In this document: positions 1-64,000 of the stretch, one piece after another | Position numbering within the stretch: position 1 is the first letter of the stretch | Layout of the letters: each line of letters opens with the position of its first letter | DNA from: Myxococcales bacterium | GTDB lineage: Bacteria > Myxococcota_A > Polyangia > Polyangiales > Ga0077539 | Assembly (NCBI GenBank): GCA_013298625.1 | Contig: JAAFIF010000028.1 | Coordinates: forward strand, 1-64,000 | DNA: 64,000 nucleotides | Reading direction: 5' to 3' | The notes under the pieces: generated by a model | What the model was told of the DNA's origin: nothing | The model's input: the letters and a program-made list of their open reading frames with translations, nothing else | Database searches by the model: none | Made by a program: the position numbers and the translations under genes

Positions 1-130
1 GCGTCCGCCTGGCCTACGAGTGGCGCCCGGTTGAACGCGATGGCAGAGCGATTCCGCCAGCGCCACTCAGGCATGTCGTCGCCCCATCGCTGCGCACGCT
101 TCGACGCTGGTGACTGAGGTCCACCACGAC

Positions 131-345
131 TCCATTGGCTAGGGCAGGCGGACGCCTCGCCCGCTCCGCGACGCTTCGTCGCGCAAAGCCCGGGGGCTCG
201 TCTCCCGGGCGTGGGGCGAGCGTGGCTCCGGGCCCCTTCGCTGTTTCTCCACACAGGTCTTGGGCAACCATGAGCCCTTGGGCTCCTCGCCCCTTCACCT
301 GTGATTTTCCAGGCAGAATCTCGGCAACCATGAGGCCCAAGTGGC
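131..345 (+). repeat. Mosaic intergenic repeat, copy A (modules ATTGGCTAG / GGCTCGTCTCCCGGGCGTG..CGAGCGTGGCTCCG / CTTCGCTGTTTCTCC / TTGGGCAACCATGAG / CTTCACCTGTGATTTTCC)
   Basis: Direct comparison with 12190-12383 and 12545-12735: the same sequence blocks occur in a different order. Confidence 0.8.
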
Positions 346-385
346 CGGGCATCCGAGCCCTTCGCGTCGAGTCCCCGCTCAGCGC

Positions 386-1456
386 TCAGCGACGCTCGGG
401 ATGCTCGCGCTCGGGTTGATCGAACCACTCCCAGCCGAAGCGTCCGCGGTGCACGTTGATGCGCACAGGCGCGCCCGTCGCGAAGATCGCGGTCATCGTC
501 GTCGAGAGCACCAGCGTGACCGGCGCCCCGCCCTCGCGAACGGGCGCGAGCGTCACGTTGAGCGTTCGGTTGCGCCCCTGCGTGAGCCGCGATTCAGTCA
601 CCCGCGTGCGCGCCACGGTCGGCTGGGACGTGTCGAGCAACACGTTGAGCGCGGGCAGCGCGACGGGCCCGGTGATCGCACAACAAAACACCAGGATCGC
701 CAGGGGAAGAGCCAGCAAGTCCATCGAGTTCGTGCGACCGCGCGCCACCGCCACCAGCGCCGCCGAGATCGCCACGCCGAGCGCCATCCCGATGAAGAAC
801 CCGAGCATCGTCGGGGTGCTCGAGTCGACGAGCGCCGAATACTCACTACCCTGCACGATCGTGGTGACCGCGGCGACCGGCGCCACCAACGCGACCGCGC
901 CCACCGCGGACTTGTCGCGCGTCGCGGAGGTCTGCGCGTCGTGGGCCAGCATCGACGCGAGCTTCACGAGCGGCTCGAAGCGCGCGCGCAGCGAGGCCTC
1001 GCTGAGCTCTGCGTCGCGCTCGAAGCCCCACGAGGCGCTGACGAGCGACGGGCCGTCGTAGAGCGCGACGGTCACCCCAGCGCCCATGAGCGCGGTGATC
1101 GCGTCGCGCACGGGCGCATCGAGCGTGGCGCGCGCCAGCGCGGGATCGCAGTCGGTGTCGAGGTAGTACGCGTCGTCGAAGCGCTCGTCTCCGACGAGGA
1201 CGGGTCGGTTGATCCGCAGCGCGACGCCGAGCGAATCCGTCGCGGTCTTCTCGCGTACGCGCACGCACGCGAGGCCTTTGGGCCCTGCGCCGAACGCGCC
1301 GCGGGCGGTGACGTCGGCGTGGATGCGCGCGGTGCGCCCCGCAGCGAAGCGCACGAGCAGCGGGCGACCGTCGATCGAGAGCGACCACTCGTCGCCCTTG
1401 CTCTCGGCGCCGAGGGCCTTCATGGACTCGAGAAAGACCTGGTACGACTCGATCAT
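386..1456 (-). CDS. Hypothetical membrane protein (two or more hydrophobic segments near the middle)
   Basis: 356-aa ORF; hydrophobic stretches TPTMLGFFIGMALGVAISAALVAVA and LLALPLAILVFCCAITGPVALPAL. Confidence 0.7.
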   Translation of the reverse strand: MIESYQVFLESMKALGAESKGDEWSLSIDGRPLLVRFAAGRTARIHADVTARGAFGAGPKGLACVRVREKTATDSLGVALRINRPVLVGDERFDDAYYLDTDCDPALARATLDAPVRDAITALMGAGVTVALYDGPSLVSASWGFERDAELSEASLRARFEPLVKLASMLAHDAQTSATRDKSAVGAVALVAPVAAVTTIVQGSEYSALVDSSTPTMLGFFIGMALGVAISAALVAVARGRTNSMDLLALPLAILVFCCAITGPVALPALNVLLDTSQPTVARTRVTESRLTQGRNRTLNVTLAPVREGGAPVTLVLSTTMTAIFATGAPVRINVHRGRFGWEWFDQPEREHPERR

Positions 1457-1493
1457 CGAAGCGGCTCAGGGTGCGCGCATCGTCCGAGATTCG

Positions 1494-3182
1494 TCAGGTA
1501 AAATCGTCGCGGATGATGCGCTCGATGTTGCGCTCTGCGAGGGCGGTGATGGTGAGCGCGGGGTTGACGCCTCCGGCGCTGCGGGGCAGCAGCGAGCCGT
1601 CGATCGCGTAGAGCTTGGGGTAGTTGTTGAGGCGGCCGAAGCTGTCCGTCGCGTCGCCGAGCACGCAGCCGCCGAGCGGGTGGTACGTGAAGTTGCTGAG
1701 GACGCCGTTGACGGTGACGTTGACGGTGGGCTGCGTTCCGTTGAGCGTCCCGCCGTTGCCCATGTTGAGGCGCTCGGCGAGGTTTTGCATGGCGCGCACA
1801 GAGATGTCGCCGGTGCCCATGGGCCAGTCGATGATGGTCTTGTCCTGCGCTTCGTCGTAGCGCATCGAGCCCGTCCCCACGTCGAGGGTCATGCCGAGGT
1901 GCAGCAAGCAGTTGCACTCGACGCCCGCGGGAAACTGCGCGTGCTCGACGAGCGCCGGGCTGATCGGGTTGGAGAAATCCGCGATGGCCTGGCCGCCGAA
2001 GCTCGCCTGGTTGGGCCCCGTGTTGGCGCCGACCATCCAGCGCATGAACATCGCGTTGCCGTTGTTGCCGAAGTTCTGCCCGACGCGCGCGTCGAGGTTG
2101 CGCAGCCCGCCGCGGTGCTTGGACTTGAGCAACAAGTGAGTCGTGCCGTAGGTGCCCGCGGCGAGAAACAGGTACTCGCAGTGGTAGACCTTGCGCTCGA
2201 GGGGGTTGCCCGCGGTGTCGATGCGCTCGACGGTCACCGCATAGCCGCTGCCGCCGGGCTGCTGCGCGATCTCTTTGACGACGTGCTGCGGCTCGATGCG
2301 GCACATGCCCGTGGCCTCTGCGTCGGCGAGGTACGTGCGGTCGAGCGAGAGCTTGCAGCCGTTGTTGTTGCCGTAGATCACTTCACCCGTGAGCGCGGAC
2401 GGTGGAATCGTCCCGGCCATTTCGCGGCGGATCACGTCCCAGTCGACCGAGAGATCGACCTGGGTCCACTCGATTCCGGCGCGCATCGCTTGCTCGCGCC
2501 ACACGCGCTCGGAGTTGAACGACGGGTGCGCGAGCACGTCCGCGGGGATCGTCGAGGCGCGCAGCTTCTGCCTCGCGCGGGGATAAAACGTGTCGCGAAA
2601 CTCGCCGTAGTCGAGGCGCGTGCCGAACGCGCGGGTGAACGCGCTCTCGCGAGGGGTCACCACGAAGCCGCCGTACACGACGGAGCCTCCGCCCACGGCC
2701 GCGCCCGCGTACGCGTTGATCCCGTTGCCCGAGATGCGCTCGAGCACGCCGATGAACTTTCGAAAGCGAAACACCGGGCCGAACGGCAGCTGCGACTCGG
2801 TGTGCAGCCACGTCGAGCGATGGTCCGGCAAGAGCAGCGACGCGAAGGTGTTGTACTGCGTCGTGATGGGCCAGCGCTTTCCGCGCTCGAGGATGACCGA
2901 GGCGATCCCGCGCTCGGCGAGGCGCAGGGCGGTCACGGCGCCGCCGAAGCCGCTGCCGACGATGAGCACGCGCGTGGTGACGATCCCGCCGTCGATGACC
3001 GCGGCGTCGGGCTGCGAGGCGACGTCGTCGACGCTCGCGTCCATCTCTGCGCTCATCGCGTCCGCGGCAGAGTCCGCGCCGCTGTCTGCCGACGGTCGCG
3101 CAGGAGGGCTGCAGCGCGCGGCCATGGCGCCTACGCCGACGGTCGCGGAGTAACGAAGAAGTGAGCGGCGGTTGAGCTTCAT
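1494..3182 (-). CDS. GMC-type FAD-dependent oxidoreductase, cholesterol-oxidase-like, with N-terminal signal/lipobox
   Basis: Rossmann motif VLIVGSGFGGAVTALRLAERG; GNNGNAMF; C-terminal HPLGGCVLGDATDSFGRL..LYAIDGSLLP; start MKLNRRSLLRYSATVGVGAMAARC. Confidence 0.88.
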   Translation of the reverse strand: MKLNRRSLLRYSATVGVGAMAARCSPPARPSADSGADSAADAMSAEMDASVDDVASQPDAAVIDGGIVTTRVLIVGSGFGGAVTALRLAERGIASVILERGKRWPITTQYNTFASLLLPDHRSTWLHTESQLPFGPVFRFRKFIGVLERISGNGINAYAGAAVGGGSVVYGGFVVTPRESAFTRAFGTRLDYGEFRDTFYPRARQKLRASTIPADVLAHPSFNSERVWREQAMRAGIEWTQVDLSVDWDVIRREMAGTIPPSALTGEVIYGNNNGCKLSLDRTYLADAEATGMCRIEPQHVVKEIAQQPGGSGYAVTVERIDTAGNPLERKVYHCEYLFLAAGTYGTTHLLLKSKHRGGLRNLDARVGQNFGNNGNAMFMRWMVGANTGPNQASFGGQAIADFSNPISPALVEHAQFPAGVECNCLLHLGMTLDVGTGSMRYDEAQDKTIIDWPMGTGDISVRAMQNLAERLNMGNGGTLNGTQPTVNVTVNGVLSNFTYHPLGGCVLGDATDSFGRLNNYPKLYAIDGSLLPRSAGGVNPALTITALAERNIERIIRDDFT

Positions 3183-3259
3183 GCGAGGCCGCGAATGTAC
3201 CGCGCAGAGAATCGTGACTGAGTCGTCGCGACATGCGTTTGTCGGACAATTTGCAGTGA

Positions 3260-3299
3260 ATGACGAACGTCGATGGCGAGTGTCACTGGCGTTCGTCAT
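3260..3299. promoter_or_regulatory. Perfect 10-bp inverted repeat ATGACGAACG-N20-CGTTCGTCAT in a divergent promoter region
   Basis: Read directly; arms 3260-3269 and 3290-3299, between divergent CDSs starting at 3182(-) and 3371(+). Confidence 0.5.
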
Positions 3300-3370
3300 C
3301 ACGTTCGCGCGCGTCGTAGCGCGAGGTGGCTCTGTTACGTTCGCGGGTAGCAGAGACGAGAGAGCCAACG

Positions 3371-4099
3371 ATGAACACTGCGCGACGATGGGTTGCCTTC
3401 GGCGCGCTCGCGGCGACGATCGCTGCGAGCGGGTGCGGAACGAACGTAGCGACGACGTTTCCCTCGGGCCTCGAGCCCTGGGAAGAGATGAACCGCGCGA
3501 CGCCGCCGACGTCGATGACGGGCGAGCGGTTTCCCGAGACGCTGAGCGTGGCGCGTCGGCAGTGGACGATCCCTGGCACCACTACACGCATCCCGTCCGT
3601 GCACGCGAGGGCGTTTATTCAGCAGCCGATCGCGACGGTGTTCGCCGCGGCGCGCGACCCTCAGACGGGCCGCGACCCGACCGCGAGCCACGGCTTCTCT
3701 GTGGTCGCGTGGCAGACCGACCCGATGTACGCGTTTACGTATCGCACCCACGTGATCGTCAACGCCGTGATCACCCTCATGTGGAACGTCGACTGGCGCC
3801 ACGGCGTCGTCGACGGCACCGCGGCCGCCCCGCGCGTGACCGCCTCGCGCTGGCAAAAGACCATGGGCTCGAGCGAGATCGAGATCATCGAAGGCTCGCT
3901 GGTCCTTCGCGCGGTCGACGGCGAGCCCAACGTCACCGAAGTGCTCTACCAGTATCACTTGAAGGCCCCGTTCTCGTCGCACGCGACCATCGAGGACTAC
4001 CTCGCGGTGATCTTCGGGCGCCTGAAAGACCGCGCGCACGGCCGCGCCCTGATGCCCAACGACTGCACCGACTGCCCTCCCCCGCCGGCGGGTTATTGA
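3371..4099 (+). CDS. Hypothetical lipoprotein
   Basis: Signal peptide/lipobox MNTARRWVAFGALAATIAASGCG; 242 aa. Confidence 0.7.
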   Translation: MNTARRWVAFGALAATIAASGCGTNVATTFPSGLEPWEEMNRATPPTSMTGERFPETLSVARRQWTIPGTTTRIPSVHARAFIQQPIATVFAAARDPQTGRDPTASHGFSVVAWQTDPMYAFTYRTHVIVNAVITLMWNVDWRHGVVDGTAAAPRVTASRWQKTMGSSEIEIIEGSLVLRAVDGEPNVTEVLYQYHLKAPFSSHATIEDYLAVIFGRLKDRAHGRALMPNDCTDCPPPPAGY

Positions 4100-4183
4100 A
4101 GGGCTAGCGCCTCGGCGACGGCCCCGTAGAATGAAAGCTCACGGGCGACGTCTCTGCACGAACTGCAAAGGGCACACGGATCC

Positions 4184-4720
4184 ATGACGACCCTGACTCG
4201 ACGCTCTGCACTCGCGCTTCCGGCGGCCCTCGGCGGGCTCGCGCTGCCACGAATCTCCGCGGCTGAGCCGCGGGTGGGCGCTGCGTTTCCCAGCTTTTCT
4301 GCGCACGACTTGAATGGTGGTGCGCACTCGCACAGAGAGCTCACCGGCCGACGCAGGTTCGTCGCGGCCATCACTGGGATGGACGCGTCCGAGCCCATGC
4401 GCGCGTGGCTCGACCAGGCCGAGTCGCGCCTCGGTCGCTCGCGCGGCAACGTGCACGCGCTGGTCGCGCTCGAGCTGTCGTTTATCGCCTTCGACGGGAT
4501 CGTGCGCAGCCAGGCGCGCTCGCACACGCCCAGCCACCGATGGCCCTTCGTGTGGATGGAGCGCGACGGCAGCCTCACGCGGCAGCTCGGTCTGCCCAAC
4601 GGCCACGCGCAGCCGTGGGCGTACATCCTCGAGCCCAACGGCACGGTGAGCCGCTGGATTCACGGGCCGGTGAGCCACCCCGACGCCCCCGCGTTTTGGA
4701 CAGCGCTGATGGCTCCGTAG
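4184..4720 (+). CDS. Hypothetical exported protein (Tat-like leader), possibly thioredoxin-fold
   Basis: MTTLTRRSALALPAALGGLALPRISAAEPRVGAAFPSFSAHDLNG resembles the N-terminus of AhpC/TSA-like proteins; weak. Confidence 0.6.
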   Translation: MTTLTRRSALALPAALGGLALPRISAAEPRVGAAFPSFSAHDLNGGAHSHRELTGRRRFVAAITGMDASEPMRAWLDQAESRLGRSRGNVHALVALELSFIAFDGIVRSQARSHTPSHRWPFVWMERDGSLTRQLGLPNGHAQPWAYILEPNGTVSRWIHGPVSHPDAPAFWTALMAP

Positions 4721-4748
4721 CGCGAGCCGTCAACGGTTCAACGCCGTT

Positions 4749-6269
4749 TCAGAAGAAGCCCATGGGCTTGGGGTCGTAGCTGACCAGCACGTTCTTGGTC
4801 TGCTGGTAGTGCGCGAGCATCATCTTGTGCGTCTCGCGGCCGATGCCCGACTGCTTGTACCCGCCGAACGCCGCGTGCGCGGGGTACAGGTGATAGCAGT
4901 TGGTCCACACGCGGCCCGCTTGCAGCGAGCGCGCGGCGTTGTACGCGGTGTGCGTGTTGCGGGTCCACACGCCAGCGCCGAGGCCGTACGCCGAGTCGTT
5001 GGCGATCTCGATGGCGCTGTCGTAGTCGTCGAAGGACGCGACGGACACGACCGGCCCGAAGATCTCTTCTTGAAAGATCCGCTGCTTGTTGTGGCCTTCG
5101 AACACCGTGGGCATCACGTAGTAGCCGCCGTCGAGCTCGCCGCCGAGCTGCGCGCGCTCGCCGCCGTGGCGAAGCTTCGCGCCTTCGGCCTTGCCGATCT
5201 CGATGTAGCCGAGGATCTTCTCGAGCTGCTCTTTCGAGGCCTGCGCGCCGACGCGCGTGTCGGTGTCGAGGGGATTTCCTGGCGTGGTGTCGCCGAGGCG
5301 CTTGACCGCGAGCGAGAGAAACTCGTCGTAGATCGAGCGCTGAATGAGCGCGCGCGAGGGGCACGTGCACACCTCGCCCTGGTTGAGGGCGAACATCGCG
5401 AAGCCTTCGAGGGCCTTCTGGCGAAAGTCATCGTCCTTGGCGAGGACGTCTTCGAAGAAGAGGTTCGGAGACTTTCCGCCGAGCTCGAGGGTCACCGGAA
5501 TGATGTTCTCTGCGGCGTACTGCATGATGAGCCGCCCGGTGCCCGTCTCGCCGGTGAACGCCACCTTGGCGATGCGCTTGTTGAGCGCGAGGGGCTTGCC
5601 CGCTTCGACGCCGAACCCGTTGACGATGTTGACCACGCCGGGCGGGACGACCTTCGAGACGAGCTCGGCCCAGAGCATGATCGTCGCGGGCGTCTGCTCG
5701 GCGGGCTTGAGCACCACGCAGTTGCCCGCCGCCAGCGCGGGGGCCAACTTCCACGCGGCCATGAGCAAGGGAAAGTTCCACGGGATGATCTGTCCCACCA
5801 CGCCGAGCGGCTCTTTGAAGTGGTAGGCCACGGTCATCGGGTCGAGCTCGGCGAGCGAGCCCTCCTCCGCGCGCAAGCACCCGGCGAAGTACCGAAAGTG
5901 ATCGATCGCGAGCGGGACGTCCGCGGCCAGCGTCTCGCGAATGGGCTTTCCGTTGTCCCACGTCTCCGAGAGCGCGAGCAGCTCGAGGTTGGCCTCCATC
6001 ACGTCGGCGATCTTGTTGAGCACCTTGGCGCGGTCGGTCGGCGAGGTCTTCGCCCAGCGGTTCTTCGCGGCGTGCGCAGCGTCGAGCGCCTTCTCGATGT
6101 CCTCGGCCGTCGAGCGCGCCACCTCGCAGAACGCCCGCCCCGTCACGGGCGTGATGTTCTCGAAGTACTGGCCCTTCGCGGGCTGCACGAACTCGCCGCC
6201 GATGAAATTGTCGTAGCGCGAGCGAAAGTTCAGGCGAGCTCCGGTCGTGTTCGGTTGTTCGTAGCGCAT
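4749..6269 (-). CDS. NAD(P)-dependent aldehyde dehydrogenase
   Basis: [75 protein letters not shown] (catalytic Cys), [10 protein letters not shown]. Confidence 0.96.
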
Positions 6270-6484
6270 CGTAGACCCCTTCGATTCGTGGCGGCCGAGT
6301 TGAATTGTGGTGCCGAGAGTCACCGCTGGCTCTCTGTGCGGACGAGGCTTGTGCAGCGACCGCGCCAAGGGCTTTCTTCAACGCTCTCGCGGGCGACGCG
6401 CCGCGGCATGGAGCGTTTCGCTACACTCCACTGTCGCGAGGCGAAACACAGGCGATCCGTTGTCTTCTCGACGCGCCGAGTGTC

Positions 6485-8416
6485 ATGCTCGAGGCCATGG
6501 AAGCGCTGCTGCTCGACGACGTGTCCGAGTCGCTGTGGAGCGAGTTTCACCGCGACGACCGCGGCGCTCCATCGAGCGCCCTCGCCCTCCCGCACCTCTC
6601 GCGCTGGGCCCGCGCGAAGAAGCTCGGCGCCCCGCTCGACGGCGGCCGCGACGATCACCTCATCGAGCGAGGCTCGGGCTTGCAGTCGCGCCTCGAGCGC
6701 GTCGAGCCGCTGCTCATCGACGCCCGCGCCGTCCTCGACGACGCCGCGGCGGTCATCGCAGAGCGCGATTTCGTCCTGCTCGTCACCGACGACGAAGGCG
6801 TGATCGTTCGCCGCGCCGGGGGCGGCGGGTTCGCTGACGAGTCCAAGCGCGTGCGGCTGATCGAAGGCGCGCACTGGAGCGAGCGAGCCCGCGGCACCAA
6901 CGCCATCGGGACCGCCCTCTCCGAAGGGCGCCCCACGGTCGTGCGCGGCCACGCCCACTCGGGCCAGCGGTTTCATCAGCTCGTGTGCAGCGCGGCCCCG
7001 GTGCGCAGCGCCGACGGCGCCGTGCTCGCGGTGATCGACGCGACCTCGGGCATGGGCCGCCACGACGCGGACGTGGGCTTCATCGTGCGGGCCACGGCGC
7101 GCGCGCTCGAAGAGGTCCTTCGTCTTCGCGCCTACGCGTCGGCGGGCGCAGCCGTCGCGCGCACGCTCGCGCGGTCGATCGAGCGCATGAGCTGCCCTGC
7201 GATCGTCGTCGAGTCCAACGCGACGATCCGCAAGGCCAACGACGCAGCGCGCGCGGTCCTGCGGCTGAGCGAAGGGCAGTCGGTGACGACGGCGCTCGGG
7301 CTACGTTGGGAGGACCTGCGCGACGACGCCCTGCGCTCGACGCCGCGCGCCATCGAAATCAATCAACAGCAGTTCGTGCTGAAGACCGAGGCGATCTTGG
7401 GGCGCGACGGCGCGGTGCTCGCGGTGCTCGCGGTGATCGAGCGCGCGCAGCGACCGAGCGTCGCGTCCGCGAAGAGCGCGAGCAAAGGGCCCGACGCGTT
7501 TGGGGCGATCTTCGCGGAGGACGAGGCGATGAGCGCGTCGATCGCGAGGGCGCGGCGCTTCGCGACGACGGACGTCCCGATCGTGCTGCTCGGCGAGACG
7601 GGCTCGGGCAAAGAGCTGATGGCGCGGGCGATCCACGACGGGAGCAAGCGCGCGGCGGCGCCGTTCATCGCGTTGAATTGTGGTGCGGTGGCCCCGCAGC
7701 TGCTCGAGGCCGAGCTGTTCGGCGCGGCGCCGCACGCGTTTACCGGCGCGGATCCGCGCGGACGAACCGGTCTCTTCGAGGCCGCCCACGGCGGAACGCT
7801 CTTTCTCGACGAGGTGGCAGAGATGCCCGTCGCGATGCAGGCCGCGCTCTTGCGCGTGCTCGAGAGCGGAGAGCTGCGGCGCGTGGGCGAGGCGCGCTCG
7901 CGCTCGGTGGACGTTCGACTGGTGTGCGCGACGTGCAGAGACCTCGAGCAGCTCGTGCGCGAGGGGACGTTTCGCAGCGATTTGTTCTACCGCTTGAAGG
8001 GCGTCTCGCTCACGTTGCCCGCGCTGCGCGCGCGGACGGACCGGGTCGAGCTCGCGCGGCACCTCTTGGCGCGCAAGGGATCGACCGCGACGCTCTCGGC
8101 GAGCGCAGAGCACTCGATCCGCACGCACCGTTGGCCGGGCAACATCCGCGAGCTGCGCAGCGCCCTCGACGTCGCGATCGCCCTGTGCGACGGCGACGAG
8201 CTCACCGCCGAGCACCTGCCGCTGACCGTCGATGCGCAGCCCGACGCGGGCGCCGAGCGGCCCGTGATGCTCACCGAGGTCGAGGGCTCGGTCGTTCGAC
8301 GGGTGCTCAGCGAAGTGGCCGGCAACGTGAGCGCGGCGGCCAAGCGGCTCGGCGTCGCGCGCAGCACGCTCTACCGCATGATGCGCAAGCACGGGCTGAG
8401 CGTCGAGCCCGAGTGA
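6485..8416 (+). CDS. Sigma54-dependent enhancer-binding protein, AcoR-like (GAF-like N-terminus, AAA+, Fis HTH)
   Basis: GETGSGKELMARAIH (Walker A), GGTLFLDEVAEMP (Walker B), HAFTGA loop, C-terminal GNVSAAAKRLGVARSTLYRMMRKHGL. Confidence 0.93.
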   Translation: MLEAMEALLLDDVSESLWSEFHRDDRGAPSSALALPHLSRWARAKKLGAPLDGGRDDHLIERGSGLQSRLERVEPLLIDARAVLDDAAAVIAERDFVLLVTDDEGVIVRRAGGGGFADESKRVRLIEGAHWSERARGTNAIGTALSEGRPTVVRGHAHSGQRFHQLVCSAAPVRSADGAVLAVIDATSGMGRHDADVGFIVRATARALEEVLRLRAYASAGAAVARTLARSIERMSCPAIVVESNATIRKANDAARAVLRLSEGQSVTTALGLRWEDLRDDALRSTPRAIEINQQQFVLKTEAILGRDGAVLAVLAVIERAQRPSVASAKSASKGPDAFGAIFAEDEAMSASIARARRFATTDVPIVLLGETGSGKELMARAIHDGSKRAAAPFIALNCGAVAPQLLEAELFGAAPHAFTGADPRGRTGLFEAAHGGTLFLDEVAEMPVAMQAALLRVLESGELRRVGEARSRSVDVRLVCATCRDLEQLVREGTFRSDLFYRLKGVSLTLPALRARTDRVELARHLLARKGSTATLSASAEHSIRTHRWPGNIRELRSALDVAIALCDGDELTAEHLPLTVDAQPDAGAERPVMLTEVEGSVVRRVLSEVAGNVSAAAKRLGVARSTLYRMMRKHGLSVEPE

Positions 8417-8422
8417 GCGCGC

Positions 8423-9940
8423 TCAGCCGCCCTTGAGCCGCCACGCGACGCGCAGGGCCATGGCCATGATCGTCCACTGGGGGTTCACGCCGAGGCTGGT
8501 GGGCAAGATGCTGCCGTCGGCGACGTAGACGTTGTTGGTGTCCCAGACCTTTCCTGTGGCGTCGACGACGCTGCGATCGGGGGACGATCCCATGTGGCAC
8601 GTGCCGAGCGGGTGCTGCGACGAGCACTCGAGCTTGCGGCCGTGGACGCGGTCGAGGTCGAGCGAGGCGAGCTTGTCGGGGGTCACAGAATCCAGGCCGA
8701 ACACCGGAAGAAACACCTCGCGCGCGCCGGCGGCGAAGAAGATCTCGGCCATGCGCTTCAACGCGATCGCGATCTTGGGGCGGTCGCGCTTCGTCATGCG
8801 ATAGGTCATCAAGGGCTCGCGGCGAAAGGGGACGTTCCACACGGCGCCCCCGCCATCGTCGTGGATCATCACGCCGAACATCGCGAGGTGGCCGACGTTC
8901 TGGCGCAGCTTCGCGTGGGATTTTCCGAAGCCCGGCATCGTCGCGGCCAAGATCCCGTTGGGCACGAACACGCTGTTGAACACCATCCCGTCGTGCTCGA
9001 AGTGCTTCGTGTACGCGCTCTGCAGCGCGCCCTCCCAGCCCCGGACCGGGTCGTCGAAGCGGCCGATCACGCGAAAGCTCGGGTGCAGCGTGAGGTTCTT
9101 TCCGAGCGCGCCCGAGCGACGACCGAGGCCGCTTCGCGCGAGGATCTGCGGCGTGTACATCGCTCCGGCCGCGAGCACCACGCGCTTGCACTGGATGCGA
9201 ACGGCGGTGTTGGGCGCTCCGTAGCGCCCGTCGAGCAGCGAGCCCGAGACGCTCGTCGCCTCGTTGCCGCGAAAGTGAATCTTCTCGACCAGCACGTCGC
9301 TGAAGATCTTGGCCCCTGCGGCCACGGCGCGCGGCAGGTACGTCTTGTCCACGCTGAGCTTGGCGCCGTGGGGACAGCCGAAGTTGCAGCGTCCGCAGCC
9401 GTTGCAGCCGAGCGTGTTTCGCTGCATCGAATCGAAGCGAATCCCGAGCTTCTCTCCGCCCTCTGCGAAGAGCTTCGTGCTCTTCGATCGCAGCGACTCG
9501 GGGACGTCTTCGATGTGAATGTCCTCGGCGACCTGGTCGAACCAGCGCTGCATGGGCTTCGGGCCGAGGTCGTCGATCGCGAGCTCTTTGGCCCACTCGT
9601 CGAGCACGTGCTCGGGCGCGCGAAAGCACACGCCGCCGGTGAGCGCCGACGAGCCGCCCACCATGCGACCGGCGGTGACGTTGATCGAAGGCGAGTCGCC
9701 GAGGCCGACGGCGAGGGTCATCGCGCCGTCGCGCCAGGCGTGGCGGACGGACTCGCTCGGGCGCAGCCTTCCCTGTGTTTCGCCAGGGATATTGGGGCCC
9801 TCTTCGAGCACGATCACGCGCTCTCCGGCCTCGGCGAGCGTGGCCGCGACCGGCGCGCCGCCGGACCCAGAGCCCACCACGACGGTGTCGCACTCGAGCT
9901 CGAGGGGGCTGCCGTGCAAGCGTCCAGAGTGGACCGTCAT
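8423..9940 (-). CDS. GMC oxidoreductase, long-chain alcohol oxidase-like, with Cys-rich segment
   Basis: DTVVVGSGSGGAPVAATLAEAGERVIVLEEG; GCNGCGRCNFGCPHGAKLSVDKTYLP; SQHPLGTCHMGSSPDRSVVDATGKV. Confidence 0.92.
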   Translation of the reverse strand: MTVHSGRLHGSPLELECDTVVVGSGSGGAPVAATLAEAGERVIVLEEGPNIPGETQGRLRPSESVRHAWRDGAMTLAVGLGDSPSINVTAGRMVGGSSALTGGVCFRAPEHVLDEWAKELAIDDLGPKPMQRWFDQVAEDIHIEDVPESLRSKSTKLFAEGGEKLGIRFDSMQRNTLGCNGCGRCNFGCPHGAKLSVDKTYLPRAVAAGAKIFSDVLVEKIHFRGNEATSVSGSLLDGRYGAPNTAVRIQCKRVVLAAGAMYTPQILARSGLGRRSGALGKNLTLHPSFRVIGRFDDPVRGWEGALQSAYTKHFEHDGMVFNSVFVPNGILAATMPGFGKSHAKLRQNVGHLAMFGVMIHDDGGGAVWNVPFRREPLMTYRMTKRDRPKIAIALKRMAEIFFAAGAREVFLPVFGLDSVTPDKLASLDLDRVHGRKLECSSQHPLGTCHMGSSPDRSVVDATGKVWDTNNVYVADGSILPTSLGVNPQWTIMAMALRVAWRLKGG

Positions 9941-10440
9941 CGCGCGCCTCCCTGGCCGATCACCGGGAGCAAGCAGCTCGGCTCGGTGCGCGTCTCGCGC
10001 TGCGTGTCCGGGTGCTCGAACCAGAGCATGCAGAGGATGGCCTTGGGGCCGAGCGCGATCGGGCCGAAGCTCGTCTGCTCGACGGCGTCGAGCGCGTGCG
10101 CGCGGTCTTCGGGAGAGAGATCCGCCAGCGTAGGAAGGCGCCGGATGAATAGTGGTGCGAGCCAGTTGCACGCGAGCAAGCAGGCCCAGAGCACCAGCCG
10201 CGCGTTGCCCCCAGAGCGGCCGAGAAAGTCGCGCAGGTCGTCGATCAGCCACGCGACGCGGGCCGGGTCGGGAGGCCCTTCGTCCGTCGAGAACAGCGCC
10301 TCGGCGAAGACCCTGGCGCGCGCGAGGGTGCGCTCGCCCACGGGGTAGCGCGGCCGCTCGTGCACGGCGTCGCCGACGGCGGGGGGCGCGAGCGGGACGG
10401 GCAGAGAAAATCCCGACGAAGTGGGTTGGGTGCTGTTCAT
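9937..10440 (-). CDS. Hypothetical small protein coupled to the GMC oxidoreductase (possible accessory subunit)
   Basis: 167-aa ORF; its 3' end overlaps the GMC gene start by 4 nt. Confidence 0.65.
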   Translation of the reverse strand: MNSTQPTSSGFSLPVPLAPPAVGDAVHERPRYPVGERTLARARVFAEALFSTDEGPPDPARVAWLIDDLRDFLGRSGGNARLVLWACLLACNWLAPLFIRRLPTLADLSPEDRAHALDAVEQTSFGPIALGPKAILCMLWFEHPDTQRETRTEPSCLLPVIGQGGAR

Positions 10441-10537
10441 CGCGCACGGGACTCTCGCACGACTGCGCGCGGCTGCGAACGAAACGCGACGCTCGACAGC
10501 GACCGAGCGCGGCGACGAGAATCGAAGGTGAGCAGAG

Positions 10538-11275
10538 ATGATTCCCACGAACCGGCGACGGTTGTTCGAGCACTTCTTCGCATGGCACGTGACGGGGCGC
10601 TTCGCGAAGCGCTTCTCCGCCGTGCGCGTGCGCGGCCTCGAGCACCTGCGCGCAGAGCGCGATCGGCGGCCCATCCTGGTGGTGAGCAACCACACGAGCT
10701 GGTGGGACCCGCTGTTGATGTTTCACCTGAGCTTTCGCGGGATGAACAAGCTCGAAGGCCACGCGCTGATGGACGCGAAGAACCTGCGCGCCCTGCCGCT
10801 GCTCGGCTGGATCGGGGCGTTCGGCGTCGAGATCGGCGACAAGGCTGACGGAGAGCGCGCGGTGCAGTACGGCGCCGAGCAGCTGTCCCGCGCCGGAAAG
10901 TTCGTCGGCGTCTACCCCCAAGGCCGCGAGCGGCCGATCACCGAGCGACCGTTGGGCTTCAAGCAGGGGGCGGCGCGGATGGCGTTGTTGGCGAAGGTCG
11001 AGCCGGCGATCGTTCCGCTGAGCGTGCGGTACGAGCACGGGCGCCACGAGAAGCCCGAGGTGCTCGCCAACATCGGGCCCGCGATCGCGCGCGCGGGTGA
11101 CGAAGCGACGCTCACGGCGGCGATGGAGGCCGCGGTGACCGCCCTGCTCGACGAGACCCAAGCGGCGGTGCACACGGGCGAGCACCGCGCGTGGCCGCTG
11201 TACATCGACGGCGGCGCGGGCCCCTCGGTGGGCGAGCGCGTGCTCGCCGGCAGCGCCCCGCGCGTGCATCGGTAG
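10538..11275 (+). CDS. 1-acyl-sn-glycerol-3-phosphate acyltransferase family (PlsC-like)
   Basis: NHTSWWDPLLMF (HX4D) and VGVYPQGRERP motifs. Confidence 0.9.
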   Translation: MIPTNRRRLFEHFFAWHVTGRFAKRFSAVRVRGLEHLRAERDRRPILVVSNHTSWWDPLLMFHLSFRGMNKLEGHALMDAKNLRALPLLGWIGAFGVEIGDKADGERAVQYGAEQLSRAGKFVGVYPQGRERPITERPLGFKQGAARMALLAKVEPAIVPLSVRYEHGRHEKPEVLANIGPAIARAGDEATLTAAMEAAVTALLDETQAAVHTGEHRAWPLYIDGGAGPSVGERVLAGSAPRVHR

Positions 11276-11313
11276 CGGGCGAAGGGAGCTCGGGCGCCCA
11301 ACGAGCGAAGTGA

Positions 11314-11943
11314 TCAGCGAGCGAGAGTGTTCTCAGCGCGCGCGCGGAGCCGGGCCAGCCGCTCGACGTCGCGCTCGCGCGGCCAATGGGCGGAGCAGCG
11401 ATCGAGCACGCGCAGCGCGGGCAGCGCGAGCGAAGCTCGTCGCGCAGGGTCCGAGAGCCACTCGTCGAGCGACTCCCACAGGGTAGGATCGATGAACTCG
11501 TCGCTCGCGCAGCGCTCGAACTCGCGCCACGCGAGCTCGTCGCTCGGGTCGCTCTCGAGCGCGCGGCACGCGAAGCTCGTCGCGTGATCGGCCCACGCTC
11601 CGGTGAGGCTCGCGGCGATCGAGGCCCACGCCCAGAGCGTCGAAGCGGCGCGTCCGCGGGTTCGCCCCGCGAGCTTCGTGAGCGGAATCCAGAGGTTCTC
11701 CGCGACGAGAAAGCGCCCGAGCTCATCCTCGTCGAGCAGCGATCGCAGGTCTTCGGTGAGCGCTCGCGCTGCTTCGTCTGCGCTCGGCTGCTCGTCAATC
11801 CAAGCAGCGAGCCGCGCGCTTCGCTTCGCTGCGGGCGATTGCGGAAGGTCGAGCAGGTCCACCGCCAGACGATGGCACGATCGCAGGGCGGCAGCGGCAT
11901 CGGGGGGGCCGACGGACAGCTCGTGATCGCCGAAACCGCTCAT
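11314..11943 (-). CDS. Hypothetical protein
   Basis: 209-aa ORF MSGFGDHELSVGPPDAAAALRSC..., preceded by an AT-rich intergenic stretch. Confidence 0.55.
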   Translation of the reverse strand: MSGFGDHELSVGPPDAAAALRSCHRLAVDLLDLPQSPAAKRSARLAAWIDEQPSADEAARALTEDLRSLLDEDELGRFLVAENLWIPLTKLAGRTRGRAASTLWAWASIAASLTGAWADHATSFACRALESDPSDELAWREFERCASDEFIDPTLWESLDEWLSDPARRASLALPALRVLDRCSAHWPRERDVERLARLRARAENTLAR

Positions 11944-11978
11944 CGAAGCGCGTCATTTTCTTATGACGCAGCGTTGGC

Positions 11979-12031
11979 ACGGAATTTTTCCGTCTGTTAT
12001 TTTACAGCATAGAATCACTAAAGCGCTGTAA
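11979..12031. promoter_or_regulatory. AT-rich island with two inverted repeats: ACGGAA-TTT-TTCCGT and TTACAGC-N16-GCTGTAA
   Basis: Read directly: 11979-11993 and 12002-12031. Confidence 0.5.
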
Positions 12032-12189
12032 GGGCCGCGTCACGAATCGCTCACCGAGGGCTCGGCTGCGGCAAGGCTGTCCGGGTGCTGAACCCCCAAC
12101 GGGCGCGAGCACGCTCACCGCCGTCGCGCGTCGCGATCCGCCCTCCTCTCACCCGTTCGATCGCCGACGTCGTCTGCTTCGCGGCTGAG

Positions 12190-12383
12190 GAGCCAATCGC
12201 TCGCGACGCGGAGCCACGCTTGGCTCACGCCCGGGAGACGAGCCCTCATGGTTGCCCAAATCTTGGGTGGAGAAACAGCGGCGAAGGGGCCCGCAGCCCA
12301 AGGGGGCGGGCATCAGCGCCCGCACCGTGACGGGTGTTCTCTACGGGCGAGGCGCAGCGGTCTCGCGACCGCAGCTAGCCAAT
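12190..12383 (-). repeat. Mosaic intergenic repeat, copy B (inverted relative to C)
   Basis: 12203-12253 is the reverse complement of 12663-12713 with one mismatch over 51 nt; AGCCAATCG occurs at both ends (12191-12199 and 12377-12385). Confidence 0.88.
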
Positions 12384-12544
12384 CGAGCTCGGCGAGGACT
12401 CTCGTTGCCTTGCCACTGTTCACACTGAAGACGCGATGCTCGACGCGCTCACCGTCGCCGCTCTCTGCATCGAGCGATGGCCGTGACCGAGTCGAGGACT
12501 GAGTCTTCAGCGTGGACCGCGGACGAGCATCGCGCGTTCGATTG

Positions 12545-12735
12545 TTCGCCATTGGCTAGCTGCGGGCGCGAGACCGCTGCGCCTCGCACCGAAGGTGCGC
12601 TGTTGCACGGCCCCTTGGGCTCCGGGCCTCTTCGCCGCTGTTTCTCCCGGAAGCTTTTGGGTAACCATGAGGGCTCGTCTCCCGGGCGTGAGCCGAGCGT
12701 GGCTCCGCGTCGCTTCACCCTGTGATTTTCCCGAT
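12545..12735 (+). repeat. Mosaic intergenic repeat, copy C
   Basis: Inverted partner of copy B; shares CTTCACC(C)TGTGATTTTCC, CTGTTTCTCC and GGCTCGTCTCCCGGGCGTG with copy A. Confidence 0.88.
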
Positions 12736-12859
12736 CCGTTCTGCTCGACCACGCGCCCGCGCTGCCGCGCGCACGACGCTCTCGAGCCGCACGAACCGCA
12801 ATCACACCCATCCCCGCCCTTGCTTGTCGCGCTTCGCTCCGGCCACCATCGGCGCCCTC

Positions 12860-13879
12860 ATGCGAACGCTCTTGCTCGGCGCCACGGGGCTCATTGGACG
12901 GCCGCTGTGCGAGGCGCTCGTCGCGCGCGGGGACGACGTCACCGTGCTCTCGCGCGGCTCGACCGAGGTCCCGCCGGGCGTGCGCGCGCTCGCCGCGGAT
13001 CGCTACGACCCCGAGGCGCTCGGCAGGCTCGACGGAGAGCGCTTCGACCTCACGGTGGACCTGCTCGCGTACAACGCCGAGCACGTCGCGCAGCTGTTCG
13101 CGGTGCGGCGATTTGCGCCCGGTCGCGTGGTGATGATGTCGACCGGTCAAGTCTACCTCGTGACCGATCGCGAGCCGCCGTTTCGCGAGCGAGACTTCGA
13201 CGCGCCGGTGATCGCCGAGCCCGAGCCGGACACGCGCGCCTGGCACAACTGGAAGTACGGGGTCGAGAAGCGCGAGGCCGAACGCGCCCTGCGCCGCGCG
13301 GCGAGCGAGCGGGGGATCGAGGCGATGGCGTTGAGGGTTCCGGTCGTGCAGGGAGAGCTCGACGGGCTGCGAACGCAGCGTTTGTGGGCGTGGATCGAGC
13401 GCATCCTCGACGGCGGCCCGGTCCTTCTGCCGGAGGGCGGCGAGCAACGGCTGCGCTTCGCGTACGCCGGAGACATCGCTGCAGCGATCGTCGCGCTGAG
13501 CGATCGGCCCAGCTGGGAGGGCGTCAGCGCCCTCAACGTCGCCCAGCCGCGCGAGTGCACGCTGCGCTCGTTGGTCGAGCGCCTCGCCGCGTGCCTCGAT
13601 CGAAACCCCGAGTGGATCGACGTCTCGGGCGACGAGCTCGATGCGGCGGGCGTCGCGCGGGACTTCATCAGCTACTGGGGCCGGTACTACTCGCGCCCCG
13701 ATCCCACGATGGCGATCGAGCGCTTCGGGCTCGATTTGCAGAACGAAGATCGCTGGCTCGAGCCCGTCGTGCGCGCGCACCTCCACGGCGCCACGCGGCC
13801 GCAGCGATCGCACGAGGGATACGCGCACCGCGCGGCAGAGATCGCCCTCGCCCGCAGCCGCCGAGCGCGCGCAGGCTGA
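12860..13879 (+). CDS. NAD-dependent epimerase/dehydratase family protein
   Basis: MRTLLLGATGLIGRPLCEALVARGDDVTVLSRG (GxxGxxG Rossmann). Confidence 0.88.
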   Translation: MRTLLLGATGLIGRPLCEALVARGDDVTVLSRGSTEVPPGVRALAADRYDPEALGRLDGERFDLTVDLLAYNAEHVAQLFAVRRFAPGRVVMMSTGQVYLVTDREPPFRERDFDAPVIAEPEPDTRAWHNWKYGVEKREAERALRRAASERGIEAMALRVPVVQGELDGLRTQRLWAWIERILDGGPVLLPEGGEQRLRFAYAGDIAAAIVALSDRPSWEGVSALNVAQPRECTLRSLVERLAACLDRNPEWIDVSGDELDAAGVARDFISYWGRYYSRPDPTMAIERFGLDLQNEDRWLEPVVRAHLHGATRPQRSHEGYAHRAAEIALARSRRARAG

Positions 13880-13888
13880 GCGCGCGGT

Positions 13889-14437
13889 TCACTGCCAGCG
13901 AAGGTCGTACGCGACGCCGTCGGCGGTGCGCGTCGCGCGAGAGGTCACGTTGGCGCGCCCCGTGAGCGAGAGCACCGACTCGATCCCCGTCTGCAACCCC
14001 ACCACGTCGTACTCGGGGATGTCTGGCCACCCCGAGACGACCATGCTCGCGCGCCCCGCGGTGTCGATCGCTGCGGTCATCACCCCGCGGTCGAACGTCC
14101 GCTGGTACAGCAGCGGAACCCGCTTCACCAGCGCCGCGTCCCACACCTGCGCGAGCAAGACCCGCCACAGCCCTCGCACCGTGCGAGCGGTCGCGCGCCC
14201 GACGATCCATCGCTGAAACGCGAGCGAGTCCTTCGCCACCTGCGAGGCGACGGCGTCTTTGAAGCGCTTGACCGTGCCGACGTCGATCCAGCCGAGCGAG
14301 CCAGCTTCGACGTCATCGCGATCCGCAGCGCTGAGCGCCGCGAGCGCCGCGCGTTCGACGGACTCGCCGAGCTCCTCTCGGATGACCACTCGCTGATCGG
14401 CGAGCAGCGCGCGAGACATCTTCGGGGTGATGGTCAC
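13889..14437 (-). CDS. DUF2378/TIGR02265-like myxobacterial paralogous family protein
   Basis: 182 aa; WIVGRATARTVRGLWRVLLAQVWDAALVKRVPLLYQRTFDRG; aligns along its length with the 44234-44782 product. Confidence 0.6.
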   Translation of the reverse strand: MTITPKMSRALLADQRVVIREELGESVERAALAALSAADRDDVEAGSLGWIDVGTVKRFKDAVASQVAKDSLAFQRWIVGRATARTVRGLWRVLLAQVWDAALVKRVPLLYQRTFDRGVMTAAIDTAGRASMVVSGWPDIPEYDVVGLQTGIESVLSLTGRANVTSRATRTADGVAYDLRWQ

Positions 14438-14658
14438 CAGCGAACGATATGCCGACGACGCGACGGTCGCCCAGTCAAACCCTCGTGGTCACGCAGGCGC
14501 GTCGAACACCGAAGCGGGGCAGAGCGACCGAGGCGCGCGCTGGGCGGTTCTCTGCGCCCTACTCCCTCGGCCACTTCATGGCGTGCTCGTCGAAGAAGCC
14601 ACCCACGTCGGCCAGGACGTTGCGATGAAAGCCCGTCGCGCGCGCGAGGTCCGCGAGC

Positions 14659-17600
14659 TCAGCCCTTCGACCACGGCGCGAACGCTCGCTCTGGGGCGAA
14701 CCCTGGCGCGTGCATCCACGCCGCGCGACGGGGGTCCTTCGCCCCGAGCTCGGCGTACCAGCGCAGCGCGGCCTCGTGCGCGTCCCGGTCCTCTTGCCGG
14801 TCGCCTCGCGCGCCGAGCCAGTAGCCGCACCCGTGGCCCAGGCTGGGCAGCCCCGCGTGCAACGCCGCCCTCCGCGCGCGGCGCAGCCCCTCGAGGGCGC
14901 GGGGCGCGTCGCCCATCGTCGCCGCCACGGCTGCCTCGAGCGCCGTCGCCACGGGCCACGCGATGGGGTTCTTGCGCGCTCGAATGAGCGCGATCCGCGC
15001 GCGCACCTCGCCGAGCGCCTCTCCCCCGCCCGGCCGCTGCGCGAGCGCCAACGCCATGGCCGCCGCGAGCCAGTCGTGCCGAAGCCGCATCGGAACCACC
15101 TCTCGCATGAGAAACAACCGGTCCGCCTTCGCGCACTGGCGCAACGCCGTTCGCAGCCGCCCCTCGTCCGCGCGATAGAGCGCCGTCGAGCACGACGCCC
15201 ACAAGCACGAGTGATCGAGCCACGTCACGTAGCGCTCGGCGTTGCGCGCCTCGCGGCCTCGCCAGACCTCCCCTCGCGCCGCCTCATCGGCCCGCTCGAA
15301 ATCCTCTTCGAGCAGCCACCGCCCCACCCCGAGCGACTCGAGGGTGGCCTTGCTGAACCCGTCCCCCCGGCGCTCGCCGTCGCGCACCAGCTCGTCGAAC
15401 CAACGCGCCGTCGGACCGACGGAGCCCTCGAACAGCCCTCGCACCAGCAACAGGACCTGGCGCGAGAGGTTGCGATAGTGACTGCCGCCCGCGAGCAGCA
15501 CGGGGTCGTGCGCAGACGTCCACATCAACGTCGAGGCGCTCGGCAGGTCGCCGTCGAGCATCGCAGAGAAGCCGTCGACCAACACGCTGTACGAGCACAT
15601 GAGCGGGTCGCCTGTGCGACGGTTGAGCTCCTCGGCCATCGCGCGCAGCCGCCGCGCGTGCGCGCGGTGCGCGGGCTTCTCGTCGCGGCAGTGAAAGAGC
15701 GACTCGAAGAGCAGCGCGCGAGCGAGCCGCACAGGATCCCCGCAGTCGAGCGCGAGCAAGAGCGAGCGCGCTTGCATGTCTTCGCCTTGCAGCATTCCGA
15801 GCTGGCTCAGGCCCATGCCGAGCGAGCGGAGGAGGTCCAGCCGAAGCAGCGCTTCTTCGCTGGCCCGAGGCGCGTGCGGCGGCGGCAGCGCGAGCCCTCG
15901 CAGCGTGATCCGCACCCGGTGCCACAAGAGCGAGACGAGCGCCTCGGCGTGCGTCCCGGGAAGCGAGACCCCCGCCTCGCGAGCGATGCGGCGAAGCACC
16001 GCGAGCCCGCGCTCGGAGTCGCCCGCGCCCAACAGCTGATCGACCCCTCGGCTCTGCGCCGAGAGCCGCGCGTGTCCCGTGAGCCCTTCAGCGCCGCCGA
16101 GAAATGCCTCTGCCGCTTCGGCGCCTCGCCCGCAACGCACGAGCGCCTCGCCCAACGCCAGCTGGAGCCGCGCGTGCTCGCTCGCCGCGCTCAGCCGCAG
16201 CGCGGCGCGATACAGCCCCGCGGCCTGCTCGAACGCGAGCGCTTCGTTGGCGCGCTGCGCCGCGGTCTCGGCCAGGCTCGCTGCGCGCGCGTGCTCACCG
16301 GCCCCTTCGAGGTGCCGCACCAGCTGCGCGGGCGAGCGCTCGGCGGCGCCGCTTCGCTCGAGGGCCCGCGCGAGGCGACCATGGATCTCTCGCTCGCGCT
16401 CGGCCGCGAGCCGCGCGAGCACCGCGTCGGCCACGCGCGCGTGCGTGGGCTCGATGGGCCTGTGCGCGACAGCGTCGGCCGTGTGCGCCAGAAACGCCGT
16501 ACGCAGCGCGCCGAGCGACGGCCACAGCGCTCCGTGCGCGAGCCCCGCTGCGTCCGCCGCGAGCAGCGCTGGAAGCGGCTCTCGCGCGACGCACAGCACG
16601 TCGAGCAGCGCCGAGGCCGCCGGGTCGAGCCTCCGCGAGCGACGCCACAGCAGCGCCTCGAGCGACGTCGCCACGTCTGCGCCATCGTCCGCTCGCTGCT
16701 CGCGCGCGAGCTGCTCGAGAAAGAGCGGGTGCCCGCTGCCCTCGCGGAGCAGCGCGTCCACAGCGACGGCACGCGCGACGCCGTCGCCTGCCACCGCGGA
16801 CACGAGCGCCCTGGCGTCTTCGTCTCGCAGCGGGCCGAGCGAGAGGACCTCTTGCGAGCACGGCAGCGACTGGAGCCACGGGATCTGCGCGCACGCGCCG
16901 CGCACGGTCGCGAGCAGCGAGAGCGGCGGCGCGTCGGGCCCCGTCACGAGCGAGCGAAGCAACAGCACGCTGTCAGCGTCGGCCCACTGAAGATCATCGA
17001 TGACGACGAGCACGCGACCGCGCCGGGCGCACAGCCCGCAGAGCAGCGATCGCAGCGCGGCGAACGCCTCGTCCCGCGCGCGTCCGTCCGCCCCCGAGCC
17101 GCCCATCACCGCGGCCACCGCGGCCACCGCGCGCAGCGCCGGAAAGCTCCTCGCCAACGCCCCCACCCCGGGCCCGAGCAGCGACTCTTGCTCTGCTCTC
17201 GACAGGCTCGCGAGGGTCCTCGAGAGCCCGTCCACCACGCCGTCGAGCGCGAGAAACGGGACGTGCTCGCGCTCGTGGCAGCGCCCCTTCAACACCAGCA
17301 CGTCGCGAGGGAGCTCGCCGGCGTAGGCGCGAACGAGCGCGGATTTTCCCTGCCCAGAGGGGCCTTCGACGAGGCACATCGACGGCCCCGAGCGGGGCGC
17401 ATCGAACCACGCCGAGAGCCTCCCGCGCTCGATCGAGCGCCCCACGAACGGCGCTCGCGCGGCGCTCGAACGCGACCGCGCCCCGAGGACGTCCAGCACC
17501 CGCTCTGCCCCAGGCCTCGCCGTCGGCGAGCGATCGAGCAGCGCGTCGCACAGCAGCGCGAGGTCCTCGGGCGCGTTCGGCTCGAGCGAGCGCACCTTCG

Positions 17601-18438
17601 GCGCGTCGCGGAGCATCTTCGCTGCCATCAGCGCGCCCAGCGAGCCTTCGGCCGCGAACGGACACTCACCGACGAGGCACTCGAAGAGCATCACGCCCAC
17701 GCTGTACCAGTCCGCCTCGGGCCCGGCGGGCTCGCCTCGCGCTTGCTCGGGTGCCATGTAGAGCGGCGTCCCCTGCGCGCCCCGCGCGCCGGCGTCCGTC
17801 ACGAGCCCGAAGTCAGTGATCACCACGCGATCGTCGCGGGTCACGAGCACATTGGACGGCTTCACGTCGCGATGGACGAACCCTGCCGCGTGCAGCGCTT
17901 CGAGCCCCTGCGCGAGCTGCGTGAGCGCCGCGCGCAACAGCGGCTCGCGCTCTCGTCGAGACGCGCGCTTCGTTGAAGGCACGCTCCTCGCTGGGGCCGC
18001 GTCGATGGCGTCCTCGGTGATCGTGCCCTCCACGACGAGGCGAGCGCGCTCATCGGTTGGGCTCTCGCTGACGGCTTCGGTCACCGCGTCGTAGAACGTC
18101 CGCGCGCCGTCGATGAGCTGCATCGTGAAGAACAGCGCGTCTGGCTTCGCTTCGACGCCGTCGGCGCTGTGGCCTACGAAGAGCTCGAAGAGCTGCACGA
18201 GGTTCGGGTGGTGCAGGTCCGCGAGCGTTCGAAACTCGTCTTTGAAGGCCACGATGTCCCGCGGCGTCGGGTCGAGCAGCGTCTTGAGCGCGACGCGTTC
18301 GCCGGTCCTCCGATCGAGCGCATCGTAGACGACGCCCATCCCGCCCTCGCCCAGCACTCCCCTCCGATCGAACAGCACCTCGCGATCACCCTGGACGCCT
18401 GGATCAGCCACGACGATCACTTCATACCCAAAGCGCAT
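14659..18438 (-). CDS. Ser/Thr protein kinase fused to AAA ATPase (SARP/MalT-like) and TPR-rich region
   Basis: GVLGEGGMGVVYDALDRRTGERVALKTL, HRDVKPSNVLV, ITDFGLVTD, MAPEQ; Walker A GPSGQGKS; Walker B VLVVIDDLQWAD. Confidence 0.93.
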   Translation of the reverse strand: MRFGYEVIVVADPGVQGDREVLFDRRGVLGEGGMGVVYDALDRRTGERVALKTLLDPTPRDIVAFKDEFRTLADLHHPNLVQLFELFVGHSADGVEAKPDALFFTMQLIDGARTFYDAVTEAVSESPTDERARLVVEGTITEDAIDAAPARSVPSTKRASRREREPLLRAALTQLAQGLEALHAAGFVHRDVKPSNVLVTRDDRVVITDFGLVTDAGARGAQGTPLYMAPEQARGEPAGPEADWYSVGVMLFECLVGECPFAAEGSLGALMAAKMLRDAPKVRSLEPNAPEDLALLCDALLDRSPTARPGAERVLDVLGARSRSSAARAPFVGRSIERGRLSAWFDAPRSGPSMCLVEGPSGQGKSALVRAYAGELPRDVLVLKGRCHEREHVPFLALDGVVDGLSRTLASLSRAEQESLLGPGVGALARSFPALRAVAAVAAVMGGSGADGRARDEAFAALRSLLCGLCARRGRVLVVIDDLQWADADSVLLLRSLVTGPDAPPLSLLATVRGACAQIPWLQSLPCSQEVLSLGPLRDEDARALVSAVAGDGVARAVAVDALLREGSGHPLFLEQLAREQRADDGADVATSLEALLWRRSRRLDPAASALLDVLCVAREPLPALLAADAAGLAHGALWPSLGALRTAFLAHTADAVAHRPIEPTHARVADAVLARLAAEREREIHGRLARALERSGAAERSPAQLVRHLEGAGEHARAASLAETAAQRANEALAFEQAAGLYRAALRLSAASEHARLQLALGEALVRCGRGAEAAEAFLGGAEGLTGHARLSAQSRGVDQLLGAGDSERGLAVLRRIAREAGVSLPGTHAEALVSLLWHRVRITLRGLALPPPHAPRASEEALLRLDLLRSLGMGLSQLGMLQGEDMQARSLLLALDCGDPVRLARALLFESLFHCRDEKPAHRAHARRLRAMAEELNRRTGDPLMCSYSVLVDGFSAMLDGDLPSASTLMWTSAHDPVLLAGGSHYRNLSRQVLLLVRGLFEGSVGPTARWFDELVRDGERRGDGFSKATLESLGVGRWLLEEDFERADEAARGEVWRGREARNAERYVTWLDHSCLWASCSTALYRADEGRLRTALRQCAKADRLFLMREVVPMRLRHDWLAAAMALALAQRPGGGEALGEVRARIALIRARKNPIAWPVATALEAAVAATMGDAPRALEGLRRARRAALHAGLPSLGHGCGYWLGARGDRQEDRDAHEAALRWYAELGAKDPRRAAWMHAPGFAPERAFAPWSKG

Positions 18439-18543
18439 CGCGCACGACATCACGGGATTCACCGAACGCCCGCGATTGCTGGCATACGCCTTGCGCTGCG
18501 TTGTCCCATGCAGCTCTCGTCTACGAACACACCGCCTACGCCC

Positions 18544-19839
18544 ATGTCGCAGACCTCTCGCCCCCGCCGCATCACCCTCGTCGCCCAAGGAACGCGCGGC
18601 GACATCCAACCCTTCGTCGCGCTCGCGCACGCCCTCCGCGAGCGCGGGCACGAGCCGCTGCTCGGCGTTCCGCCGAACCTGGTCGAGTTTGTCCGTCGCT
18701 GCGGCCTGCCGGTGTGCACGGTGGCCGGAGACAGCAAGGCCATCCTCGAGAGCGACGAGGGACGAAAGTGGCTGAGCTCGGGCAACGTCCGGGCGTTCTT
18801 TCGCGCGCTCGACAAGGCGTTTCAGCAGTTCGAGACGGAGTTTACGCAGAACATCGCCGACGCCGCCGCGCAGGCGGACCTGGTCGTCGCGAACATCCTG
18901 ACCGACGACGTCGCCCACGTCGTGTGCGACGCGCGCAAGATCCCTCTGGTTGTGGCTCACACGATGCCGCTGCTCCCGACGAGCGAGGCGCCCAACCTCT
19001 TCGTCAGCAACGGCTGGGTTCCGACGAAGACGCTGCGACGGCTCACGCACACGCTCGCCAACGGCGAGGCGTGGAAGAGCCGGGTCTCGATGGTCAACGC
19101 CATCGCCGCCAAGCTCGGCGTCACGCCGCACGACCGGCTCTTGTCCGAGACGAACGCAGCGAAATCGCTGCCGTACCTGCAGCTGTACAGCGAGAAGGTC
19201 TCTCCGCGGCCGAGCGACTGGCACGAGGGCGCAGCGGTCACGGGCTTTCTTCGGCTGCAGACGAAGCTCCGCGAGGCGCTCGGAGAGCAGCCCTCGAGGG
19301 CGTTGATCGACTGGCTGCGCGCTGGAGAAGCGCCGGTCTTTCTCGGCTTCGGGAGCATGCCCGTGCTCGACCCCGCGGCGCTCTTGCAGAGCGCGGTGTC
19401 CGTGGGGCAGGAGCTCGGCGTACGAACGCTCATCGGCGCGGGCTGGTCGCAGCTCGAATCGCTGCGCGCGACGCTGCCGTCAACGGCGTTCATCGTCGAC
19501 AGCGTGGATCACGAGTGGCTGTTTCCGCAGTGCTCGGCGGTGGTCCATCACGGCGGCGCGGGGACCACGATGACCGGGCTCGAAGCGGGCCGGCCCACGA
19601 TGATCTGCTCGGTGTTCGCGGACCAGCCGTACTGGGGCGCGCGCGTCGAGAAGCTCGGCGTGGGAAGGCACGTCCCGTTCTCGAAGCTCGACCGCTCGAC
19701 GCTGCTCGCCGGCGTCGCCGCGCTGCGCAGCCCCGCGGTGCGCGAGCGCGCCGAAGCGCTGGGACAGCAGCTCCGCGCGGAAGACGGCGTCGCGCGCGCG
19801 GTCTCTGCGATCGAAGCGATCCTCCAGCGCACGCCGTAA
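18544..19839 (+). CDS. GT1-family glycosyltransferase (UGT/sterol glucosyltransferase-like)
   Basis: RRITLVAQGTRGDIQPFVALAHALRERGHEPLLG; C-terminal QCSAVVHHGGAGTTMTGLEAGRPTMICSVFADQPYWGARVEKLGVG. Confidence 0.93.
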   Translation: MSQTSRPRRITLVAQGTRGDIQPFVALAHALRERGHEPLLGVPPNLVEFVRRCGLPVCTVAGDSKAILESDEGRKWLSSGNVRAFFRALDKAFQQFETEFTQNIADAAAQADLVVANILTDDVAHVVCDARKIPLVVAHTMPLLPTSEAPNLFVSNGWVPTKTLRRLTHTLANGEAWKSRVSMVNAIAAKLGVTPHDRLLSETNAAKSLPYLQLYSEKVSPRPSDWHEGAAVTGFLRLQTKLREALGEQPSRALIDWLRAGEAPVFLGFGSMPVLDPAALLQSAVSVGQELGVRTLIGAGWSQLESLRATLPSTAFIVDSVDHEWLFPQCSAVVHHGGAGTTMTGLEAGRPTMICSVFADQPYWGARVEKLGVGRHVPFSKLDRSTLLAGVAALRSPAVRERAEALGQQLRAEDGVARAVSAIEAILQRTP

Positions 19840-19852
19840 ACACTGGCCCCGC

Positions 19853-19874
19853 GCTGGCCGGCCAGCGGCCGGCC
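19853..19874. terminator. Palindromes GCTGGCCGGCCAGC + GGCCGGCC in an intergenic gap, possible terminator
   Basis: 14-bp perfect palindrome just downstream of the GT stop; no T-tract. Confidence 0.35.
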
Positions 19875-19924
19875 ACCATCGGCTCCGTCCCGGTCGACCG
19901 CAGAATGTTCTACACTCTCGCTGC

Positions 19925-21283
19925 GTGAACGAGACGCTCGAAGACGCCGCGACCCTGGCCCGGCTTCGCGCACAGGAGCCGCTCCCGGGACTCGTCGCCG
20001 TCTGGTCCGGCGATCACCCTGTGTGCGTGCCCTTCGCCCTCGAGAGCGGAGCGATCGAGCTCGGCCGGGACGAGCTCGCGCACGCCGGATGCGCCGACGC
20101 CCGAGTGTCTCGCGTGCACTTGCGCGTCGAGCGCGGCGAGGACCGTCGCTGGCGCTGCGCCGACCGCGCGAGCCGCAACGGGAGCTGGGTCGACGGCGTC
20201 CGCCTCGATCCATCGAGCGAGCACGAGCGCCCCCCAAAGGTGATCCGCGTGGGTCACACCCTGCTCGTCCCTCGCGAGGACCTGCGGCCCTTCATCGACG
20301 GCGGCGTCCGCGACTCGCACGGAGTCGTTGCCGGACCGCTCACCCTCGCGGCGTTCGCGAGGATCGAAGCGCTCGCTCGCGCTGGGGCGAACGTGCTGCT
20401 CCAGGGCCCCAGCGGCGCAGGAAAAGAGGTCGCCGCCGCGGTCTTTCACCGCGCCTCTCTCGGCGCGAAGGGCCCTCTCGTGTCCATCAACTGCGCGACG
20501 ATCCCGCGCGAGCTCGCCGAGCGAATCCTGTTCGGCGCGCGAAAGGGCGCGTTTACCGGCGCGAGCGACAGCGCAGGGCTCGTCCAACAAGCGGACGGCG
20601 GGACGCTCTTTCTCGACGAGCTCGCCGAGCTCGCGCCGCCGGTGCAGGCCAAGCTGCTGCGCGCGATCGAGACCGGGACAGTGCTCCCGCTCGGGGCGAC
20701 GCAGGCCGTCACCGCGCGGTTCAGGCTCTGCGCCGCGACGCTCGTAGACCTTCGCGAGGCCGTCGCGGACGGACGCTTTCGAGAGGACCTCTACTACCGA
20801 GTCGGAAGGCCCGCCGTCGCCCTGCCTCCCCTCGCGCAACGAACGGAAGAGATCGGCTTTCACCTCGATCAAGCCGCGCGAGCGGTCCACGCGAAGCTCC
20901 AGTGCACCGCGGCGTTCGTCGAAGCGTGCTTGCTCCGCCCCTGGCCCGGAAACGTCCGCGAGCTGCGCACCGAAGCCCGCTCTGCAGCGATCGAAGCGCT
21001 CTCGTGCAGCGCGCCCGCCGTCGACGTCGCGCACCTGCCCGAGAGCGCCGGTTGCCCGCTCGGCGAGGCGAGTCCCACGCTCGCCCGAGCCGCCGACGAG
21101 CCCGTCGCGGCGAGCACACAACCAGCGACGGCGCTGTCCAAAGCTTCTGTCCTCGAGGCGCTCGCGAAGGAGCAGGGCAACGTGCTGCGCGCCGCCGAGC
21201 GCCTCGGCGTGAGCCGCGCGAAGCTCCGTCGCGCGATCGAGCGCTGGGCCATCGATCCTCGCGCATCGCAGAGCGATGACTGA
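19925..21283 (+). CDS. FHA-domain sigma54-dependent enhancer-binding protein
   Basis: FHA-like IELGRDELAHAGCADARVSRVHLRVE..ASRNGSWVDG; GPSGAGKEVAAAVFH; canonical GAFTGA; GGTLFLDELAEL; C-terminal Fis HTH. Confidence 0.93.
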   Translation: MNETLEDAATLARLRAQEPLPGLVAVWSGDHPVCVPFALESGAIELGRDELAHAGCADARVSRVHLRVERGEDRRWRCADRASRNGSWVDGVRLDPSSEHERPPKVIRVGHTLLVPREDLRPFIDGGVRDSHGVVAGPLTLAAFARIEALARAGANVLLQGPSGAGKEVAAAVFHRASLGAKGPLVSINCATIPRELAERILFGARKGAFTGASDSAGLVQQADGGTLFLDELAELAPPVQAKLLRAIETGTVLPLGATQAVTARFRLCAATLVDLREAVADGRFREDLYYRVGRPAVALPPLAQRTEEIGFHLDQAARAVHAKLQCTAAFVEACLLRPWPGNVRELRTEARSAAIEALSCSAPAVDVAHLPESAGCPLGEASPTLARAADEPVAASTQPATALSKASVLEALAKEQGNVLRAAERLGVSRAKLRRAIERWAIDPRASQSDD

Positions 21284-21404
21284 CGGGGCTTCGAGACACT
21301 CTCGAGGACGCTCACCGCCACAGCACATTGATTACATCTCATATACAGCCGAAGCTAGATCATACGAATTCACAACACGGTCGATCGAGTCCACGCTTTG
21401 TTGC

Positions 21405-22277
21405 ATGGCGACTCTTCGACGAACGACGGGCATGGCGACGGTGTTCTTGGCGCTCGCGGCTTCGGGCTGCGGCGCGACGGTCTCTGCGACCAACGCGACG
21501 GCGCCGCCGCCCGAGCGATTCGCGTCGTGCGCAGAGGTGCGCGCAGCGTGCACGGGCGAGGCAGAGACCGTGGTGCGCGCGTTTGCGCAGGGCATCACCG
21601 CGCACAACGGAGCGCGCTTTCGCTTCGCCGTCCGCTCGGTGACCCAGCAGGGCAACGGGCTGGACGGCGCCCGCAGCGTCGCGGTCGGAGGCGCCGAGGT
21701 TCGCGACGGAGCCGTCGAGGCGTGCGTGTGCGCGCGCAACGCCAACTTGTATCCGCAGGTGAGCTACGTGCTGTTCGCGCCCGCGACGACAGAGACGCGC
21801 GCCGAAGACGTGACGTGGGCGAGCTTCATGCAGCTCTATGCGATCCGCGGCGACAACGAGCTTTCGCTCTCCGACGAGCGACCGTCGCGCGCGGTGATCG
21901 AGTCGTCGCTCGCGGCGCTCGTGGATCGCACGGTGACCGTGCGCGTGACCGACCTCGACCCGGCGCTCGACGGTCGCTCTCTGCTCGCCGGGCTGATCTC
22001 GGACGAGCGCGTCGTCGCCACCGATCGAACGCGGGGAGAGATCGCCGAAGGGTCCACGACGCTGCGCTGGGTGATGCCAGGACGCACATCGCCGAGCGAA
22101 CGCGTGGTGCTCGTGCTGGACAACAACGGCGATCACCAGTGCGGCGTCGGCGACAGCGTCGCGGCGATCGCGTTGGCCGCGGACCAACCGACGGTGTCCG
22201 CGCGCGGCGCGCGGTGGTCGACGAGCGCCGACGCGGTGACCGCGGCGTGCGCGCAGCTCACGAGCTTCGGCGGCTGA
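21405..22277 (+). CDS. Hypothetical lipoprotein
   Basis: Lipobox ATVFLALAASGCGATVS; AT-rich upstream island at 21320-21390. Confidence 0.7.
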   Translation: MATLRRTTGMATVFLALAASGCGATVSATNATAPPPERFASCAEVRAACTGEAETVVRAFAQGITAHNGARFRFAVRSVTQQGNGLDGARSVAVGGAEVRDGAVEACVCARNANLYPQVSYVLFAPATTETRAEDVTWASFMQLYAIRGDNELSLSDERPSRAVIESSLAALVDRTVTVRVTDLDPALDGRSLLAGLISDERVVATDRTRGEIAEGSTTLRWVMPGRTSPSERVVLVLDNNGDHQCGVGDSVAAIALAADQPTVSARGARWSTSADAVTAACAQLTSFGG

Positions 22278-22414
22278 GGGGAGCGCGATCACGAGTCGCG
22301 CGCGGCCCATCGATCAACACAGCATTCCCTGCAAAACAAGAGACCAATCGCAGCGATGCGATCGAGTGGCCATCGCCGGTGCGCGCGGCGCGGAGGGTGC
22401 TCGAGCCTCTCGCG

Positions 22415-23650
22415 TCAGCGCCGGGTCCACTCAGCGTCGCCAGCGATCAACCTCGGTCGATCCGTGGCGAGCCACGCGATCGCAGCCGGCTCCCTGCGCA
22501 CCGTCGCATCGAGAAACGCGAGCATCGTCGAGCGAAGCGCGCGAGAGAGCCGATCGATGCGCGGATCGGCGTCGCCGAGCTGCTCGAGGTTGAACGTCTC
22601 GTGCCCGCCCACTCCTCGCGGGAGGCGAGAGAACAACAGCCCTCGCGACGGCTCAGCGGGCTGCAGGTCGAACGCCCCGCGCCGGATCGCGCCGGTGAGC
22701 GTGGGGTTGTCAGCCTTCACGTCGTTGTCGCCGGTCATGACCAGAACGGGGCCGCGCATCGCTCGAAAGGAGTTGTCCATCGGTCCATCGTTGAAGAAGC
22801 CGAAGAAGCCTGGCCCCGCGGGGCTGATCATCACGCTCGCGACGGGCCGACGATCCGCCATCGTGAAGCGCGTGATCGTCGGGGTGAGCCGTCTCGTCGC
22901 GCCGAACAACATCGAGGGCGCGCGCGAGCCCGCCGACCATCCTGCGACCACCACGCGCGTGTCGTCGATGGTCGGCCCGCCTGGGCGAGCGAGGCGCGTC
23001 GCGAGCGCGGTCAGCTGGTCCATCACCGCGATGACGTCGCGAGGGCGAACGATGGTCACGAGGGGAGCCTCGCTGTCGTTCGGATCCGTCCCCTGCATGC
23101 ACGCGGCGGGCGGGATCGACGCGAGCGCGCACGTGGCGACCGCTGTGCTCTCGTTGAACGGGACGTGCGAGAGGTGAATCACGATGTAGCCGGCGCTCGC
23201 GATGGCGTCGCCCCACTGTTCGTTGTTCGTGTGCGCGTTCGCGAGCAGGCCGCCGCCGTGCGACCAGATCACGACAGGAAAGCTCCCCGCGCGCATTGGA
23301 TAGCGAACCGCCAGCGGAATCACTCGTCCCGTCATCGGATCGGTGATCGTGATGGGCACCGCGCTGGTGCATCCGACGCACGCGACGGGGAGGGCTGCGC
23401 CTGGGTACTCGCAGGCCGCCAGGTCCGCAGGGCAGTTGCCCGCAGCGTCGACGGCTCGGCGGTCTTCGAGCGCTGCTGCGTCTCGCGGCGCTTCTGCGTC
23501 GAGCGCGCTGCCGTCGCTGACGTCAGCGCTCGCGGTCGCGTCCGCTGCGTTGGTCGCGTCAGCGTCGCGGTCGCGTCCATCCACGGGGCTGCATGCCGCG
23601 TGGGTGATGGACAGCACGCTCGCGATCCCAACGAGGATCGATCGCTTCAT
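22415..23650 (-). CDS. Exported alpha/beta-hydrolase (dienelactone hydrolase/PAF-acetylhydrolase-like) lipoprotein
   Basis: Lipobox SITHAACS; FPVVIWSHGGG; VVVAGWSAGSRAP nucleophile elbow. Confidence 0.82.
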   Translation of the reverse strand: MKRSILVGIASVLSITHAACSPVDGRDRDADATNAADATASADVSDGSALDAEAPRDAAALEDRRAVDAAGNCPADLAACEYPGAALPVACVGCTSAVPITITDPMTGRVIPLAVRYPMRAGSFPVVIWSHGGGLLANAHTNNEQWGDAIASAGYIVIHLSHVPFNESTAVATCALASIPPAACMQGTDPNDSEAPLVTIVRPRDVIAVMDQLTALATRLARPGGPTIDDTRVVVAGWSAGSRAPSMLFGATRRLTPTITRFTMADRRPVASVMISPAGPGFFGFFNDGPMDNSFRAMRGPVLVMTGDNDVKADNPTLTGAIRRGAFDLQPAEPSRGLLFSRLPRGVGGHETFNLEQLGDADPRIDRLSRALRSTMLAFLDATVRREPAAIAWLATDRPRLIAGDAEWTRR

Positions 23651-23882
23651 CACAGCGCGTACGTTTGCGTCGGTCATGGCATGCTCCTCGAGTTGTCACA
23701 GGACGCCCTTTGCGCGCGAGCTCGCCGTCGACAGCGCGATCGCGTGCAGCGTTGCCTCGAAGATCCGAGGATCGCACACCGCGGCGCGCGGAGAAGCGCT
23801 GCGCGGTGAATGCGCAGCGGCTCGGGCGCCGCGGACATCGGTGCGAAGCGCGCCCGCGACGCCCGAGGTCGCGCGCCGTTCG

Positions 23883-25370
23883 TCACCGCGTCGCGCGCGC
23901 AAACGCCTCGCTCACCCGCGCGCTGAGCGCGATCGCGCCGCGCTCGATCGCCTCGCGCTCGTCCTTGGCGGCCGTGCGCTCGATCAGCCACGGGAGCGCT
24001 CCGCCCGTGCGCATCAACGCGCTCTCTGCGCGCAGCACCTCGCCCGAGCGCGGGTTGCGAAACCAGTCCTCGTCGAGCCGATCGCGCAGCCGCTCGTAGA
24101 GCACCGCTTCGACCAGCGAGGCGAAGCAGTGCGCCTCTGCCCTTCGCTCGAGCGCCGCGGCTGCGACGTGCACCGTCCACGACGGGGTCATCGCGCTGCC
24201 GAGGGCGCGCGTCGTCCGATCGCGCAGCCGCACGACGAGCTCGTTCTTCGCCTCGAGCGCCTCGCGAACAAACGGAGCTTCGGCCGCGCTTCGCCGCAGC
24301 GCCTGCAACGACCCGTGCATCGCCGCGCGGGTCACCGTCGCCGCGTGCGCAGGATCCACCCCGAGCTCGCGCTCGACGAACGCAGGAGCCCACAAGAGCC
24401 GCTCGCCCAGCTGCCACCACACGACGCGGTGCAGCCGATCGCGCCCCGCTCGCTCGCGCGCTGGACCGAGCTGGGCCATCGCCGCGAACGCGGCCTCCGC
24501 GACGGCCGCCGCGATCCGCGCTGTCCCGTGCACGCTCGGCGGCTCGCTGCCCTGCAAGAGCACCCGCTCGCCCTCGAGCTCGACCCGCACCTTCACGCCG
24601 CTGCTCTGCGTCGAGCTCGCTTCGACGCGGTCGACCACCGCGCGCATCGCGCCGTCGAGCCCCGCGCGTTCGAGCCAACGGGCGCTGGCCGCCACGCGGT
24701 CGCCCAGCGCGATGTGCGCGCTCGCCCGCGGCTGCGCCAGGGACCGCAGGCGATCGTCGAACGAGAGCACCTTGCGCCGCGCGTCGATCACGCGCTCGTT
24801 GAGCTCGACCTCGCGCAACGCCCAGCCGTCCAGCTCTTCGTACGCCGCTTCGGTGCGGTCGAGCACGAGATTGGCGACGCCATCGCCAACGCCAACGCCA
24901 ACGCCAACGCCAACCCCGTCCGTGGCGCTCAGCCCGAGCGCGCGCAAGAGGTCCGACGGAGCGGCACAGCCGAGTTCTCCCGCGCGCTCGCGGAGCGCTT
25001 CGACCACTTGTTTCGTCGGGCGAAAGTGGTCTTGCGCCCTGACACACGCGAGGTCCCACAGGGCGCTGCGACGCGCTCCGTTGCGCTCGAAGGTGACCGC
25101 GTTTTCGATGGCGTCCACGGGCACCGGCGCTTCGCCAGCGAGCGCGATCGGCTCGCGCGCCCACGCCATCTCGAGCGCCGCTTGCGCGCGGCGCATGCGC
25201 GGCCCCACCCACGCTTCGGCCACGAGGACGCCCAGCGCGGTGTCCTCGGCGCGCGCCGTCGCGTAGCGCTCTCGCAGCGCGCTCTGATGCGCGTCGCTCA
25301 CCCAGGCGCCCGATCGAACCCGCGCCGCGGTGTCCTCGATCGCCTCCAACGTCAGCGGCGGCGCGGTCAC
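23883..25370 (-). CDS. Uncharacterised protein coupled to the radical SAM gene; contains (GV)n tract
   Basis: 495 aa from a GTG start; GTGA overlap with the upstream CDS stop; no recognised catalytic motif. Confidence 0.75.
   Translation of the reverse strand: MTAPPLTLEAIEDTAARVRSGAWVSDAHQSALRERYATARAEDTALGVLVAEAWVGPRMRRAQAALEMAWAREPIALAGEAPVPVDAIENAVTFERNGARRSALWDLACVRAQDHFRPTKQVVEALRERAGELGCAAPSDLLRALGLSATDGVGVGVGVGVGDGVANLVLDRTEAAYEELDGWALREVELNERVIDARRKVLSFDDRLRSLAQPRASAHIALGDRVAASARWLERAGLDGAMRAVVDRVEASSTQSSGVKVRVELEGERVLLQGSEPPSVHGTARIAAAVAEAAFAAMAQLGPARERAGRDRLHRVVWWQLGERLLWAPAFVERELGVDPAHAATVTRAAMHGSLQALRRSAAEAPFVREALEAKNELVVRLRDRTTRALGSAMTPSWTVHVAAAALERRAEAHCFASLVEAVLYERLRDRLDEDWFRNPRSGEVLRAESALMRTGGALPWLIERTAAKDEREAIERGAIALSARVSEAFARATR
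24884..24913. repeat. Five perfect CGCCAA hexamers (TTGGCG on the minus strand), in frame
   Basis: Read directly; encodes the GVGVGVGVGVG tract. Confidence 0.95.
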
Positions 25371-26869
25371 TCTGCGCCCTCGCGCTCGCGAACGACCGAG
25401 AGGGCCCGGCGCGGCTTGCGTCCGCCCTCGCTCACGCCCGCGGCTTCGAACGCCTTCACGTAGTCCGCGAAGCGCCCGCCGCGTTGAACGGCGTCGTATA
25501 CGGCGCGGCCCTCGCGCGCGCCGCCCTGCGCGAGGACGTACTCGACCCACGCCCAGCGCGCGCTCGTCGGGCGCACGTCGGCGCGTCCGCGGAGGCCCTT
25601 TCGCAGCCGTTCGAGCCGGTCTTCGACGACCTTGATCCCCGCCCACGGGTGCTTGTCGAGCGGCGTGTTGCGCTTGGACACAAAGGGCGCGATGCCGAGC
25701 GCGATGGGCGCGCGCTTGGACAGCTCGGTCACGAACGTGACGCACTCGTCGATGTCTTCGTCGGTCTCTGTCGGCAGGCCGATCATGAGGTAGAGCTTCA
25801 GCGTTTGCATGCTGTGCGCGCGGGCGAGCTCGGCGCAGCGCTCGAGGTGCTCGACCTTGGCGCGGCGCTCGAGCATGGTGCGCAGCCGCGCGCTCGGCCC
25901 GTCCATCGCCGTGGTGAGCGTGCGATAGCCGCCTCGCTTGAGCGCGGCGACGAAGGGGTCCGTGAGGCGATCGGGGCGCAGCGACGAGAGGCCCACGCCC
26001 AGCCCGCGGTCCGCGAGGGTGTTCACGATGTCGACGATGCGCGGGTGATCGCTGACCGCGGCGCCGACGAGGCCGACCTTCTTCGCTCCTTCGGGGACGA
26101 GCGAGAGGATCTCTTGCTCGGGCGCGAGGCGCATCCCGCCGTTGGTGCTTCGGCGCATCACGCAGTAGGTGCACGCGCGAGAGCAGCCGCGCTCGGACTC
26201 GATGAGAAACATGTCCGACAGCTCGGTGTCGGGCGTGATGATCTGCGAAAACGCGGGGACCTTGTCGCTCTTGGCGATGGCCGCGAGCGCTTCTCCGTGC
26301 CGCAACGGGACCCACACGTTGGGCAGCGCCGCGAGCGCGTCGAGCCGCGACTCGTGGTCGTTGTGGGCCATGAGCGCGTCGATCACCTGGTGGATCACGT
26401 CTTCGGCTTCGCCCATCACGACGGCGTCGGCGAAGTGAAACAAGGGCGTGGGGTTCGAGAACGTGAGCGGCCCGCCCATGAGCACAAACGGGTGCCGTCG
26501 CACGTCGCGCTCGCTGGCGAGCGGCGGGATGCCCGCGAGCTCGAGCGTCTGGATCACGCCGGCGAGCTCGTTCTCGTACGCGACCGAGAGCGCGACGACG
26601 TGGTAGTCGCCGACGGGACGAAGGCCCTCGTAGGTGAGCAAGGGCTGCCGCGCGCGCAGGTGTTCGTCGACGTCGTCCGGGAGAAACGCTCGCTCAGCGA
26701 CGGTGTCCTCGCGGCCGTTGAGCTCGCGGTACAGGGTCTGAAACCCGAGCGAGCTCATGCCGACGCTGTAGGGCGACGGGTAGGTGAGGGCGACCCGCAG
26801 GGGGGCGGACTTCAGGATTGTTCCGCGCTCGCGAGAGAGGCGTTTGGTGATGATGTCGCGCGCGTTCAC
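25367..26869 (-). CDS. B12-binding-type radical SAM protein, TIGR03960-like
   Basis: ESERGCSRACTYCVMRR (CxxxCxxC), VGMSSLGFQTLYRELN N-terminus, LSSLRPDRLTD, LYLMIGLPTETDEDI. Confidence 0.9.
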   Translation of the reverse strand: MNARDIITKRLSRERGTILKSAPLRVALTYPSPYSVGMSSLGFQTLYRELNGREDTVAERAFLPDDVDEHLRARQPLLTYEGLRPVGDYHVVALSVAYENELAGVIQTLELAGIPPLASERDVRRHPFVLMGGPLTFSNPTPLFHFADAVVMGEAEDVIHQVIDALMAHNDHESRLDALAALPNVWVPLRHGEALAAIAKSDKVPAFSQIITPDTELSDMFLIESERGCSRACTYCVMRRSTNGGMRLAPEQEILSLVPEGAKKVGLVGAAVSDHPRIVDIVNTLADRGLGVGLSSLRPDRLTDPFVAALKRGGYRTLTTAMDGPSARLRTMLERRAKVEHLERCAELARAHSMQTLKLYLMIGLPTETDEDIDECVTFVTELSKRAPIALGIAPFVSKRNTPLDKHPWAGIKVVEDRLERLRKGLRGRADVRPTSARWAWVEYVLAQGGAREGRAVYDAVQRGGRFADYVKAFEAAGVSEGGRKPRRALSVVREREGAE

Positions 26870-27084
26870 TTGGGGGCTTCTATACCTCACCTGCCGCTGT
26901 GCAACGATTGCGAGGGTCCGCCACTCGTTGCGGACGGCGGGCGATGTGCGCGGATTCCGTCGGCCGCAGCGGCTCTGCGCTAGCAGGAGCGCGGCGCAAC
27001 GGCACATGCGTTGCCTCGAAGAGTTGGCTTTTTTTTCGTGGTCAGCTTGAATTGACGGCTCATCCCTGCGGAGGAAGACCTTTT

Positions 27085-29232
27085 ATGACGCGCAAGACAC
27101 AGTCGACGCGACGAAGCCCGGTGTTCGGGGCGCTAGCAGCGTTCGCTGTTGGCTGTGGCAACGAGCCGCCCGTGCAAGCGCCGGACGCGAGCACCGACGC
27201 ATCCGCGCCCGAGGCCGTCGCGGCCGCGCGGCAAGCGAGCGCCGCGGCCAACGCGATCACCCGCGAAAACGCTCGCCAAGGCCTTCCTCCGACGGTGGAC
27301 GTGGATCCTTCGCTCAGGCCCTGTCGCTCCGACGGTCCGCCGTACACCTGCTCGCCGTGCATGGTGGGAGGGCCGTGTGACACGGGGATTCCCTGTCGAC
27401 TCGGCCGGACGACGGCGTGCATCGTGGATCGCCCCGTGTGCACCGACACCGGCCCCGCGGCGAACGGAACCACGTGCGGCGCGATGGGCTCAGGGATGGT
27501 GTGTACGGCAGGCGCGTGCGGTTGCCCCGCGGGCCAGCAAAACTGCGGCGGGGTCTGCAGGATCTCCGGCACGTGCACGGTGGGCGTCGGAGGATGCGCG
27601 GTCACCGGCGCGTGGACGTGCAGCGGAACCAACGCGGTCTGCAGCGCCACGCCCGCGCCCCCGCAAGCGGAGACGTGCAACGGCGTCGACGACAACTGCA
27701 ACGGCGTGATCGACGACATCACGTCGGTCTCGTGCGCGCCGGCGACGTGCCAGATCGGCGCGACCTACTGCATGGCTGGGATGACTGGCTGCGCGCGCAC
27801 AGGAAATTCACCGGCAGGAATGGCCTGCGCAGGCGTCACCGGCGGCGTGTGCGACGGCCTCGGGACCTGCGTGTGTCCCGCGGGGCAGACCAACTGCGGC
27901 GGCACGTGTCGCCCGACCGGGACCTTCTGCACCGTGGGCGTCGGCGCGTGCGCGCGCAGCGGAACCATCGTGTGCAGCGGCGCGGGCACTGTGTGTTCGG
28001 CCACGCCCGGCGCGCCCACGGCGGAGTCGTGCAACGGCGTCGACGACAACTGCGACGGAGCCGTCGACAACATCGCCGCCACGCCGTGCTCGCCCAACGC
28101 GTGCCAGACCGGCGTCCTCGCGTGCGCGGGCGCCAGCACGGTGTGCGTCGCCACCGCGAACCGCCCCTTCGGCACCTCGTGCGCGCCCCCGTCTGCGGGC
28201 GTGTGCAACGGAGGCGGCGCCTGCGTGTGCCCCGCAGGAACGGGCCTTTGTGGCGGCATTTGTACGGCCGGTGTCGGCAACGCCTGCACCGTGGGAACCG
28301 GCGTGTGCCAGCGCTGGGGCAGCCTGGTGTGCACGGGCGCTGGCGCCGCGGGATGCAGCGTGGGCGCGGGCGGGCCGAGCGAAGCGCCCGAGCGCACGTG
28401 CAACAACGGGCTCGACGACGACTGCGACGGGCTCGTGGACCTCGCGGACCCCGACTGCCCGCGCGGACCGCCCAACGACTTCTGCATCAACGCCACGCCG
28501 ATCGGGCTCACGCCCAGCGTTCCGGTTTCGTTTAGCGGGAGCACCGCGACGGCGCAGCACGAGATGGACGGGACGTGCGGCGCGAGCACGATGTCCTCCG
28601 ATGTCTACTACAGCTTCACGGTCACCGAGCGCTCGCTCGTGTACGCGGACGCGTTCGGGTCGAGCTACAACACCGTGCTCTTCTTCACGCCTTTCTGCGG
28701 CGGCGCGCAACCGTGGGGCTTCGCGTGCAACGACGACGCGTGCGCGAGCAACAGCAGCCAGATCGTCCAGGTCCTCAACCCCGGGACGTACTACCTCGTC
28801 GTCAGCGGCTTCAACGGCAGCCGGGGCAACTTCAACGTCAACATGCAGATGTTGCCCGCGTCGGACCGCGCGTTTCAGATCGGCAGCGGCAACAACTGGT
28901 ACGGCGGCAACACGAGCGGGCTCAGCAATCGCCACACGCCGGGCTGCGCGACTTCGAACGCGCCGGACGAGACCTGGTACCACGTCTCGTGCCCCTGGTA
29001 CCCCGGCGGCGGGATGTACGCGGGCACCTGCGGGATGGCCGGCTGGGACACGATGCTCGCGTTTCGTCAGGGCAACGCGTGGGGCGGACCGAGCGCGTGC
29101 AACGACGACTCGTGCGGACTGCAGAGCCAGATCTGGAGCGGCGTGACCGGCGGCGCAGGCATCCGCGCGGTGTACGTCGACGGATACTCGAGCGCGCAGG
29201 GCGGCTACACCGTCAACATCAACCTTCCTTGA
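27085..29232 (+). CDS. Cys-rich lipoprotein with MopE-like metal-binding motifs and C-terminal beta domains
   Basis: Lipobox AAFAVGC; CNGVDDNCNGVIDD, CNGVDDNCDGAVDN, CNNGLDDDCDGLVD. Confidence 0.88.
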   Translation: MTRKTQSTRRSPVFGALAAFAVGCGNEPPVQAPDASTDASAPEAVAAARQASAAANAITRENARQGLPPTVDVDPSLRPCRSDGPPYTCSPCMVGGPCDTGIPCRLGRTTACIVDRPVCTDTGPAANGTTCGAMGSGMVCTAGACGCPAGQQNCGGVCRISGTCTVGVGGCAVTGAWTCSGTNAVCSATPAPPQAETCNGVDDNCNGVIDDITSVSCAPATCQIGATYCMAGMTGCARTGNSPAGMACAGVTGGVCDGLGTCVCPAGQTNCGGTCRPTGTFCTVGVGACARSGTIVCSGAGTVCSATPGAPTAESCNGVDDNCDGAVDNIAATPCSPNACQTGVLACAGASTVCVATANRPFGTSCAPPSAGVCNGGGACVCPAGTGLCGGICTAGVGNACTVGTGVCQRWGSLVCTGAGAAGCSVGAGGPSEAPERTCNNGLDDDCDGLVDLADPDCPRGPPNDFCINATPIGLTPSVPVSFSGSTATAQHEMDGTCGASTMSSDVYYSFTVTERSLVYADAFGSSYNTVLFFTPFCGGAQPWGFACNDDACASNSSQIVQVLNPGTYYLVVSGFNGSRGNFNVNMQMLPASDRAFQIGSGNNWYGGNTSGLSNRHTPGCATSNAPDETWYHVSCPWYPGGGMYAGTCGMAGWDTMLAFRQGNAWGGPSACNDDSCGLQSQIWSGVTGGAGIRAVYVDGYSSAQGGYTVNINLP

Positions 29233-29248
29233 ACGAGCGATGCAGCCC

Positions 29249-31027
29249 ATGAACAACCGCGCACTTCACGCACTGCTCTTCGCTCCGGCGCTGGCCCTCA
29301 CGATGGCGGCGTGCAGCACTCCCTCGACGCCCGACGCCGAGGTGCCCACGGACGTGACCCGTCGCGAGGCGAGCACCGACGGCTCGTCGGGCATGGACGG
29401 CTCGCTCTCGGACGCCGAATCGCTGCCGGACAGCAACCCCGACGCGCGCCCTGCGGACTGCCCTCCGGGCTCGATGCGCTGCGGTGACCTCTGCACGAGC
29501 TTGCTCGTCGACTCGGCGAACTGCGGCGCCTGCGGCAACGCGTGCCCGATGGGACAAGCGTGCAGCAACGGCGCGTGCGGCGCGGTCACGTGCCCGATGG
29601 GCACGACGATGTGCGCGGGCCGATGCGTCAATCTTCAGGGCGACGGACAGCACTGCGGCGCCTGCGGAACCGCCTGTCCCGAAGGCCAGACCTGCCAGGC
29701 CGGCGCGTGCTCGATGGCCCCGTGCCCGATGGGAACGACCGCGTGCGCGGGCACCTGCGCCAACACGCAGACGAGCCGCGATCACTGCGGCGCCTGCGGG
29801 CGCGCGTGCGCCGCGGGGGAGATGTGCAGCGCGGGCGCGTGCGTCGCGCTGATGGTGGTGTGCCCGATGGGGACCACCAACTGCGGCGGGCTGTGCACGA
29901 GCACCAACATCGACGCGCGCAACTGCGGCGCCTGCGGGCGCGCGTGCGCCGCGGGCCAGCTGTGCAACAGCGGGACGTGCACCGCGGGCGGCCCCGAGTG
30001 CCCGGCAGGGACGATCGCGTGCGGCGACCGCTGCGTCGACGCGCAGCGCGACGGCAACAACTGCGGAACGTGCGGCACAGTGTGTGCCGCGGGGACCATC
30101 TGCCAGTCCGGCGTCTGCGCCGCTCCGTGCAACGGAGGCCTCTCTCGCTGCGGCGGAACGTGCGTCAACACCGGCGTCGACCCGGCACACTGCGGTGCTT
30201 GCGGGGCCGCTTGTATGTCCGGTCAGTCCTGCATCGGCGGCGTGTGCATGGGCGGCTGCGCGAGCCCGCTTCGCACCTGCGGGACGAGCTGCGTCGACCC
30301 GCGCATCGACACACGGCACTGCGGCGCGTGCAACAACGCGTGCCCTGCGGGACAGACGTGCAGCGCTGGGGCGTGCGTCTCTTCGGGCTGCGGCGCGGGG
30401 CAGACGTCCTGCGGCGGGACGTGCGTCAACACCAGCTCGGACAACACCCACTGCGGCGCGTGCTTCAACCCGTGCGGTCGAGGGCTCGTGTGCCGCGCGG
30501 GAGCGTGCGTCTCTGGCTGCGATCCGGGCCTGACCTCGTGCAGCGGGACGTGCATCAACACGCAGACCGACCGCAACCACTGCGGCGCCTGCGGGACCGT
30601 CTGCGCTGCGGGGCAGAACTGCATCGCGGGCGCGTGCGTGGCGGGCTGCGGGACGCTCACCAACTGCAGCGGGACGTGCATCAGCACGCAGACCGACCCG
30701 AACAACTGCGGCGCCTGCGGGATGCGCTGCATGCTCGGCCAGGGCTGCAACATGGGCGTTTGCGGGATCGTGTGCCCGGCGCCGACGAGCAACTGTGGCG
30801 GGGCGTGCGTGCTGACGACGGACGACGACAACCACTGCGGCGGCTGCAATCGCCCGTGCACGGGCGTGACGTTCTGCCGGGCGAGCGCGTGCGTGGCGGG
30901 CTGCCGCGCCGGGCTGACCGCTTGCAGCGGGGCGTGCGTGAACACTCAGCGAAGCAACGCGCACTGCGGCGCCTGCGGCCGCGCGTGCGCGGCGGGACAG
31001 ACGTGCACCGACGGGACGTGCCGCTGA
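29249..31027 (+). CDS. Lipoprotein of about 12 tandem Cys-rich repeats (CxxGxxxCxGxCVNTxxDxxHCGACGxxCxxGxxCxxGxC)
   Basis: Lipobox LALTMAACS; twelve repeats countable in the translation. Confidence 0.92.
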   Translation: MNNRALHALLFAPALALTMAACSTPSTPDAEVPTDVTRREASTDGSSGMDGSLSDAESLPDSNPDARPADCPPGSMRCGDLCTSLLVDSANCGACGNACPMGQACSNGACGAVTCPMGTTMCAGRCVNLQGDGQHCGACGTACPEGQTCQAGACSMAPCPMGTTACAGTCANTQTSRDHCGACGRACAAGEMCSAGACVALMVVCPMGTTNCGGLCTSTNIDARNCGACGRACAAGQLCNSGTCTAGGPECPAGTIACGDRCVDAQRDGNNCGTCGTVCAAGTICQSGVCAAPCNGGLSRCGGTCVNTGVDPAHCGACGAACMSGQSCIGGVCMGGCASPLRTCGTSCVDPRIDTRHCGACNNACPAGQTCSAGACVSSGCGAGQTSCGGTCVNTSSDNTHCGACFNPCGRGLVCRAGACVSGCDPGLTSCSGTCINTQTDRNHCGACGTVCAAGQNCIAGACVAGCGTLTNCSGTCISTQTDPNNCGACGMRCMLGQGCNMGVCGIVCPAPTSNCGGACVLTTDDDNHCGGCNRPCTGVTFCRASACVAGCRAGLTACSGACVNTQRSNAHCGACGRACAAGQTCTDGTCR

Positions 31028-31054
31028 GCTGATCGCGCTACACTCGCGCCCACG

Positions 31055-32794
31055 ATGACATCTGCGTCGATGGAGATGAGCGCGAGCGCCAAGAGCGCTT
31101 CGAGTACAGCAACGGCGAAGCTCGACGAGCTTCTGGGGAGACTGAAAGAGAAGGCGAGGCCGTTCGCGAGGCTGTCGGCGGCCGAGCGCGCGGCGCTGGT
31201 TGAAGCGTGTATTCCCAGGTTGATGGCGTGCGCCGAGGCGTGGGTCGAAGCCGCGTGCCGCGCCAAGGGGCTGCGCAGCGATCACCCCGAGGTGAGCGAA
31301 GAGGTCTTCGGCGGGCCGATGACCACCGTGCGCAATTTGCGATGGCTCGCGTGGTCGCTGCGAGAGATCGCGAAGACGGGCAAGCCTACGCTCGGGGACA
31401 AGCGCTTCGGGACGATGCGCGACGGGGTGACCACGGTCGAAGTGTTTCCGGGCGACGGGCTCGACGGGGCGCTGTTCGCGGGGTTTTCGGCGCGCGTTCG
31501 GATGGAGAAGGGGATCGATCGCGCGGGCGTGATCGCGAAGCAAGCGAGCTTCTACGGCAAGAAGGACCCCGAGGGCGCGGTGTCGCTCGTGCTCGGCGCG
31601 GGCAACGTCGCGTCGATCCCGCCGATGGACGCGCTCTACAAGATGTTCGTCGACGGCAACGTGTGCATCGTGAAGCTCAACCCGGTCAACGAGTACCTGG
31701 GGCCCTTCTACGAGCAAGCGCTCGCGCCGCTGGTGGACGCGGGCTACCTCGCCTTCGTGAAGGGCGGCGGAGACGTGGGCGCGTACCTGGTCAACCACGC
31801 GCTGGTGGACGACGTTCACATCACCGGGTCGGACCGAACGCACGACGTGATCGTGTGGGGACCGGCCGGCGCCGAGCGCGACAAGCGCATCGCGGCGAAG
31901 GACCCGCTCTTGAAGAAGAGCATCACGAGCGAGCTCGGCTGCGTGACCCCCGTGGTGATCGCGCCGGCGAAGTTTAGCGAGAACGAGCTGGATTTTCTCT
32001 CGCAGAACATCGCGACCATGATGATCAACAACGCGAGCTGCAACTGCAACGCGGGCAAGATGTTGGTCACGTCCAAGGGCTGGGCGCAGCGCGACGCGCT
32101 GATGTCCAAGCTGCGCGCGGTGCTCAAAGAGGTCCCCTCGCGCAAGGCGTACTACCCAGGCGCGTTCGACCGCTACGAGCACCTGGTGGGCGGCCGCTCG
32201 GGGGTCGAGGCGTTCGGCGAGAAGAGCGCAGACAAGCTGCCGTGGACGGTGATCGCAGGGCTCGACGCCAAGAGCGACGACACGCTGTTCGTGACCGAGC
32301 CGTTCTGCCCGATCCTGAGCGAGGCGATCATCGACGAGAGCGACCCGGTGAAGTTCATCGAAGCCGCGACGGCGTTCTGCAACGACAAGCTGTGGGGGAC
32401 GCTCTCGGGGATCATGGTGATCCACCCGTCGATCGAGAAGGACACGGCGGGAAGCGCCGCGGTGGACAAGGCCGTGGCCGAGCTGCGCTACGGCGCGGTG
32501 GGCATCAACTGCTGGACCGGGGTGGTCTACGGGATGGTGACGCCGCCGTGGGGCGCGCACCCGTCGAGCACGCTCGAGAACATCCAGGGCGGCCTCGGGT
32601 GGGTGCACAACACGTTCATGCTCGAGGGGATCGAGAAGGTCGTGGTGAGGGCGCCGGTGACGGTCAACCCGAAGCCTCCCTTCTTCGCGACGCACAAGAA
32701 CGCGCACGTGGTGGCGCCGAAGGTGCTCGCGCTCGAGGCGAACCCGTCGTGGTTCAAGGTTCCGGGCATCGCGCTGAGCGCGCTGTTCGGCTGA
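31055..32794 (+). CDS. Aldehyde dehydrogenase family protein (divergent)
   Basis: VSLVLGAGNVASIPPMDALYKMFVDGNVCIVKLNPVN, HITGSDRTHD, SELGCVTPVVI, INNASCNCNAGKM. Confidence 0.88.
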   Translation: MTSASMEMSASAKSASSTATAKLDELLGRLKEKARPFARLSAAERAALVEACIPRLMACAEAWVEAACRAKGLRSDHPEVSEEVFGGPMTTVRNLRWLAWSLREIAKTGKPTLGDKRFGTMRDGVTTVEVFPGDGLDGALFAGFSARVRMEKGIDRAGVIAKQASFYGKKDPEGAVSLVLGAGNVASIPPMDALYKMFVDGNVCIVKLNPVNEYLGPFYEQALAPLVDAGYLAFVKGGGDVGAYLVNHALVDDVHITGSDRTHDVIVWGPAGAERDKRIAAKDPLLKKSITSELGCVTPVVIAPAKFSENELDFLSQNIATMMINNASCNCNAGKMLVTSKGWAQRDALMSKLRAVLKEVPSRKAYYPGAFDRYEHLVGGRSGVEAFGEKSADKLPWTVIAGLDAKSDDTLFVTEPFCPILSEAIIDESDPVKFIEAATAFCNDKLWGTLSGIMVIHPSIEKDTAGSAAVDKAVAELRYGAVGINCWTGVVYGMVTPPWGAHPSSTLENIQGGLGWVHNTFMLEGIEKVVVRAPVTVNPKPPFFATHKNAHVVAPKVLALEANPSWFKVPGIALSALFG

Positions 32795-32824
32795 GCTGAG
32801 CGGCGAGCGCGACTACGACCGCGA

Positions 32825-34936
32825 TTACGACCGCGACGGGGGCGCGATCAACGAGCCCGCGAGCACGATCATCGCGCGACCAGAGACCACGCAGCGGTCG
32901 CGCGCCACCACGGTCTCGTCGAACGGAACGCTCTCGCTCACCGTGTCGATCGCGCACCACATGACCGTGCCCTGCGCGATCGGCGGCAGCGCGAACTCGC
33001 GCGGCGTGAGGTCGGGGTTGCACAGCCACACGACGGCGTCGTCGAGCCCGTGCGCGCCGGCCATCAAGACGCCCAGCGCGCGCTCTTGCGCGGCGCTCCA
33101 GGTGGGCGCGTCGAGCGTTCGTCCATCGGGTCCGAACCAGAGCACGTCGGGCACGTCGCTGCCCTCTGCGTGTCCGGCGAGGTGCAGCGCCCGGCGCGGC
33201 GGGACGAGCTTCTGTCGCAGCGCGATCACCGAGCGGACCCAGGCGAACCACCCTGCGTTCTTCTGGCGCAGGCTCCAGTCGACCCACGAGGTCGCGTCGT
33301 CCAAGCAGTACGGGTTGTTGTTGCCGCCCTGCGATCGCAGCAGCTCGTCGCCGTGCGCGAGCATGGGGACGCCCAGCGACAAGAGCATCGTCGCGAGCAG
33401 GTTGCGCGCAGAGCGCAGGCGCATGTCGGTCACTTCGACGTCGTCCGTCGCGCCCTCGAACCCGTGGTTGTCGCTGTGCTCGTTGTCGCTGCCGTCGCGG
33501 TTGTTCTCGCCGTTGCTGTCGTTGTGCTTGCGCAGGTACGAGACGAGGTCGCTCAGCGTGAAGCCGTCGTGTGATGTGACGAAGTTGACGCTGGCCGTGG
33601 GCGGGCGCGCGCTGGCGCTGAACAGGTCGCTCGACCCTGCGACGCGCGAGGCGAAGACCCCGCGCGTGCCCGCGGCGCGCTGAAGCCAGTAGCGGCGCGC
33701 GGTGTCTCTGAACGCGCCGTTCCACTCGCGCATGGGGTGAGGAAACTGCGCGAGACGATAGCCTCCCGCGCCGATGTCCCACGGCTCGGCGATGAGCTTC
33801 ACCCGAGACAACACCGGGTCGTTGATCACCGCGGACCACAGCGCCGACGGGTGCTCGAAGCTCTTCTTGCGCCCGCGCGTCAGGGCCGCCGCGAGGTCGA
33901 AGCGAAACCCGTCCACGTGAAATTCACTCACCCAATAGCGCAGAGAGTCCAGCACCAACCGCAGCGCCGCGGGCTGCTCGAGGTCCAGTGAATTTCCTGT
34001 CCCGGTGACGTCGTCGTAGCGCGCGAGGTCGCCCTCTCGAAGCCGGTAGTACCCCGCGTTGTCCAAGCCCCGCAGCGAGAGCGTCGGCCCCAGGTGATTG
34101 CCCTCGCACGTGTGGTTGTAGACCACGTCGAGGATCACTTCGATCCCTGCTTTGTGCAGCGATCGGATCATCGCCTTGCACTCTTCGACCTGCTCGCCCC
34201 TGCGCCCCGACGCGCTGTATCGCCCCGTGGGAGCGAAGAAGCCCAGCGTCGCGTAGCCCCAGTAGTTCTTCGTCCCGCGCGCGACCAGGTGCCGCTCGTC
34301 GCCGATCTCGTGGATGGGCAACAGCTCGACCGCGGTCACGCCGAGGCTCGTGAAGTGCTCGATCATCGCGGGGTGCACGAGACCCGCGTAGGTCCCGCGC
34401 AGGTCCTCGGGCAGCTCTGGGTGGCGCGCGGTCATGCCCTTCACGTGGCACTCGTAGATGACCGTGTCCTTCCACGCCCGACGCAGCGGAGCGTCGTCGC
34501 GCCAGTCGAAATCCCCGTCGACCACCACGGATTTCGCCGCTGCACGCGCGCCGTCATCGTGCCGAGCCGGAGCGCGCTCGATGTCCTCTGCGAGCACGTC
34601 GTACGAGTACAGCTCGCGCGACCACAGCGGGTCGTTGGCGATCGCGCGCGCGTACGGGTCCACCAGCACCTTCGAAGGGTCGAAGCGATGACCGCGCGCG
34701 GGGTCGAACGGCCCGTGCACACGAAACCCATACAGCTGCCCGGCGCGCACATTGGGGACGCGCGCGACGAAGGTGAAATCCGGGCCGCGCTCCATGGGGA
34801 TGCGCGTTCGCTCGGCGGACTCTTCGTGGTCGAACAAGCACAGCTCGACGCCGGTCGCGTGTCGCGAGTGGGCGCAGAAGAACGCGCCGTCTTCAACGAG
34901 CGTTGCGCCGAGCGGAGGGCGGTCGTCGTCGATCAT
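32825..34936 (-). CDS. glgX: Glycogen debranching enzyme GlgX
   Basis: PLGATLVEDGAFFCAHSRHATGVELCLFD, VILDVVYNHTCEGNHLGPTLSLRGLDN, FHVDGFRFDLA, AEPWDIGAGGY, NFVTSHDGFTLSDLVSY. Confidence 0.96.
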   Translation of the reverse strand: MIDDDRPPLGATLVEDGAFFCAHSRHATGVELCLFDHEESAERTRIPMERGPDFTFVARVPNVRAGQLYGFRVHGPFDPARGHRFDPSKVLVDPYARAIANDPLWSRELYSYDVLAEDIERAPARHDDGARAAAKSVVVDGDFDWRDDAPLRRAWKDTVIYECHVKGMTARHPELPEDLRGTYAGLVHPAMIEHFTSLGVTAVELLPIHEIGDERHLVARGTKNYWGYATLGFFAPTGRYSASGRRGEQVEECKAMIRSLHKAGIEVILDVVYNHTCEGNHLGPTLSLRGLDNAGYYRLREGDLARYDDVTGTGNSLDLEQPAALRLVLDSLRYWVSEFHVDGFRFDLAAALTRGRKKSFEHPSALWSAVINDPVLSRVKLIAEPWDIGAGGYRLAQFPHPMREWNGAFRDTARRYWLQRAAGTRGVFASRVAGSSDLFSASARPPTASVNFVTSHDGFTLSDLVSYLRKHNDSNGENNRDGSDNEHSDNHGFEGATDDVEVTDMRLRSARNLLATMLLSLGVPMLAHGDELLRSQGGNNNPYCLDDATSWVDWSLRQKNAGWFAWVRSVIALRQKLVPPRRALHLAGHAEGSDVPDVLWFGPDGRTLDAPTWSAAQERALGVLMAGAHGLDDAVVWLCNPDLTPREFALPPIAQGTVMWCAIDTVSESVPFDETVVARDRCVVSGRAMIVLAGSLIAPPSRS

Positions 34937-34954
34937 GCTCGTCGTGCTGCGCGC

Positions 34955-36214
34955 TCAGCGACGCGGGTAGAGCAGGTCGCCGCGAAACGAGAACCCGAGC
35001 GCGAGGTAGGGCATCGCGCTCGCGACGTAGTCCGCCGCGGCGGTGCTGTTGCCGAGCATGGTCTCTTGCGCCGAGCGATCGCCGGTGCGGTACCGATGCG
35101 AGACCCACCACTGCACCGCGAGAAACACCGTCGGCGCGTTGAACCGCGCGTGATAGCTCTCTCGGATGTTGTACGCGATGAGCGGGCCGATGCGGTGCAT
35201 GGGGCCGTTGGGGTCGAAGAAATTGCCCGCGCCGCAGCCGTCCGTAGCCGAGCCGCGAACGCCGATTCCGCCGGTCGCGCTCGCGCAGAAGTCAGTGTTC
35301 TGAAAGTCGCTCTTGCCGAAGAACGCCTGCGTATACGAGTGGCGCACGCCGATGTTGAGCCCCGCGCCCTCTGGGGCGAACAGCACGTCCGAGTCGATGT
35401 GCGCGAACCAGCCGCGCGTCGGGACGACGGTGTCTTGCAGGATGTCGTACCAGACGCTGGTCCCGCGGCGATCGGCGGCGTTGGACATCGCGTTCATCGG
35501 GTCGGCCGCGCGCTGGCCGGCCTCGGGCAGGCGCGTGTTCAGCTGGCTGTAGAACGCGCGCGCGTTGGTGCGGAGCACGATGGCGTTGGCGAGGCGGATC
35601 TGAAACGCCGCGCCGAACGTGAGCTGAAAGCCCGTGGTGCTGTAGGACCACTTGTTGGCGCCGCCGACGTCTTGATCGCGGTCGCTCACGCGCGCTTGCG
35701 GCGAGTCCCAGCTCTGCACGGTGTCGAACGTGCCCACCATCCCGATGAACTCGGCGCCGGCGGACAAGTTGAGCAGCGCGAGCGGCTGCACTTCAGCGAA
35801 CGCTCCGACGCGGCCCCACGCAGGCGAGACCGTGGCCACGGGCGTAAACGCCACGAACGCGTCGCGAAACACCGTGTCGAGGTTTTGATAGAGCCTCGAG
35901 CGGTACGAGAAGCGCACGTCCGAGAAGAGCCCGAGCGGGTTGAGGCGGATCGCCGTCACGCTGCGGTACGTCCAGTAGTTGCGGCGGAGGATCTCTTCGT
36001 CCTCGTTGCGCGGCTCAGGGCGCAGCGGATCGGGCGCGACGGTGCGACCGCGCAGCCCCACGACGGGCCCGGTGCCCGAGAACGACGCGCCCGTCGCCTG
36101 CGCGTGCGCGGCGTTCGACGTACAGAGCACGGCCGCGCTGACGGTGGTGATCGTCGCGAGCAGCGCAGCGTTTTTGTGTACCAACGTGACCGTCTTTCGG
36201 CGCGTTCGAGTCAT
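34955..36214 (-). CDS. Hypothetical outer-membrane beta-barrel-like protein
   Basis: Signal peptide ending AHAQA; alternating aromatic/hydrophobic strand pattern. Confidence 0.65.
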   Translation of the reverse strand: MTRTRRKTVTLVHKNAALLATITTVSAAVLCTSNAAHAQATGASFSGTGPVVGLRGRTVAPDPLRPEPRNEDEEILRRNYWTYRSVTAIRLNPLGLFSDVRFSYRSRLYQNLDTVFRDAFVAFTPVATVSPAWGRVGAFAEVQPLALLNLSAGAEFIGMVGTFDTVQSWDSPQARVSDRDQDVGGANKWSYSTTGFQLTFGAAFQIRLANAIVLRTNARAFYSQLNTRLPEAGQRAADPMNAMSNAADRRGTSVWYDILQDTVVPTRGWFAHIDSDVLFAPEGAGLNIGVRHSYTQAFFGKSDFQNTDFCASATGGIGVRGSATDGCGAGNFFDPNGPMHRIGPLIAYNIRESYHARFNAPTVFLAVQWWVSHRYRTGDRSAQETMLGNSTAAADYVASAMPYLALGFSFRGDLLYPRR

Positions 36215-36309
36215 CCCGGCTCCCTCAGGTTGAGGCAACGGTACCCGAAACTGTCACGCGAAAGACAGCGTTGTTTTGCCGCTCGCACACCCCACGAGCG
36301 GCGGAATTG

Positions 36310-37338
36310 TCAGCCCTTGGCGGCCTTGGCTTCCATCTCGGCGACCTCGGTCGCGAAGTCCTTGACGGCGGCCTTCTCGACGCCCTCGCCCACTTCGAAG
36401 CGGACGACCTTGGCCACCTTGGCGCCCTTGGCGATGTTGGCGATGAACTGGGTCATGGTCTGCTTGCCCTCCTTGACGGAGTACTGCTCGAGCAGGACGG
36501 CCTCGCTCATCCACTTGTTGACCTTTCCCTCGATGATCTTGTCCTTGGCCTGCTGGGGGCGGCCTGCGAGGGACTTGGCCTTCTTGCCGAGCTCGGCGTG
36601 CTTGGCCTTCACGGCGTCGGTCACGTTCTCGGGCTCTTCTTGCATGCGCTTCTCCCACGAAGCGAGCTCGGCCGCGGCGTCGTCCTCTTCGGCCTTGATC
36701 TGCGCAGCGGCGATCTCTTTCTGCTTCGCGATGTCATCGGCGCTGACCTCGTCGCGGCGCAGGTAGCTCGACTTCTGCGAAGCAGCCTGGATCGCCACTT
36801 CTTCGGCCACGAGCGCGAGGTCGCCCTCGCCCTCGACCGCGACGAGCACCGCGATCTTGGAGTTGAAGTGCACGTAGGTGCCGATCACGCCCGAGCTGGT
36901 CACCAGCTCGACGCGGCGAACGGCGTGCTTCTCGCCGCTCTTCGCGGTGAGCTCGTCGCCCATCTCTTTGATGGTCTTGCCGTCGACCGCGGCCGCTTCG
37001 AGCGACGCGAGGTCGGTCGCGCCGACCTTGAGCGCCGTCTCGACAGCGGCCTTGGCGAGGGCCTTGAAGCCGTCACCGTTGGCGACGAAGTCCGTCTGGC
37101 AGTTGACCTCGACGATGACGCCGGTCTTGCCGTCGGCGCTGATCGCGGTGAGCGCCGCGCCTTCGGTCGCGACGCGGCCGGCACGGTTGTCGACCTTGCC
37201 GCGGAGCTTGACCTGCAGGATCTCGAACGCCTTGTCGAGGTCGCCGTCCGCCTCGGTCAGGGCGCCCTTGCAATCACTCATCCCAGCGCCGCTTCGGTCG
37301 CGGAGCTGCTTCACCATCGCCGCAGTAATCGTGGCCAT
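36310..37338 (-). CDS. tsf: Translation elongation factor Ts
   Basis: MATITAAMVKQLRDRSGAGMSDCKGALTEADGDLDKAFEILQ; VIVEVNCQTDFVAN. Confidence 0.98.
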   Translation of the reverse strand: MATITAAMVKQLRDRSGAGMSDCKGALTEADGDLDKAFEILQVKLRGKVDNRAGRVATEGAALTAISADGKTGVIVEVNCQTDFVANGDGFKALAKAAVETALKVGATDLASLEAAAVDGKTIKEMGDELTAKSGEKHAVRRVELVTSSGVIGTYVHFNSKIAVLVAVEGEGDLALVAEEVAIQAASQKSSYLRRDEVSADDIAKQKEIAAAQIKAEEDDAAAELASWEKRMQEEPENVTDAVKAKHAELGKKAKSLAGRPQQAKDKIIEGKVNKWMSEAVLLEQYSVKEGKQTMTQFIANIAKGAKVAKVVRFEVGEGVEKAAVKDFATEVAEMEAKAAKG

Positions 37339-37378
37339 CTGCCATTCCTTCAGTGAACTGTCGTAGAACCTACACAGA

Positions 37379-37454
37379 GGTAGAGCGCTGTCCTGAGGGG
37401 TTCTCGCTGCCGCTCAGCGCGGCGGGCGAGGGCCCATCAGAACAGCGCTCTACC
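37379..37454. ncRNA. Large intercistronic hairpin between rpsB and tsf
   Basis: GGTAGAGCGCTGT(c)CTGA / TCAG(a)ACAGCGCTCTACC arms (17 of 18 paired) plus inner CTCGCtGCCGC / GCGcGGCgGGCGAG. Confidence 0.6.
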
Positions 37455-37514
37455 GAATAAACACGGTTTGCGCGCAGCGCTCGCGCGACGTGTGACCGCC
37501 GCACAAGCGGAGGA

Positions 37515-38507
37515 TCAGTTGCTGCCGCCGCCCGCCGAGTAGCCGCCGCCCGGAAGGGTCTCGCCCACCGGCTCGGGCGTGGCCGGACCACCGCCGCCCG
37601 GTCCACGGCCGCCGCCACCGCCGCCCGGTCCACGGCCACCGCCGCCGCCCGGTCCACGGCCACCGCCGCCGCCACGACGATCGCCACCACGGCCGCCACG
37701 GCGGTCGTCGCGACGGTCACGGTCGGCGCGGTCACGCTGCGCGGCCTCGCGCAGGGCGCGGTCGCTCGGGTCCTCGATGCCCGCGTCCTTGCGGCGCTGG
37801 TTGCCCTCGAGGCACGCGTCCGCGATGCGGGCGGTGATGAGCTTGATCGAGCGGATCGCGTCGTCGTTGCCCGGGATCGGGTACTCGATCTGATCCGGGT
37901 CGCAGTTGGTGTCCGTGATGGCCACCAGCGGGATGTTGAGCTTGCGGGCCTCGCGGATCGCGATGTCCTCGAGGGCCGGGTCGATCACGAACACGGCGCC
38001 GGGGAGCGCGTGCATGTTCTTGATGCCGCCGATGTACGACTCGAGGCGCTCGCGCTCCTTCTCGAGGCCGAGCACTTCCTTCTTCGGGAGCGCTTCGTAC
38101 GTGCCGTCTTCCTTCATGCGCTCGAGGCTGCGCAGGCGCTCGATGCCCTGGCGGATCGTGCGGAAGTTGGTCAGCGTCCCGCCGAGCCAGCGGTTGGTCA
38201 CGAAGTGCTGTCCGCAGCGGGCGGCTTCTTCTTGCACGATGTCCTGCGCCTGACGCTTGGTGCCCACGAAGAGCACGTAGCCGCCCTTGGCCACCACATC
38301 GCTGATGAACTGGAAGGCGCGCGTGAAGAGCTTCGCCGTCTGGTCGAGGTCGATGATGTGGATGCCGTTGCGCGCGCCGTAGATGTACTGGCGCATCTTC
38401 GGGTTCCAGCGCTTGGTCTGGTGGCCGAAGTGCACGCCTGCTTCGAGCAGGGCGCGAACGGGGAGCGGGGGCTCGTTGGTGGACTGCATCACGTCGTTCA
38501 TCGTCAT
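37515..38507 (-). CDS. rpsB: 30S ribosomal protein S2 with Gly/Arg-rich C-terminal extension
   Basis: [38 protein letters not shown]; tail [39 protein letters not shown]. Confidence 0.98.
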
Positions 38508-38812
38508 GGTCTGAGATCTCTCCAGCTGATGGGTTTTGTCGGACCCTCCCGAGCGCTTCGCCGTCGGACCTCTGCCGCTGCGCCTGCACCTCAGTCGAAG
38601 TGCGGGCTGATCGTCGAGGACCCACCGACGGCGTGCTTTCGCGTAGCGCTCGGTGTGTAATTTCTCTGTGGATTTGCTGCCAAACCCGCAAAGAACCCCT
38701 GTGAAAGGGGCGAGGCTTATAGCGCCGCCGCGAAAAAAGGACAAGCGCCCGCGGGACAGAGCCCGAGCCCGAGCCGGTTCGCGCACGTCCAATGCTAGGG
38801 TCGCGCGGCTCG

Positions 38813-39313
38813 ATGCCCCCTCGCGTGCTCGTCACCCGTGACCTCTCGCTGTTGCTCTCGGCCTGCGTCGCGCTCGTGCTCGACGCGCGGCTGCGGGCAG
38901 CAGACCCGTCGGCGGCGCTCTCGATCGTCGTGGGCGTGCTGGCGGGCGTCCTCGTCGCTGTCGCCGGCTTCATCACGCACGAGTGGGGGCACCTGGCGGG
39001 GTCGCTGCTCACCAAGAGCGCCGTGCACTATCCGCAGACGGCCCTGTCGCCGCTGCTGTTTCACTTCGACACGAAGCGCAACAACCGCGCGCAGTTTCTG
39101 GCCATGTCGTGGGGCGGCTACCTCGCGACGGCCATCGCGACGGCGATCGTCGTGGCGATCGTGGACGCGCGAGCGTGGTCGGGGCGCGTCGCGCTGGTGC
39201 TCACGGTGGGCGGGATGATCGTGACGCTCGTGGCGGAGGTTCCGACGACGGTGCGCGTGCTGCTAGGGCGACCGCTGCCCGACGGGTTCGCGTTTCGGCC
39301 ACCGCGGGCGTGA
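38813..39313 (+). CDS. Small integral membrane protein with HExxH motif (M50-like, putative)
   Basis: [15 protein letters not shown] between hydrophobic segments; 166 aa. Confidence 0.65.
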
Positions 39314-39330
39314 CCAGGGGCGCGCTGCTC

Positions 39331-41301
39331 TCACTCCCGCGGATCGTGCGTCGCAGAGGGCTCTTTCGGCGTGATCGCGAAGCGAAGGACGAGGCCGCGG
39401 CGCGTTCCGATCGCGCCCCAGCGGGCGTTGGGCGCGATCGCGAGGGCCGTCACTTGATCGAGCGACGCAAAAGCCTCGCGCTCGGCGAGCCAGAGCCCTT
39501 TGCTCCGACGACGCTCTCGATGCGTGTCGGGCAGCGCGACGTCGGAGCACCGGTGCACGGTCGCGCAGAGCATCCTGCGCTCGGGCTGCGCTTCGAAGTG
39601 CGGCAGCGCAGGCGCGGACGGACGCAAGACGCCGAGCTCGAGCGCGATCTGCGGAACGAGCTCTGCCAACCCCGAGACCTCCGCGGCGATCACGCTGCCA
39701 TCGCCTGCCCCGATCGGCGACATCCCCCACGCGACCGCGCACCGCACGACCGCCTCGCCCTCGCGCCGATACAGCTCGAGCCCGCGCTCCGAGCGGCGCT
39801 CGATGACCTGGTCCGGATGCATGCGCAGCTCGAACGAAGGCGAACGCCACCGCTCGTCCCCCGAACGATCGGTCGCTTCCGCCAGCGCGCCGCTCGCGAC
39901 CTTCTTCACGAGCTCTCCCGCGCGCTCGTAGACGATCAGCGTCGGCGTGGCGAGCGACTCGACCACGAGCACCCCCGCGCGCTCGTCGAACGCCACCGCC
40001 GCCGCGCGCTCGACGTCGACCGACCATCGCTCGATCGGCTCGCCGTCAGCCCACGCGAGCGCCGCGACCTGTGACGAGCTCGCGTTCGAGCGCTGCACGA
40101 GCAGCGTGCTCTGGCCGTCGATCCAGCGGAGCACGCGGCTCGACGAGGCGCGGTCACCGGGCCACGCGGCGCTGGTGCATTGGCGATCGAGGGACTCGTT
40201 CCACCAGCAAAAGAGGCCAGAGTCGTCTTGCGCGCACACCGAGCCTCGATCGCTCACCATGATCGTGGCGATCGCCGTCATCGCCGCGCGCTGTCGATCG
40301 TCGACCGAGCCCGTCGAGCGCGCGATCGTCTCGAAGCGCCCGTCGCGCACGAACACGAGGCGCTGCTTCGCGACCGCGACCAGCGCGCTCGCCCCCATGG
40401 AGACCGTGCTGCGCAGCCCCGTGCGCGGGTCGAACAGCGTATACGGCTGGCTCTTGCGCCCAGCCATCAGCACGCCGGCATCGTCGGCGCTCACCACGTA
40501 GCCGGCTCGCGGGCACACCACCGGGAGCAGCGCCTCGACGTCCACGACGACGGGGACGTCTCGCTTCGGCCCGCGCGACACCAGCACGCGCGTCGCGCCG
40601 AGCGCGCGCAGCGCAGGGCGCGGTTCCCTTTCGTCGATCACCGGCTCCGAGCGCCGTCGCTCGCCCGTGAGAACGTCCTCGAAGAGCACGTGACGACCGT
40701 CGATCCGAGCGCGCAGCGTCTTGCTGAGCGCGCACCGATCGGGCCCCGGATCGAACGCGTCGAGCAGCAGCGCGTCGGCCGAGCGGGCTCCGGTCACTTC
40801 GAACACGACCGCGTCGCGAGCGCCGTTGGCGAGCTGCACACGAAATGCGCTGTGGTCCGCGAGCCGCTCGACGAGCGGCCGATCCTGCGAGCGCGCGAGC
40901 TGCGCGGACCACAGCTCGAACGCGCGGCGCGTACCGGTATCGAAGTGCGCGACGCGGACCGCGTGCCAGCGGTGCTTGGGCCGCGCTTCGTTGCGGGTCA
41001 TCGCGACGAGCACGATCACCGGCGCGGCGCCCTGCGGGGCGAGCAGCGTGGCGAAGCACTCGTACACGCGCTCGTCCACGGCGAGCGAGAGCCCGCCGTC
41101 GAACCGGATCGATCGCTGCTCGAACGAGCGCAGATCCGTCTCGACCACATCGAGGCCGCCGCGCCGCGAGGCGATCGCGCGCTCGGGGGCAAAGGACCAC
41201 GCGCGGGCCCCCTCCGGATCGGCCACGTGCGCGGTGAACCGGGCGGGCAACCCGTGCGCGACCGTGAGCTGCGCGTGTGCCGTGCGCATTGCAACGTTCA
41301 T
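39331..41301 (-). CDS. Hypothetical protein, WD/beta-propeller-like
   Basis: 656-aa ORF; repeated beta-rich segments; C-terminal VTALAIAPNARWGAIGTRRGLVLRF. Confidence 0.6.
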   Translation of the reverse strand: MNVAMRTAHAQLTVAHGLPARFTAHVADPEGARAWSFAPERAIASRRGGLDVVETDLRSFEQRSIRFDGGLSLAVDERVYECFATLLAPQGAAPVIVLVAMTRNEARPKHRWHAVRVAHFDTGTRRAFELWSAQLARSQDRPLVERLADHSAFRVQLANGARDAVVFEVTGARSADALLLDAFDPGPDRCALSKTLRARIDGRHVLFEDVLTGERRRSEPVIDEREPRPALRALGATRVLVSRGPKRDVPVVVDVEALLPVVCPRAGYVVSADDAGVLMAGRKSQPYTLFDPRTGLRSTVSMGASALVAVAKQRLVFVRDGRFETIARSTGSVDDRQRAAMTAIATIMVSDRGSVCAQDDSGLFCWWNESLDRQCTSAAWPGDRASSSRVLRWIDGQSTLLVQRSNASSSQVAALAWADGEPIERWSVDVERAAAVAFDERAGVLVVESLATPTLIVYERAGELVKKVASGALAEATDRSGDERWRSPSFELRMHPDQVIERRSERGLELYRREGEAVVRCAVAWGMSPIGAGDGSVIAAEVSGLAELVPQIALELGVLRPSAPALPHFEAQPERRMLCATVHRCSDVALPDTHRERRRSKGLWLAEREAFASLDQVTALAIAPNARWGAIGTRRGLVLRFAITPKEPSATHDPRE

Positions 41302-41383
41302 CGCGAGACCAGTATCGCACGGCCGCCGGCGAGCTTCTGGTTCATCGCGGTTTCTTGCAGACGCCGCGCGCGGCTAGCGTAGG

Positions 41384-42520
41384 GTGAGCGAGAGCGCGAC
41401 ACCGATGGTCGATCCGTCGAAAGAGCTGGCGACCGCAGACGCGGCTCCGGCGTGGCAGCTTCGATCGTCGCGCGCCCTCAGCGTGCTTCTCGCGCGTTGT
41501 CCCGCGTGCGGCGCGGGGCTGCTCGGCGCGGACACGCGATGCCTGCGGTGCGGACACGAGTGTGATCGCGCTCGATGGCAGCGCATCGACGAGCGGCCGC
41601 GATCGCGCGTGGTGGGGCCGTCGACCGTTCGCGGGGTGGCGACGGTGGTCGCGCTGGGGGCGGTGGTCGCGGCGGCGGCGTTTCGAACCGGCGTCTCGAC
41701 GGGGTCTTTGCTTTCGTGCGTCGGAGCGTTCGCCGCCGCGGCGACCGCGCCGTTGCTGTTGGTCGGCGCGAAGTTCGCTGCGCGTCGGATGACCCGACGG
41801 CGATGGTGCTACGAGGCCCCAGACGGCGTCCTGTGCATCGCGAGCGGAACGGTCTGGGCCGTCGAGCGAACCGAGCACGAGCGCAGGACGAGCAGCGCCG
41901 AGCGCCCCACGCCCGACGCCGTCGCAGATCTGCACGAAGGTCACGCGAGCGCGCTCGTCGAGCGACCAGAGATCGTCGCGCGCATGCCTGTCTCTGCTGG
42001 CGCGGCGCTCCGTGGAGAGGGCCGCGATCGGGCCGAAGCGGCGGTGGCGCTCGCGATCGCGATCGCGCGCATGCAGCGCGAAGGCAGCGTTCGACTGCTG
42101 CGTTCGACGGTGGCGCGCACGATCGTCGAGCGCGGGGAGCGCACCGAGACCGAGCGCGTCGAGTTCTCGCTCGCCGCGCTCTCGCGGCCCGAGTCGACGA
42201 CGCTCGGAGAGTGGCTCTACGACGGGCTGCCGAAGCCTGACGCCGACCGAGCCGACGGGGGCTATCGGGACTCGTCGCGAGAGCGTGCTGCAGATCGACC
42301 AGAGAAAACGCTCGATTTGCAGCGGCTCGTGCGCTTGAGGTTCGAGCGCGAGGGCGGCGCTGGGAGCGCGATCGACCTCGTTCGATTCGTTCGTCGATTC
42401 GTGAACACGACGGGGGGCTGGCGCTCCACCGCGCCTGCGCTGTCGATCGAAGCGCAACAGTGGCTGGCCGAGCTCGCAGCGAGCCTGTGGATGGCGCTGC
42501 GAGACGCTGGCAGAGCGTGA
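41384..42520 (+). CDS. Hypothetical membrane protein with N-terminal zinc-ribbon
   Basis: CPACGAGLLGADTRCLRCGHECD followed by two hydrophobic segments; GTG start. Confidence 0.65.
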   Translation: MSESATPMVDPSKELATADAAPAWQLRSSRALSVLLARCPACGAGLLGADTRCLRCGHECDRARWQRIDERPRSRVVGPSTVRGVATVVALGAVVAAAAFRTGVSTGSLLSCVGAFAAAATAPLLLVGAKFAARRMTRRRWCYEAPDGVLCIASGTVWAVERTEHERRTSSAERPTPDAVADLHEGHASALVERPEIVARMPVSAGAALRGEGRDRAEAAVALAIAIARMQREGSVRLLRSTVARTIVERGERTETERVEFSLAALSRPESTTLGEWLYDGLPKPDADRADGGYRDSSRERAADRPEKTLDLQRLVRLRFEREGGAGSAIDLVRFVRRFVNTTGGWRSTAPALSIEAQQWLAELAASLWMALRDAGRA

Positions 42521-42703
42521 GCCAGACAGCGTCGCGCGGGGAGCCTTCGCGTCGAGTTAGCCACCTGCGCAGCGGCAGACGCGAACGGGGGATCGACCTC
42601 GACGTCCGTCGCCGCTACGATCGGAGCACTTTACGGAGCGTCGCCGCCACGCACAGAACGCTGGGCGCCGAGCGGTGACGGCCCACCACGGGGAGGTTGT
42701 TCG

Positions 42704-44170
42704 ATGATCGCACAGGGGCGCTCTGTTCTCTTGGCCGTATCGATGGCGATGGTTGGCGCAGGATGCGTCGCGGACGACCCCACCATCGCTCCGATCGCCG
42801 ACGAACGGCTGCTGCGCGGGCGATGGATCGTCCTGCACGCGGATCGAAGCGCCCCCGTCTGCGAAGCGTCCATCGAGAGCGCTGACGACTTCATCGAGCG
42901 GACGTCGGAGTGGCTCGGCGTCGAGCCGCGCGCCATCGACTACTACCTCTACAGCACGACTCCGTTCTCGTGCTCGTTCTCTGCGGGTGGCAACGAGACA
43001 TCGAGCGGCGCCGCGGCGTGCGCGCTCCGATCGCGACGCGCGGTGATGAGCAGACAGTGGTTTCACCAGCACGAAGTCGCGCACGTGATCGCGCAAGGGT
43101 GGGGGACCGACGCCCCTGCGCTGCTCGAAGAGGGGCTCGCCACGCTGCTCGCGTACGAGCACGTCCACCGCGCCGTGCCGACGGTGGACCGCGCTGCGCG
43201 CCTCGAAGACTACTTGGACTCCTGGCATTTCGTCGCGCAGCCCGCCGCGCAGCGCATGGCTCTCTACGACGCGAGCGCGGCGTTCTTGCGGTTCGTCGTC
43301 GATCGCTTCGGCGTCGCGGCGCTGCGGCGCTGGTACGAATCGGTGGACAACCTCTCTCCGCCGTCGGACACACGAAATCAATTCGTCCGGGCCACGGGGC
43401 TCTCGTTCGAGGACGCGCTGCGGCAGTGGCGCCAGGAGCCAGCGACGCGCGAGGATCAGAAGCACCCGCGGCTGATCGAGTGCAGCCGCGCTCGGTCCGT
43501 GACGGCGCTCGCCGACGCGCGCTTCGACGGGGCGCTGGCGTGTCGCGGCTACGGTTTGAACGCGACGCCCGAGCAGCGCGACGAGACCATCGAGCTCAGC
43601 GCCGCGGGCTGGCATTCGGTCGAACTCGAGGCCAACAGCGGGCTGACCGCGCTGCTCGACCCGTGCGCGCGCGCGTCGGACCCTTGGACCTTTCGCACCG
43701 CGGGCGACACCACACGCGGCTTCGTGTGGCTCGATGCGGGGCGACATCAGCTCAGCCTGTCGCGCGAGCGCGCGACGGAGCGCGTTCGCTGGGCGATCAC
43801 CCCGGTCGAGATGCCCGCGGACCGCTGCGGGCTCGTCCCTCAGCTGCGCCTCGAACGCAGCGGAGCGCTCGCCCCCGTGTCCTCGGACGCCGCGCACTGG
43901 CCGGTGCTCAGCGACGCGCTCCCAGGCCAACGCGCGCTCGCGCTCGGCGTCGTCGGAGCCAGCAGCGGAGTCACCTATGCGCAGCTCGTCGAAGCCCCGC
44001 CCGACGCTACGATTTCGCTCTGCACGCAGACCTGCAGGGGCTTCGAGGCTTGCTCGGAGCTGCGCGCGGAGCAGCCGCTGCCGTTCGCGACGAGCAGCCT
44101 TGCGAACACAAAAATCGAGCTTCGATCGACGCGCCCATCGGGACGCGTGACGGTGGTCTTTCGCTCGTGA
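42704..44170 (+). CDS. Lipoprotein with gluzincin-like HExxH...E motif
   Basis: Lipobox SMAMVGAGC; HQHEVAHVIAQG..PALLEEGLATLLAYE. Confidence 0.72.
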   Translation: MIAQGRSVLLAVSMAMVGAGCVADDPTIAPIADERLLRGRWIVLHADRSAPVCEASIESADDFIERTSEWLGVEPRAIDYYLYSTTPFSCSFSAGGNETSSGAAACALRSRRAVMSRQWFHQHEVAHVIAQGWGTDAPALLEEGLATLLAYEHVHRAVPTVDRAARLEDYLDSWHFVAQPAAQRMALYDASAAFLRFVVDRFGVAALRRWYESVDNLSPPSDTRNQFVRATGLSFEDALRQWRQEPATREDQKHPRLIECSRARSVTALADARFDGALACRGYGLNATPEQRDETIELSAAGWHSVELEANSGLTALLDPCARASDPWTFRTAGDTTRGFVWLDAGRHQLSLSRERATERVRWAITPVEMPADRCGLVPQLRLERSGALAPVSSDAAHWPVLSDALPGQRALALGVVGASSGVTYAQLVEAPPDATISLCTQTCRGFEACSELRAEQPLPFATSSLANTKIELRSTRPSGRVTVVFRS

Positions 44171-44233
44171 GCTCGAAGCGCGTCGATCGAAGCTCTACGC
44201 CGAGCGCAGAGAGCGACGTTGGCCCGCTCGCGA

Positions 44234-44782
44234 TCAGCGCTTCCACTCGAGGGCGCTGTCGCAGCGGACCGCGCTCCAACGGGTGATCCGTGCGCGCACG
44301 TCGCGGCCGCCGGCGAGCTCGATGATCCCGCACACGCGACCGTTGACCGCGTGCCACATCGCCTCGGTGTACCCAGAGACGCCGCGGATCGTCACGGTCG
44401 CCGCCACATCACTGTGATCCGCGAACTCGACGGTCCCCGCCGAGTTGTACCGAAGCCACGCTCGACTCAGCGTCGTCCACAGCAGGTCCCAGGTGAACAG
44501 CGGCAAGAACACCCGATACACGCCGTTGAAATCGTCGATCGCAGCGCGCCGGCCCACCCGCCGGTTGGCGTCGAGCGACCCGTGCCCCAGCGCGACGCGA
44601 ACCGCTTCGTGCAGCGCCGCTTGCTCGGCCACCGGGTGCCACGAGGCGCTCAAGATCGCGCCGCGCATCGACTCTCGCAGCTCGGGCGCGAGCGCGTCGA
44701 TCACCCGCGCTGCGCTGCCGGCGCCGAACTCTTCGTCGCACGCGATGAGGACGGAGCGAAGCGCGGTTCCTCGAACCTCCAT
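44234..44782 (-). CDS. DUF2378/TIGR02265-like protein (paralogue of 13889-14437)
   Basis: 182 aa; alignable with the 13889-14437 product along its length. Confidence 0.65.
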   Translation of the reverse strand: MEVRGTALRSVLIACDEEFGAGSAARVIDALAPELRESMRGAILSASWHPVAEQAALHEAVRVALGHGSLDANRRVGRRAAIDDFNGVYRVFLPLFTWDLLWTTLSRAWLRYNSAGTVEFADHSDVAATVTIRGVSGYTEAMWHAVNGRVCGIIELAGGRDVRARITRWSAVRCDSALEWKR

Positions 44783-44811
44783 GACTTTAGTAGATACACC
44801 AATACCGTGGT

Positions 44812-46566
44812 TTACGCGAGTGGAGCGAGCCGATCTTCGGCGAGCCATTGCTCGCAAGCGCTCCACGCGTCGGAGAGGCGCGCGCGATGTTCGCCCTCGC
44901 CCGAGAGCGCGATGACCGCGTCGAGCAAGGCTGCCATCGCCTCGAGCGACGGAGCGCGCTCGAGCACCGAGGCGCCGTACTCGATCGCGTCCGCGCCTCG
45001 CCCCGCGCGCGCGAGCGCCGTCACCAAACGCCCTGCGCGCTCGATCACGCCCTGCCCGTAGAAGCACTCGTGCGCAAGCGCCACAGCCACATCGAGCGCG
45101 CCGATCGACACATGCGCGTCCATCAACTCGCCAGCGATGCGCGAGAGCCGTACTCGCCGCGAGCGCACATCGGCGCCGTCCCTCACCGCGCGCTCGACCT
45201 CGGCCACCGCGCGCGCGGCCGATTCGAGTTCGCCGTCTTCAGCGAGCGCCTCGGCCTCGCGCAGAATCCTCCGCGCGAGCGCGATCGAGGCCTGGTCGGC
45301 GGCGCGCGACCAGCGTTCGAGCAGCGGATCGAGCGGCTCGCGCGCGATCGACGCGCGCACACACAACGCGCCAGAGAGCGCACGGCGCACGGGCTCGCAC
45401 AGCAATGCGATCGCCTCGCGCTGCGCGAGGTCCATCGCGCGCAGCCCTTCGAGCGCCGCGCCCCGCGCGCCCGTCGCCGCAGCCACGCGCAGCGCGCAGC
45501 ACTCGAGCCCCTGCAGCTCGTCGCCGAGCAAGAGACCTTCGTCTCGCGCGCTCGCGCGCAGCGCGTCCGCCCGCTCGGCCACGCGCGAGAGCAGCCGCTG
45601 CCGTTGATCGACCCGAGGCGCGACGAACGCGAGGTCCGCCATCGAGACAAACGCGCGCCCGTCTTCGATCGGCTCGTCGCAGGACCGCTCGGCGAACCGC
45701 TCCGAGGGCCGCGCGCAGTGAATCGCTCCGCCGTTGGCGAAGATCGGGAGCGCCTCGCACTCGAACAGCGTGTCGGTCATCGAGGCGGCCGCGAGCAGCG
45801 AGCGGTGCGCGGCGCAGTACGCGTTCCACCGGGTCCCCGGGGCGGAGAACGTGCGGTCCGATAGGGACGCGAGCGACGCGCACGCCGCGAGCTGCTCGCG
45901 CGCAGCCCCGACGAGCACCAGCGCCGCTGCGCGGTCGCCCTGCTTCGCAGCATACCGAGAGAGCTCTGCGCCCAGCGCCACCCTGGCCATCTGCGCGCTG
46001 TCGGTGAGCCCCGTCTCGCGCGCGACGGCGTCGTACGCCTCGGTCGCGCGTCGCGCCCAGGCGCGCTCTCCAACGGCGTCTGGCGTGTCCGCTCCGTCCG
46101 TCGCCAGCCGCGCGTAGCACGCCTCGCACCACAGCTGCGCGCCGCTCTCGAGCGATCCGCGCTGCACGTGACGAGAGCGCTCGTAGAGCACCTCGAGCAC
46201 CCGCGGCGCGCGGCCGAAGCTCATCAGCACCCGCAAGAGCTGCTCGGGGCAACGCTCGTCCGTCGCCCGCAGCGCGTCGATCGCGATCACCTCTGCGCGG
46301 CGGTGTCCGCGCGTCGCGAGCGACTCAGCGATCAACGCGAGCTGCGCGGCGCTCTCGGGCGTCGGCAACGCGCGCGCTGCGATCAGCGCCACCGTTGGCT
46401 CTGCGCCGGTCTCGATCAAGGCCAGCGCGAACCGCTCGGTGAGCCCGCGCGCCCATCGCTCGCTCACCACGCCGTGAACGCGCTCGGCCCACGCCCGAGC
46501 GAGCCCCGGTCCCGTACGCTCGACGGGCGACCGCCGCTGAAGATCCTTCGCCTTCATCGCCGCCAT
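44812..46566 (-). CDS. Hypothetical helical-repeat (TPR/HEAT-like) protein
   Basis: 584 aa, Ala-rich helical pattern. Confidence 0.6.
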   Translation of the reverse strand: MAAMKAKDLQRRSPVERTGPGLARAWAERVHGVVSERWARGLTERFALALIETGAEPTVALIAARALPTPESAAQLALIAESLATRGHRRAEVIAIDALRATDERCPEQLLRVLMSFGRAPRVLEVLYERSRHVQRGSLESGAQLWCEACYARLATDGADTPDAVGERAWARRATEAYDAVARETGLTDSAQMARVALGAELSRYAAKQGDRAAALVLVGAAREQLAACASLASLSDRTFSAPGTRWNAYCAAHRSLLAAASMTDTLFECEALPIFANGGAIHCARPSERFAERSCDEPIEDGRAFVSMADLAFVAPRVDQRQRLLSRVAERADALRASARDEGLLLGDELQGLECCALRVAAATGARGAALEGLRAMDLAQREAIALLCEPVRRALSGALCVRASIAREPLDPLLERWSRAADQASIALARRILREAEALAEDGELESAARAVAEVERAVRDGADVRSRRVRLSRIAGELMDAHVSIGALDVAVALAHECFYGQGVIERAGRLVTALARAGRGADAIEYGASVLERAPSLEAMAALLDAVIALSGEGEHRARLSDAWSACEQWLAEDRLAPLA

Positions 46567-46627
46567 CACGGTAGCGCGATCATCGGTCGCGCCAGTGACT
46601 GAGGCCGGTGTCGAAGAGCGCTCACCA

Positions 46628-46675
46628 CAGAGCAAAGCTCTGAAATAACAGAACAATTTGAGTTATTGAACAATT
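46628..46675. promoter_or_regulatory. AT-rich divergent promoter with nested palindromes and direct repeats
   Basis: CAGAGC-AAA-GCTCTG (46628-46642), AATAAC-N12-GTTATT (46644-46667), GAACAATT twice (46651, 46668). Confidence 0.55.
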
Positions 46676-46750
46676 GAACACCGTCCCCGGTCGCGCCCGT
46701 CGCCCGACCACCGTCGCGGGTCTGCGCTCGTGCGACACTGGCTCTTCACC

Positions 46751-47227
46751 ATGCGCACCGCCCTCGCGCTCATCCTCGTCGCCGCCACGAGCAGCACCGG
46801 CTGCGCGACGCTGTTCAACGGTCAACGCAACCGACTGCACATCTTCTCGGCCTCGGGGCTGCGCTCAGTGACCGAGCAGGGGCGCAACGTCCCGTTTATC
46901 CTCTCGCCGGACAACGACGGGTCGTTCGAGGTCGAGCTCGATCAAGGACGACCGCACGAGCTCACGGTGCGGACCGGCGGCGGAGCGCACACCGTGCGGA
47001 CCAGCACGAGCCTCGGCGCAGGGTGGGTCGTGCTCGACGTGTTCGTGCACATGATCATCTGCCCCATCGTGGACGCGGCCACGGGCGCGTGGTTCTCGTT
47101 CGATCCGGTGCGTCTGGTGGACACGCCCGAGTCGCAGCGACGCGAGCTGCCCGTCCCGCCCCCGTCGCGAGGAGCGATCGAGCTCGAGCCGATCCCCGTC
47201 GCACCGTGGAGCGCGCCCGCTTCGTGA
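46751..47227 (+). CDS. Hypothetical lipoprotein
   Basis: MRTALALILVAATSSTGCATLFNG lipobox. Confidence 0.75.
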   Translation: MRTALALILVAATSSTGCATLFNGQRNRLHIFSASGLRSVTEQGRNVPFILSPDNDGSFEVELDQGRPHELTVRTGGGAHTVRTSTSLGAGWVVLDVFVHMIICPIVDAATGAWFSFDPVRLVDTPESQRRELPVPPPSRGAIELEPIPVAPWSAPAS

Positions 47228-47238
47228 TACCAGTGGCT

Positions 47239-48525
47239 ATGGAGCCAGCGACCAAGCGCGAGAAGGCGTCGTGGGCGATGTTCGACGTGGCCAACAGCCC
47301 GTTCGCCACGCTCATGATCACGGTGTTCTTCGGAAAGTTCTTTCAAGAACACGTGGTCCCTCGCTCGCTCGCGCACCGCGCGCACTCGCTCTGGGCCATC
47401 ACGATCTCGAGCGCCATGGCCCTCGTCGCGCTGAGCGCCCCCGTCGTCGGCGCGATCGCCGACCACTCGGGCCGCAAGAAACCCCTGCTCACCGCCTACG
47501 TCCTCGTGTGCGCGATCGCCACGTGCCTCATCGCGACGGTCACCGTGGGGACCACCGCCGGGATGCTCACCGCCATGCTCTGCATGGTGATCGCCAACGC
47601 GGCGTTCGAGGGCGGCTACGTGTTCTACAACGCGTTTCTCCCCGAAATCGCCGACAAGACCGAGAGCGGAAAGCTCTCTGGCGCAGGCTGGGCCCTCGGC
47701 TACGTCGGCGGCCTCAGCGCCCTCGCCATCGTCTTCGTCGCCGGATGGATGCCCAAACCCGGGCAGCTCACGGACTCGTGGCGCGCGATCCCCTTGCTCG
47801 TCGCCGGCTGGTACGTGCTCTTCGCCCTGCCCCTGTTGCTGGTCGTCAAAGAGCGCGCGCCGCGCAATCCGCCTCCCCCTGAAGGCTGGGTTCGCCAGGG
47901 ATTTCGCGGCGTCCGAGAGACCGTCCGCACGCTCAAAGACTACCCCGACCTCGTGCGATTTCTCGTCGCGTACCTGGTCTTCACCGACGCGCTCGAGACC
48001 GTCTTGGTCTTCACCGCCACGTTTTCGGGCTCGGTCTTGGGATTCACCAACGACGACAACGTCAAGCTCTTCTTGATCTTGAATCTGTGTGCCATCCCCG
48101 GCGCGCTCTTCTTCGGCCAGCTCGTCGACCGATGGAGCGGCGTGAAGTCCGTCGCCGTCACGCTGGTCCTCTGGCTCATGGTCGTCTTCGGCTGCATCGT
48201 GGTCACGAGCAAAGCGCAGTTTCTCGTGGTCGCCGTGATCGCCGCGCTCGGCGTGGGCGGGACGCAAGCCGCGGCGCGAGCCGTCGTGTCGAGGTACGTT
48301 CCGCAGCACGAGAGCGCGCGGGTGTTCGGGTTCATGACGCTCGCGGGGCGCGCGAGCGCCGTGGTGGGTCCCCTGGTGTACGGGCTCGTCGCGGACCTCA
48401 CGGGCTCGATCCGCGCGGCAGTGGCCACGATTTCGCTCTTCTTTCTCGCTGGCCTCGCCCTGCTGGCGCGCGTCGACGAGCCCCGCGCCCTCGCCCGCGC
48501 CAAAGATGCTGAGAGAGTGCAGTGA
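47239..48525 (+). CDS. MFS transporter, UMF1 family
   Basis: SWAMFDVANSPFATLMITVFFGKFF; multiple TM helices. Confidence 0.9.
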   Translation: MEPATKREKASWAMFDVANSPFATLMITVFFGKFFQEHVVPRSLAHRAHSLWAITISSAMALVALSAPVVGAIADHSGRKKPLLTAYVLVCAIATCLIATVTVGTTAGMLTAMLCMVIANAAFEGGYVFYNAFLPEIADKTESGKLSGAGWALGYVGGLSALAIVFVAGWMPKPGQLTDSWRAIPLLVAGWYVLFALPLLLVVKERAPRNPPPPEGWVRQGFRGVRETVRTLKDYPDLVRFLVAYLVFTDALETVLVFTATFSGSVLGFTNDDNVKLFLILNLCAIPGALFFGQLVDRWSGVKSVAVTLVLWLMVVFGCIVVTSKAQFLVVAVIAALGVGGTQAAARAVVSRYVPQHESARVFGFMTLAGRASAVVGPLVYGLVADLTGSIRAAVATISLFFLAGLALLARVDEPRALARAKDAERVQ

Positions 48526-48576
48526 TCGCGCACATCACCGCGCGCCGCGCGCCGTCGGCGAGGTAGGCATAGTGCG

Positions 48577-51500
48577 GTGAGAGACGGGCGGATCGGCTCG
48601 CTGCTGGGACAGCGGTTTCGCATCGAAGAGCGGGTCGCCGCCGGTGGCTTCGGCGTTTTGTACCGCGCCATGGACACTCAGCGCGCCGAGCCCGTGGCGC
48701 TCAAGGTGCTCTCGCTCGAAGACGAATCCGAGCGTCGACGCTTCGAGCGCGAAGGAGATTTTCTCGCGAAGATCTCGCACCCAAACGTCGTGGGCTTCGT
48801 TTGCGACGGGCGCGCGCAGGACGGCTCGCCGTGGCTCGCGATGCAGTGGCTCGACGGCGTAGACCTCCGCGCGCGGCTCGCGCAACGAGGGCCGCTCACG
48901 GTCGCGAGCAGCATCGTGATGATCGAGCGCGTGGCCGAGGCGCTCTCGGCCGTGCACGACGCGGGGGTGATCCACCGCGACGTCAAGCCGGGCAACATCT
49001 TCTTGCGTGACGGAGACACCGCGCGCCCCGTGCTCGTCGACTTCGGCATCGCAACGGGCCGCGACGTCGCCTCGCTCACGCGCCCCGGCGTCATGATCGG
49101 AACGCCCTCGTACATGGCCCCCGAGCAAGTGATGGCCCGCGGCGACATCGACCGTCGCGCGGATCTCTTCTCGCTCGGGTGCGTGTGGTTCGAGTCGCTG
49201 GTCGGTCGCGCCCCCTTCGTCGCCGAGCAGATCGTCGCAGTGCTGGCCAAAGTGATGCTCACCGACGCGCCCACGCTGTCCTCGACGGGCCTGCGCGCGC
49301 CGTCGTCCATCGAGGCGCTCTTGGCCAAGCTGCTCGCGCGCGACCGCGAGGCGCGGCTCGCGTCCGCGACGCACTTGCTCGACGCGTTGAGCGCGCTGCG
49401 CGGACGGCCCTCGATGCTTCCGCCGAGCGCGACCGGGACGCGCGCCGCCCTCACCCGCGCAGAGCTTCGCGTGCGCTCGGTGCTCGTGGCGGCGACGCCG
49501 ATGGCCGTCAACGACCACACGCTGCCGACGCTCGAATTGCGAGCGATCCACCGCGCGATCGACAGGATCCGCGAGGAGGCCGAGCGACAGAGCGTGCGCT
49601 TGTACGAGTTCGCAGACCGGTCGTGGACGGCCGTGGTCGAACAAGAGGGACGCGACGCGCGAGACAGCGCTGTGGCCTTGGCGCGGGTGGGGCTCGTCGC
49701 GCGCGCGGCGCTCCCGACGCTTCCCGTGGCGATGGCGACCGGAAGAGCGCAGTTCGAAGGGCAGAAGCCGCCGATGGGCGCGGTCATCGACGAGGCCGCG
49801 GCGCTGCTCTCGCAGCCGTTGATCGCAGGAGCCCTCTATGCAGACGAGGCCACTGCGGCGCTGCTCGACGCAACGTTGCCCGTCGAAGCGCAGCACGAGC
49901 ACCGCGTGGTCCGCGCCGAGGGGCCCCGCGTCGAGCGAACGCTGCTCGGAAAGCTAACGCCCTTCGTCGGCCGCGAGCACGAGTTCTACACGGGCATCGC
50001 GCAGGTGACGCGGGCGTTCGACGAGCGCGCCGCGAGCTCGACGCTCTTCATCGGCGAGGCGGGCGTCGGCAAATCTCGCCTCGTCTCCGAGCTGCGCCGC
50101 GCCGTCACGCAGCGCTGGCCCGCCGCGCGGGTGCTCGTCGCGCGGTGCACTTCGGGCTCGCAGTCGGCGGCGCTGTCGCTGGCGTCCTCGGTCGTTCGCG
50201 CGGTGGTCGACGAGCGCGAGCACACCGTCGAAGCGCTGCTTCGCTTCGTCGCGCAGCGAGGCGAGAGCGCGCCCCATGAGCAGCTCGAACACGGGGGATT
50301 TCTCGCCGCGCTCGGCGGCTATCCAGAGGACGCTCGGCTGCAGAGCGCGCCCTTGCTCGCCGCGCGCGGGGACGCGAGGCTCATGCGCGAGCAGATGGCG
50401 CGCTCGCTCGAGTGGGCGATCGGCGCAGAGTGCGAACGCGCCCCGCTCGCGCTGGTCATCGAGGACGCGCACTGGTCCGACGAGGCGTCGGTGCGGATGA
50501 TCGAAGGGGTGATCGCCGCGTGCGGCGAGCGCAGGCTCGCGGTGATCACCGCGGCGAGGCCCGAGGTTCGCGAGCGATTCTCCAGGCTGTTTTGCGCAGA
50601 CCGAGGGATCGAGCTCTCGCTCGGAGAGCTCTCTCGCGGCGCCTCTGTCGCCCTCGCCCGCAGCGCGCTCGGCTCGACCGCCGCGCAGGACGAAGTGGAC
50701 GCGCTCGTCGCGCGCTCCGCAGGAAACGCCTTCTTTCTCGAAGAGCTCATCCGCGGCTTCGCTGAGCACGGCTCGCTCTCGACCTTGCCCGACTCGGTCG
50801 CGGCCATGGTGAGCGCGCGCTTCGAACGCCTGGACGAGCGCGCCCGGCGCGTCCTGCGCGCGGCCAGCGTGTTCGGTCGCACCTTTTGGGCGAGCGCGGT
50901 CGCCGCGCTGCTCGGCCCCGACTCAGCCCCGTCCGTAGACGAGTCCATCGACCGGCTGCTGCGGCAAGAGGTCATCGGGCGGCGCGGCAGCGGGCGCTTC
51001 GCAGGCGAGCGCGAGTACGTGTTTCGCCACGCGATCCTCGGCGACGTCGCGTACGAAGCGCTGACCGACGAAGACCGCGCGCTCGGCCACAAGCTCGCGG
51101 CGCGCTGGCTCGACCGTCAGGGCGGCGTCGAGCCCGCCGTGCTCGCGATGCACTACGAGCGCGGCGCAGACCTGCTCATGGCCGCGCCCTGGTACATGCA
51201 GGCGGCGCGACGCGCGATGGAGGGCGAGGACTACCGGCAGACGCTCTCGCACGCGAGCGCCGTCGAGCGCTGCGATTCGCAAGGGATTCTTCGGGGAGAA
51301 ATCGCGCTGACCCGCGCCGAGGCCAACCGGTGGCTGCCCGATCACGGGGCGTTCGAGCAGAACGCGCGCGCGGCGATGGAGGCCTTCGAGCCGGGCAGCG
51401 ACCGGTGGTGTGAGAGCGCGAGCCTGCACTGCATCGCGCTCGGCGTGCTCGAGCGCGCGGGCGAGCTGGCCGAGTCGTGCTCGACGCTGGTGGCCGCGGC

Positions 51501-52434
51501 GAGGGTGAGCTTGGCGGACAAGCGGCTGCTGTTGCTCGCGCGGCTCTCGATTCACCTGTGCGCGTGTGGCGAGCTGCAGCTCGCGCGGCTGCCGATCCGC
51601 GAGCTCGAGTCAGCCCTCGCGCGCACCGCCGTCGCCGACCCCAACCTCCGAGGAAACATCGCCGCGGCCCGCGCCGCCTGGTCGCACTTCGACGGCGACG
51701 CGCAGGGCTACGCGCGGCACGTCGCCGAGAGCATCGTGCACTTCGACGTCGCGCGAAACAGCCGAGGCGCCGCGGCGCAGCGCTCGAACCTCGGCTACGC
51801 GCTGATGGACCTCGGCGACCTCGACGCCGCCGAGCGATCGCTGCGAGACACCATCGCGCGCGTCGGCGCGCTGTCGATTCACCAGGTGGTGGGCTTCTGC
51901 AAGCACAACCTGGGGCTCTTGCTCTCGTGGAAGGGCGCGCACGACGAGGGCCTGCGCGTCGAGCGCGAGGCGCTCGCGTGGTTCGAAGCGCAGCAGTTCA
52001 TTCGCTTCGTGGGCGCGTCGAAGCTGTACATCGCGGACATTTTGCTGAGTGCGGGGCGCGCGGACGAGGCGGTCGAGCCGGCGCGACAGGCGGCGATCGA
52101 CCTCGAAAACGTGGGCGTGATGCGCGCCCAGGCGCACTCGACGCTGGCGCGGGCGCTGGCGATCACGGGGTCGCGCGACGAAGCGCTGCGCGTGGCGCGC
52201 GAAGCGGCGACGGCGGCGGGCGAGCAGCAAGGGATCGACGCGAGCTCGGTGTGGATCTGGCGCAACGTGGCCGAGGCCTTCGCGCGGGCCGGCGCCGAGC
52301 CCGAGGCCGCGCTCGCGCGGGCCGAAGCGGTGCGAGCGCTCGACGAGCGCGCGCGCAAGGTGAGCGACGCCGAGGCGAGAGCGCGGTTCTCGAGCGCGAT
52401 CCCCGATCACGCGCTGGTGTGCTCGTGGCGGTAG
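48577..52434 (+). CDS. Ser/Thr protein kinase + degenerate cyclase-like module + AAA ATPase + TPR
   Basis: HRDVKPGNIFL, LVDFGIATG, MAPEQ; MATGRAQFEGQKPPMGAVIDEAAALL; Walker A GEAGVGKSRLV; LVIEDAHWSDE; GTG start. Confidence 0.92.
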   Translation: MRDGRIGSLLGQRFRIEERVAAGGFGVLYRAMDTQRAEPVALKVLSLEDESERRRFEREGDFLAKISHPNVVGFVCDGRAQDGSPWLAMQWLDGVDLRARLAQRGPLTVASSIVMIERVAEALSAVHDAGVIHRDVKPGNIFLRDGDTARPVLVDFGIATGRDVASLTRPGVMIGTPSYMAPEQVMARGDIDRRADLFSLGCVWFESLVGRAPFVAEQIVAVLAKVMLTDAPTLSSTGLRAPSSIEALLAKLLARDREARLASATHLLDALSALRGRPSMLPPSATGTRAALTRAELRVRSVLVAATPMAVNDHTLPTLELRAIHRAIDRIREEAERQSVRLYEFADRSWTAVVEQEGRDARDSAVALARVGLVARAALPTLPVAMATGRAQFEGQKPPMGAVIDEAAALLSQPLIAGALYADEATAALLDATLPVEAQHEHRVVRAEGPRVERTLLGKLTPFVGREHEFYTGIAQVTRAFDERAASSTLFIGEAGVGKSRLVSELRRAVTQRWPAARVLVARCTSGSQSAALSLASSVVRAVVDEREHTVEALLRFVAQRGESAPHEQLEHGGFLAALGGYPEDARLQSAPLLAARGDARLMREQMARSLEWAIGAECERAPLALVIEDAHWSDEASVRMIEGVIAACGERRLAVITAARPEVRERFSRLFCADRGIELSLGELSRGASVALARSALGSTAAQDEVDALVARSAGNAFFLEELIRGFAEHGSLSTLPDSVAAMVSARFERLDERARRVLRAASVFGRTFWASAVAALLGPDSAPSVDESIDRLLRQEVIGRRGSGRFAGEREYVFRHAILGDVAYEALTDEDRALGHKLAARWLDRQGGVEPAVLAMHYERGADLLMAAPWYMQAARRAMEGEDYRQTLSHASAVERCDSQGILRGEIALTRAEANRWLPDHGAFEQNARAAMEAFEPGSDRWCESASLHCIALGVLERAGELAESCSTLVAAARVSLADKRLLLLARLSIHLCACGELQLARLPIRELESALARTAVADPNLRGNIAAARAAWSHFDGDAQGYARHVAESIVHFDVARNSRGAAAQRSNLGYALMDLGDLDAAERSLRDTIARVGALSIHQVVGFCKHNLGLLLSWKGAHDEGLRVEREALAWFEAQQFIRFVGASKLYIADILLSAGRADEAVEPARQAAIDLENVGVMRAQAHSTLARALAITGSRDEALRVAREAATAAGEQQGIDASSVWIWRNVAEAFARAGAEPEAALARAEAVRALDERARKVSDAEARARFSSAIPDHALVCSWR

Positions 52435-52437
52435 CGC

Positions 52438-52815
52438 TCAGCCCGCGTCGAGCACGCGCAAGAGCGAGTCGAAGTCGACGGGCTTGAGCAGCCACGGGAC
52501 GCCCTGCGCGCGGGCGTCGCTCGGGGCGTCGTAGCCGCTGACCACGACGCAATAGAGCCCTGGTCGCTCTTGGCGCAGGACGCGCACGAGGTCGAGGCCC
52601 TGCATGCCGGGCAGGACGTGATCGGTGACGAGCGCCTGAAAATCTCCTGCGCGAATGGCCGCGAGCGCGAGCGCAGCGTCCGTGAAGCACTCGACAATCC
52701 AGCCTTCGTCTTCGAGCAAGAGGCTCATGGTGCGCTGCGTGCGAAGGTCGTCTTCGACGAGCGCGAGTCGGCGAGGCAGCGAGGGGTCCTGCGAGAGCGC
52801 GGCGCTCGATCTCAT
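52438..52815 (-). CDS. Stand-alone response regulator receiver protein
   Basis: LALVEDDLRTQRTMSLLLEDEGW..LVTDHVLPGMQGLDLVRVLR..LLKPVD. Confidence 0.88.
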   Translation of the reverse strand: MRSSAALSQDPSLPRRLALVEDDLRTQRTMSLLLEDEGWIVECFTDAALALAAIRAGDFQALVTDHVLPGMQGLDLVRVLRQERPGLYCVVVSGYDAPSDARAQGVPWLLKPVDFDSLLRVLDAG

Positions 52816-53435
52816 GGCGTTGCCTTCTTCGTCCGCGCGACGCGGCGCGCCCGACGGGTGGTCGCGAAGTAGTGTCCAGCGCACGCGGCGCACAGGCCAT
52901 GGCTGGTCGACGGAGGGGGCACTTTGACCCAGTCGCGAATCCAGTGCCAGCCGTCTCCGACGCGGTGAACGCGCCGACAATTGCTGCACTGCAAGAGCAT
53001 CCCCTGGTCGTCGCGGTACGCCTCGTCGCTGCTGACAGCCTCGCCCTCGCCGTGCGGGTGCAGGGCGCGGGTGCTGTGCTCGATGAGCAGCCCGTGGTCG
53101 TCGATGGGCAGGATGCGCAGGTGGTGCAGGCGAAACTCATCGGGCGACGAGCACTCGTAGTCCTGCTCGAAGGGCTCTTGCGTCGCGATGACGCTCTCGA
53201 AGACCGACGCGTAGAACGCCCGCAGCGGACCGGAGATCCCGTCGAGGTAGCGCGCGCCGAGGCCGAAGCGCGAGGGCACGTCGAGTCCGCCGTTTTCGAG
53301 GGCGAAGCGCTTCCAGGTGCTGTTGTGCCAGACGATCGTCCCGTCGCGGTCGAGCGCCACGACGATGCCCTCGTCGCGATCGAGCTCGTCGACGTCGAAG
53401 GCGTGCAGCAGAAATGCGGGGACGTTGGCGCTCAC
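52812..53435 (-). CDS. PAS-domain protein with C-terminal CxxC...CxxC module
   Basis: GIVVALDRDGTIVWHNSTWKRFA; QCSNCRRVHRVGDGWHWIRDW..STSHGLCAACAGHYF. Confidence 0.82.
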   Translation of the reverse strand: MSANVPAFLLHAFDVDELDRDEGIVVALDRDGTIVWHNSTWKRFALENGGLDVPSRFGLGARYLDGISGPLRAFYASVFESVIATQEPFEQDYECSSPDEFRLHHLRILPIDDHGLLIEHSTRALHPHGEGEAVSSDEAYRDDQGMLLQCSNCRRVHRVGDGWHWIRDWVKVPPPSTSHGLCAACAGHYFATTRRARRVARTKKATP

Positions 53436-53617
53436 TTCGGACCAACCCTAGCTGTCAGCAAGGCCAATGCCACCAGCGGATTGGCTGGCGAATCCAGCAT
53501 CGGGCGCGGGCGCCACGCGCGAGGGCGGCTCGTCGCGGCGCAGAACTCGCGCGGGTGGTGCGCGAACTTGCGGGCACCACAAGGGCGAGCGGTTGGTGTA
53601 CTCCTCGGCCGGTCATC

Positions 53618-54136
53618 ATGGGCAGAAACCGCAGCCACGGAGACGGTCGCTTCGAGCCGTCGCAGTTTCGCGCGATTGGCGCGGATTGCGTGTTCGAGAC
53701 GGGCGTTTTGGTCTTTCATCCCGAGAACATCACCCTGGGCGACAACGTGTACGTCGGGCATTACGCGATCTTGAAGGGGTACTACAAGAACGAGATGGTG
53801 ATTGGCGAGGGCACCTGGATCGGCCAGCAGTGCTTCTTTCACTCGGCCGGCGGGCTCACCATCGGAAAGAACGTGGGCATCGGCCCCGGTGTGAAGATCA
53901 TCACGTCCGTTCATGACGAAGCGGGCCGCGGGATCGCCGTGCTGCACTCGCCCGTGACCTTCGCGCCCGTCGTGATCGAAGACGACGTGGACCTCGGGGT
54001 CAACTCCGTGATCCTGCCCGGCGTCACCGTCGGAAAGGGCTCGATCGTCGGCGCGGGCGCCGTGGTGAACCGCGACGTTCCACCGTACTCGATCGTCGCG
54101 GGCGTCCCTGCGAAGGTCCTTCGCGAGAGACCGTAG
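53618..54136 (+). CDS. Hexapeptide-repeat acyltransferase
   Basis: Left-handed beta-helix hexapeptides; VDLGVNSVILPGVTVGKGSIVGAGAVVNRDVPPYSIVAGVPAKV. Confidence 0.93.
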   Translation: MGRNRSHGDGRFEPSQFRAIGADCVFETGVLVFHPENITLGDNVYVGHYAILKGYYKNEMVIGEGTWIGQQCFFHSAGGLTIGKNVGIGPGVKIITSVHDEAGRGIAVLHSPVTFAPVVIEDDVDLGVNSVILPGVTVGKGSIVGAGAVVNRDVPPYSIVAGVPAKVLRERP

Positions 54137-54151
54137 AGAGAGTTGCCATCC

Positions 54152-54880
54152 ATGACCGAAGCGAGCTCTGTACACCCTGGACGAGCGTTGCCGTTGTCCC
54201 TCGTGGTGTTCGCCTTCAACGAAGCCCTCAACGTCCCGACGGTCTTGCCCGAGATCATCAGCTACCTGCGCGGACGCGGCGGTGAGTGGCAGCTCGTCTT
54301 CGTGGACGACGGCTCGACCGACGAGACCAACGCCAAGGTCCGCGAGGTCTTCGGCGACGACCCACGCTGCACGCTGGTCCGTCACGAGCGCAACATGGGC
54401 ATCGGCGCCGCGCTCAAGTCCGGCCACCGCGCGGCCACCCAACAGTGGATGACCTTTCTGCCGTGCGACGGGCAGATCCCCGTCACCGAGCTCGACAAGC
54501 TCTGCGACGCAGCGGCGCGCGACGGCGTCCCGGTGGTGTTCAGCGTGTACCCGAACCGCGACGACGGGCTGCACCGCACGATCTTGTCCGCGGGCGTGCG
54601 CGCGTTGATCTACTCGGTGCACGGGGTGCGCATGCGCTCGGACGGGCCGTACCTCACGGATCGGTCGCTCTTCAAACCCGAGGTCCTCAAGCCCGACACG
54701 TTCTTTCTCAACTTCGAGTACCCGATTCGAGTCCTGCGCGACCGCGTGCGGTTCTCGACGGTCGAGGTCGAGTGCGTCGCGCGCCGCGCGGGACAGAGCA
54801 AGAGCACCGGGTGGAAGCGCATCGTCGGCGTGGCGAAAGACCTCGTTGATTTGAAGGTCCGGCTGCTCAAGGGGCAGTGA
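54152..54880 (+). CDS. GT2-family glycosyltransferase
   Basis: LSLVVFAFNEALNVPTVLPEI, LVFVDDGSTDET, GIGAALKSGHRAA. Confidence 0.93.
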   Translation: MTEASSVHPGRALPLSLVVFAFNEALNVPTVLPEIISYLRGRGGEWQLVFVDDGSTDETNAKVREVFGDDPRCTLVRHERNMGIGAALKSGHRAATQQWMTFLPCDGQIPVTELDKLCDAAARDGVPVVFSVYPNRDDGLHRTILSAGVRALIYSVHGVRMRSDGPYLTDRSLFKPEVLKPDTFFLNFEYPIRVLRDRVRFSTVEVECVARRAGQSKSTGWKRIVGVAKDLVDLKVRLLKGQ

Positions 54881-54951
54881 GCCAGCGAGGGCGGGGGACG
54901 AAATCGGGACAGTGTTGAGCGTTCCGTGCGATCCTCCGCGGCGATCGTCGT

Positions 54952-56247
54952 ATGCAACTCGAGCCGGGCGTCGTCGTCGCAGAACACTACCGGCTCGAAG
55001 AGCTCGTCGGCCGCGGAGGCATGGGCGCCGTGTGGCGCGCGACAGACCTGCGCTTGGGGCGCACCGTCGCCATGAAGGTCCTGCACACGGACCTGCGCGA
55101 CGATCCGTCGCTGCGAGAGCGCTTTCAACGCGAGGCGCGGCTGCTCGCGTCCATCGATCACCCCGCGATCGTCCCGATCTTTCACCTCGGCGTGATCGAG
55201 GACGGCCCGAAGCAGTGCCCGTGCATCGTGATGCCCTTCGTCCGTGGCAGGACGCTGGCTGAAGCGATCAAGAAGCAGGGCAAATTCTCGCTCGAACAAG
55301 CGATCCCGCTCATGCGCGCGCTGCTCGACGCGCTCTCCGTCGCGCACGCGATGGGCGTCGTGCACCGCGACCTCAAGCCGCAGAACATCGTGCTCGAAGA
55401 CCGCGGCGGATCCACCGTCGTCCGCCTGCTCGATTTCGGGATCGCGAAGAACGTCACCGCCACCCCGACCGCCGGCAGCGTCATGGCCACCCGCGCCGGA
55501 ATGCTCCTCGGGACGCCCGAATACATGTCCCCCGAGCAAGTCCGCGACCCCTCGACGGTCGACGGACGCGCGGACCTCTGGGCGGTGGGCGTGATCCTGT
55601 TCGAGATGCTCACAGGGCAGGTTCCCTTCACCGGCAGCAACCAGGTCGAGATCATCGCCAAGGTCATGATGGCGACCCCGCGCCGCGCCACCGAGGTCGA
55701 CCCGTCGCTGCCCGTCGCCGTCGAGCCGCTCTTCGCGAAGCTCTTCGACCGCAACATCGACGGGCGATTTCGCACGGCGTTGCAGCTCTCCGAGGCCTTC
55801 GAGCCCCTGCTCGCGGGCCCCATGAAGACCGTCCCGTTCGCGTGGGACGGCGGCACCGTCGACCCCAGCGCGAAGAACCCGGGCGTCCTGTCGAAGTCCT
55901 TCGGCCCCATGCCCGCGCCCTCGATCTCCGAGCTGGCCAGCGCGCAGTCCGCCGTCACCGCCACGCCCATCACCCACACCAACAGCTACGATTCGCCCGA
56001 AGTGAAATCCATGCCCGTGCTCGCCGAGGCCACCAAGGCCCCCGAGTACTTCGGCGCGGTCAGCTTCGGAGCCGTTCAGCAGAGCCCCTCGGCGCTCGCC
56101 GCCATCAACAAGCCCGCGACCATCGCAGGGCAAACGCCGGCGACCACCACGCAGAGCGGCAGGACGCTCACCATCGTCGCGCTGCTCGTCCCCGCGGCGT
56201 TCATCGTCGCGTGCGCGCTCACGATCTTCGCCTTCGCCCGCTGCTGA
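54952..56247 (+). CDS. Ser/Thr protein kinase with C-terminal TM helix
   Basis: ELVGRGGMGAVWRATD, HRDLKPQNIVL, LLDFGIAKN, MSPEQ; TM TLTIVALLVPAAFIVACALTIF. Confidence 0.95.
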   Translation: MQLEPGVVVAEHYRLEELVGRGGMGAVWRATDLRLGRTVAMKVLHTDLRDDPSLRERFQREARLLASIDHPAIVPIFHLGVIEDGPKQCPCIVMPFVRGRTLAEAIKKQGKFSLEQAIPLMRALLDALSVAHAMGVVHRDLKPQNIVLEDRGGSTVVRLLDFGIAKNVTATPTAGSVMATRAGMLLGTPEYMSPEQVRDPSTVDGRADLWAVGVILFEMLTGQVPFTGSNQVEIIAKVMMATPRRATEVDPSLPVAVEPLFAKLFDRNIDGRFRTALQLSEAFEPLLAGPMKTVPFAWDGGTVDPSAKNPGVLSKSFGPMPAPSISELASAQSAVTATPITHTNSYDSPEVKSMPVLAEATKAPEYFGAVSFGAVQQSPSALAAINKPATIAGQTPATTTQSGRTLTIVALLVPAAFIVACALTIFAFARC

Positions 56248-56257
56248 GCCCCGTCGC

Positions 56258-56524
56258 TCAGTCGCGCCGCTCGCGGTGCGTCATCGCGTCGAGCTCCCCC
56301 TCCGAGAGCTGCACCGCGCGCACGTTCGCAAGCACCTCCGTGTGCCCGCAGAGCAAGCAACGAACGACACCGTCGCGCACCTCGGTCTCGCACTTCTCGC
56401 AGCCCACGCAGCGCGTGCCCTCGTCCATCTCGCGCAATCGCTTGCGAGCGTCGTGCTTTCGCCACTGCCAGCCGGCGTACGCGATCAACGCGCTCAGCAG
56501 GTACACCGTCCCCTTGGTCAACAT
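56258..56524 (-). CDS. Small TM protein with CxxC/CxxC zinc-ribbon-like region
   Basis: 88 aa; CVGCEKCETEVRDGVVRCLLCGH. Confidence 0.55.
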   Translation of the reverse strand: MLTKGTVYLLSALIAYAGWQWRKHDARKRLREMDEGTRCVGCEKCETEVRDGVVRCLLCGHTEVLANVRAVQLSEGELDAMTHRERRD

Positions 56525-56581
56525 CGCGCGAGTATAGCAAACCCCTGCAAGTCGCCGGCGTTGGTGGTACCGCTCACCGCC

Positions 56582-58093
56582 GTGTCGGACCTCCCCTCGC
56601 TCACCCCAGAGTCCGTGCGCGCCCTGCTGGCGTTGCTCGAGTCCATCGCGGACGACCGCGAGCGGCTCGCGGACCTCTCGCTCGAAGACCGCCGTCGACT
56701 CATGATCGCCGCGGGCCGCATCGCCCGCCCCGACCGCGACGAGGCCCGCAGCGTCGCCCGCGCGCTGCGAAAGAAAGAGCACGTTCAGAAGAAGAGCGCG
56801 ATCGAAGCGCAGCTCGACTCGACAGGGATCCGGCAGCTTCGCGCGATGCCCGTGTTCGTCACGCCAGAGCCCAGCGCGCCGCTGCTCGGCGCCGGAGAGG
56901 ACCGCGACGAAGAGCCCGACCGGCTGCTCGAAGCGCGCTGCTGCTACGTGTGCAAGAAGCGCTTCGAGACGCTGCATCACTTCTACGACCAGCTGTGCCC
57001 CGAGTGCGGCGAGTTCAATTTCACCAAGCGCACGCAGCGCGCGGACCTGCGCGGACGCACGGCGATCGTGACCGGCGGGCGCGTGAAGATCGGCTATCAA
57101 GCGGCGATCTTGCTGCTCCGCTCAGGGGCGCGAGTGCTCGTGACGACGCGGTTTCCCAGGGACGCCGCCGAGCGGTTCGCCCGCGAGCCGGACTTCGCCG
57201 CGTGGAGCGACCGCGTCGTGGTCCACGGCCTCGACCTTCGACACACGCCCTCGGTCGAGACGTTTGCGCACCACGTGCTGCAAACGGAGCCGCGACTTGA
57301 TTTCGTGATCCATAATGCCTGCCAGACCGTGCGTCGCCCCGCGGGCTTCTACGCGCACTTGATCGAGCGCGAGCTCGAGGGCCCGAAGGCCGCGGACGCC
57401 CACGTACGCCCGCTGCTCGCCGCGCACGAGGCGCTGCGACACGAGCACGCGCTGGCCAGGCTCGGCGCGTTCGACCCCGCCGTGGGGCTCACCGACGCGC
57501 CGGCGCTCTCGCAGCTCGCGCTGCTGTCGGAAGACACGCTCCGTGGAGGGGCCATCTTTCCGGACGGGCAGCTCGATCAGGACCTGCAGCAAGTGGATCG
57601 ACGCGAGCACAACAGCTGGCGCATGCGGATGCACGAGGTGCCCACGGTCGAGCTGCTCGAGGTGCAGCTCGTCAACGCCGTCGCGCCGTTCGTCCTCAAC
57701 GCGCGGCTCAAATCACTGATGCTGAAGAGCCCCGAGCGGGACAAGCACATCGTCAACGTGTCCGCGGTCGAAGGGCAGTTCTACCGCGAGCACAAGACCG
57801 ACAAGCACCCGCACACCAACATGGCCAAAGCGGCGCTCAACATGATGACCCGCACCAGCGCGCGCGACTACGCCCGCGACGGAATCCACATGAACGCCGT
57901 CGACACCGGCTGGGTCACCGACGAAGACCCCGGCCACATCGCCGAGAAGAAGCGCGAAGTGCACGGGTTTCACCCGCCCCTCGACATCGTCGACGGCGCC
58001 GCCCGCATCGTGGACCCCATCATCCACGGCGCGAACACCGGCGAGCATTTTTATGGGCTCTTTTTCAAGGACTACCGCGCCGTCCCCTGGTGA
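56582..58093 (+). CDS. SDR oxidoreductase with N-terminal zinc-binding segment
   Basis: CCYVCKKRFETLHHFYDQLCPECGEFNFTKR; GRTAIVTGGRVKIGYQAAI; VNVSAVEGQFY; GTG start. Confidence 0.85.
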   Translation: MSDLPSLTPESVRALLALLESIADDRERLADLSLEDRRRLMIAAGRIARPDRDEARSVARALRKKEHVQKKSAIEAQLDSTGIRQLRAMPVFVTPEPSAPLLGAGEDRDEEPDRLLEARCCYVCKKRFETLHHFYDQLCPECGEFNFTKRTQRADLRGRTAIVTGGRVKIGYQAAILLLRSGARVLVTTRFPRDAAERFAREPDFAAWSDRVVVHGLDLRHTPSVETFAHHVLQTEPRLDFVIHNACQTVRRPAGFYAHLIERELEGPKAADAHVRPLLAAHEALRHEHALARLGAFDPAVGLTDAPALSQLALLSEDTLRGGAIFPDGQLDQDLQQVDRREHNSWRMRMHEVPTVELLEVQLVNAVAPFVLNARLKSLMLKSPERDKHIVNVSAVEGQFYREHKTDKHPHTNMAKAALNMMTRTSARDYARDGIHMNAVDTGWVTDEDPGHIAEKKREVHGFHPPLDIVDGAARIVDPIIHGANTGEHFYGLFFKDYRAVPW

Positions 58094-58114
58094 AGCGAGA
58101 AGCGCGGTCCCCGC

Positions 58115-58672
58115 TCAGCCGACGCTCTTGCGCAGCTCGCTCGCCGCCTCGCGCGTCGCGCTCTCGTCGGCGATGTCCTCGATGCGACGCAGCCGCTGCT
58201 GCAACAGCGGCTTGTGCCGCGGCGGCTTGCGCAAGAAGCTCTTGCGCAGCTTCTCGATCGCCTCGCGCACCCGCCCTTCGTCGCGGTGCTCGAGCAGCTG
58301 AAGCCAGCCCTCTTGATCGTCCTCTTCGAGCGCGTAGCCCGCGTAGAAGAACGCCTCAGCCGCATCGGTGATCGCGTGCGACCCCTGCGCCTTCAGCAAG
58401 CGCGCGTGCATCTCTTCGAGCGAGTACTTCTTGGCCATCTTGCGCACGGGCTTCGCGTCGCCGTCGGCGCTCGGCTCAGCGGGCGCGGGCGCGACAGCGT
58501 CCACGATCACCCGCGGCAGCGGCTCGGGTTCGACCGCTTTCTTCAGCGCTTCGAGGGCGCCAGGCTTCGCTTCGACGGCGTCGCCGATGCGCGCCTTCTT
58601 CGCCTTCGTGGGCGAGTCGGCATGATAGGTCTGTGTTCGCGTACGATTTCCGCGACGACGGTCACGTTGCAT
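58115..58672 (-). CDS. Hypothetical protein
   Basis: 185-aa ORF with basic N-terminus and helical C-terminus. Confidence 0.6.
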   Translation of the reverse strand: MQRDRRRGNRTRTQTYHADSPTKAKKARIGDAVEAKPGALEALKKAVEPEPLPRVIVDAVAPAPAEPSADGDAKPVRKMAKKYSLEEMHARLLKAQGSHAITDAAEAFFYAGYALEEDDQEGWLQLLEHRDEGRVREAIEKLRKSFLRKPPRHKPLLQQRLRRIEDIADESATREAASELRKSVG

Positions 58673-58883
58673 GAGTGACGCTCCGGGCTTCGGTGCAGAG
58701 AGACAGTGCTCGCGCGAAGCAACGAGGCTCACGAGTGTAGCCGGTCCCGCGAAATGCAAGCACCCAAACTGCGAGCCCGCTCCGCGCCCACAGCGAAGCG
58801 GCAGGGCTCGCACCGCGGTTTGCCGCGTCGCGTCATACGCGCTATGAAGTTCAATCACGATGGCCATGACGAGAGGAGTCGCG

Positions 58884-59540
58884 ATGTCGAGCCCCGCGCA
58901 GCATGCGCCCCCCGAAGTGCGCGTGATCTTCGAGCCCAAGGACGGCAGCACGCCGATCACGATCCGATCGATCCGCCCCGATGACCGCGAAGAGCTGCGC
59001 GACGGGTTTCGCAAGCTCTCGCCGATCTCGCGGTATCAGCGGTTCTTCTCAGAGATCCAAGAGCTCACCGAGCAGCAGCTCGACTACCTCACGCAGGTGG
59101 ACGGGGTGAACCACGTGGCGCTGGTGGCGAGCGTTCCGACCGCGGATTTGCGGCTCGAACGGGGCTTAGGGGTCGCGCGCTTCGTGCGCCTGAAGGACGA
59201 GCACGACGTCGCAGAGGTCGCGCTCACCGTGAGCGACGAGGCGCAGCACAAGGGCATCGGCTCGGCGCTGTTGACGGCGCTCACCGCCGCCGCGCGCCAC
59301 AGCGGGATCCATCGATTTCGCATGCAAGTGCTCGCGATCAACAGCTCGATGATCGGGCTGCTCAAGCACTGCGGCGCCGTCGAGATCCCCAGCGACGAGA
59401 GCGACGTGCGCGTCTTCGAGATCCCCCTGACGTACGAGGGCTGCGAGGCCACCGCGGCGCACGCCGAGCGCGGCTGGATCGGCGCGATCGAAGCCCTCGG
59501 ACGCTCGCTCACGGCGAAGGCGAAGCTGGACTCGCAGTGA
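58884..59540 (+). CDS. GNAT-family N-acetyltransferase
   Basis: ITIRSIRPDDREELRDGFRKLSPISRYQRFF; VSDEAQHKGIGSALLTAL. Confidence 0.88.
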   Translation: MSSPAQHAPPEVRVIFEPKDGSTPITIRSIRPDDREELRDGFRKLSPISRYQRFFSEIQELTEQQLDYLTQVDGVNHVALVASVPTADLRLERGLGVARFVRLKDEHDVAEVALTVSDEAQHKGIGSALLTALTAAARHSGIHRFRMQVLAINSSMIGLLKHCGAVEIPSDESDVRVFEIPLTYEGCEATAAHAERGWIGAIEALGRSLTAKAKLDSQ

Positions 59541-59836
59541 AGATCGAGCTGTCGTTCGAGCACGCCCTGCCGATCGAGACCGTGCGCGAGCGGCTCGACG
59601 CGCGCGCGCGCTACTGGGCCGAGAAGAAGCCCGCCCTCGGGATCGCGGGCGCGTACCGATGGGTGAGCCCCGCGCGCGCCGAAGGGGCCGCGCGCGGAGG
59701 AAAGGGCTGGGTCGAAATCACCGAGGCTCAGGTGCGGCTCGGCGGAGAGCTGCCCTTCTTCGCCCGGCCTTTTCGCGGGCGAATCGAGGCCTTCTTGCGC
59801 GACGAAGCGACCGCGGTGCTCTCTTCGCCGGCCTGA
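59537..59836 (+). CDS. Small protein, possibly polyhydroxyalkanoate granule-associated (PHA_gran_rgn-like)
   Basis: 99 aa; 4-nt overlap with the GNAT gene; 3' end overlaps mutY. Confidence 0.6.
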   Translation: MKIELSFEHALPIETVRERLDARARYWAEKKPALGIAGAYRWVSPARAEGAARGGKGWVEITEAQVRLGGELPFFARPFRGRIEAFLRDEATAVLSSPA

Positions 59837-60852
59837 GCGACGGCGTCGAGGATCACCCGCGTGACCTTCGGGATCGCGAGCGCGTCCAGCGAGTCGAGCG
59901 CGACGAACGAGCCTTCGCGCGCGGGAGCAGCGTCGTCGATGAAGCTCGCGGCGCGCACGGTGATCTGCATGCGCGCGTGGGTGAGCACGTGCACGACCTC
60001 GGCGATCACGGGGCCGTCGCGCAGCCCGTCGAGCGCCGCACCGTCGAGCGCGAGCGGCGGAACGAGCATGCCCTTCCACCGATCGAGGTGCGCCGGCGGA
60101 GGCCCGAGCCAAAAGGCTCCGCGCTCGTCTCGGACGACCAGGGCCGTCCAGCGCTCGGCGCGCGGCGCTTTCTTCGGCGGCTTCTCGGGGTAGCGCTCGG
60201 GCTCGGCCGCGGCGGACGCCGCGCAGTGCGCGCGCACGGGGCAGAGCAGACACCGCGGCGAGGCGGGGGTGCACACCGTCGCGCCGAGCTCCATGAGCGA
60301 TTGGTTGACGTCGCCGGCGCGGGGGTCTCGAGCGAAGGCGCGCGCGAGGTCCCACAGTGATTTTCGCTGTGTTTTTGCTCGCGGATCGCCGGGCATCGCG
60401 GCGAGGCGAGAGAGCACTCGCTCGACGTTTCCGTCGAGGACGGGCTCGCGCAGGTCGAAGGCGATCGAGGCGATGGCGCCCGCGGTGTAGTCCCCCACGC
60501 CGGGGATCTTCTTGAGCGCGTCGATGTCCGCGGGCAGCGCGCCGTTGTGCTCGCGCACGACGTGCTTGGCGCCCGCGTGCAGCATGCGCGCGCGGCGGTA
60601 GTAGCCGAGGCCGGACCAGAGCGCGAGGACGTCGGCCTCGGGGGCTTCAGCGAGCGCCCTGACGCCCTCGAAGCGCGCGAGAAACCGCTGAAAATACGGG
60701 ATCACCGTCTCGACCCGCGTCTGCTGAAGCATCACTTCGCTGACCCAGATCGCGTACGGGTCCTTCGTCTCTCGCCACGGCATGGCGCGCTTGTGCGCGT
60801 CGTAGTGCGCGAGCAGCAGCGCCCGCGCCTCGGCGATCGAGCGCTCGCTCAT
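59728..60852 (-). CDS. mutY: A/G-specific adenine glycosylase
   Basis: AMPWRETKDPYAIWVSEVMLQQTRVETVIPYF; IPGVGDYTAGAIASIAF; CTPASPRCLLCPVRAHC Fe-S motif. Confidence 0.96.
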   Translation of the reverse strand: MSERSIAEARALLLAHYDAHKRAMPWRETKDPYAIWVSEVMLQQTRVETVIPYFQRFLARFEGVRALAEAPEADVLALWSGLGYYRRARMLHAGAKHVVREHNGALPADIDALKKIPGVGDYTAGAIASIAFDLREPVLDGNVERVLSRLAAMPGDPRAKTQRKSLWDLARAFARDPRAGDVNQSLMELGATVCTPASPRCLLCPVRAHCAASAAAEPERYPEKPPKKAPRAERWTALVVRDERGAFWLGPPPAHLDRWKGMLVPPLALDGAALDGLRDGPVIAEVVHVLTHARMQITVRAASFIDDAAPAREGSFVALDSLDALAIPKVTRVILDAVAQAGEESTAVASSRKKASIRPRKGRAKKGSSPPSRT

Positions 60853-60901
60853 CAATGGGGAACCGTCTGTGTGCACCGAGCGTATGATGCCCCCGGTTAC
60901 C

Positions 60902-61432
60902 ATGGCGTCGCCCTCTCGTCGCTCGATCATCATCGCCGCGCTCGCGCTCGCTTCACAGGGCTGCGTGATGAGCGCGGTCATGCCTGGGCTCATCGAAGCG
61001 CCGCAGATTCAGGCGCGCGCGGTGCAGTTTCTCGGCGCCAACGCGGGCACGGCGACGATGCGCGTCGAGCTGGTCGGGTACAACCCCAACTCGTTTGCGC
61101 TGTACGCGGCGAACCTGCGCGCTGAGATCTCGGTCAACGGACGCAGCGTGGGGACGGTGGACGCGACGTTCTCGCAGGTGCTCCCCGCGAGGAGGCCGCT
61201 GGTGGTGCTCGTCGAGGTCAACGTCTCGCGCATGGGCGGCGCGATCAGCGGCCCGGTGCGAGTGTCTCCGTCGTGGGGCGGCTCGGGGGGACCGATGGTG
61301 ATCGAGGGCGCGCCGCAGGCGCTGCCGTTTCGCGTGGACGGCGCCCTCTCGTTTCGCAGCCGCTACGGCGACGTGAGCGTCCCGTGGGGCTTTCAAGGCG
61401 CGGCGCAGTCGAGCGTGTTCGCGAGCTGGTGA
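60902..61432 (+). CDS. LEA type-2-like lipoprotein
   Basis: Lipobox LASQGC; VELVGYNPNSFALYAANLRAEISVNGRSVGT. Confidence 0.7.
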   Translation: MASPSRRSIIIAALALASQGCVMSAVMPGLIEAPQIQARAVQFLGANAGTATMRVELVGYNPNSFALYAANLRAEISVNGRSVGTVDATFSQVLPARRPLVVLVEVNVSRMGGAISGPVRVSPSWGGSGGPMVIEGAPQALPFRVDGALSFRSRYGDVSVPWGFQGAAQSSVFASW

Positions 61433-61495
61433 GCGCGCGGCGCGCCCCGCCCGAAGCGACGCGTCAGCGCCCCGTCTCACGCCCCCAGCGGACCG

Positions 61496-63319
61496 TCACT
61501 CGCCAGCAGCGGCCTGTTCACGGCGAAACACGCGAAACACGAACTCACCCGAGCCGTGGCGCGAGGCGATCGTCACGCGGTAGCTGCCCGCGGTGCGCGC
61601 GCAGAACCGGGCCGTCGGAAACGCGGTGAACGTCCGGTCCTCGGCCACGGTCTGCCCGTCTTTTTGCACGGTGAGATCGAGGTCGCTCACGCCGTTGCCG
61701 CCGACGCCGACGAACGCGTAGCACTGGTTGGCGCGCAGCGAGACGTTGCGCTGCGTGTTGGCGCCCTCGCGGATCTGCGCGCGCACGATGTCGAACGACG
61801 CGTCGCCCTGGTAGCCGTCCGACTGCAGCACGCGCGTGACCTCGGCGTTGCGCACGAAGGCGATGCCGCTGAGGCCCGCGCCGCTCGTCCCGCCGGACCA
61901 GCGAAAGAGCCCCAAGCGATAGGCGCCGCCGCCGCTCGCCATGCGAACGGTCACGCGAAACTGCCCCGCCGCCGGCGCGCACAGACGCACGATGGCCTTG
62001 GGGTCCTGCGCGTAGTCGCGGTCCACCGGGCGGTTGTTCGCGTCGTTGAGGTCGATGTCGAGGTCGCGCACGCGCGACTCACCGACGGCCATGATCGCGT
62101 AGCACTGCCCCGCGGCCAGGTTGACCGTCTCGTCCGCGGTCTGCCCTTCGGTGAGCGTGCGGTTGAGCGGCGCGGCTTCGGGCTGATAGCCGACCGATTG
62201 GAGGCTGGATTGCTGCGAGTTCCACGCGTCGTCGATGTCGTTGCCGCCGCCCGAGGACTGCGCGAGGGACATCGAGGTTTGCGTGACCTGCGCCGAGCTC
62301 GGCTGCGCGCTGCGGGCGTATGCGGCGACCCAGATGGGGCCTTCGCCTTCGGCCATGCGCGGGCGCAGCGTGTACTGCGCGGCGCTCGTCACGCACACGT
62401 CGCGCAGGACCGCGTCGACGTCCGCGCGCTCGTCGCGCTGAAGGACCGTGCCCTGCGCGTCGTAGAGATAGAGGTCTCCGTCGCGCGTGCCCGGTCCGCC
62501 GAAGGTCGCGAACGTGTAGCAGAATCCCTCGCGAAGCGCGGCGGGCAGCGAAGAGACGTCGCCGCGTCCGAGCATCGTGGCGCGCGGGGTGACCACCATC
62601 TGGTAGCCCTGCCCTTGCAGCTGCTGGGTGAGCGCGGCCACGCGTCGCTGCGTCGCCGCGTCGATCGTCGTCGGCGCCGCGCGCTGCGATCCGCCCGCGG
62701 ACCACACGCCCGCGATCATCGCGCTCGTCGACGGAGCGCCCTGAAAGAGCTGGTAGTGCACCTCGCCGGCGCCCGCGCCCACCATCACGCGCGGAAAGTA
62801 ATACCCATACTCGTACGCGCAGAACGACACCCACGGGTGCGCGTCGCCGCGAGAGTAGTAGCCGATGTTGCCGCCGGACGGCGCGGACACGGTCATCGCG
62901 AGCGACGTGATCCCGGGCCCCGCCACGGCCACGGCCACGTAGCAGTTGCCTGGCTGCGGCATGAACCCGTACGACGTGAGCCCTCCGGCCGTGCGCCGCG
63001 CGTGAAGCGCCTGCGACGCCGGCGCGTAGCCCTGCGCGCGAAGCGTCTGCGCGACGGCGTCGAGCTGCACGGCGGGGGGCGCTCCGGGCGGGGCGCTGAC
63101 TGTGCCCGGGGCGGTCGCGCCGGTGTTTCCGGTGCCAGCGTTGAGGGTAGTCGACGCGCCGCCGCCCGCGGGCGTCACGACGACGTTGTTGCCTCCGCCG
63201 CTGACGCCGACGCCTCCGGCGCCCATGTCGATCCCCCCGTAGAATCGGGGAGAGGTGAGGTTGCAGCCCACGGCCAGCAACGCGAGCCCAGCGAACACAG
63301 AACACCGCGAAGAAGTCAT
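61496..63319 (-). CDS. Lipoprotein with four tandem divergent copies of an unrecognised domain
   Basis: Lipobox LALLAVGC; repeated LxxxGY...(F/Q/N)CY...DLDL...C...G.Y.V units. Confidence 0.78.
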   Translation of the reverse strand: MTSSRCSVFAGLALLAVGCNLTSPRFYGGIDMGAGGVGVSGGGNNVVVTPAGGGASTTLNAGTGNTGATAPGTVSAPPGAPPAVQLDAVAQTLRAQGYAPASQALHARRTAGGLTSYGFMPQPGNCYVAVAVAGPGITSLAMTVSAPSGGNIGYYSRGDAHPWVSFCAYEYGYYFPRVMVGAGAGEVHYQLFQGAPSTSAMIAGVWSAGGSQRAAPTTIDAATQRRVAALTQQLQGQGYQMVVTPRATMLGRGDVSSLPAALREGFCYTFATFGGPGTRDGDLYLYDAQGTVLQRDERADVDAVLRDVCVTSAAQYTLRPRMAEGEGPIWVAAYARSAQPSSAQVTQTSMSLAQSSGGGNDIDDAWNSQQSSLQSVGYQPEAAPLNRTLTEGQTADETVNLAAGQCYAIMAVGESRVRDLDIDLNDANNRPVDRDYAQDPKAIVRLCAPAAGQFRVTVRMASGGGAYRLGLFRWSGGTSGAGLSGIAFVRNAEVTRVLQSDGYQGDASFDIVRAQIREGANTQRNVSLRANQCYAFVGVGGNGVSDLDLTVQKDGQTVAEDRTFTAFPTARFCARTAGSYRVTIASRHGSGEFVFRVFRREQAAAGE

Positions 63320-63405
63320 TGTCCCGATCCTTTGCCGTGATACGGCGCGGGCACAGTGATACTTCGCACTGCGGTGCAGTTTCCAGGGCCCAGACGGACA
63401 CTTCG

Positions 63406-63897
63406 ATGAGCGAGGCGTCGCCAGCATCCCCCCGCAGCCCGAATGAACGGTGGTTCATCGCCGCCGCGCTCGCGCTCGTGTGGCTCGGGGCGCTCGCCGC
63501 GCTCTGGTCGGTCCTGTGTCGGCAGTCGCCGGGCTCTTCGTACCTCGTGCGGGGCTATTACGAGCCGATCGAGGCCCTCGCCCAGCGGCTGTGGACCGTG
63601 GCGGCGATCACCGTCGGGTGCGCGCGGCTGGCCTCGCGCGGGGCGCTCTTCAGCAGAGAAAACACCGCGCGGGCGTGGGTGATCTTCGCGCTCTGGCTCG
63701 CGGGCGCGAGCCTCTCGACCGGCGCCATGACCTACTCAGGCGCGACCGGAACGCTCGGCGTCCAAGCGCGCGACAGCGGCCAGCCCGCGCATCGGGTGCT
63801 GGTCGTTCGGTGGGCAGGAGGCGCGCTGCTGCTCGCCGCGCTCGCTGCGGCGCAGCGCTCGATCCTGCGCGGCGCCGACGAGCTCACGTCCCGTTGA
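63406..63897 (+). CDS. Hypothetical membrane protein
   Basis: 163 aa with several hydrophobic segments. Confidence 0.6.
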   Translation: MSEASPASPRSPNERWFIAAALALVWLGALAALWSVLCRQSPGSSYLVRGYYEPIEALAQRLWTVAAITVGCARLASRGALFSRENTARAWVIFALWLAGASLSTGAMTYSGATGTLGVQARDSGQPAHRVLVVRWAGGALLLAALAAAQRSILRGADELTSR

Positions 63898-64000
63898 AGA
63901 CCACGATCTTCTCGAGCATCGCGGAGAACGCCGCGAGCTCGCGCTCGTCGAGCACGCCGATCGCCGCCTCGAGCGCGCCGGTCGCGTGCGGGTCCACCCG
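63884..64000 (-). CDS. Partial CDS running off the window (C-terminus ...LDERELAAFSAMLEKIVVFNGT*)
   Basis: Open frame to the window edge; MarR-like C-terminus is only a guess. Confidence 0.4.
   Translation of the reverse strand, partial: RVDPHATGALEAAIGVLDERELAAFSAMLEKIVVFNGT

Follow-up and report, generated by a model that had tools for sequence, protein, structure and literature searches.

What kind of sequence is the long inverted pair that lies, in a 64,000-nucleotide window of a Myxococcales genome, in the gap between a minus-strand open reading frame (start at 11943) and an epimerase gene on the plus strand (start at 12860)? The original prediction described two 51-nt segments, 12203-12253 and 12663-12713, as reverse complements with a single mismatch, and this is exactly what we find, with the mismatch at 12221. 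The further homology proposed beyond these segments also holds, the match covering the whole 12203-12713 unit; its arms align over 117 nt at 88% (12203-12319 with 12597-12713; BLAST E = 5e-39) and again, further in, over 37 nt at 97% (12347-12383 with 12551-12587; BLAST E = 7e-13). Of its 14-mers the region shares 78 with its reverse complement, where shuffled sequences share 0.2 on average, and folded as single-stranded DNA the unit reaches a predicted -246 kcal/mol, 25 standard deviations below the shuffled value of -124 ± 4.8. The sequence AGCCAATCG does occur at both positions given for it, 12191-12199 and 12377-12385, but only the second occurrence is part of the repeat, being the complement of the foot ATTGGCTAG, and the first looks incidental.

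Read from the centre outwards, each arm begins with a foot (ATTGGCTAG in the window copy) and the dinucleotide CT, followed by hairpins H1, H2 and H3, at least one 60-bp unit (T) and an outer tip (Table 1). Foot, CT and the H1 hairpin, a 6-bp stem closed by a 4-nt loop, constitute the head. H1 has the consensus GCGGKC-loop-GMCCGC; H2 takes the forms GCACC/GGTGC, GCGAC/GTCGC or longer; and H3 is a variable G+C-rich stem around CCCCTTGGGCT. The centre carries a sub-terminal GAGGACCGCGGRCGAGC-type motif (GTGGACCGCGGACGAGC in the window copy) that also occurs in the transposase-bearing element of a congener, G001; we rejected the idea that the centre derives from the transposase gene of the window's own genome (G000) by simple internal loss, as only a sub-terminal motif is shared.

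Table 1. Parts of the window copy (window coordinates) and the Y1 transposase genes of the same genome (contig and position)
Feature	Position	Strand	Evidence or remark
Whole inverted-repeat element, one non-autonomous copy	12203..12713	.	outer limits approximate; homology to C100 starts at window 12202
Outer tip, left arm	12203..12244	+	common to C100, C5, C1, C111
60-bp T unit, left arm	12245..12301	+	nhmmer; pattern count
Left hairpin H2, long-loop form GCCCG...CGGGC	12318..12348	-	sequence
Left REP head: CTAG foot, CT spacer, H1 GCGGTC-GCGA-GACCGC	12357..12378	-	head motif 12352-12377 on -; covariation
Centre between heads, no gene	12385..12550	.	head-to-head gap 179-181 nt
Right REP head: CTAG foot, CT spacer, H1 GCGGGC-GCGA-GACCGC	12556..12577	+	head motif 12557-12582 on +; covariation
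Right hairpin H2, CGCACC-GAA-GGTGCG	12585..12599	+	compensatory changes at two of six pairs
60-bp T unit, right arm; inner end part of hairpin H3 (12606-12626)	12615..12671	-	nhmmer; H3 pair types
Outer tip, right arm	12672..12713	-	arm-to-arm match
Y1 gene	C70:41157-41489		flanked by inverted arms, 90% identical to window 12549-12638
Y1 gene	C215:54202		flanked by direct 97% repeats of 'X' cores, seen at C70:106k, C41, C95, C111, C133
Y1 gene	C233:100170		flanked by 430-nt inverted repeats related to window 132-202
Y1 gene	C110:323		flanked by repeats related to C116, C148, C95

By pattern count there are 63 T units in G000, none in G001 and one in a second congener, G002, which makes T a species-specific extension; the hairpin core is genus-wide. 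One frame of the 60-bp unit is stop-free in the copies read by eye, and we considered and rejected a coding repeat: variable sites are not concentrated on third positions, and the other frames are broken in some copies. Two copies depart from this plan. At 2900-3000 of L042 (G000 C178) the centre and both heads are missing and a near-perfect palindrome remains, apparently through deletion between short GCGA matches. At 1195-1327 of L047 (G002 C331) stands a lone G000-type arm with a T unit, 86-89% identical, in a genome otherwise free of T units; it is either a relic or a between-species transfer.

The window copy belongs to a dispersed family. Its 206-nt left arm gives 67 BLAST matches in its own genome, many at contig ends, and full-length copies including the centre occupy eight further assembled sites there (84-97%). 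Among 56 other genomes searched, clear members occur only in G001 and G002; plasmid records yielded nothing, an exact 17-mer scan of a genome-contig collection gave 48 matches, close to chance by our own estimate (about 30), and the Myxococcales record L073 has only a weak partial match that is not convincing. A scan for the head motif returned 36 copies in G000, 19 in G001 and 34 in G002; six further genomes from the same bacterial family had no copy, and the reversed pattern, run as a control, was absent from every genome scanned. Dozens of host-genome copies, conservation in both congeners and a modular make-up make 'mosaic intergenic repeat', the name first given to the pair, an apt one, and the sequence is not a known annotated repeat.

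The heads of G000 divide equally between the strands (18 forward, 18 reverse) and pair in inverted orientation, facing inward. The gap between paired heads is 179-181 nt in 13 of 13 pairs in G000, 174-175 nt in G001 (7 pairs), and 177, 220, 239 or 352 nt in G002 (8 pairs, mostly 177 or 239); where a transposase gene lies inside, it widens to 585 (G000), 671 (G001) and 605 nt (G002), leaving room for the gene. This fixed spacing indicates that the doublet rather than the single hairpin is the unit that spreads, as has been argued for REPINs (PMC3116915). The family thus displays the inverted doublets, fixed spacing and high copy number of REP-type repeats, and for the window copy the intergenic position is established. 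A search for empty sites (the window copy, two C152 copies, C218, C42 and the C70 transposase) found no clean one, because alignment of the flanks reaches the element edges, or stops close to them, while the opposite side has been rearranged; for the window copy, neither an empty site nor a target-site duplication could be shown against G001 and G002, because synteny of the left flank with both is broken.

The stems vary in a manner that preserves pairing. Across 29 distinct arms from the three species, 98% of H1 and H2 pair cells hold standard pairs, a percentage that leans upwards because these arms were picked for the compact H2 form. In the same arms both sides of a pair have changed together 16 times, against 4.1 ± 1.6 in shuffled sets and none in slid controls. 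H3 occurs as four fully matched stem types (CCCGC/GCGGG, CCCGG/CCGGG, CCTGG/CCAGG and CCGGG/CCCGG) and one further type with a mismatch, and some H1 stems, including that in the right head of the window copy, contain one G.A mismatch. This covariation supports the cruciform or hairpin that had been suggested for the pair.

Four Y1_Tnp genes are present in G000, each between copies of a different repeat family (Table 1); the flanking repeats are inverted at three of the four, with inverted arms of 154-431 nt. The C70-type transposase, whose flanks belong to the window family, is present as a single copy in each of G000, G001 and G002, and the C70 protein groups in one clade with its orthologues, G001:C2 and G002:C287 (support 0.999). 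Exactly two REP heads flank each of these three genes; at 18 other Y1 loci compared there are no such heads. The four G000 proteins all keep the HUH motif, the W and the tyrosine. The motifs DH[IV]H, WQ and Y---Q--HH occur together in the C70 and C233 proteins; the C215 and C110 proteins fit in part (DHAH and RH; WS), and most relatives fit. Read as 159 aa, the C70 protein has DHVH and Y--xQ and no further Pfam domain. Scores against the NCBIfam IS200 model are 51-64 bits (cut-off 55, exceeded by three of the four), whereas the REP_Tyr_transpos model (NF047646) gives 23.9-27.4 bits for three and no match for the fourth, so far under its cut-off of 80 that by this model the proteins are not RAYTs. 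The closest solved structures are IS200/IS605 transposases, and a search of the genome for TnpB (Cas12f1-like_TNB domain) was negative. Among the other genera of the bacterial family, most Y1 genes have the same motif and most are repeat-flanked, from which the arrangement is probably general in that family.

Two of the Y1 loci deserve description in their own right. In L140 (G000 C70) the transposase-bearing element, 1360-2289, lies between the two copies (1286-1359 and 2290-2363) of a perfect 74-bp direct duplication; the duplicated stretch is host DNA and takes in the 3' end of the adjacent gene. This is unusual for IS200-type transposition, and the origin could be a long duplication of the target or a tandem duplication that arose separately. 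L149 (G013 C3), from a genome of the same order, holds a Y1 gene with the classical RAYT-type motif, NHVH / YIERNP, with several repeats of 23-38 nt, some inverted and some direct, on its flanks, and provides a useful outgroup.

Foot and enzyme can be followed across the three species. Nearly all copies in G001 and G002 have a GTAG foot; nearly all copies in G000, including the window copy and the flank of the G000 transposase, have CTAG. A REP of Marinomonas consists of GTAG, two bases, a 5-bp stem and a 4-nt loop, and is cleaved by its own transposase, the foot guiding the cleavage site (PMC8266576). The heads described here, TAG-CT-6-bp stem-4-nt loop, have nearly the same layout as this experimentally cleaved REP (PMC8266576).

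We conclude that the window unit is very probably a non-autonomous, foldback-shaped REP doublet (REPIN-like) whose cognate enzyme is the single-copy C70 Y1 transposase. The copies, their fixed pairing, the stem covariation and the exclusive association of heads with this transposase make mobilisation by the C70-type enzyme the best reading, and the early suggestion of a non-autonomous mobile element is borne out by the dozens of copies and by a cognate transposase flanked by the same repeats. By analogy, we infer catalysis by this enzyme, mobility in trans and a single-stranded intermediate. In single-stranded DNA, such as the lagging-strand template, the arms would fold into hairpins; the transposase would recognise the TAG foot together with H1 and nick nearby; and the doublet would then be moved or copied as one unit to another intergenic site. 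Tandem 60-bp units lengthen the arms further, and insertions into or beside the arms by REP families that have Y1 transposases of their own would give the mosaic look.

Other readings were weighed against the same observations. It is unlikely that the family is a formerly mobile, now static REP relic whose copies gene conversion keeps similar or selection retains as BIME-like protein-binding sites. The single-copy transposase, the many copies at assembly breaks (80-97% alike) and arms that recombine as modules would all suit such a relic, but the catalytic motifs are conserved in all four Y1 proteins, the foot base has changed alike in the G000 copies and the transposase flank, centre lengths are lineage-specific, and the 60-bp unit has been amplified in G000 only. 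We regard as quite improbable a structured RNA or 3'/5' UTR element, spread by recombination only, whose hairpins act in transcripts as a terminator, attenuator, mRNA stabiliser or small RNA. Such an element, an alternative raised in the original prediction, would be consistent with the strong folding and covariation and with the intergenic site between divergent genes; however, it predicts neither inverted doublets of fixed spacing nor heads equally frequent on both strands, Rfam covariance models have no match in the window, and the element contains a single weak terminator-like site. Nor would it predict orthologous transposase genes placed exactly between the same hairpins, an arrangement that argues for a DNA recognition site instead. 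That the family is an ordinary insertion sequence of IS200 type whose internal copies are degenerate is highly improbable in our judgement. This would explain the Pfam Y1_Tnp and NCBIfam IS200 matches and the nearest solved structures, yet not the one C70-type gene per genome, the lack of TnpB, the long inverted arms or the many doublets without a gene; terminal inverted repeats are absent from IS200 elements (PMC2817692). A false palindrome made in assembly might be suspected from the repeat's presence at many contig ends, but can practically be dismissed: the assembly itself has further full-length copies that are independent and differ in their flanks, and two other assemblies contain homologous pairs.

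How does a REP doublet mobilised by a C70-type enzyme compare with known systems? With REPINs and RAYTs (Bertels & Rainey 2011, PMC3116915; Nunvar et al. 2010, PMC2817692) the family has in common a hairpin-forming, intergenic inverted REP doublet as the replicative unit, a single-copy Y1 transposase enclosed by a pair of inverted REPs (found in all three congeners), the GTAG foot of G001 and G002, and several families to a genome, each paired with a transposase of its own. It differs in the CTAG foot of G000, in a transposase with a class 1-type Q motif (Y--xQ) rather than the RAYT Y..NP (class 2), and in REPs made of three successive hairpins (about 70 nt) with 60-bp tandem extensions, through which the unit reaches 500 nt against roughly 100 nt for published REPINs. 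It is therefore of REPIN/RAYT type by architecture and presumed action, and not a classical RAYT system by its protein. TIRYTs and TIRtrons (Di Nocera et al. 2013, PMC3733652) likewise comprise Y1 genes between long inverted repeats that are also dispersed in the genome; most published TIRYTs, however, are of subclass 2.1, with a C-terminal HTH domain and without REP-like structures (PMC6006769), whereas the window family has a GTAG/CTAG-footed hairpin and a short protein lacking NHVH..LNP motifs.

By the motifs DH[IV]H, WQ and Y---Q--HH, and by low copy number, the transposases resemble TnpA-Y1 subclass 1.2 (Quentin et al. 2018, PMC6006769), which is reported mainly from Cyanobacteria and Bacteroidetes and without REP association (PMC6006769); by contrast, all four Y1 genes of G000 are repeat-flanked, and footed, amplified repeats are present. 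Class 3 TnpA-Y1, described as standing between IS and REPtron (PMC6006769), also combines a Q-type tyrosine motif with dispersed hairpins, but has NHVH, Y----Q and a CnGA foot where the window family has DHVH, Y---Q--HH and GTAG/CTAG. Unlike IS200/IS605, with a multi-copy, near-identical element, G000 has four different Y1 genes, all between repeats. Eukaryotic foldback (FB/TU) transposons, too, have long inverted arms of tandem sub-repeats, with other enzymes and other hosts; the likeness is architectural only. A literature search of myxobacterial scope found nothing relevant on REP/RAYT systems. The new features are a class 1.2-like transposase signature together with REPs, a species-specific 60-bp arm extension, and nesting with other families.

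The assignment links a previously anonymous palindrome with an identified enzyme, and the three species form a natural series along which transposase, foot sequence, stem and length of the centre have changed in concert. It also bears on the origin of REP systems from insertion sequences, because the proteins are IS200-like more than RAYT-like and yet stand in a REP-type arrangement. A broader proposal, for and against which we would give equal weight, is that throughout the bacterial family class 1.2-type Y1 transposases, thought not to be REP-linked, mobilise GTAG-footed foldback elements, several such pairs per genome inserting into one another, and that in one lineage the foot changed from GTAG to CTAG together with its transposase. 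Were this so, the foot change would be a natural test of guide-sequence coevolution, and the family-wide mobilisers a candidate intermediate on the way from IS200 elements to REP systems.

The window family is nested with at least three other repeat families, each flanking its own Y1 gene, and many assembly breaks in G000 are these nested palindromes. A second mosaic site lies at the start of the window (132-335), where two T units on the minus strand, at 224-274 and 278-334, adjoin a REP-like unit (132-202; CCATTGGCTAGGGC plus a hairpin AGGCG-GA-CGCCT) that belongs to the C233 transposase family. Elsewhere the 'X' core, made up of successive hairpins with GCGCGCCATCAAGATGGCGCGC among them, takes the place of the usual centre between T arrays (L139 1113-1339 and 2204-2430, L036, L034, L038 and L039), and it also forms the direct repeats that flank the C215 Y1 gene. 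Another inverted repeat pair, in L043 (about 7642-7760 and 8033-8165), may consist of orphans, as no corresponding Y1 gene was identified in G000; it has dozens of relatives in G001 and G002, and one G002 copy adjoins a Y1 gene at C439:5179.
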